Positions 1 through 34,621 of a stretch of 34,621 nt of DNA are shown piece by piece. The stretch spans positions 1-34,621 of the forward strand of contig JANQHL010000085.1 of the NCBI GenBank assembly GCA_028277085.1, read 5' to 3'. The notes beneath the pieces were generated by a model. It was not told where the DNA came from. It made no database searches and was given only the letters and a program-made list of their open reading frames with translations. The translations under genes were made by a program, and so were the position numbers. How positions within the stretch are numbered: position 1 is the first letter of the stretch; each line of letters opens with the position of its first letter. This stretch comes from Flavobacteriaceae bacterium. Its GTDB lineage: Bacteria; Bacteroidota; Bacteroidia; Flavobacteriales; Flavobacteriaceae.

Positions 1-2379
1 TTATCTCCTTTTGTTCCCGGCGTATTGCATAGCCTCTCCCTTACCAAAGCCGTAACTAAATCCTAAAGAAACGAACCGTGCCCTAAAACTTCTATTGAAC
101 ACCTCAAAATCATTTTGAACAATTTGATTTTCCCGAATACGAGATGCAAAGGCATCACGGACACTGAAATTCAAAACGGCTTTGCCTTTCAGGATCTTTT
201 TTCTAAGCCCGAAGTCCAGAAAGGCGATATCGTTTATTTCACCTTGTACGGTTTGAAAAGCGGACTGGTAATTTCCGGTGGTCTCAAAATCAATGTCCCA
301 GGGCATTTTTATTTTGGTCAAAAGCTTGGACGACCATTGATTGGCAGAAAAATCAAAGACGGTTCCTTCAAAGCTACCTTCACGTGAGAATGTATTGTAA
401 TTGAAATCTATATTGAAGGTAAGCCACTTTGCCGGGCTATACTTTGAATTGAACTCCAAACCCCATGCGCTGTTTGTACCAATGTTCTCGGGACGTGTTA
501 TATTCACATTGTTCTCAAAAAATGAGATCCGTTCAATAATGTCATCGGTAAAGCGATGATATACTCCAAGGTTCAAGGGGGTTTTCCCAATAAAGAAGAT
601 ACCGGTGACCTCATAGGAATCTGTGAACTCGGGTAACAAATTTGGATTTCCCTGTCGGATATTGAAGTTATTTCGAATATTGAAGAAGGGGTTCAAATCC
701 CAAAGGCGTGGCCGATAAATTCTTCGCGAATAGCCGGCTTGCAGGGAAACTTTTTCTGAGAACTTGTAGGAGGAGTGGACACTTGGGAAGAGATTGGTAT
801 AATTTTGATCATTCGCTTCGTTGGTATTGACCAAGAGGGTACCCACTTCTGTATTCTCTAATCGCACCCCTGCTTTAATACCCCACTTCTCCCCTTCAAA
901 GGCAGCTGTTCCATAAACCCCCAATACATTTTGGTCAAACTCAAAGATATTTGTCAGTCCGGGATCCGAAACGAATTCCCCATCTACCAAATCCTGAACC
1001 TCAAAATCGTTGCTCACTGCATTGAGGATGTATTGGGCTCCCGTTTCCACCGAGAAGGTATCTGAAAACGGTTTGGTATAGTCTACTTTAAAGGTAAAAA
1101 CAGATTCTTGAAAATCGGTACGCGTTTTCTGCTCCGCATCGCGGTCTTCTCCAGAAAGCGTGGCATCTAAAAAGTCGGAGCTTTGGTCCTTTCCAAAGAA
1201 ATTACCCAGCGCACTAAAGATCAGATCATGATCTTCGTTATCCTCAAAATCCTTTTTGTATTGGAGTTCATATTGGAACTTTGGATTTCGGGCATCGGTC
1301 ACTTCTGTACGTTCCCATTCTGAAGTCATATTCCCCGAGGCATCTAAAGCCGCAAAATTGGTAGTCGAAGGTTGGTCTTCTATTTCAAGGGCAAAATTCC
1401 CAGAAATCGTGAGCACGCTTGTAGGGCTAAAGTAATAGTCCGTGCCCAAAATAAAGTTGTAAAAGGCTTCGTTTCTGAATTCCTCCCCATTGGATAAAAT
1501 GGTATTGCCCGTGGTGAGGTCTGTGTTACGGACCGTGATCTCATTAGGAAGTTCACGATACCCCGCACCTAATTGGGCGAACAAATTCAATTTTTCGGTT
1601 CTCTTGTTTAAACTGATACCAATACTTTGGTTATCCGGGACACCGGTGAACAGGGAAATGGAACCGTTGAGCCCCTCACGTTCTTCTTTTTTTATCACAA
1701 TATTGATAATTCCCGAAGTACCTTCTGCATCATACTTTGCAGAAGGGTTGGTAATTACCTCTACCCTATCAATCATGTCGGCAGTAATGGTTCCCAAGGC
1801 ATTGTTTTCATCGCTGGTCATAATGGAAGGTTTCCCATTGATCAAAACTTGTACGCCCTGGCTCCCCCTAAGACTTATTTGTCCTTCTATATTAACATTG
1901 ACCGATGGTACATTGTTCAGTACTTCCAACGCACTGGCCCCAGTACTACTCAAATCTTTCCCCACGTTGAACACCCTTTTGTCCAGTTGGAAAACGGTCT
2001 GTGACACCTCTCCTTCAACAACCACTTCTTTCAACTGCTGGGCGTCCTCTTCCAACTGGATAACGCCTAAATCAATAGTCTGTGCATCCGTGAGATCAGC
2101 TTGGATGGTTTTCGTCTTAAAGCCCATAAAACTGATTGTTATGTAATAGCCCGTGGCGTCCGTCTCCAGTGAAAAGCTACCATTTTCAAGCGTGGTGCTT
2201 CCCGTTATTGGTTGATCAGTGACCTTGTCTGCTATCATCACCGTAGCATAGGCAACGGGCTGTCCCGAGTTTTTCTCAACCACCGTCCCAGTGTAGGCAA
2301 CCATTTTCTGCTGTGCCCGGAGATTGGGAACAAAAAGGAGCATACACATAATGCATATTGGGAATACCGCTTTTCTCAT
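1..2379 (-). CDS. Outer membrane beta-barrel / TonB-dependent receptor-like protein with N-terminal carboxypeptidase-like regulatory domain
   Basis: 792-aa ORF; signal peptide; N-terminal 'GTVVEKNSGQPVAYATVMI' CarboxypepD_reg-like; plug-like 'LNNVPSVNVNIEGQISLRGSQGVQVLINGKPS'; C-terminal beta-barrel repeats. Confidence 0.9.
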   Translation of the reverse strand: MRKAVFPICIMCMLLFVPNLRAQQKMVAYTGTVVEKNSGQPVAYATVMIADKVTDQPITGSTTLENGSFSLETDATGYYITISFMGFKTKTIQADLTDAQTIDLGVIQLEEDAQQLKEVVVEGEVSQTVFQLDKRVFNVGKDLSSTGASALEVLNNVPSVNVNIEGQISLRGSQGVQVLINGKPSIMTSDENNALGTITADMIDRVEVITNPSAKYDAEGTSGIINIVIKKEEREGLNGSISLFTGVPDNQSIGISLNKRTEKLNLFAQLGAGYRELPNEITVRNTDLTTGNTILSNGEEFRNEAFYNFILGTDYYFSPTSVLTISGNFALEIEDQPSTTNFAALDASGNMTSEWERTEVTDARNPKFQYELQYKKDFEDNEDHDLIFSALGNFFGKDQSSDFLDATLSGEDRDAEQKTRTDFQESVFTFKVDYTKPFSDTFSVETGAQYILNAVSNDFEVQDLVDGEFVSDPGLTNIFEFDQNVLGVYGTAAFEGEKWGIKAGVRLENTEVGTLLVNTNEANDQNYTNLFPSVHSSYKFSEKVSLQAGYSRRIYRPRLWDLNPFFNIRNNFNIRQGNPNLLPEFTDSYEVTGIFFIGKTPLNLGVYHRFTDDIIERISFFENNVNITRPENIGTNSAWGLEFNSKYSPAKWLTFNIDFNYNTFSREGSFEGTVFDFSANQWSSKLLTKIKMPWDIDFETTGNYQSAFQTVQGEINDIAFLDFGLRKKILKGKAVLNFSVRDAFASRIRENQIVQNDFEVFNRSFRARFVSLGFSYGFGKGEAMQYAGNKRR

Positions 2380-2500
2380 TTTTATTGATCACAAATTCTA
2401 ACGTAAAACTCGTCAAAGAAGGCATCCTCTGAAATTTTTTCCCGCAAACGACTACCCTTTTACCCTGAACAACATTGATTGAAGTGTTTACCCATATCCT

Positions 2501-2571
2501 GCAGTTTGGAGCTTAAAAAACGTCGTTCAGGGTATACCATTTCTTTAACTACTTTAATACAAATACTTTTG
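2501..2571 (+). promoter_or_regulatory. Candidate LytTR-type promoter P0: GCAGTTTGG-N12-GTCGTTCAG-N33-TACTTTTG
   Basis: Half-sites at 2501-2509 and 2522-2530 (21 bp apart); -7 box TAnnTTTG at 2564-2571, upstream of the LytS/LytTR operon. Confidence 0.6.
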
Positions 2572-2590
2572 CGTTTATTAAAATAGGATC

Positions 2591-3601
2591 ATGTCAATTG
2601 TTAGAAAAGAGATTGTTTTTCAAGTTGTTCTGATTACTATCGTATTCCTATTCTATTCATTCGACAGCGAGGACCCCGGATTTCTTTTGTCCCAGGTGGC
2701 TTTTTTTACAACACACATTATAGCGGCATTAACTATCGGCTATTGGTTGATGCCCTATTTTCTATATCGCAGAAAGTATTGGCAATTTTTTACCTATGTA
2801 CTCCTGGTAGTGGCCCTGGTTATCTTAGTAGAAGAACTCGTCCTGGAACAGATTTTCTTTCCGGGTACAAAAAGGGCGAGGTCATTTCCTGGTGTCTTTT
2901 TTTCGCTATTAGAGGTTTTACCCGTGATTGCCATCCTGGCAGGATTTAAATTTGGATGGGATGCGCTCCAAAAGCAAGAACAGATAGAAGCCTTAAAAAG
3001 TACGGTTAAGGAAAGTGAGCTGCAGTTTCTAAAATCCCAAATCAACCCGCATTTTTTGTTTAATAATCTCAACAATCTGTATTCTTACGCCCTCGACGGA
3101 TCACCAAAAACTCCTGAAATTATATTGGAGCTTAGCGGACTTTTGCGCTATATGCTGTACGAATGCAAGGAAGAGTTTGTACCCCTACATAAAGAAATTG
3201 AGCAATTGCATAACTTTATAAAACTAAGCAAACTACAGATTGAGGATAGAGGGACGGTCCGTTTTGTTGTTCATGATATTGAAACTGGATTCAAGATTGC
3301 CCCCCTAATTTTAATCGTCTTTATCGAGAATGCCTTCAAACACAGTCAGGCCGGACAAAGTGAAAACATTACCATTGATATGCAGTTGTATATGAAGCAT
3401 GAAACATTGTATTTCAAATGCAGCAATAATCATCAATCCGCTACCAATCTTGATGCATTGGATTCCGGAATAGGGCTTACGAATGTAAAAAAGCGTTTAC
3501 AACTGCTTTATCCCAACAGACACCTTCTAAAAATAGACGAAGACAGGAACAAATACCAGGTGGACCTCTCATTAGTGTTACGTAAAATGCAAGAAAAATG
3601 A
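2591..3601 (+). CDS. LytS-family sensor histidine kinase
   Basis: N-terminal TM helices; 'FLKSQINPHFLFNNLNNLYSYAL' His_kinase motif; N-box 'IENAFKHS'; 'GIGLTNVKKRL'. Confidence 0.93.
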   Translation: MSIVRKEIVFQVVLITIVFLFYSFDSEDPGFLLSQVAFFTTHIIAALTIGYWLMPYFLYRRKYWQFFTYVLLVVALVILVEELVLEQIFFPGTKRARSFPGVFFSLLEVLPVIAILAGFKFGWDALQKQEQIEALKSTVKESELQFLKSQINPHFLFNNLNNLYSYALDGSPKTPEIILELSGLLRYMLYECKEEFVPLHKEIEQLHNFIKLSKLQIEDRGTVRFVVHDIETGFKIAPLILIVFIENAFKHSQAGQSENITIDMQLYMKHETLYFKCSNNHQSATNLDALDSGIGLTNVKKRLQLLYPNRHLLKIDEDRNKYQVDLSLVLRKMQEK

Positions 3602-4302
3602 CATGCATCATCGTTGAAGACCAGCCGCCGGCGCAGCGTATTCTTCAAAAATATATTGAAGAAATGGGTTCTTTGGAACTCAAGGGTACTTTTTCTGATG
3701 CCCTAAAGGCTATTGAGTTTTTGAAGACCCACCCTATCGATCTGCTTTTTCTTGACATCCACTTACCCAAACTTTCCGGAATCGACTTTTTGAGGACGAT
3801 GTCTAACCCGCCAAGTGTTATCCTCACCACGGCCTTCTCTGAATACGCCCTGGAGAGCTATGAATTTAACGTTATTGATTATTTGTTGAAACCCTTTTCA
3901 TTCCAACGGTTTCTAAAAGCGGTCACCAAAGTGTCGGAACTAAAAAAACAACCTGCACCCTATGCGGAACACCATAACATAAATACTCCAAAAACGGAGA
4001 TCTACATCAAGTCAGGTTACGAACATATTAAGATCAGTATAGCGACCATACAAAACATTTCTGCCAATTCCGATTACACAGAAATTGTGACAAGCGATAA
4101 AAACTACCTTTCCAGTGAACCTTTGCATTTTTGGTCCAATACCCTTCCTGCTAATCAGTTTTACCGTATCCATAAATCCCATATCGTAAATACCAGGATG
4201 ATAGCGAAAATCATAGGAAACCAGGTCACCCTTACCGGAGGAGCAAAATTACCCATAGGCCGGGCATACAAAGAAGGCTTTATGAAAGCCATTCTGGAGT
4301 AA
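3598..4302 (+). CDS. LytTR-family response regulator
   Basis: Receiver 'LLFLDIHLPKLSG'; C-terminal LytTR domain 'FYRIHKSHIVNTRMI'; ATGA overlap with the upstream kinase stop. Confidence 0.95.
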   Translation: MTCIIVEDQPPAQRILQKYIEEMGSLELKGTFSDALKAIEFLKTHPIDLLFLDIHLPKLSGIDFLRTMSNPPSVILTTAFSEYALESYEFNVIDYLLKPFSFQRFLKAVTKVSELKKQPAPYAEHHNINTPKTEIYIKSGYEHIKISIATIQNISANSDYTEIVTSDKNYLSSEPLHFWSNTLPANQFYRIHKSHIVNTRMIAKIIGNQVTLTGGAKLPIGRAYKEGFMKAILE

Positions 4303-4307
4303 AAATT

Positions 4308-4324
4308 CAGCATAAAAAATGCTG
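4308..4324. terminator. Short hairpin between convergent genes
   Basis: CAGCAT-AAAAA-ATGCTG, perfect 6-bp stem; no clear T-tract. Confidence 0.35.
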
Positions 4325-4371
4325 TGGACCAAAGAAGCTCTTTTTGGACACCGGCCAATCGTGCTTGCAAC

Positions 4372-6321
4372 TCATTTATAACTCCCGTAAAGCTGTAGGG
4401 AGTGCAATACGATAGAAGCCACTTGTTGCAGCACCAAAGTGTGTTTTTTGCTGTCGGAGGTAATTTCCAAATAGAAAGGCATAGTATCCATTTCACTGAT
4501 AAAAGTGGTACAAATTTCCTTTTCATTACCGGAAAGCACCCTACTTTGGTGTTTCCATACATACTGACCTACCCGCTCACTAAACCAATGGCTTTGGTAA
4601 GAAGTAGCGTGAACATCATCACCATTCCTGATTGTATGTTCTCCTGTTATCAGAGCTTTATCCGCATACAGGCGTATGTGAGTATCACTGTTTTCTGGGT
4701 CCTTACCTATAAGTCCATTGGGTAATTCCTGTAATTCCCAATGCTTTGGCAGTAAGAAACTAGCTATACTCTTCATATGTATTCTTTCGAAGTCCTGAGT
4801 GCGTTTTAAGCTGGTCCGAACATATTCTACCCCATAACTAAAGAGACCTTTTACCTCACCTTCCGGAGTTAGTTTAAACCGTAGCCTATGAGGTGTTCCC
4901 ATGTTACGACCTATAGCCAGGGAAGGGGTAACAAAATCCAATTCAAAATGATTAATAGTATTCCCACCTCTTGTTAATATCGCTTCCAGAGGTTTGTTTT
5001 CCTGGTGTACTATATTCATTGTAAGTCCATAATAGACCCAGAAATCGCCACCCCCAACCTGGATAAACTCTCCGGTATACTTTTCCTTAATAGCCGTATC
5101 CAAATGAAAATCGTTTAATGAAGGATCAGCAATGATGGGTCTCCCAAACTGCGATATCGAATTTCCGGTAACTATATGCAATATGTTATTGGTCAAAGCA
5201 AAAATGGTAGGGTACTTGTATTGATCAATGAAGGTTAGATCTATGTTGGCCAATACAGTTACTGCAATGGAATTGGTACGGTCTATCATGGTCATCGAGG
5301 ACATTTTTCCCGTACTTCCTCCATGATGAACGATCTTTCTTCCTTCAATCTCAGATAGCATCCAACCCAAGCCGTAATCTATGGGTTTGTCATCCCCTCC
5401 TTCTTCTCTGGACAATCCGGGGAAGGAACTATTGGGTGTCCACATTTGAGTGATACTTTCACCAGAAAGCACCTGAATATTTCCTAACCTACCCTGATTG
5501 AGCAGGGCCGTTAAATAGCTCCCAAGATCTCTTGCGGTAGAACGCGTCATTGAGCCGGCAGGAATATACTCCCCTGATTCAAAATGCTGCTCTCGATCTG
5601 CGGGATAGGCCTCGGGAATTCCATAATAGTGCCCTTCCAAAGCACCAATTTCTTCAAACCTTTCAGGATCAGTCGAGGTGTTTTTCATTCCCAACGGAGC
5701 AAATATTCGCTGTTCCAGAAACTCTTTGTACGGCAGGCCTGAAACCTGATTTATCAAATACCCTGCAACACTAAAGGCCAGATTACTATATTCATACACG
5801 GTCCCGGGCTCATGGATAATAAAGGTGCTGCTCAGGTCCTGTACCAGCTTTTCTAGAGCGCTATCGGAAATGTCATAGGTAGGGTGCGGACTTCCCTGCA
5901 AGCCACTGGTATTATTGATTAGCATCCTCACCGTTACCTTATCACTTTTTTCGCGATTTGCTGTTCTAAACTGGGGTAAATACTTTACAACTGGGGTATC
6001 CAATTCCAAATCCCCCTGCTCTACCAATTGCATAATAGCCATAGCGGTCATGGATTTTGTAAGGGATCCAATCCCACAAACGGTATTCTCGGTAAAAGGA
6101 GCAGAAAGATCAAGTCGCTTCTTTCCAAAACCTTGCTGGTAGATCGGTCCATTTTTGTCGACCACCACCACCGAAAATCCAGGGATAATATGGTTCTCAT
6201 ACACTTCTTCTAAATAGTGGTCCAATTGTTCCAGTTTTTGTGCGTGCAAAGCCGCATAGTAAAAAACCAGCATTCCTATCAATAGTGCATTTGTTATTTT
6301 TCTGCTGTACATCATCATCAC
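4372..6321 (-). CDS. Serine hydrolase (beta-lactamase/penicillin-binding class C fold) with C-terminal extension
   Basis: Motifs SLTK, YSN and HHGGSTG in the expected order. Confidence 0.92.
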   Translation of the reverse strand: MMMMYSRKITNALLIGMLVFYYAALHAQKLEQLDHYLEEVYENHIIPGFSVVVVDKNGPIYQQGFGKKRLDLSAPFTENTVCGIGSLTKSMTAMAIMQLVEQGDLELDTPVVKYLPQFRTANREKSDKVTVRMLINNTSGLQGSPHPTYDISDSALEKLVQDLSSTFIIHEPGTVYEYSNLAFSVAGYLINQVSGLPYKEFLEQRIFAPLGMKNTSTDPERFEEIGALEGHYYGIPEAYPADREQHFESGEYIPAGSMTRSTARDLGSYLTALLNQGRLGNIQVLSGESITQMWTPNSSFPGLSREEGGDDKPIDYGLGWMLSEIEGRKIVHHGGSTGKMSSMTMIDRTNSIAVTVLANIDLTFIDQYKYPTIFALTNNILHIVTGNSISQFGRPIIADPSLNDFHLDTAIKEKYTGEFIQVGGGDFWVYYGLTMNIVHQENKPLEAILTRGGNTINHFELDFVTPSLAIGRNMGTPHRLRFKLTPEGEVKGLFSYGVEYVRTSLKRTQDFERIHMKSIASFLLPKHWELQELPNGLIGKDPENSDTHIRLYADKALITGEHTIRNGDDVHATSYQSHWFSERVGQYVWKHQSRVLSGNEKEICTTFISEMDTMPFYLEITSDSKKHTLVLQQVASIVLHSLQLYGSYK

Positions 6322-6325
6322 ATGC

Positions 6326-8689
6326 TTAAATATTAGAAATCATTTTATAGTCCATTTTGCGGAGTATCGAGGCGGCAAACCAAGTGGATATTCCTCCAAA
6401 AACGAATAGCACAAAAATGGCTATAGTCATGCCCAAAAGGTGTGGGACAAATGGGAAACGGACCAAACCGATATCCGCAGTAAGTAGGTTCATAATTTTA
6501 GGGCCTAACCAAAGTGAAATGGGAATTCCTATGGCTATTCCAAGGGATAGGTTCAGGAAGGTTTTCCATAGCAGCACCATTTTCAGGTTTCTTGAGGTGA
6601 ACCCAAGGGATTTAAGCTTTATAAAAGAAATTTTGTTCTGTTGAATGTAGATATGCTGATTATTGTAGATGATCAAAACAAGGACCAAAACAAAGAAGGC
6701 GGAAATGGTTAGCACCGATATCCGAATATTCATGACCATAGCAATAATAGATCCCCTTTCCTCAACACTGAGTTCCGTTTGAATACTCTCCCCAAACTGA
6801 TATTCCAGCTCTGATCGAAAGGCATCCCGGTCTACATTTTGGTACAGTTCCAGGCTGTAAAACCTGGGTTCAAAAAGGGGGTTTAGTGCCAACAGTGCCT
6901 TTTCCTGGAGCCTAAAGCCCTGTCCAAAACTCCCAACGTCCTGATAGATCCCGGTTATATCGAACACTTTTTTTTGCCCCTCAACAAAAACAGCAATCGT
7001 ATCTCCCGGATGTTTCTCAAATTCCTCAGCAGTACCAACACAAAGGGATATCTCATTTGGGGTAACAGGATGTCTCCCGGTAATATTTCCCAATCCGGTC
7101 CTGGAAATGGAATCGGAGTACACTTTTCCCTGTATTTCTTTGACCGCCCTGTTCGCGTCGGATAGGATAAAGAGATTGGTATAGTTGAAAGGAGTAATCG
7201 TCCGGATTTCCTTCCGGTACGTCCCTAACATTTCCATCAATTGATTATGGGCAAGGGGCAAAATAACTTCCCTATTTCTATTAACTACTATATCGGCATT
7301 ATCAAAGCCCCAGGAAGTACGATCTGTGTGAATCTTATCAAAAGAATTGGAGATATTCACACAAAAAGCAACTACAAATACAATTCCAGCCATATTTATT
7401 GCGGTGAGTAAAAGATTTTTCTTCTCGCTTCTCAGGAACCGTCCCCCCAATAACATAGACAACGGCAACCATAAGGACAAAAAGGCTTTGGAGGTTCTCT
7501 TCCCGGAACCATTCCTTTTTTGAAAAGAATTACGAATAGCTTCGACAGGGGTAACACGAGTTGCTTTTTTGATAGAAAAAAAGGAAACAATGAAAATCAT
7601 AAGAAAGGTAATCCCGAAGGACAGTAAAAGCGGACTGCTCAACTCATAGGAAAAATCGGGAATACCGATCGGTTCCACTATCCAGTTCACTACCTGTCGA
7701 ATAACAAACCAAGAGACGACCAAGCCCAATAGGAGTGCTGTTAGCGCCAGGATACCAATTTGCACAAGGTATAACAGCATAATATTCCCAGGGGTAAATC
7801 CCAAGGCTTTTAAGACCCCAATATTCTTATGGTCCGAAAATATGTGACTTGATAGGGTATGTTTAATAAACAGCAACGAAATTAAGAGCCCCATAACGGA
7901 AAAGAGCAACAGTACGGAACTCAACAAGCTATAGAAGCTGGTAAATGCCCTTTTAAAAAGTGGATATTGAAGGCTTTTGCCAGCATAATCGAAAGATGCA
8001 TTAAAATGTCTCCAAAACACATCAAGTTTGCTCCTGTCCTTTAACCTAACGCCAATCATCGTATGGTGCAATTCGGAAATTGGAGCTAAGAAAGACAGTG
8101 CTCCCGGAGCTACCCAAGCCCGGGTCGGGTTAAAAACCGCACTGACGTAGTGAGGGTCTACCACGAAGGCAGAGATCTTGAGTTCCCGCAACTCTCCGTT
8201 GATGTTCAGCCCGAGGGTATCCCCTAGTTGTAGACCAGAACTTCGTTCAAAATGAGTGGGTAGCCATATTTCCCCGAAATTTGGATGTTCCGCTGCTGTT
8301 CCCTTTAAAATCCGTATCTGATCTTGTTTGGGATCTCCACCAGGGTGCTCTGTTAATTGAACGCTACGATCAATTTCCTTTTCTTGGTGGATTACCGGTG
8401 CATCTATCATAATAAAAGGTCTGGGCCCCGAAACCCTTAAAACCTCATGCTGTTTTGAAAACCAATGGGTCAATGTATCTTGATTATCACTCCGATTATC
8501 AAATAACAACAGTATTTCGGAAGCCTTTTGAGTATCGAATACACGATCAAAAGGTTGTCCGATTATTGTAAGCATACTCAGGGCCAAACTTAGTAGAACA
8601 ACAGTTAAAACCAGGCTAAGACCTACCAGGATAAGTCCCCATTTGCGCTTGCTACTATATCTTGAATTAAGCAATAGAATACTCTTCAT
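6326..8689 (-). CDS. ABC transporter permease, two FtsX-like domains
   Basis: 787 aa with N-terminal TM plus two FtsX-type triple-TM blocks; adjacent to an ABC ATPase. Confidence 0.9.
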   Translation of the reverse strand: MKSILLLNSRYSSKRKWGLILVGLSLVLTVVLLSLALSMLTIIGQPFDRVFDTQKASEILLLFDNRSDNQDTLTHWFSKQHEVLRVSGPRPFIMIDAPVIHQEKEIDRSVQLTEHPGGDPKQDQIRILKGTAAEHPNFGEIWLPTHFERSSGLQLGDTLGLNINGELRELKISAFVVDPHYVSAVFNPTRAWVAPGALSFLAPISELHHTMIGVRLKDRSKLDVFWRHFNASFDYAGKSLQYPLFKRAFTSFYSLLSSVLLLFSVMGLLISLLFIKHTLSSHIFSDHKNIGVLKALGFTPGNIMLLYLVQIGILALTALLLGLVVSWFVIRQVVNWIVEPIGIPDFSYELSSPLLLSFGITFLMIFIVSFFSIKKATRVTPVEAIRNSFQKRNGSGKRTSKAFLSLWLPLSMLLGGRFLRSEKKNLLLTAINMAGIVFVVAFCVNISNSFDKIHTDRTSWGFDNADIVVNRNREVILPLAHNQLMEMLGTYRKEIRTITPFNYTNLFILSDANRAVKEIQGKVYSDSISRTGLGNITGRHPVTPNEISLCVGTAEEFEKHPGDTIAVFVEGQKKVFDITGIYQDVGSFGQGFRLQEKALLALNPLFEPRFYSLELYQNVDRDAFRSELEYQFGESIQTELSVEERGSIIAMVMNIRISVLTISAFFVLVLVLIIYNNQHIYIQQNKISFIKLKSLGFTSRNLKMVLLWKTFLNLSLGIAIGIPISLWLGPKIMNLLTADIGLVRFPFVPHLLGMTIAIFVLFVFGGISTWFAASILRKMDYKMISNI

Positions 8690-8707
8690 TTCCTTTCGTT
8701 TTTGTGA

Positions 8708-9463
8708 TTACCAACCCAGTGAACGTAACCATTGCAAAAGCACCTCATGACGTTGCTCCGCTCCTTGTTGGGATTCGAATACCAATCTGTCTATTACTTT
8801 TCCATCCTGAATAAACAACACCCTATTTCCATAACAGGCGGATTGAGGATTATGGGTAACCATAAGAATAGTTTGCCCTTCCTTATGCACCTTTTTAAAG
8901 CAGGAAAGCACCTTTTTAGAGGAAGCGGAATTTAAACTCCCTGTGGGTTCGTCTGCCATCAGTATTTTAGGGGTATTGATCAAAGCTCTGGCAATGGCAC
9001 ACCGCTGCCGTTCACCGCCGGAAACCTGAGATGGTAATCTATCGGCCATGGTTTCTATTTCAAGCTCCTCCATTAATAGTGCTGTCCGCGTCTGTACAAC
9101 TTTTCGGTCCTGCTTTGTTAAATAGCCAACAATAAGAATATTCTCTCTTAGAGTTAATTCGGAAATCAGGTTGTGCTCCTGAAAAACAAAACCAATATGG
9201 TTTCTTCTAAAAAGTGTAATGGCTTTTTCATCGAGCTTGTGAATGGGCGTATTGTTCAAAAAGATCTCTCCCGTGCTAGGTTGATCCAGTCCACTTAACA
9301 AATACAATAGTGTGGACTTACCTGAACCCGAATTGCCCATAATGATTGTAAACTCCCCTTCATTGATCTCAATATGGACATCATTGATCCCGGTATTTGT
9401 TTCCAAACCCCCATTAAAAGATTTGCCCAGTGCTTTGGTCTTTAGAATTGGAATAGCCGCCAT
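8708..9463 (-). CDS. ABC transporter ATP-binding protein (LolD/MacB-like)
   Basis: Walker A 'GNSGSGKST', signature 'VSGGERQR', Walker B 'ILMADEPTG'. Confidence 0.95.
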   Translation of the reverse strand: MAAIPILKTKALGKSFNGGLETNTGINDVHIEINEGEFTIIMGNSGSGKSTLLYLLSGLDQPSTGEIFLNNTPIHKLDEKAITLFRRNHIGFVFQEHNLISELTLRENILIVGYLTKQDRKVVQTRTALLMEELEIETMADRLPSQVSGGERQRCAIARALINTPKILMADEPTGSLNSASSKKVLSCFKKVHKEGQTILMVTHNPQSACYGNRVLFIQDGKVIDRLVFESQQGAEQRHEVLLQWLRSLGW

Positions 9464-9521
9464 AGTAATTCGTTTTTGATTTCACAGGCAAAATATCAGT
9501 AAATAAATATGCTATGCGCTG

Positions 9522-9535
9522 CAACCTAGAGGTTG
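9522..9535. promoter_or_regulatory. Dyad CAACC-TAGA-GGTTG in the divergent ABC/AraC region
   Basis: Perfect 5-bp arms, 4-nt spacer. Confidence 0.3.
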
Positions 9536-9570
9536 GTACGATCTCCCTGACACATGAGACGAAACCCTGT

Positions 9571-9590
9571 AAAGTGATACGCAACACTTT
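9571..9590. promoter_or_regulatory. Dyad AAAGTG-N8-CACTTT 30 bp upstream of the AraC start
   Basis: Perfect 6-bp arms in the divergent intergenic region. Confidence 0.35.
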
Positions 9591-9619
9591 TTAGAATTAT
9601 ATACCTTTAATAAAAAACA

Positions 9620-10756
9620 ATGCAGTACCTGTTTGTTTCCAGCGGGAGCCTTACGCTATTTATCATTGTCCTGATCCTCGGAAGAAGGAATAGGTCTTTG
9701 CCGAATACAGTTCTTGTAGTCTGGTTAACGGTATTTGTGCTCAATCTTGTATCACTTTTCATATTGTATGAAGCTGACAGACCTTTTTCCATAGCTCAAA
9801 ACTTGCTACTTGAATTCAGTGAAGTCTCCATTTTTGCCCATGGCCCCTTGTTCTGGTTATACACCAAATCGTTAACGGAAGAGGGTTTTGCAATGCACTG
9901 GAAATGGGCGTATCACTTTATTCCATTTGCAATAGCCTTCTCGTTGTTTCTGGTATATATTTTTAGTAGAATGGAGATGGCATCTCTCCTAAGAAACACA
10001 ATTACCATTTTAAAAATGATCAGTTTGGGAACCTATATTATACTAGTGCTTGTCAAACTAAGGGGCCATCGCATTCGGGTAGCTCATATTTTTTCCAATA
10101 TTGAGGAAAAGAATTTGAATTGGATCTCTTTCTTAGGCTGGGGAATTCTCGGCATTTGGGCTGTTGCCGGTGGTAGCCTGCTACTAGATCGACTAACAAC
10201 AATCCATATTCCGCAATATGGAGGGTTTATTACCCATATCTCCACATGTATTTTCATTTTTGTGATGGGCTATTTTGGTCTCAATCAACCCTCGGTTTTT
10301 AATACCCATCCTAATGTTTTGCTGGATTCAGATGCCCAGAGAAGTCGTAGCAAAAAGGGCATCGAGAATGAATTTCCGAAATATAAAAAATCCGGTTTGG
10401 GCCTCAAAGGTTCAAAAAGCATCCAAAAAGCCCTCTTGTATAGCATGAAAACCGAAAGACCGTATTTGGAAAAAGAACTTACCCTGTATAATCTGGCAGA
10501 ACAATTAGCGGTACAACCCAATCATCTTTCCCAGGTAATTAATAGCCTTGAAGGAAAGAATTTTTTCGATTTTATCAATACCTACCGCGTGGAAACCGCA
10601 AAAGAGAAAATAAGAAAGGGTGGTTGTCAAAAACTGACCTTACTGGGGATAGCTTTTGATAGTGGTTTCAATTCCAAAGCTTCGTTCAACCGGGCCTTTA
10701 AAAAAGTGACCGGACAAACCCCAACAGAATACCGGAGGTCGCTTGAAGTCGACTGA
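9620..10756 (+). CDS. Membrane-anchored AraC-family transcriptional regulator (7-8 TM plus HTH_18)
   Basis: Multiple TM helices then 'LTLLGIAFDSGFNSKASFNRAFKKVTGQTPTEYRR'. Confidence 0.93.
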   Translation: MQYLFVSSGSLTLFIIVLILGRRNRSLPNTVLVVWLTVFVLNLVSLFILYEADRPFSIAQNLLLEFSEVSIFAHGPLFWLYTKSLTEEGFAMHWKWAYHFIPFAIAFSLFLVYIFSRMEMASLLRNTITILKMISLGTYIILVLVKLRGHRIRVAHIFSNIEEKNLNWISFLGWGILGIWAVAGGSLLLDRLTTIHIPQYGGFITHISTCIFIFVMGYFGLNQPSVFNTHPNVLLDSDAQRSRSKKGIENEFPKYKKSGLGLKGSKSIQKALLYSMKTERPYLEKELTLYNLAEQLAVQPNHLSQVINSLEGKNFFDFINTYRVETAKEKIRKGGCQKLTLLGIAFDSGFNSKASFNRAFKKVTGQTPTEYRRSLEVD

Positions 10757-10772
10757 AAAACGAAGCAAGGTA

Positions 10773-10783
10773 TGCCTTTGGCA
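10773..10783. repeat. Small palindromic element TGCCTTTGGCA (followed by GGCAGG)
   Basis: Perfect dyad; same CCTTTGG centre as the element at 14560-14572. Confidence 0.35.
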
Positions 10784-10866
10784 GGCAGGCCCCTACCCAT
10801 GTGGCACCAGATACTAACTAAGTCTATAAAAATCCAACATCGTTTTACAAGGTTTTGTTGAATATC

Positions 10867-10893
10867 TGCATCAATTTTCGAGACTTTCGTCTT
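10867..10893 (+). promoter_or_regulatory. Candidate ECF promoter / shared motif copy 1 (TGCATCAATTTTCGAGACTTTCGTCTT)
   Basis: 22/27 identical to 11761-11787; ends 36 nt before the ATG of the 59-aa ORF. Confidence 0.5.
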
Positions 10894-10929
10894 AAAGACT
10901 AAAAAGGTAAAATTTGTAAAACAAAAATA

Positions 10930-11109
10930 ATGAAAACAGGAAAATTGTATAAAAAGCAAGTTGACGTTTTAGATGGCAGATCCTATGACACCGTAGCCAT
11001 GGAACCCAAACGGAATGCTCCCTGCTGTGAGTTGCCGTCCGACGGCTCTTCTTGTTGCGACAAATCCGAATCCAAAGCAGTACGTTTAAAGGAGACCAGT
11101 TGTTGCTAG
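10930..11109 (+). CDS. Small cysteine-rich protein, 59 aa, three vicinal Cys pairs (not in supplied ORF track)
   Basis: Own translation: MKTGKLYKKQVDVLDGRSYDTVAMEPKRNAPCCELPSDGSSCCDKSESKAVRLKETSCC*; same strand as sigZ; shared upstream motif. Confidence 0.65.
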   Translation: MKTGKLYKKQVDVLDGRSYDTVAMEPKRNAPCCELPSDGSSCCDKSESKAVRLKETSCC

Positions 11110-11224
11110 AAAAAATGACCTATCCTACATTCTTGTTTTCAAAAGCCCTTTTTTCAGGGTACTTTGATGTCAAATGAAGATAGGACTCTTTCGGCGCTAT
11201 TATTCATTAATTTTATTAAGCAAA

Positions 11225-11743
11225 ATGGAAAAAGCAATAGCACAATATTATGGTCCTCTCTTTCTGTACATCAGAAAAAGGGTCAACAATACATTGGACG
11301 CCGAGGATCTGACACAAGAAGTGTTCTATAAATTTTCAAAGTCCTGGAACGTGCAAAATGCCAAAAGTTGGTTGTACACCATTGCAAAGAATACGATTAT
11401 TGACTATTACAGGACCAATAAAAAAGCTAACCAAGACCTCGCAAAAGTAATCGTAGAAGATGCGAAAGAAGATAAGAGCGCTTTTGAAGAGCTGAGCACT
11501 TGCATTCTTCCGTTTGTCGAAAAACTGCCAGAGGAGTATCGGACTATAGTAAAGCTTTCTGAATTGGAAGATGTTCCTCAGAAAAAGATCGCGGAACAAT
11601 TGGACATGAACTATGTTACTGTACGCTCTAAGGTGCAAAGGGGAAGAAAAAAATTAAAAACCCTGATTGCAGACTGCTGCCAAATTACGCAAAGCGGACA
11701 AGGAGGCATTATTGATTATCAAAGTAAAAAGAACTGCTGTTAG
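11225..11743 (+). CDS. sigZ: ECF-type RNA polymerase sigma factor, SigZ-like, with Cys-rich C-terminus
   Basis: Region 2 'DAEDLTQEVFYKFSK...WLYTIAKNTIIDYYR'; region 4 'LPEEYRTIVKLSELEDVPQKKIAEQLDMNYVTVRSKVQRGRKKLK'; tail 'DCCQ...IIDYQSKKNCC'; start taken at the internal Met (ORF track begins at 11174). Confidence 0.88.
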   Translation: MEKAIAQYYGPLFLYIRKRVNNTLDAEDLTQEVFYKFSKSWNVQNAKSWLYTIAKNTIIDYYRTNKKANQDLAKVIVEDAKEDKSAFEELSTCILPFVEKLPEEYRTIVKLSELEDVPQKKIAEQLDMNYVTVRSKVQRGRKKLKTLIADCCQITQSGQGGIIDYQSKKNCC

Positions 11744-11760
11744 GATTGCCCAATTTTCTG

Positions 11761-11787
11761 TGCATCATTTTTCAAGCAATTCGTCTT
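11761..11787 (+). promoter_or_regulatory. Candidate ECF promoter / shared motif copy 2 (TGCATCATTTTTCAAGCAATTCGTCTT)
   Basis: 22/27 identical to 10867-10893; ends 35 nt before the ATG at 11823. Confidence 0.5.
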
Positions 11788-11822
11788 TGGGAGTATAAAT
11801 TGATTTAAAATCCCAAAATGTT

Positions 11823-12284
11823 ATGAGACTAAGTTCAAAAATGCTACGCCATCTTATAGTGTTGCTATTTCTGCTTGTTGGCAGTGAAATGTATAGTCAG
11901 TCTGCCTGTTCCAGTGATGAAAAGCAGGAGAAGACCTGTGCCACCGACCAGGTAACAAAAAGTGAGTCAACCGTTGGCTGTAAACCCTCAAGTTGTCGTG
12001 GGGCACAGACTAAATTTAGCGAGGCCAAAGTGCTGACCGACCTTAGAAACGATTTGGTTTCTTTGAAATCCACACTTCACGAAGGTGCAATCGAGATGCA
12101 GGATCTTGTTGGGGAATCTGACACGGAAAGTCTTGAACTCATGGCCAGGGAGATTCAGTCTCTAGAAGCTTTTTTTAGCACAAAGTTCGACACTACTTTT
12201 CCCAGGTTCGTATTACCCCAAAACAGGGCAAAACAGGTGAGCTTTTTGAAAGGGCGCCTACAGGGACTTCAGAAATTACTTTAA
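11823..12284 (+). CDS. Exported Cys-rich small protein of unknown function
   Basis: Signal peptide 'MLRHLIVLLFLLVGSEMYSQ' followed by ACSSDEKQEKTC...VGCKPSSC and a helical C-terminus. Confidence 0.8.
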   Translation: MRLSSKMLRHLIVLLFLLVGSEMYSQSACSSDEKQEKTCATDQVTKSESTVGCKPSSCRGAQTKFSEAKVLTDLRNDLVSLKSTLHEGAIEMQDLVGESDTESLELMAREIQSLEAFFSTKFDTTFPRFVLPQNRAKQVSFLKGRLQGLQKLL

Positions 12285-12359
12285 GGGCGTTTTTCAATCA
12301 ATTCAAACAAGGGTTCCCAAGTTATCAAGCATCCTTTCACCATCTCTCTTGCTTAACAT

Positions 12360-13391
12360 ATGACCTTTAGAAAGATCGTCAGCTTATCTATCGCCTTCAG
12401 CTTTGTTGTTTTGTTTGTTACGGGTATACTGTCGTATTTTATTGACTATTCACGAGCGCTGGCATCAATTCACACCGTTTTTGGTTTCTTATTTGGCTTG
12501 GGAATCGTGCTTCATGTGACCAACAACCATAAACCCTTAAAACGTTACCTCTCTGGGGCAGTCGTATGGGGTATTCTTTTGATAGGTATCCTTATCCTTT
12601 CTGGTACTTACCGCCAAATCTCACCTGTAAAAAGCTTTATGGACATCGGGGCAAGACTCAAAGCGAACAACACCATCCATGAATCCCTTTCAAAACAGGT
12701 TTTTGTTGAAATGGATTTGAGCAATGATATTTTACTGTCCATTGATCTGGTAAAGGGGGAACACTACTGGCATCCACAAATGGCTATCTGGACGGAGGAT
12801 ATGGAAGGAAACTATCTTGAAACCCTGTTCGTCTCCAAGGCAACAGCTAAGGGTTTGTTCTTTGGAGGCAGGACCAAGGACAACTTTAAAACGCTTGATG
12901 AAAACAATTCAACCCAAAAAGAATATCGTCGGGTGAATGCCCTACCGGTATGGTCGCACAAAAGAGGGGTGTTGTGTGAGGATGGAGGATTGGTTCCAAC
13001 ACGGGAAAATCCCTTGCCTGACACCATAAGTGGCGAAACAATTTCAGACAATTTTTATCTGAGAACATCCACCCAATACCATCAACAATTCAGGCTCAAA
13101 TTGGAACTTAACGTGGCTTTCGATGACAACGAATACTACTCGGAATTCGATTTTCCTGATGATGATATCTACCACAATGGAACAGGTCAATTGGGTCAAC
13201 CCTCGATTGTGTTCCAGAGCATTATTGACATGAACGATTCCAACACCCATTATTTGATGAAGTTATCAGGGCATGGGCATCATTCGGCAAGAACAGGGGT
13301 AATTTATCAAGACAGGTCAACCCTTACCACTGCGCTCGAAATTGTTGAACGGATTGTGGTTGGGGCGGTAAATAAACCTGCCAGTGAATAA
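12360..13391 (+). CDS. Membrane protein, DUF4405-like N-terminus with DUF2271-like soluble domain
   Basis: N-terminal TM helices with conserved His positions ('SIHTVFGFLFGLGIVLHV'); 'PQMAIWTEDMEGNYLETLFVS'. Confidence 0.65.
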   Translation: MTFRKIVSLSIAFSFVVLFVTGILSYFIDYSRALASIHTVFGFLFGLGIVLHVTNNHKPLKRYLSGAVVWGILLIGILILSGTYRQISPVKSFMDIGARLKANNTIHESLSKQVFVEMDLSNDILLSIDLVKGEHYWHPQMAIWTEDMEGNYLETLFVSKATAKGLFFGGRTKDNFKTLDENNSTQKEYRRVNALPVWSHKRGVLCEDGGLVPTRENPLPDTISGETISDNFYLRTSTQYHQQFRLKLELNVAFDDNEYYSEFDFPDDDIYHNGTGQLGQPSIVFQSIIDMNDSNTHYLMKLSGHGHHSARTGVIYQDRSTLTTALEIVERIVVGAVNKPASE

Positions 13392-13425
13392 CTGCCCCGG
13401 AAAGCGAAGGCTTCAAAGGCGCCAT

Positions 13426-14343
13426 TCATTCTAAAATCGTTTGCACTCCATTTTCCAAGGAATGCAATGCTTCAATCTCGTTTTGAAGCAGCGCTCTATT
13501 GTAGATAGACAAATCGTCCATAAACCCAATATAGCTTAGTCCTATATAGATGTTGGACCGATCTAACTCCCAGCTAAAGGAATCGGTAATATCCCGTCTT
13601 GTTCCTTTTAATTCCCCGTTGATGTATAGGGAAGCCTCGCCTTTTTCAGTATTCAATCCGGAAAAATTGATCAATATATGTGTCCATTCCCCTTTTGCGA
13701 AAGGAGGTGTACTAACGGGCACGAGTTGTGGCAGAAAAAGAGCATCTTCATCTTCCAATCCATCCGGGTTCCAGATGTTTCGATCTCCAATGACCCCTAA
13801 CCTGAAATCCCTCGGGTTGTTTTCAGTGAAATCTACCCAAATGGCAGCATCGTTATAACTAACATCTGTAATTTGTATGGGGTCACAAAAGCCCGGTTCC
13901 AAATCAGTGGCGGGGTCAAGACTTAGCCAAAAAGAAATGGCACCATTCCAATTCCCCTTGCTGTAGGCTATGTTCCCAGCACTGGGATAATAGATATATC
14001 CTTTGCTACGTTCGGTAAATTGAAGCCCATCACCGTATTTGCCCTTTTCCTCCTGGCGACTAACATCAGGTTTGTGCAGACCCACTTTGGAAGAATCAAG
14101 GGCATTTCTGTTGGTAACGGTATACATTAGGGAATCTCCAACCGAAAAATCGGCATTGACCCCGGTATCAAAAGAGGCATAAAATGTAAGCGCTTCCTTT
14201 AAACGGTCTGCTGTGGTAGCTTCGGTAATCTCCTCATTTTTGGTCTCCTCTTTTTTACTATTTTTTTCTTTACAGGAGGTCAATCCTACAATACAGGATA
14301 GGAGGATCATTGCAACGTATTTTACGATATCTGTTTTAGCCAT
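13426..14343 (-). CDS. LamG/concanavalin-A-like lectin fold lipoprotein
   Basis: Lipobox 'GLTSCKE'; 'WTHILINFSG...ASLYINGELKGT...IGLSYIGFMDDLSIYNRAL' LamG signature. Confidence 0.85.
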   Translation of the reverse strand: MAKTDIVKYVAMILLSCIVGLTSCKEKNSKKEETKNEEITEATTADRLKEALTFYASFDTGVNADFSVGDSLMYTVTNRNALDSSKVGLHKPDVSRQEEKGKYGDGLQFTERSKGYIYYPSAGNIAYSKGNWNGAISFWLSLDPATDLEPGFCDPIQITDVSYNDAAIWVDFTENNPRDFRLGVIGDRNIWNPDGLEDEDALFLPQLVPVSTPPFAKGEWTHILINFSGLNTEKGEASLYINGELKGTRRDITDSFSWELDRSNIYIGLSYIGFMDDLSIYNRALLQNEIEALHSLENGVQTILE

Positions 14344-14492
14344 GGGTTTTCGTATTCAATGGGTCCGACACCTAAAGTAGACAAATAATGAATACCACAA
14401 TCGGAATATGTGACAATTGCGTCCGAAGTAGTTGAGAGGCGTAGTAAAACAAATACTTTTTAGGACTTTTTCAAATCCTGCTGTTCAAAGTG

Positions 14493-14596
14493 CCCGCTAG
14501 AGGCGGATAAATGTCACTTCGTGACCATAAAGAAAGCGATACGGTGTAAAGTTACCTGTCCGCCTTTGGCGGGAACTCCGCACAGCGGGTAACTGG
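14493..14596. repeat. Cluster of small palindromes in an intergenic region
   Basis: CCGC-TAGA-GGCGG near 14494; CCGCC-TTT-GGCGG at 14560-14572; outer arms GTTACC (14551) / GGTAAC. Confidence 0.4.
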
Positions 14597-14618
14597 AAGA
14601 AAACCCAATATAAATGCA

Positions 14619-14650
14619 AAACCTTGCAAATCATAGATTTTGCAAGGTTT
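14619..14650. terminator. Strong intrinsic-terminator-like hairpin
   Basis: AAACCTTGCAAA-tcatagat-TTTGCAAGGTTT, perfect 12-bp stem, 22 nt after the SYLF gene stop on the minus strand. Confidence 0.7.
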
Positions 14651-14671
14651 GATTGCTTTGTGACCTGCACT

Positions 14672-15220
14672 TTATTTTGGGATGTATTTAAAACGTTGCC
14701 CACCTATGGAAGCCTCATACATCAGGCCTCCTTTGGTTGAAGTAAATACGGCAACACCATCCTGATAAGCAACATCAAAAGAAGCTCCCTTCTTGAATGC
14801 AGCAACAGAGGCTTGTGCGTCAAGTTTCACCCTTCCGTTTTTAAATTTTTCAAAAATGTCTTTATCCTCAAAAAAGATAACTTCCATATATTGTTGACCT
14901 CCTAATTGATAGCCTATATTGGCTTGTTTGAGTCGGGCGGTTCCAACGATGTCCTTGCCCTCATAGACAATACCATTTCCCAACGCAATACCAACCGTCG
15001 CTGCAGCCTTTGTAATTCGGGGGAACACCACATAGGCATGGGCTTCATTTTTGTAGGATTCTAGCTTGGGCATTTTCTTGACCAAGGTATCCATCGCCTT
15101 CTTGGCATTGCTTTCTAATTCAGGATCCCAACTACCGGACTGGGCGGTTAATGTCATCGCGAATAGAAATACCGCCAGCCTGGCTAACATGCTGCCGACA
15201 CCAAATTTACCTGTTCTCAT
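14672..15220 (-). CDS. Lipid-binding SYLF/Ysc84-domain protein
   Basis: 'KAMDTLVKKMPKLESYKNEAHAYVVFPRITKAAATVGIALGNGIVYEG...ASFDVAYQDGVAVFTSTKGGLMYEASIGGQRFKY'; start placed at internal Met before the signal peptide (ORF track extends to 15313). Confidence 0.85.
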   Translation of the reverse strand: MRTGKFGVGSMLARLAVFLFAMTLTAQSGSWDPELESNAKKAMDTLVKKMPKLESYKNEAHAYVVFPRITKAAATVGIALGNGIVYEGKDIVGTARLKQANIGYQLGGQQYMEVIFFEDKDIFEKFKNGRVKLDAQASVAAFKKGASFDVAYQDGVAVFTSTKGGLMYEASIGGQRFKYIPK

Positions 15221-15393
15221 AATTGTTTGTTTTTTATGCCTTTGATAATACGCTGTGTTCCAAATTTGTGGGTATGTCCTTAAATTTCCCACTTTACAGT
15301 ATTGTGCTTTCATGATTTCTGTTTTTTATAATTGATAAATAAACTTCGTTTTTATATGCCCTGGATTCGCGAAGGATTCCATGATCACATTGA

Positions 15394-17736
15394 TTAGAAT
15401 TCGATTTTGTAACTGATGTTGGGAATGATTATTCCTGAAAATTTGCTTTCAATACTTTGTGTGTTGGTATTAAATACATCAGCCTGAAATTCTTCTGTTG
15501 CTCCTGCATTCAATACCTGTAGGCTCCAAACGGAAGCATGTCTTGGTTTGTTCTTTCGGTATGTCAGGGTAAATGAGCCTATCGGCAGATCCTTATCCTT
15601 TTCCGAAAAAGAAATCTGGTTTCCCGTCTCACCATACACCACATCCTGATTCATTATTGAAGCTTGGGAATCAATGGCCTCTCTTCTATTTCCCCCTAGG
15701 TAGTTGAGTCGAAAATTGGCCCCAAAAGTGTTGTTCTTGTTTCTTCCAACTTGCCATTCCTTACCAAAAACTGCATTTATAACATAGTTCTTGTTATATC
15801 GGGTATTGCGTTCAATACCATCATTCGCGGTGTATTTGGAATCGAATATTGAAGTGGTGAACAGGTAATAAAATCCTTTACTGAAATATCGCTCAAGTGT
15901 CAAATCAATGCCAATGTTCCTTCCAGTACCCTCACTGATAAGCGCTTCATCAAAAAACAGATTGTCTTCAATGTTCAGGGTAGAAATGTATCCATTGGGT
16001 GCAACCGGAACATCATGCAAGGACTGATAATACGGTTCTATACTCAATCTTACCTTGTCATTGATTTTCGTGTTAAACGACAGGACAAAATGATTGGATT
16101 TCATAAGGTTCAAATCTTTGTTTGGTTGAAATCCGTCTTCATCCCTGACAAAGTATATTGACAAGGGTTCAATTCTGCTGTGCAAACCATAACCCAACGC
16201 CAAATTGCTTTTATCGCCCAGTTTATAGTCCAGAGCTACACGAGGTTCCAATGTGAATTCTTTGTTCAAACCAAAGTACTGCGAATGAAATCCAGCATTC
16301 AACGTCCATTTTGGTGACAGATTAAACTTGGATTGCGTATACCATTGCAGAAGGTATGATTGTCCGTCCTCATCAACAATGGTTCGAGGTAGCGATTGAA
16401 CCGTTTCTGCATCATCTACCTGTAAATCATAGGCCAAACTATTAAGATAAAAACCTGTCCGGTTGGTATGATTGTCACTTAAAACTGATGTTAAATCCGA
16501 CTGCAAGGTGAGCTTGTAGTTATTCTTACGCGCATCAGATTGAGGAATAGCGTTCAAGTCGTCATCCACATATTGTTCCTTGAAAGTGGTACCGTTTCCA
16601 GATAAGGATAAGGTGGAGTTAATAACCGCCCTGGAGTTAATAATTTGTTTGTAGTTCAGACCGGAAGCAAACATATACAAAGCGGTCTGGGAGTTTTCAC
16701 GATCTGACCTTGACTCCCACTCTTCCATATCTTCAGCTTCGGTATCCACTGCGTCGTAAGCCCCAACCCCCCAAAGTGAAAAGGAACCAGCGCTTTTTGT
16801 AGGCAAGTCAATTTTAAAGGACACATCCTGATATTTTAACACCCCTGCATCGCTTGGTAAGAATGCTCCAACGAGGCCGAGTGTGGAGTAGCGATAGTTA
16901 AACAAATACGTAGCATCTCCATCTTTCCTAAACGGACCTTCCGTAGCAAAATCAAGGCCAAGCACTCCCGCTTGAAAGGTATACTCTTTATTTGTGGAAT
17001 TGCCTTTCCTCAAATTGATGTCGAAAACCCCGGAGGTCGCATTTCCATACTCAGATGGAAATGCTCCTGTAAAAAAATCACTATTTCCCATCATCTGACT
17101 GCTCAATACTGTAAGCGCACCCGCACCGGCGATGGTCAAATCAGCGAAATGATTTGGGCTAGGCACCTCAACCCCCTCAATCCTCCAAAGTAAGCCGGAA
17201 GGACTATTCCCGCGAACGGAAATTCCATTACTGCTTACCGATGGAGCAGCAACACCTGCAAATGAGGACACCAATCTTCCCGGATCGTTTAGCCCCCCTG
17301 CATAGCGCTGGGTTTCCTCAACGGTAAATTGGCGACTGCTTAAGGTGGCCAAGGTATTGATTGCTTTTTCCTTATCTCTTCGGTACGCCACTACCACTTC
17401 GTCAAGATTGGTAGTTAACGGGGTAAGTTTAATTTCAAGCATGATTTCCTTCGCAGACCCTACAAGAATCTCTGTAGCCAGGAAACTCTCGTATCCTATC
17501 ATCCGTATTTCAAAATCCTGTCTCCCCACAGGTACTTGTTTTAGAACGAAGGCTCCATCAAAATCAGTTATGGTTCCGAGGATAGGATCCGATCCCACCA
17601 GTGTTATTGTTGCCCCTATCAATGCCTGCTGGGTGTTCTGATCTGTAACCATACCCTTTACGGTCTGTGTTATCGTCTGAGCATTGCACCAATGGAATAC
17701 GCCAATGGAAAACAATGCTATTATTAGATTTTTCAT
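15394..17736 (-). CDS. TonB-dependent receptor with carboxypeptidase-regulatory-like N-terminus
   Basis: Signal peptide; 'VKGMVTDQNTQQALIGATITLVGSDP'; plug 'NGISVRGNSPSGLLWRIEGVEVPSPNHF'; barrel C-terminus ending in F. Confidence 0.92.
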   Translation of the reverse strand: MKNLIIALFSIGVFHWCNAQTITQTVKGMVTDQNTQQALIGATITLVGSDPILGTITDFDGAFVLKQVPVGRQDFEIRMIGYESFLATEILVGSAKEIMLEIKLTPLTTNLDEVVVAYRRDKEKAINTLATLSSRQFTVEETQRYAGGLNDPGRLVSSFAGVAAPSVSSNGISVRGNSPSGLLWRIEGVEVPSPNHFADLTIAGAGALTVLSSQMMGNSDFFTGAFPSEYGNATSGVFDINLRKGNSTNKEYTFQAGVLGLDFATEGPFRKDGDATYLFNYRYSTLGLVGAFLPSDAGVLKYQDVSFKIDLPTKSAGSFSLWGVGAYDAVDTEAEDMEEWESRSDRENSQTALYMFASGLNYKQIINSRAVINSTLSLSGNGTTFKEQYVDDDLNAIPQSDARKNNYKLTLQSDLTSVLSDNHTNRTGFYLNSLAYDLQVDDAETVQSLPRTIVDEDGQSYLLQWYTQSKFNLSPKWTLNAGFHSQYFGLNKEFTLEPRVALDYKLGDKSNLALGYGLHSRIEPLSIYFVRDEDGFQPNKDLNLMKSNHFVLSFNTKINDKVRLSIEPYYQSLHDVPVAPNGYISTLNIEDNLFFDEALISEGTGRNIGIDLTLERYFSKGFYYLFTTSIFDSKYTANDGIERNTRYNKNYVINAVFGKEWQVGRNKNNTFGANFRLNYLGGNRREAIDSQASIMNQDVVYGETGNQISFSEKDKDLPIGSFTLTYRKNKPRHASVWSLQVLNAGATEEFQADVFNTNTQSIESKFSGIIIPNISYKIEF

Positions 17737-17814
17737 TTTCTTTTGTTTTGGTAATTAATCACTGATGCCTTTTAAGTTCACAAGCACCTTGCGCAACTGA
17801 AGCGGGAAGGAGTG

Positions 17815-18618
17815 CTAATCGTTAACTCTCCTAACTTCTCCCGACCCTTGAATTGATGTGTTTACTGTTGGATTGCCTTTATATAAGACATCTCCACTTC
17901 CATTGATTTCAGCATCAAGTGAATCTGTACAACTAAGTTCAATTGAGCCTGAACCTCTAATCTCCAAATCCGCATCATTGACCAAAAAGTTGAAGCCTTT
18001 AACATCCCCTGAGCCCTCATTAAAACAATCAAGACTTTTAGTCACACCAGAAATGACAATATCAGCATTACCAGAATTGGAAATTGAGAAGTCATTAGCA
18101 TCAATATTACTGGCAACAATAGTTCCAACTCCGGTATTCTTTAAACCGTTAAGTTGTCCCACGGTAATATTCGCGCTCAGCGTAATATTTCTATAGGTTT
18201 CATCAGATAATTCAAGCCTGAGTTCACCATTGACCACCTTTGTCCGTACACGTCCAATAATGTTATCATCTGCAGTGACCTCAACCGATTGTCCAACTCC
18301 TTGGGTAATGGTCACATCGAAGACACCAGTGCTCTTTAACTTCGTAAATTCACTGACTTGTCTCATTTCTGACGTCAGGTTTTGTGATCCTATCAAAGTG
18401 TCATCATCTTTATCACATGATGTAAAAAGGGTAAGACCAAATAAAAGAACCAAGGAGAACCAAATATTGATTTTATTGTAATTCTTAAATGGAATCCAAT
18501 TAAAGCTTATGGGTTCATAGGTCTTTTTATCAAGACATCCTTTGTCCAATAGGAAGACTTGATTTTCCTTAACAAACACATAGTTTGTTGTTAGTGTTTC
18601 TGTTTTTTTAGTTTTCAT
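17815..18618 (-). CDS. Head-GIN (DUF2807) lipoprotein with unusual ~60-aa N-terminal extension
   Basis: Lipobox 'LTLFTSCDKDDD'; GIN repeats 'STGVFDVTITQGVGQSVEVTADDNII...NTGVGTIVAS...GSGDV..GSGSIEL'; ATGA overlap with the upstream CPBP gene. Confidence 0.88.
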   Translation of the reverse strand: MKTKKTETLTTNYVFVKENQVFLLDKGCLDKKTYEPISFNWIPFKNYNKINIWFSLVLLFGLTLFTSCDKDDDTLIGSQNLTSEMRQVSEFTKLKSTGVFDVTITQGVGQSVEVTADDNIIGRVRTKVVNGELRLELSDETYRNITLSANITVGQLNGLKNTGVGTIVASNIDANDFSISNSGNADIVISGVTKSLDCFNEGSGDVKGFNFLVNDADLEIRGSGSIELSCTDSLDAEINGSGDVLYKGNPTVNTSIQGSGEVRRVND

Positions 18619-19487
18619 GATTTCTGTATGTATTGATTATTGTTTTCTAGATATTTCCACTTCTTCCTGGTCCTCAGGAAGTATTCCTTATTGTTTGTTA
18701 TTAAGAAAATGGAGAATGCAATGAGAAGACCTGTCTGAATGACCTTGCTCATGGGTTCGGTGGCAAAGATTTCGTTGAAAAATCCTGCCGAAATATGAAA
18801 TATTATTGTGATTATGATATTCCTGTTACACTTGTAATAGAGCCAGTTCATTATTAAGACAAAAGGGAACAGGCTCAGGAAGAAATTGATGGAATAGATT
18901 ACACCTTCTTCAACCAAGTTGCTGTGATAATAGTCTTTGATAAAGGATAATGGCAAATGCCATAGACCCCAGAACAAGGCAAAAAGCAAGGAAGATTTAA
19001 GTAGGCTATGCTTTCTGACTAATGCATCTGTTCCATAAGAATGCCAGGCGAGTTCCTCAACAATGGGAGCGGCGACCAGCATAAACCAAACCGGAAATAT
19101 TCCGGAAGAGAAGGTAAAACCACCTCGAAATTGAAACTGGTCAACACTATACCCAAAAAAGAGAGAAATCAATTGCGCCACCAGGATACTGAAAGGCATA
19201 AGGAGAAATACCGCTACTAAATATTTCTGTCCCACTTTTTGGAAATTGAAGAACCTTCCGAACAAATCCTTTCTGAGGGATTCCTGTGGAAGAATCAAAG
19301 CCAAGGCGATGAATAAGGGAGCCAATAGACCCAGTAGACTACCTAAGCTAGTCCATAAGACAAATTCATTGGGATAGGTATGGCTTATATAAGCCACAAC
19401 AAACCACACAACCCACGGGATTAATATGGATAAGAAATAAAACAACCTGGCGTGGCGATACTGTCCGATTTCCAATTTGCTTATCAT
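18615..19487 (-). CDS. CPBP-family intramembrane glutamic protease
   Basis: Multi-TM; 'APIVEELAWHSYGTDAL', 'FWGLWHLPL', 'IIFHISAGFFNE'. Confidence 0.85.
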   Translation of the reverse strand: MISKLEIGQYRHARLFYFLSILIPWVVWFVVAYISHTYPNEFVLWTSLGSLLGLLAPLFIALALILPQESLRKDLFGRFFNFQKVGQKYLVAVFLLMPFSILVAQLISLFFGYSVDQFQFRGGFTFSSGIFPVWFMLVAAPIVEELAWHSYGTDALVRKHSLLKSSLLFALFWGLWHLPLSFIKDYYHSNLVEEGVIYSINFFLSLFPFVLIMNWLYYKCNRNIIITIIFHISAGFFNEIFATEPMSKVIQTGLLIAFSIFLITNNKEYFLRTRKKWKYLENNNQYIQKS

Positions 19488-19522
19488 GATATTCAGTTTT
19501 ATGAAGCAAATGGACGGGATTT

Positions 19523-19541
19523 TTGGTCACCAATCGACCAA
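19523..19541. promoter_or_regulatory. Dyad TTGGTC-N7-GACCAA upstream of a CPBP gene
   Basis: Perfect 6-bp arms, 36 bp upstream of the CPBP start. Confidence 0.35.
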
Positions 19542-19642
19542 CATTATGATGTCGTACTATTTAAAGGTGCAGGATTATAGGATTGGACGTTTAAGTCCTG
19601 ATTATAGGGTTATTACGGAAAATTTCATGCTATTATCGGCGT

Positions 19643-20767
19643 CTAGGCTTTGGGTGTATAACCAGCCATAAACTTTGAAGGTGTGACTCCCTTATGTTTT
19701 TTGAAGACCGAATTAAACGTGGATTTTGAATTAAAACCCGAATCGAGCGCCAATGCCAAAAAACTAAATTGTTTGTCTTTGGATGCCCGCTCAATAAATT
19801 CTTCCACACGATATCTATTTACAAAATCATTGAAGTTCTGACCTTCATACTGATTGATGATTTGCGATAAATGATGTAGTGGCAAGTTTAGTTTGCCTGC
19901 CATGGTATTTAAATTCAGATTTGGTTCCAAATACGGTTTCTGTTCTGTCATGAACTTCAGAAGGTCTTTGTGCTTAAGGGAGGCAAAGTCTTCTTTTAGG
20001 CCTGAATTTTTATATGAGGATTTATCATTTTCTTCGATTTCCAGAATCTTGTTGTCTGCAAAAATGTTTTGATGCCGAATCCCAAAATAGCCTAGGCACA
20101 AAACACTAAAAACGATCATGCAATAAAATATAAACTCCGGGTTGAAAGGATATTCAACTCCCAAAATATCCCTGGAAATAAGCACTATAGCCACCGTAGC
20201 AAAAATTACACCTACACCCCAAATAAAACTCCGTAACCAATTGAGGTTTATTTTTTCATCATTCGAAAAGTTATCCTCGATCAGTCTCTTATGCCTCTTC
20301 AGCAACTTAAAAGCGAAAACGGCATAAACTATCGTAGAAACTATTATGAAGATTACCAAAAAACTTCCAAAGAGCCCAAAATCATCTATTTCGCCCTTAT
20401 CTACCATTCGCTTCTCCTCCACAGAATAAAAAAAGTAAAACCGCAACATGTATAGATAAGAAATGACCACAGGCACGAAGTGCCAATAATCCTTCCTTCT
20501 CATTCTTGTATCATCTCGAATCGAATACACTACATATATATACAGTAAGGGGCCGTAGAAAAGTGGGAAGGGTGCTGTTATTCCAATGAGATGAGGGTAG
20601 ATGTCCCAATAACCCAAGGTATATATGTAAGTGCTGACCAAATGAATACCGACTATAAGCATCCAAAAGGCCAGTATCGTATCAGATAAGGATTTATTTT
20701 TTTTGCCCAACAAAAGGATAAAGAAAAATAGCGATGTGAAAATCCCTATGGTGAAAATCATATCCAT
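19643..20767 (-). CDS. Membrane-anchored AraC-family transcriptional regulator
   Basis: Multi-TM N-terminus; 'FSFLALALDSGFNSKSTFNSVFKKHKGVTPSKF'. Confidence 0.93.
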   Translation of the reverse strand: MDMIFTIGIFTSLFFFILLLGKKNKSLSDTILAFWMLIVGIHLVSTYIYTLGYWDIYPHLIGITAPFPLFYGPLLYIYVVYSIRDDTRMRRKDYWHFVPVVISYLYMLRFYFFYSVEEKRMVDKGEIDDFGLFGSFLVIFIIVSTIVYAVFAFKLLKRHKRLIEDNFSNDEKINLNWLRSFIWGVGVIFATVAIVLISRDILGVEYPFNPEFIFYCMIVFSVLCLGYFGIRHQNIFADNKILEIEENDKSSYKNSGLKEDFASLKHKDLLKFMTEQKPYLEPNLNLNTMAGKLNLPLHHLSQIINQYEGQNFNDFVNRYRVEEFIERASKDKQFSFLALALDSGFNSKSTFNSVFKKHKGVTPSKFMAGYTPKA

Positions 20768-20834
20768 TTTTGTGCGAAACTCTTTAGGTGCAGTACATGA
20801 AAGTTAAAAAAAAATCATGTTACCAGTACTAGTT

Positions 20835-20852
20835 CCATTTTCAGAAAAATGG
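20835..20852. terminator. Hairpin after CPBP gene
   Basis: CCATTTT-CAGA-AAAATGG perfect 7-bp stem between the CPBP stop and the AraC start. Confidence 0.35.
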
Positions 20853-20883
20853 TTTTGCGACGCGTTACTTATTCTTCGTATTA

Positions 20884-21630
20884 TCAGCCAATGATTGCCC
20901 CAACCAACATAATCACCGGAATACTATTCAATGCTGCATGTGCTATTAAGAAAGGAGTATTGTTCTGTATTCGCTGCGTGATATACGACATGAACATAGC
21001 TCCGGGAAGCACCATAATCGCATTGTAGGGAGCAAATAGATGGAAAGAGGTCCAAAGCAGCCCATGGACAACCCACGTGTACCTACCATGGGTTTTTTCC
21101 TGTTTTGGGAATAACCACCCCCTCCATAAAAACTCTTCTCCTACTATATTGAAGAAATACATAACCATAAAAAGTCCGAGCAGCCACCAATTTCCCTTTA
21201 GTGGATGACCGACAAAGGTTTCGCCATCACTCATTACTTCCGTCAAAAGGTCTGTTGTTGGAAGCCATGCATGGATAATTTTGACCAATGGCCATGCGAG
21301 GGTATATACCATGAGATAAAGGCCAACAAAGACCAATATGTATAGGAGGGTCCATAACCATTTTTTGCCCTTAATCTTTTTATATCGAAAACGGGTCATC
21401 AATGATTGCCAATTCAAAGGATGTCCTTCAAGTTTAAATCCTATCAGGGCACTGGCGAAGAAAATGACGTGTGGCGATGCCATCACCAAAAACATTAGAA
21501 TTTTGGATACTCCATTCGCGTTAAGAAAAGGCAACACCACGCGTTCTAAAACCAAGAATAGCATGGCAGCACCAAAAAATATAATGACTGAAGTTCCCAG
21601 TCGTATCGGTTTAACTCTATTTATCTCCAT
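20884..21630 (-). CDS. CPBP-family intramembrane glutamic protease
   Basis: Multi-TM; 'NIVGEEFLWRGWLFPKQ', 'LWTSFHLFAPYNAIMVLPGAMFMSYI'. Confidence 0.9.
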   Translation of the reverse strand: MEINRVKPIRLGTSVIIFFGAAMLFLVLERVVLPFLNANGVSKILMFLVMASPHVIFFASALIGFKLEGHPLNWQSLMTRFRYKKIKGKKWLWTLLYILVFVGLYLMVYTLAWPLVKIIHAWLPTTDLLTEVMSDGETFVGHPLKGNWWLLGLFMVMYFFNIVGEEFLWRGWLFPKQEKTHGRYTWVVHGLLWTSFHLFAPYNAIMVLPGAMFMSYITQRIQNNTPFLIAHAALNSIPVIMLVGAIIG

Positions 21631-21747
21631 CCTTTAGAATTTTTGTTTGTAATCTGGAAGCAAAATTGACCAATAGAAGAATGCAAGTCGACCGACTAAA
21701 AAAAAGTCAAACGCTTTTTCGTAACGAATTGGGAGATTCTATAAAAA

Positions 21748-22887
21748 CTAAAGTTGATGGCGAAATTGGGTAGGGGTCAATCCCGTATGTTTCTTGAAGG
21801 CAGTGTTGAAAGAAGATTTTGAGTTGAAGCCAACTTCGTATAAGACTTCCAGCACCGTCAACTTTTCATCGAGGTTTTCTTTGAAAATTGATTTTGCCTT
21901 TTCAATCCTATACTCATTTACGAAATCAAAAAAGTGCTTGTGAATTTTATGATTAATAAGTATGGAAAGCTCCTTGGGAGGTACTTGCAAGTGTTTAGCC
22001 AAATCAGACATCGACAACGAAGGATTGGTATACGGTTCGTTTTGTTCCATAAAGTGTTTAAGGGCTTTCAATAGGTTACTTTCCTTTTCCGTTAGTTGGT
22101 TGTTCGCATCATTCTTCTCGGCAAGTTGTTTGGCCAACCGAGTTCTTGAATTCACCCCTTTGAACAGTTCAGGGTAACGTAATGCCTTGAATACTATCCA
22201 ACAAATCAATGCCAACGCCATGAGATTGGTTGCCACGGCAATGTTTTCATAAAGTTCAGATCTGTTAAGAAACAGAGAGGTATTCTTCAAAGTCGAAACA
22301 AAAAAATCAATGCTAAGAAACAGCACCAGTTGAAACAACCATCTATGGTTGAACCATTTGGTATCGGAGTAGTTCTCCAAATATAGCTTTCGATAACGAG
22401 CTACAAGAACAAAGCTGGCAACGAGGTAGGATAAAACTTGTAAATGAAGAATAATATATACCAATTTGAGTTCGAACAAAACAGGGTCTTCTCCTTTAAG
22501 AACGGTAAGTTTTTCCGCCAAACTGGCCAGGTAGAAATTTGGAAGTAAGATGAAAATGGCCATTAGAAAAGTTACGCCATGCAGCAAGTGAACCATCCTC
22601 AATCTGAAATCGTTGTAGACAATGGATTGTATATAGAGATACAAAAAAGGAAGCTCTAAAAAAATTAAGGAACCAAGAAGCAATCCTAATCCAGGGTGTT
22701 TGGGATAGACATAATTGTTCAGCAATACGTTTCCACCAGTATCAATAGCAAAAATGATAAGAAACATAGCAATTAAAAAATTGCTGGTTTGTCTCTTCGT
22801 TTTTAAAGTCAAAAGAAAAAAGGCAAAGAAAAAACTCAAAAAACCCGTTAGCACACCCAGAAGTTCAGGGAAGGTTTTGATGTCCAT
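21748..22887 (-). CDS. Membrane-anchored AraC-family transcriptional regulator
   Basis: Multi-TM N-terminus; 'LTVLEVLYEVGFNSKSSFNTAFKKHTGLTPTQFRHQL'. Confidence 0.93.
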   Translation of the reverse strand: MDIKTFPELLGVLTGFLSFFFAFFLLTLKTKRQTSNFLIAMFLIIFAIDTGGNVLLNNYVYPKHPGLGLLLGSLIFLELPFLYLYIQSIVYNDFRLRMVHLLHGVTFLMAIFILLPNFYLASLAEKLTVLKGEDPVLFELKLVYIILHLQVLSYLVASFVLVARYRKLYLENYSDTKWFNHRWLFQLVLFLSIDFFVSTLKNTSLFLNRSELYENIAVATNLMALALICWIVFKALRYPELFKGVNSRTRLAKQLAEKNDANNQLTEKESNLLKALKHFMEQNEPYTNPSLSMSDLAKHLQVPPKELSILINHKIHKHFFDFVNEYRIEKAKSIFKENLDEKLTVLEVLYEVGFNSKSSFNTAFKKHTGLTPTQFRHQL

Positions 22888-23051
22888 AATTCATTTTTTA
22901 TCGAAAATAGTTTTACTGCTTTGAATTGTAAGTTCAGATAAAATTTTCAGATTATTATATAACTGATTTTAAGGAATCCTAAATGAAAACTCTGTTCAAA
23001 GTGAGAATATAGGTAATCAAACGACTTGGCGATAAACGGGTTTTAATTGAA

Positions 23052-23681
23052 CTAGGGTTGCTCAGTATAACGCAAGTAAGGCGTTACCTCTGCGTGCCCC
23101 TTTGGAAATGTTTTGCCCGCTTCCTCACTTGAAAGGGACGGGTCGATAATCACATTTTCCTCTTGCTTCCAATTCGCTGGGGTAACAATAGGGTGTTTAT
23201 AGCTAAGTTGCAGCGCATCTACCACTCGCAATATTTCATCGAAATTTCTACCTACCGCCATAGGATAGGTAAGCATTAATTTGATATCCTTTTCTGGCCC
23301 GATAACAAAGACCGACCGAATTGTGTGCTTTTCAGAACTTCCTTTATGAATCATTCCGTAAAGCTGAGCGACTTTTGCTTGTTCGTCCGCGATGATGGGA
23401 AAGTTAACTCTGGCGTTCATAGATTGTTCGATATCCTTAATCCAACCTTTATGTGATTCAAGGCTGTCAACGCTCAGTGCAATTGCCTTGACATTCCGCT
23501 TTTTGAACTCATCATGTAAATTAGCGACCACCCCTAGCTCCGTTGTACACACTGGAGTGTAATCTTCAGGGTGCGAAAACAATAGCCCCCAACTGGAGCC
23601 AAGCCATTGATGGAATCCAAAATCTCCCATTGTAGTGCTTGCGCTGAAATCCGGTGCTATGGAACCCAAAGTAATAGACAT
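23052..23681 (-). CDS. 1-Cys peroxiredoxin (Prx6-like)
   Basis: 'LLFSHPEDYTPVCTTELG' active site; only one Cys in the protein; start taken at MSITLGSIAPDF (ORF track extends to 23708). Confidence 0.93.
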   Translation of the reverse strand: MSITLGSIAPDFSASTTMGDFGFHQWLGSSWGLLFSHPEDYTPVCTTELGVVANLHDEFKKRNVKAIALSVDSLESHKGWIKDIEQSMNARVNFPIIADEQAKVAQLYGMIHKGSSEKHTIRSVFVIGPEKDIKLMLTYPMAVGRNFDEILRVVDALQLSYKHPIVTPANWKQEENVIIDPSLSSEEAGKTFPKGHAEVTPYLRYTEQP

Positions 23682-23711
23682 GACTTTCACTAAATTATTA
23701 AATAACAAAGA

Positions 23712-23749
23712 ATTACTAAAAGAGTAATAACTGTATATTTACTTAGTAA
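23712..23749. promoter_or_regulatory. Double dyad in the Prx/LytTR-RR divergent promoter
   Basis: ATTACT-AAAAG-AGTAAT (23712-23728) and TTACT-T-AGTAA (23739-23749). Confidence 0.45.
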
Positions 23750-23759
23750 GGAACAAATA

Positions 23760-24527
23760 ATGGAAGTTGAGGGTACTATTAAGGCAATAATTGTTGATGA
23801 CGAGGGTCGGCATCACAAGACCCTGGGAAAAATGTTGGGCAATTTTTGTCCTGAAATTGAAATATTGGGAAATGCCCATAATGTTGCTGAAGCCGTAAGT
23901 TTGATATTGGATAAAAGTCCTCAGATCATTTTTTTGGACATTGAGATGCCTGGGGGAAATGGTTTTACTTTGTTCGACCACTTCGAAGAACCACCTTTCG
24001 AAGTAATATTCACAACAGCCCATGATCTTTATGCCATCAACGCAATAAAATATGCCGCCCTTGATTATCTTATGAAGCCCATAAATATAAGGGAGCTACA
24101 AGACGCAGTGACTAGGGCCGTGAAAATAATTAACAAAAAAGGGGATACCGTCAGTAGCGAAAAAATTAATGTACTTAAATCCAACTTGAAGTTGGAAGAC
24201 CAACGTTTTACCAAAATTGCCTTACCCTCCTCTGACGGAATAGATTTTATCGAGGCCGAGGCGATTATAAGAGCAGAAGCGGAGCGATCCTATTCAAACT
24301 TCTATTTACAGAGTGGGAAAAAAATACTGGTCTCAAAACCTTTGAAAGAGTATGAAGCACTATTGGAACAGTGTAATTTCTTTAGGGTGCATAAGTCTCA
24401 CATGATCAATCTGACGCACCTAGAAAAATATGTAAAAGGAAAGGGTGGATACGTGATAATGAAAGATGGATCGCACGTAGATGTGTCAGTTAGAAAAAAA
24501 GATGACTTACTCAATAGGTTAATGTAG
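23760..24527 (+). CDS. LytTR-family response regulator
   Basis: Receiver 'IIFLDIEMPGGNG'; LytTR 'FFRVHKSHMINLTHLEKYVKGKGGYVIMKDGSHVDVSVRKK'. Confidence 0.95.
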   Translation: MEVEGTIKAIIVDDEGRHHKTLGKMLGNFCPEIEILGNAHNVAEAVSLILDKSPQIIFLDIEMPGGNGFTLFDHFEEPPFEVIFTTAHDLYAINAIKYAALDYLMKPINIRELQDAVTRAVKIINKKGDTVSSEKINVLKSNLKLEDQRFTKIALPSSDGIDFIEAEAIIRAEAERSYSNFYLQSGKKILVSKPLKEYEALLEQCNFFRVHKSHMINLTHLEKYVKGKGGYVIMKDGSHVDVSVRKKDDLLNRLM

Positions 24528-27500
24528 GTCATTCGGGAAACACACTTTTACCCTTGTCCCCATCGGACCATTTTTGTCTTTTAAATCAACAATTTCGTAA
24601 GTATACTCTTTATCCTCACTGGAATCGTTTAGAAGCTCCAATCGGGTTTCGAGATTACTTATTGCCACTGACGTATGACCTTGGCTCCTATGCTTTAAAG
24701 CATTCTCTCTTCCAATTCCGTTATCCTCTATGATACAGATAATCCTATCCTCTGTTTCGTCTAAATGGACTTTTAAGCTCCCTTTCCTTCCTTCTAGTTT
24801 GCTTAGTCCATGAATCACTGCATTCTCTATAAAGGGTTGCAGTAACATTGGTGGAATCAACGTATCATGAGGATTATCTATTTCCTCGCTTATACGGTAT
24901 TCAAAACTGTCATTGAATCGTATTTTTTCCAACAACAGATACTTGTCCAAAAACTCCAGCTCCTCAGCTATTGATATGTATTTGGTAGTCGAGTTTATCA
25001 AGTTTTTTCGCATCAAGCCTGCAAATTCAGAAATGAAGTCCACAGCTCTATTGGTATCATTATTCAATATGTAAGACTGTACCGAGCCTAAAGAGTTAAA
25101 AATAAAATGAGGGTTCATTTGGGAGGATAGCATCATCATTTTTGATTGTAAGCTCTCCCGTCGTTCTTCCTTTATCTGCTGTTGATGAAATTTCTCTGCT
25201 TCTTTTTGAGCCTTTTTGAGTTCTTCTTCAACTTCCTTACGGGTTTCAATTTCCTGTCTAAGAACTTTGGTCCTATCCTTTATTTTATCCTCCAACAATA
25301 GGTTCATCTTACTCAATTCGTCCTTGGAAGATTGCAGCGCTATATTAAGTTCAGAGGCCTCTTCAAAAAGGAGTGTGTTATAAATTGATATTGCAGCCTG
25401 AGATGCGATGACCTTAAGTGTATCGAGATCGTTACCTTGAAACAAACCTGGGAATTTTCGATTTTCAAGATATAAGACTCCAATAAGCTCTTTTTGCCTT
25501 ATTAATGGCAGGGCAAGCAATGATTGCATTTTGGTTTTTTCTATATACTCTTGGTCTACAGAAATTGCTACATCACTACTGTCAAAAACGAATTCCTTTT
25601 TAGAACTTATGACATATTCAATGATGCGAATAGGAATTGACTTTTGTTTTCCAAGGGGTTCCTTGGCCAAAAGCTTCTTCTCAGCGTCCGAGTTTATTTG
25701 AGCCTCGATGTAGGGATGCCCTTTCTCTATTAAGATCAACACGCTTCGGTCCGCCCCTGCTTTTTCCATAAGTACATTTAGAAGCTTTTCAACTACATCA
25801 CCTTTGTTAACTTCTGATGAAATTACCTGCATAGACCTAATCAAACTTTCAGTGGTGAGGTCTGAATACGTGTAGTCTAAAGTTGTCATTTCATCTTTAC
25901 CTTTCTTCGATTTTGCCACCGCATTCCATTGTTCATAAATGGCACTCACATTTTTTTCAAACCCCTCGGCCAAAACGGAATAATCACTTGATTTAAGCAT
26001 GTCTGAGGCAATTTCATAGGCAAACGCCTTTACACCCCTCAAACCACCTTTTTCTGCCCATTTAAGGGCCAGATTAAAGGCCCCCAACGCCTCTTCTATT
26101 TTGCCAGAGCGCCCTTTTAAAAGCGTCTCGATTAGATAATACTCCGCGCTGAAATTATCGGGCATACTTTTGCTCCAAAGGTTCAGGACACTCTGGTTCT
26201 CTTTTATTCTTTCTTCCTGTTTCGCATTAAGTGATTCATTTAGATAGAGTATGCAAAGAGAATCCAGAAAGTAATGTTTTGGAACGTGTGGTTGCGAGGC
26301 CGCATAGATCACGATCTCCTCATTTTGCTTTAAAAGAATACTTGCCTCTTTAAATTCCTTTAGCATACAACACGCCCAACTCCTGAAAATATAATGGTGG
26401 GATATTGCAGTGAAAAACTTTACCTCCTGTAAAAACTTTAGGGCCTCCTTCTCAACGGACTGATACTGCGAATCAAACCTACCCAACAATTTCAACAGAC
26501 TTCCTTTAAGTAGTTTCATTAGGGCCAACAGACCTTGATTATTGACCTTTTCCATAAATACTATGCTTTCATCACAGATTTCCAACGTTTTGATCAAATC
26601 ATCCCCTGCCAGAAAAGCATCCCGCACTTTCGCATAAAAAGAGTATCCTGCATACGGCAGATCACCCGACTCTAATCCACTATAAATGGATTCATCCAAA
26701 TTGGACGTACCTGCCAATATGGGTTCTTTGAAATGCTGAATAAAAATTGGAAAAATAGATAACGTCCTACTTTTGTATTGGTCATTATCGATGTGGGCAA
26801 GCAGATCAACTCCAATTTTGCCAAATTCATAGCCATAGTCGAATTCCTTATAGAAAGCAACCAATAAAGACCCCATAAATACCAATGCAAAAGGAGTAGA
26901 ATGCGTCAACCCTTTTTCCAAGGTTTGGTTAGTCATTTTTAAGGTGCTCCAAGCAAATAGGTAAAGGTCAACAAAATATGCAGAGGCATTCATGTTAACC
27001 AATACATCCATAATGGCCAAATCCTCAGGAGCGGTCATTTTTCGATTGGCCAATTCTTGCAGTAAGTTGTCTTTGGCAGCAAGAGTGTTGAAGAGCTCAT
27101 ATTCTTTGTGGATTAGTGGCTCCAGGCCGTTGTTTTCAAACTGAATTCGACCCTCAATATTGAACAATTCAAGAGCTTCCAAACCCGTTTGGATATTCCT
27201 TTCATACATCGCATAGCTTTCGTAAAAAAGCATTTTCATTCTTAGGAGCTGAACTTTTTCCAAAACTTCCGCGGTTGTCGAAAAAGCCCTACTTGCAAAA
27301 ATCTCAGCACTTTCCAAATCACTTAACAGAAATAAGGACTCGCAAATTCCATACAAACACTGGAAGCGGTACTCTGATATTTCGAATTTGTCAACGAGGA
27401 AAAGACCCAGTTCAAAATATTGTTTACTCGCCTGAGGGGTAATGGATAGGCCCGATTCGCTGTTCTGTCCCAGTATCACTTTGATTATTGCCTTGGCAAT

Positions 27501-29582
27501 ATCAATTTCTATAAGTTCTTTAGCATTAACAAAATGCAATAGGATTTCGCCTACGGAATAATCGGTTTGGTCCTTTTTCTTAAGTAAAGTCTTTCCAAGT
27601 CGATAATGTAGTTCCTCGGTTGATAGATTAAATGATGGTACCTGAAGGTGATATGCTGCTTGTTGCACCCTATCATGGGCAAATGAATACTTTGGCAAAC
27701 CATCATTTTGGGTTTTTATGATATAACCACTACCGATGGAAATATCCAATAATATCGGCATTAACGCTTTCTGTATTCCACTTATTTCCGATATCAAATC
27801 CAAATCGAATCGACCTGAAATACAGGAGGCAACCTTAAAAATAATCTGTGCTTCGTAAGAGAGCTTATCTATCTTTTTGGATATCAGGCCAACCACATTG
27901 TCCGATACATTTTTGGCACCCACCATCGACTTTTTCCATCTCCAAACATGTTTGTCATAGTCGTAACTCAACGCCCTATTTTGGTGTAAGGAGTTTATGA
28001 ATTGTTTGATGTAAAATGGGTTCCCTTCGGTTTTGGGAAAAATAAGCTTTGTAAACTCAGAAGTGTCAGTTTCATTCATCCCCAGAGTGTTGGCGATCAT
28101 TTCATTTGCCGATTTTCTGTTTAAAGGAGATACCAATAAGTGACTGTAATTTTCTCTTTTTTCGATTTCCGTTTTGAATCTGTGAAAGTGATGATTGCTG
28201 TCAATTTCATTACCTCGATAGACGAACAGAAAAAAGACATTTTTACTTTCAATCTTGACCAAAGCATTAACAAGTTCCAAAGATGGAACGTCGCACCATT
28301 GCCAATCATCCAAAAACAGAATGATTTTCAATCCTAGGTCTGCCACCGCCTCAAAAAACTTTTGAAAGACATAGACAAAACGGTTTCTGGTCTCAATCGG
28401 ATTTAATGCCTCAACTACTTCCAATTTTGGAACCATTGCAGAAATCCCTGGAACGATTTCCTTCAGAACTCCAGCATTTTTCCCAAGGGCTTCCTTAAGA
28501 GTCTCATGAAGTTTCTTTGTATCAAGTGTTGCGTTCAATAGAAGTTGTCTTTCCAGGCTGGTAAACGCCGATTGAATTGCGGAATATGGTGTGTTCTTAA
28601 ACTGATCAAACTTTCCTTTCAGTACAATGTTCTTGTTTGTAGATGAACCCTCAATGAACGTATTAATCAAGCTTGTTTTCCCTACTCCGGAATAACCTTC
28701 AACGAAAACAATTTGGGAATCCAGGTAGCCTACTTTTTTATAGCATTCTTCCAATATTCCTAATTGGTCTTCCCTGCCAAAAAGTATGGATGCAAATTCA
28801 ATTTTACCAGGATTGTAATCCTTGTGAAGTTGTATTTTTTTGTTCTCTTCTTTTTTGTATGCTTCTGATATTTCACTTAAATCTTGAAACAGACCAAATG
28901 CGGACGCATACCGATCATTTGGATTTTTGGCTAAAAGAATCAAAATCAATTCATCGAAGCTTGGATGTACTCTGGGGTTAATATCCGAAGGAGTTATCGG
29001 TGTCTTGGTGAGATGCTGATGGGTTAGCTCTAACCTATCATTCCCTTTAAAAGGAAGACTTCCGGTGACCCATGTATATAAATTAATCCCCAGAGAATAG
29101 AAATCTGAACGATAATCAGCGACTGTTGCTGTGTTTTCATAGTTTTCAGGAGCCGAGAAATACAAGTCTTCCAAAGCATAAACCTCGGACGAAGATGTAA
29201 AGGGTATTTCTCGAAATAAGGAATTACCCAGAATCATAATTTGTTTTTGTTCATTTAGCACAATCCTGCTAGATGACAAAGTCCCAATGGACATATTCTT
29301 TTGATGAAGTAACTTAAGGGTATGGACAACCTGCAAACAATTATTTAGAAGGTCTATAAAATCCTTTTTAGTTCTTGGAATTGGTGGGTCAAACCTTTCA
29401 ATATCCATGAAATCGTAAGAAATACGATTTTCTTCAGACCTCAATGGTTTGAGTATATGAGGTACATCCAAGGAAATACTTTCAATCCTCCTTTCAGAAT
29501 GAATTTTTTCAATGAGCATAGGCTTTCCATCAATGTTTTGAACATTGATTCCTACATCGGAAAACTTTGCAGTGAAGGGCAT
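24519..29582 (-). CDS. Giant multidomain sensor: protein-kinase-like (probable pseudokinase) + AAA/STAND ATPase + helical repeats + GAF + LytS-type histidine kinase
   Basis: Kinase C-lobe 'YFSAPENY...DFYSLGINLYTWVTGSLPF'; Walker A 'GYSGVGKTS', Walker B 'IILFLDDWQW'; GAF around 'VEKLLNVLMEKAGADRSVLIL'; 'SSQMNPHFIFNSLGSVQSY', 'FIENAVIHG', 'DNGIGREN'. Confidence 0.92.
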   Translation of the reverse strand: MPFTAKFSDVGINVQNIDGKPMLIEKIHSERRIESISLDVPHILKPLRSEENRISYDFMDIERFDPPIPRTKKDFIDLLNNCLQVVHTLKLLHQKNMSIGTLSSSRIVLNEQKQIMILGNSLFREIPFTSSSEVYALEDLYFSAPENYENTATVADYRSDFYSLGINLYTWVTGSLPFKGNDRLELTHQHLTKTPITPSDINPRVHPSFDELILILLAKNPNDRYASAFGLFQDLSEISEAYKKEENKKIQLHKDYNPGKIEFASILFGREDQLGILEECYKKVGYLDSQIVFVEGYSGVGKTSLINTFIEGSSTNKNIVLKGKFDQFKNTPYSAIQSAFTSLERQLLLNATLDTKKLHETLKEALGKNAGVLKEIVPGISAMVPKLEVVEALNPIETRNRFVYVFQKFFEAVADLGLKIILFLDDWQWCDVPSLELVNALVKIESKNVFFLFVYRGNEIDSNHHFHRFKTEIEKRENYSHLLVSPLNRKSANEMIANTLGMNETDTSEFTKLIFPKTEGNPFYIKQFINSLHQNRALSYDYDKHVWRWKKSMVGAKNVSDNVVGLISKKIDKLSYEAQIIFKVASCISGRFDLDLISEISGIQKALMPILLDISIGSGYIIKTQNDGLPKYSFAHDRVQQAAYHLQVPSFNLSTEELHYRLGKTLLKKKDQTDYSVGEILLHFVNAKELIEIDIAKAIIKVILGQNSESGLSITPQASKQYFELGLFLVDKFEISEYRFQCLYGICESLFLLSDLESAEIFASRAFSTTAEVLEKVQLLRMKMLFYESYAMYERNIQTGLEALELFNIEGRIQFENNGLEPLIHKEYELFNTLAAKDNLLQELANRKMTAPEDLAIMDVLVNMNASAYFVDLYLFAWSTLKMTNQTLEKGLTHSTPFALVFMGSLLVAFYKEFDYGYEFGKIGVDLLAHIDNDQYKSRTLSIFPIFIQHFKEPILAGTSNLDESIYSGLESGDLPYAGYSFYAKVRDAFLAGDDLIKTLEICDESIVFMEKVNNQGLLALMKLLKGSLLKLLGRFDSQYQSVEKEALKFLQEVKFFTAISHHYIFRSWACCMLKEFKEASILLKQNEEIVIYAASQPHVPKHYFLDSLCILYLNESLNAKQEERIKENQSVLNLWSKSMPDNFSAEYYLIETLLKGRSGKIEEALGAFNLALKWAEKGGLRGVKAFAYEIASDMLKSSDYSVLAEGFEKNVSAIYEQWNAVAKSKKGKDEMTTLDYTYSDLTTESLIRSMQVISSEVNKGDVVEKLLNVLMEKAGADRSVLILIEKGHPYIEAQINSDAEKKLLAKEPLGKQKSIPIRIIEYVISSKKEFVFDSSDVAISVDQEYIEKTKMQSLLALPLIRQKELIGVLYLENRKFPGLFQGNDLDTLKVIASQAAISIYNTLLFEEASELNIALQSSKDELSKMNLLLEDKIKDRTKVLRQEIETRKEVEEELKKAQKEAEKFHQQQIKEERRESLQSKMMMLSSQMNPHFIFNSLGSVQSYILNNDTNRAVDFISEFAGLMRKNLINSTTKYISIAEELEFLDKYLLLEKIRFNDSFEYRISEEIDNPHDTLIPPMLLQPFIENAVIHGLSKLEGRKGSLKVHLDETEDRIICIIEDNGIGRENALKHRSQGHTSVAISNLETRLELLNDSSEDKEYTYEIVDLKDKNGPMGTRVKVCFPNDLH

Positions 29583-29634
29583 CGACTTACTATTACGACC
29601 ACTTCAAGATATTAATAATAGGGCAATATCACAG

Positions 29635-29705
29635 TACGTTCGGAAGTCAAGGAATAACGTTGGGAAATTACCGATGTCTATCCCATTAGTCATAGCATAC
29701 TTTTG
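29635..29705 (+). promoter_or_regulatory. Candidate LytTR-type promoter P1: TACGTTCGG-N12-AACGTTGGG-N33-TACTTTTG
   Basis: Half-sites at 29635-29643 and 29656-29664; -7 box 29698-29705; upstream of the small ORF/K+ channel and in the divergent region of the giant kinase. Confidence 0.7.
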
Positions 29706-29720
29706 ATGAAATTTCTTGCC

Positions 29721-30032
29721 ATGACCGTTTACGATAAACAAAGATTACGCAATGAGTGCCACAGAGTATTACAATATTACTTGGAGAAGACTGAAAGGGT
29801 AATGAATCTCTATCAGGACACTTCGGAGATCCAATACTTTTTATTTGCTTTAAAAGGAACCATGGCATTCATAAACGGTAACAAAAATGCAGATGTCCCT
29901 TTTTTGGAAAAGTGTATCAACGGCTTGATAGCTGGTCAAAAAGGAAGAAAGGGAAGCGATAGACTATCTGAGCTTCGGAATGAACTGGAGGAAGAACTGA
30001 TACTGCTCAAACTTAGATACAACATAAAGTGA
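29721..30032 (+). CDS. Small soluble helical protein of unknown function
   Basis: ORF-track start 29703 lies inside the predicted -7 box; ATG at 29721 (MTVYDKQRLRNECHR...) preferred; 6-nt gap to the downstream channel ORF. Confidence 0.6.
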   Translation: MTVYDKQRLRNECHRVLQYYLEKTERVMNLYQDTSEIQYFLFALKGTMAFINGNKNADVPFLEKCINGLIAGQKGRKGSDRLSELRNELEEELILLKLRYNIK

Positions 30033-30038
30033 ATAGTT

Positions 30039-30737
30039 TTGAAAAGAATTCGAAAGGCATATCGTTATCACCTTAAGCTGCAACGGTTTCTTTTCCGAGG
30101 TAAAAACAATTCTACTTGGCTTTTATTAAGCCTCGTTCTGTTACTATTACTACCCATCCCAGTTTATTTACTTCCACATTTAAGAGCATTGATTTTTCAG
30201 GTAGTATTGTCTTTTGTTGTTTTTACTGGAATACAACTAATTTCCAATTCCATTCGGCACTTTCTAGTTGGTTCTGCGATTGGTATCGTGGCAATCATAT
30301 TTATTTGGCTTGGGGTTGAAATTGGACTACTGCCCGTGGTAAAGTTTTTAAGGGCCTTTTTCACCAGCACCTTTCTCACCTTTCTTAGTTATCGCCTTTT
30401 TAATATCATTTGGAACAGTCCCAAAATTACTTTGAACATTATTTCGGCGGCCGTTTCAGGTTATTTTTTAATTGGATTATTTGGAGGTCAGTTATTTCAG
30501 TTCATAAACTTATTGGTTCCCAATTCGTACAATCTAAATCAGGGTAGCGATTTATATCAACTTACCTACTTTTCTTTTACTACACTGACATCCCTTGGCT
30601 TCGGAGACGTTCTGCCATTGACGGCCCCAGCTCAATCTATCGCCCTTTTAATCGGTATTACGGGGCAACTTTATCTCACCATATTGGTCGCTATGTTGGT
30701 CGGGAAGTATTTAATTCAAGATCCTACAAACTCTTAA
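30039..30737 (+). CDS. Ion_trans_2-type potassium channel protein
   Basis: Pore/selectivity filter 'YFSFTTLTSLGFGDVLPL' flanked by TM helices; TTG start. Confidence 0.88.
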   Translation: MKRIRKAYRYHLKLQRFLFRGKNNSTWLLLSLVLLLLLPIPVYLLPHLRALIFQVVLSFVVFTGIQLISNSIRHFLVGSAIGIVAIIFIWLGVEIGLLPVVKFLRAFFTSTFLTFLSYRLFNIIWNSPKITLNIISAAVSGYFLIGLFGGQLFQFINLLVPNSYNLNQGSDLYQLTYFSFTTLTSLGFGDVLPLTAPAQSIALLIGITGQLYLTILVAMLVGKYLIQDPTNS

Positions 30738-30772
30738 CCCCACGGACAATTATCATCATTTACAACAACCAA

Positions 30773-30843
30773 TACGTTGGGAAGTAGTGCAGCAACGATA
30801 GGTAATTGAGGCGTGTTTATGACTATCAGCGCTTCTAGATTTG
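30773..30843 (+). promoter_or_regulatory. Candidate LytTR-type promoter P2: TACGTTGGG-N12-AACGATAGG-N33-TAGATTTG
   Basis: Half-sites at 30773-30781 and 30794-30802; -7 box 30836-30843; upstream of the OMP gene at 30870. Confidence 0.7.
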
Positions 30844-30869
30844 GTCAATAATCAATACATCTGGAAGTC

Positions 30870-31676
30870 ATGAAAAAAATTAAGCCCATTGTATTATTAC
30901 TACTATGCCTTTATCTAGGAAGCTCTAAAGGTTTTGGCCAACTTACCGAGGAAGACTTGGCCAAAATCGCCCAAGATCCCATTGCCAACATTATTAGTGT
31001 GCCATTTCAAAACAATACCACTTTTGGAGTTGGCCCCTTTGATCGGACAATGAACGTTACCAATATTCAGCCCGTTATACCTTTTGCGGACGGAAAGATT
31101 ATTACCAGGGTAATTCTACCTATTGTCAACCAGCCAAATGTGTTTGCCGAGTCGGGCAATTTTAATGGTATCGGCGATGTAAACCTCTCCGTGTTTTACA
31201 CCAAAAAAGGCAACATCAGTTGGGGTATTGGTCCCGTATTCAATTTGCCAACTGCAGGTGATAATTTGGGGATTCAAGAATGGGGTGCTGGCCCATCTAT
31301 AGTTGGCGTCATCAAACCCAGTAATTGGGTAATTGGGATGCTGGTTAATAACGTTTGGTCGCTGGAGAGTGATAGTTCAGCATTTACCATCCAACCCTTT
31401 ATCAATTACAATCTACCCAACGGATACTATCTATCCACTTCGCCCAAAGTGGTGGCCAACTGGGAAGCCGATTCCGATAATCGATGGACCATACCCATGG
31501 GTATCGGATTTGGAAAACTTGTAAAACCAAAAGGGTTCCTGCCCTTTAATGTGCAGATTGGAGCCGATTACCTAGTTGAAAGCCCAGAACTCACTGGAGG
31601 TGACTGGACATTTAGAGTCTCCTTTACCGCCTTGATTCCCAAAGCCATATTTCAAAAGAAAGGTAACACGGAATAA
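30870..31676 (+). CDS. Outer-membrane transporter-like beta-barrel protein (often auto-named 'neuromedin U')
   Basis: Signal peptide; 'ANIISVPFQNNTTFGVGPFDRTMNVTNIQPVIPF' and beta-rich repeats. Confidence 0.75.
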   Translation: MKKIKPIVLLLLCLYLGSSKGFGQLTEEDLAKIAQDPIANIISVPFQNNTTFGVGPFDRTMNVTNIQPVIPFADGKIITRVILPIVNQPNVFAESGNFNGIGDVNLSVFYTKKGNISWGIGPVFNLPTAGDNLGIQEWGAGPSIVGVIKPSNWVIGMLVNNVWSLESDSSAFTIQPFINYNLPNGYYLSTSPKVVANWEADSDNRWTIPMGIGFGKLVKPKGFLPFNVQIGADYLVESPELTGGDWTFRVSFTALIPKAIFQKKGNTE

Positions 31677-31745
31677 CGTTGGGAAGATGAAATGCCCCAT
31701 TCGGGAAATGTCGATGGCGGGGCGGAATTCACCTTAATAACATTG
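31675..31745 (+). promoter_or_regulatory. Candidate LytTR-type promoter P3: AACGTTGGG-N12-CCCATTCGG-N33-TAACATTG
   Basis: Half-sites at 31675-31683 (overlapping the OMP stop codon) and 31696-31704; -7-like box 31738-31745; upstream of sulfatase. Confidence 0.55.
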
Positions 31746-31779
31746 TATCAAAATTTAAAATAAAGTACAACCTAATAAT

Positions 31780-33567
31780 TTGAAAATTATGAAAACAAAT
31801 CAATTAAAATCGAAAATGCTTTCTCTGCTTGCATTGACACTACTTCTACTATGTGGAAGGAGTTATGCTCAGAAGAACACAAAAGACCAGCCAAATTTCC
31901 TCGTCATCGTAGCTGACGATATGGGATTTTCTGACGTGGGAGCATTTGGAGGTGAAATAAACACTCCCAACATAGACAAGTTGGCTGAAGAGGGTGTTCG
32001 CTACACTAACTTTTACGTAGCACCTACCTGCTCACCAACACGTTCCATGCTACTATCTGGAATGGACAGTCATTTAGCTGGGCTGGGAAACATGTATGAA
32101 AGAACGGCTCAAAACCAAATGGATGTAGTTGGCTATGAAGGTCATCTCAGAACCGATATTCCTGCATTATCCGAAATCCTTAAAGAAAATGGGTATCACA
32201 CCTATATGGCAGGAAAATGGCACTTGGGAAAAGCGAAAGAGTATCTTCCTCATGCACGTGGATTTGAACGATCATTCTCAATGCTTTCTGGAGCAGGTAG
32301 CTATTTTGACATGAGGTCAATGGATGATCATATCGATAAAAATCATTTCTCTGAAGATGGTGAATATCTTGAAGAATTACCGAAAAACTATTATGCCACA
32401 ACCACATTCACAGATAAGATTATTAGCTATATCGACTCCAACAAAGCTGATGGGAAACCCTTCTTTGCATACTTAGCGCACCAGGCCCCTCATGACCCAT
32501 TGGCAGTACCCAATAAATGGTTAAGAAAATACCAAGGAGTTTTTGACAAAGGTTGGGATGTATTGCGAGATGAACGTCTTGAGCGTATGGTGGAGATGGG
32601 CATCCTATCAGAAAAAACCGAGTTGGGGGAAAGACTATGGTACGTACCTGGGTTTGATAAGTTAAAACCTTTGGCACAAGTAGTTACTGCAAGGAAAATG
32701 GAAGTATTTGCTGCGGTCTTGGATTATATGGATATGGAAATTGGGAGGCTAATCAAATACCTAGAAGACAACAACTTAAGGGAAAACACCTATATCGTTT
32801 TCTTTTCGGACAACGGTCCAGATGTTGCTCAAAAATCTGAGACATATAAGAAATATCCAGCTACTAATAAGGCAAATTGGATGGCCAAGACCTACAACCA
32901 CGGTCATGAAAATTGGGGTAGAAAAGGCTCTTGGACCGCTTACGGACCCTCATGGGCACAAGTCTCAGCAGCTCCTTTCAATGGAACTAAATATACTACC
33001 TATGAAGGAGGGATTCGTTCCCCATTGATTGTGGTAACACCTGAAAAAACCAATGCGGGACAAATAAATAAGGAGGCCCTAATGCAAGTTAAAGATATTG
33101 CTCCCACTTTCTTGGAACTTGCTGGAGTTACTCCCCCTTCAACTTTCAAGGGAAAACCAACCCTTCCCATGCAAGGTAAATCCTGGGCTGCAACGATCCA
33201 TGGTCAGGAAAAATCACCAAGAACCGATGCTGACTATATAGGAGTGGAGCTTTGGAACTGTAAAGCCATTAGAAAAGGTCCTTGGAAGCTTGTCAGCATG
33301 GTTATCCCATACGGAAACGGAGAATGGGAACTTTACAATCTTGATGATGACGCTGGTGAGCGCCATGATTTGGCAGAATCCAATCCTGAAAAGCTCCAAG
33401 AGCTAATTGCTCACTGGGAAGAATATAAGACCGTCAATAATGTAATAGCACCCAGCAACTCGATTTATGATGGTTTGGAGGACAAACTACCACCAAGGCC
33501 CGAATTCTACGATCCAAGCTTTTACAGAGGTTCAGAGACAGTCCCTGAAATCGATAATAAAAACTAA
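31780..33567 (+). CDS. Type I arylsulfatase (formylglycine-dependent)
   Basis: 'NFLVIVADDMGFSDVGAFGGEINTPNIDKLA' metal site; 'APTCSPTRSMLLSG' C-x-P-x-R motif; 'MAGKWHLG'; alternate start MKTNQL at 31789. Confidence 0.95.
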   Translation: MKIMKTNQLKSKMLSLLALTLLLLCGRSYAQKNTKDQPNFLVIVADDMGFSDVGAFGGEINTPNIDKLAEEGVRYTNFYVAPTCSPTRSMLLSGMDSHLAGLGNMYERTAQNQMDVVGYEGHLRTDIPALSEILKENGYHTYMAGKWHLGKAKEYLPHARGFERSFSMLSGAGSYFDMRSMDDHIDKNHFSEDGEYLEELPKNYYATTTFTDKIISYIDSNKADGKPFFAYLAHQAPHDPLAVPNKWLRKYQGVFDKGWDVLRDERLERMVEMGILSEKTELGERLWYVPGFDKLKPLAQVVTARKMEVFAAVLDYMDMEIGRLIKYLEDNNLRENTYIVFFSDNGPDVAQKSETYKKYPATNKANWMAKTYNHGHENWGRKGSWTAYGPSWAQVSAAPFNGTKYTTYEGGIRSPLIVVTPEKTNAGQINKEALMQVKDIAPTFLELAGVTPPSTFKGKPTLPMQGKSWAATIHGQEKSPRTDADYIGVELWNCKAIRKGPWKLVSMVIPYGNGEWELYNLDDDAGERHDLAESNPEKLQELIAHWEEYKTVNNVIAPSNSIYDGLEDKLPPRPEFYDPSFYRGSETVPEIDNKN

Positions 33568-33592
33568 CTACAACATCTAAAATTAGGAAATC

Positions 33593-34582
33593 ATGAAATA
33601 CATATATATCACTTTAATAGCATTGTTCTTGTTTGGACCAGCCCAAGCACAACTTGATGGGCCAAGAACATACCTGGCGGCCCCGAAGAAGTTGAATATT
33701 CTTAGTGGGCACTTAATCAATGCCAAGATCAATGCTTCCGTCAACAACCTAAATTTTGTTACCCCAGGAACGATAGTTGATAACAATCTTTATATGCTCA
33801 CTTATACTAGAAGCCAACCTGTTTTGGGCAGAACGTTTTTCTCAAATCTTATTGTTCCTGCCGGTAACATCACAGCGACTCTTAACGTTGACCCGTCGGG
33901 CCCTGGGGCAACTTCATCCTCAGTTTTCCAACATGGTTTTGGCGATTTGACTTGGTTGAACACCATCAACTTAGTTGGAGCGGAGGAGCTTATGATCAAG
34001 GACTTTGTAAGACATGAAAGCCCTTCTTTACTATATCTGCAAGCTGGTATTACTTTCCCCACAGGTCAATACGATTCCGAGAGCCCTATTAATATCGGAA
34101 GCAACCAGTTTAAGCTAAAACTTGGATTGCCATTTATTCAACGAATTGGCCCTTGGATAACAGGAAAGAGTATGACTTTCGAAGTTTTTCCTGCCTATAC
34201 GATTATTGGAAAGAACAATGATTTCCAAGGTCAGGAAGTAGAACAAAGTGGGCTGTTTACCTTGGAAAGTCATCTGACCAAGGACATTACCAAGAGCGGT
34301 TATTTGTCGTTGGATTACAGTTACATGAATGGTGGTAGTTCAGAGTTCTTTTCCAAAGAAACAGGCATGCTGGTTAATGAACAAGCAGGACAAAATGTGC
34401 ATCTGATTGGTGCTACATTGGGACTCAATATCAACGACAATTTTAATCTGACATTAACACATAACCAAACCTTTTCATCAGGAAATGATAATGTGTCTCT
34501 TGACGGTACCGTCACAAAAATTACACTAAGCTGGATTTTTCACGATTTCCAGAATAAGTTCAAAAACTATATGGGAGATTAG
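33593..34582 (+). CDS. Outer-membrane transporter-like beta-barrel protein, co-transcribed with sulfatase
   Basis: Signal peptide; 'LLYLQAGITFPTGQYDSESPINIGSNQFKLKLGLPF' resembles the MetA-pathway phenol-degradation/transporter family; 25-nt gap after sulfatase. Confidence 0.65.
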   Translation: MKYIYITLIALFLFGPAQAQLDGPRTYLAAPKKLNILSGHLINAKINASVNNLNFVTPGTIVDNNLYMLTYTRSQPVLGRTFFSNLIVPAGNITATLNVDPSGPGATSSSVFQHGFGDLTWLNTINLVGAEELMIKDFVRHESPSLLYLQAGITFPTGQYDSESPINIGSNQFKLKLGLPFIQRIGPWITGKSMTFEVFPAYTIIGKNNDFQGQEVEQSGLFTLESHLTKDITKSGYLSLDYSYMNGGSSEFFSKETGMLVNEQAGQNVHLIGATLGLNINDNFNLTLTHNQTFSSGNDNVSLDGTVTKITLSWIFHDFQNKFKNYMGD

Positions 34583-34621
34583 TTAGTTTTTTGAGTTTGA
34601 TGTTTGGACCACCTGCGGATT

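Follow-up and report, generated by a model that had tools for sequence, protein, structure and literature searches.

A probable promoter element that accompanies sigZ: predicted recognition by SigZ-family ECF sigma factors and a possible role in metal or metalloid thiol stress

SigZ of Bacillus subtilis (TIGR02959 / PRK09637) is mentioned in the literature without any function (PMC10141391), and no link of SigZ to metals or arsenic was found in the literature searched, the coverage of which was partial. Precedents for on-board metal sensing by ECF sigma factors are CorE and OrbS (PMC8999054, PMC3107203, PMC9023288). CorE and CorE2 of Myxococcus xanthus (ECF238, the former ECF44) are activated by metal binding to their own cysteines (PMC8999054, PMC3107203), and the C-terminal cysteines of OrbS from Burkholderia cenocepacia represent an on-board metal sensor (PMC9023288).

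Here we analysed a window of 34,621 nt from a Flavobacteriaceae bacterium (contig JANQHL010000085.1) which encodes a SigZ-family sigma factor between two copies of a putative promoter. The features are collected in Table 1. All of them are located on the plus strand in the order P1, 59-aa ORF, sigZ, P2, 153-aa protein and DUF4405-like membrane protein, with an AraC-family gene upstream at 9620-10756. The sigZ ORF opens at 11174, whereby the 17 extra N-terminal residues of this longer form are not conserved. Since the ORF of the sister species and those of relatives begin at the position equivalent to 11225, the comparison indicates that the ATG at 11225, and not 11174, is very probably the start, which puts sigZ 115 nt 3' of the Cys-rich ORF. 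A weak terminator-like hairpin at 11145-11160 lies in between and could lower read-through into sigZ. The 59-aa microprotein belongs to no Pfam or NCBIfam family. Homologues of the 153-aa protein are found in the SigZ clusters of L004, L006, L034, L035 and L067, several of them with their own promoter copy. In these same clusters the CKPSSCRGA protein and the DUF4405-like protein (11823-13391) form a conserved pair, and both are possibly part of one transcription unit. The remaining genes of the window show no curated NCBIfam match bearing on metals.

Table 1. Features of the sigZ locus in the window and loci with the 32-36-aa Cys-rich family.
Feature	Position	Strand	Description
P1	10867..10893	+	TGCATCAATTTTCGAGACTTTCGTCTT; -35 TGCATC and -10 CGTCTT, separated by 15 nt with a T-tract; SigZ dependence predicted; stands at the head of the unit of Cys-rich ORF and sigZ
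Cys-rich microprotein, 59 aa	10930..11109	+	contains three CC pairs; occupies the position that metallothionein-like 33-aa ORFs have before sigZ in relatives
sigZ, ECF sigma factor (sigma2 + sigma4)	11225..11743	+	conserved linker Cys, C-terminal CC...CC tail
P2	11761..11787	+	TGCATCATTTTTCAAGCAATTCGTCTT; -35 TGCATC and -10 CGTCTT, separated by 15 nt with a T-tract; SigZ dependence predicted
153-aa protein P0003, predicted secreted, Cys-containing	11823..12284	+	N-terminal hydrophobic segment; CKPSSCRGA..KFSEAKVLTDLR; predicted SigZ target
343-aa membrane protein	12360..13391	+	N-terminus weakly DUF4405-like; accompanies the 153-aa protein
32-36-aa family	upstream of sigZ		L015, L017, L018, L020, L021, L023, L025-L029, L032, L042, L044
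32-36-aa family (continued)	upstream of sigZ		L047-L050, L053, L055-L057, L059-L061, L079, L080

The sigma protein of the window (P0002) comprises regions sigma2 and sigma4 only (Pfam Sigma70_r2 at residues 22-84, Sigma70_r4_2 at residues 115-161, both above the gathering score) and meets the criterion for ECF (group 4) sigma factors. SigZ is its best-scoring family by a wide margin, with a match that spans the profile (next family 91.5), but the protein remains below both curated equivalog cut-offs (TIGR02959, 155.9 vs 168.65 bits; PRK09637, 170.9 vs 212). Likewise the SigZ models are the best match for the SigZ-family proteins of other loci, mostly under the curated cut-off. In a tree with 15 control ECFs the SigZ proteins form one clade (support 100/99), which takes in L093, a protein over both cut-offs; other ECF groups were narrowly sampled. 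As far as can be judged from sequence, the window protein fulfils the criteria of common ancestry and shared promoter and is thus considered SigZ in the broad sense.

A particular feature of the family are its cysteines. Across 77 SigZ sequences Cys occupies one linker column (83%), two adjacent columns after sigma4 (CC, 92% and 90%) and one column in the tail (87%), compared to 0% at all four columns in 30 control ECFs. In the window protein the candidate sensing cysteines are C93, C151/C152 and C171/C172, counted from ATG 11225. CorE and CorE2 resemble SigZ in lacking an anti-sigma gene, in the Cys-rich C-terminal extension and in a metal-handling regulon, whereby the metal response of SigZ is inferred. 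The extension criterion of CorE-like proteins is met by the CC after sigma4 and the tail Cys. In contrast, the linker between sigma2 and sigma4 holds a CXC motif in CorE-like proteins, whereas SigZ exhibits a single linker Cys (ELSTCIL in the window protein) and a short tail; SigZ was not filed as CorE-like because the CXC motif is missing. OrbS shares with SigZ the C-terminal cysteines of an ECF sigma factor, but it is an iron-starvation sigma factor inhibited by Fe(II) and differs in regulon and promoter. An AlphaFold2 model of SigZ built on six close sequences (pLDDT 57) lacked the quality needed to place the conserved cysteines or to see whether they meet, and hence no structural claim is made.

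P1 and P2 are identical at 22 of 27 positions and end 36 and 35 nt 5' of the ATGs at 10930 and 11823, respectively. These sequences, coordinates and distances, as reported in the initial annotation, were all exact on re-check. Both are the sole intergenic copies in the genome: a whole-genome search allowing up to three mismatches returns P1 and P2 only, and the looser pattern TGCATC-N15/16-CGTCT adds a single match within a coding sequence. The sister species L033 (Croceivirga sp., SigZ 91% identical) retains both elements. Its P2 is identical but for one spacer base, while its P1 has an intact -10 and a -35 reading CGCATC (T1 of TGCATC replaced by C). An inverted repeat, TTTTACAA/TTGTAAAA, flanks P1 at 10842-10855 and 10909-10922 with its core retained in the sister species; it is a possible operator, perhaps for the upstream AraC-family regulator.

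The element recurs beside SigZ genes of Flavobacteriaceae and other Bacteroidia as well as beside genes of the SigZ family that are carried by Priestia, Sulfuricella, Ideonella and enterobacterial plasmids. The consensus reads TGCRTC-WTTTT-N10/11-CGTCTW with 15-16 nt between the hexamers. In 301 Flavobacteriaceae genomes the pattern TGCATCWTTTTN{10,11}CGTCT yields 31 matches versus one for the reversed-pattern control. For 27 of these a sigZ ORF is no more than 1.5 kb away, one further match lies in the SigZ cluster of L067 before the P0003 homologue, and three are within coding sequences (L039, L054, L065). The form TGCRTCTTTTT with spacer N{10,11} shows 10 matches in 295 Bacteroidia genomes (2 for the control), nine of them near sigZ. 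The motif is present in 6 of ~18 genomes with a clear SigZ vs 1 of 277 others (Fisher 1e-7). With a spacer of N{9,10}, which misses the 16-nt spacing, five matches are obtained, not above the reversed control.

Among 58 SigZ loci identified through their protein, 23 reach at least 11 of 13 matches when scored with the window motif; none of 30 control ECF loci and 10 of 1160 shuffles do so. A relaxed motif is detected at 32 of 59 SigZ loci, compared to none of the 30 control loci, which represent one ECF family, and is not found in 204 kb of control sequence. In the remaining 27 of 59 SigZ loci the relaxed motif does not adjoin sigZ; in L034 and L035 it is located farther away but within the cluster, and no motif is seen in the permease-linked clade of L009, L075, L077 and L094. 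Altogether 67 distinct instances were collected, with diverged spacers, a spacing of 15 or 16 nt and sense orientation, usually ~25-36 nt from the start codon.

In some relatives (L006, L013, L070, L071) a copy directly precedes sigZ. L013 harbours three copies, at 1387, 2000 and 2922, which precede sigZ, arsM and the gene of a PatB-like C-S lyase, and represents a natural regulon suited to testing. The Priestia copy lies before a divergent gene beside the SigZ-family gene, and the Sulfuricella copy before a TolC/RND operon beside that gene. In Ideonella and Citrobacter the copy separates the sigma gene from a permease gene. Moreover, a structural paper on SigW notes a C at -34 in the promoter of B. 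subtilis SigZ (PMC6713349), which agrees with the prediction from the TGC of TGCATC.

Could the resemblance of P1 and P2 be fortuitous, or a trace of duplicated sequence without function? A match of 22 in 27 between AT-rich regions is short, and no listed repeat of the region contained it (seed 9). However, ungapped 27-mer matches of 22 were not obtained in any of 3000 trials with dinucleotide shuffles of both upstream regions in any register (best match 21, or 20 at equal ATG distance), and the fact that the element recurs independently at SigZ loci, its spacers having diverged, refutes a chance repeat, which we regard as having practically no remaining support. It is also conceivable that the element is not a promoter at all but the binding site of another regulator, such as the AraC-family protein encoded upstream, and the inverted repeat around P1 would fit an operator. 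Against this, the two-block -35/-10 layout, its spacing, its orientation and its distance to the start codon are all kept, no AraC gene is seen beside the element where it follows SigZ across phyla, and a scan of the region for sigma-70-type promoters found none on the plus strand. The operator reading was rejected on account of the conserved promoter layout and the linkage to SigZ across phyla, and we consider it very improbable.

The comparison instead favours SigZ-dependent promoters. That the two blocks are spaced like -35/-10 elements had been noted from the two copies alone, and this layout is maintained across instances. The proposal that the ECF sigma factor encoded between them reads both copies gains support, as the promoter follows SigZ across genera, classes and phyla and is absent from the control ECF loci; experimental data do not exist. 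Recognition of the P1/P2 element by SigZ is thereby strongly inferred, not shown, and we hold it to be highly likely. The earlier remark that sigZ itself lacks an equally good copy is literally true, but P1 heads the unit of Cys-rich ORF and sigZ, as in relatives. Since the copy of relatives precedes either a Cys-rich ORF before sigZ or sigZ directly, P1 is presumed to be the sigZ promoter as well. We are rather confident that P1 creates an autoregulated operon of Cys-rich microprotein and sigZ. The combined statement, that P1 and P2 are both SigZ promoters and P1 is autoregulatory, is likely, although no transcription data are at hand.

Cys-rich micro-ORFs between promoter and sigZ are not restricted to the window. 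They are found 5' of sigZ in 31 of 76 distinct SigZ loci vs none of 30 control loci and belong to at least two unrelated sequence types. Most fall into a family of 32-36 aa (MKNxECTCNCxxCxxGxCxxCTCxxCTCxxCNC), about one-third Cys with near-invariant spacing (Table 1). In L085 a different Cys-rich ORF of 39 aa takes this place. Size and Cys content fit the metallothionein criterion, metal binding being inferred only. Like bacterial metallothioneins, the 32-36-aa proteins (CTCNC..C..G.C..CTC..CTC..CNC) are tiny, about one-third Cys and tied to a stress regulator, and the CC-rich forms of 58-59 aa are likewise tied to one. Unlike them, the representative of the 33-aa metallothionein-like family matches no described family (no hit in Pfam, NCBIfam or PDB, and no metal-binding data). 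Judged by these searches the family appears to be undescribed.

The neighbourhood of sigZ points to arsenic in part of the family. An arsenic-type gene is present within 1.5 kb at 20 of 59 SigZ loci vs 1 of 30 controls (p=7e-4). Weak or cross-family matches underlie two or three of these 20 cases. The ArsO, ArsM and ArsI calls are over the NCBIfam cut-offs. On the plasmids of Sulfuricella and Ideonella the sigma gene lies inside annotated ars clusters. For the window genome the arsenic role is by association, because no arsM exceeds the cut-off and no recognised arsenic gene is located beside sigZ. The arsenic signal for SigZ is thus moderately supported in general and indirect for this genome. 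Besides, a flavoprotein that is only distantly ArsO-like adjoins SigZ at several loci (L034 at 1300-4050, L035, L072, L083, L099), accompanied in three of these five by an MFS transporter; the flavoprotein is found in several Bacteroidia and also in Nonomuraea. Flavoprotein and transporter are a candidate for an undescribed arsenical-handling pair.

If the promoters are SigZ-dependent, stimulus and switch have to be discussed. A role in thiol-reactive metal or metalloid stress is suggested by the Cys columns of SigZ, the upstream Cys-rich micro-ORFs and the arsenic-type neighbours. From neighbours and microproteins we infer that a response of the SigZ regulon to metal or metalloid thiol stress is fairly probable, while for arsenic specifically the same evidence leaves the matter evenly balanced. 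The stimulus might instead be copper, zinc/cadmium, oxidants or electrophiles, with arsenic genes recruited in some lineages only. An arsenic neighbour is missing from most Flavobacteriaceae loci with the 33-aa protein, the window neighbours are not arsenic genes either, and the metals sensed by CorE and CorE2 are Cu and Cd/Zn (PMC8999054). However, in several lineages SigZ is repeatedly accompanied by arsM, arsO, arsI, arsC, acr3 and permeases, and arsenic-type genes or permeases are positioned directly behind the promoter in L012, L013, L024, L135 and L136. A stimulus other than arsenic remains a serious possibility, somewhat short of even. Concerning the switch, the Cys-rich microprotein could act as sensor or anti-sigma partner that restrains SigZ and frees it on metal binding, the sigma tail serving for docking only. 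Its location directly 5' of sigZ under the same promoter and the occurrence of unrelated sequence types would be in line with this, but over half of the SigZ loci have no such micro-ORF and still keep the Cys tail. The microprotein is therefore not a general switch, and we consider such a function unlikely. Direct sensing by the cysteines of SigZ itself, by analogy to CorE and OrbS, is a possibility just short of an even chance.

For SigZ-dependent promoters with sensing by the sigma factor, the following scheme is proposed. RNA polymerase, equipped with the ECF sigma factor of the SigZ family that is encoded between P1 and P2, would recognise both. P1 would drive the Cys-rich microprotein together with sigZ, resulting in a self-amplifying operon, and P2 would drive the secreted Cys-containing protein and probably also the membrane protein encoded next. 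The stimulus of SigZ-family regulons would be stress by thiol-reactive metals or metalloids, in most cases trivalent arsenic. SigZ itself would be the most probable switch, with linker Cys and C-terminal Cys tail binding the metalloid and altering its activity. The induced microprotein may sequester the metalloid and thereby possibly close the loop.

Beyond Bacteroidota, 1,359 plasmids, mostly enterobacterial (mainly of Klebsiella, Salmonella and Citrobacter), carry a gene of the SigZ family that resembles the one of Sulfuricella. In the one plasmid inspected its neighbours are genes for a permease and a thioredoxin-family protein, and the promoter (TGCATCCTTTT..CGTCTT) is placed between sigma and permease gene (L135, 4968-6912). 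Only one complete E. coli genome out of 5,426 has the exact L135 segment.

New in this analysis are the linker Cys and Cys tail of SigZ that are absent from control ECFs, the Cys-rich micro-ORFs upstream and the arsenic genes beside one-third of the loci. SigZ, so far without known function in the searchable literature, now has a predicted promoter that holds across phyla and with it a rule for finding its targets. It moreover gains a candidate function in thiol-reactive metalloid stress as well as a sensor candidate, and an unlisted family of tiny Cys-rich proteins is brought to light. The unit of SigZ-family, permease and thioredoxin genes with its own promoter copy belongs to a family on ~1,360 mostly enterobacterial plasmids. 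The broadest version remains tentative: SigZ may be a widespread direct sensor of trivalent arsenicals or soft metals, acting through one promoter, TGCRTC-N15/16-CGTCT, across phyla and accompanied in Bacteroidota by 33-aa metallothionein-like buffers. If true, direct-sensing SigZ would represent a layer of arsenic control separate from ArsR-type repressors.
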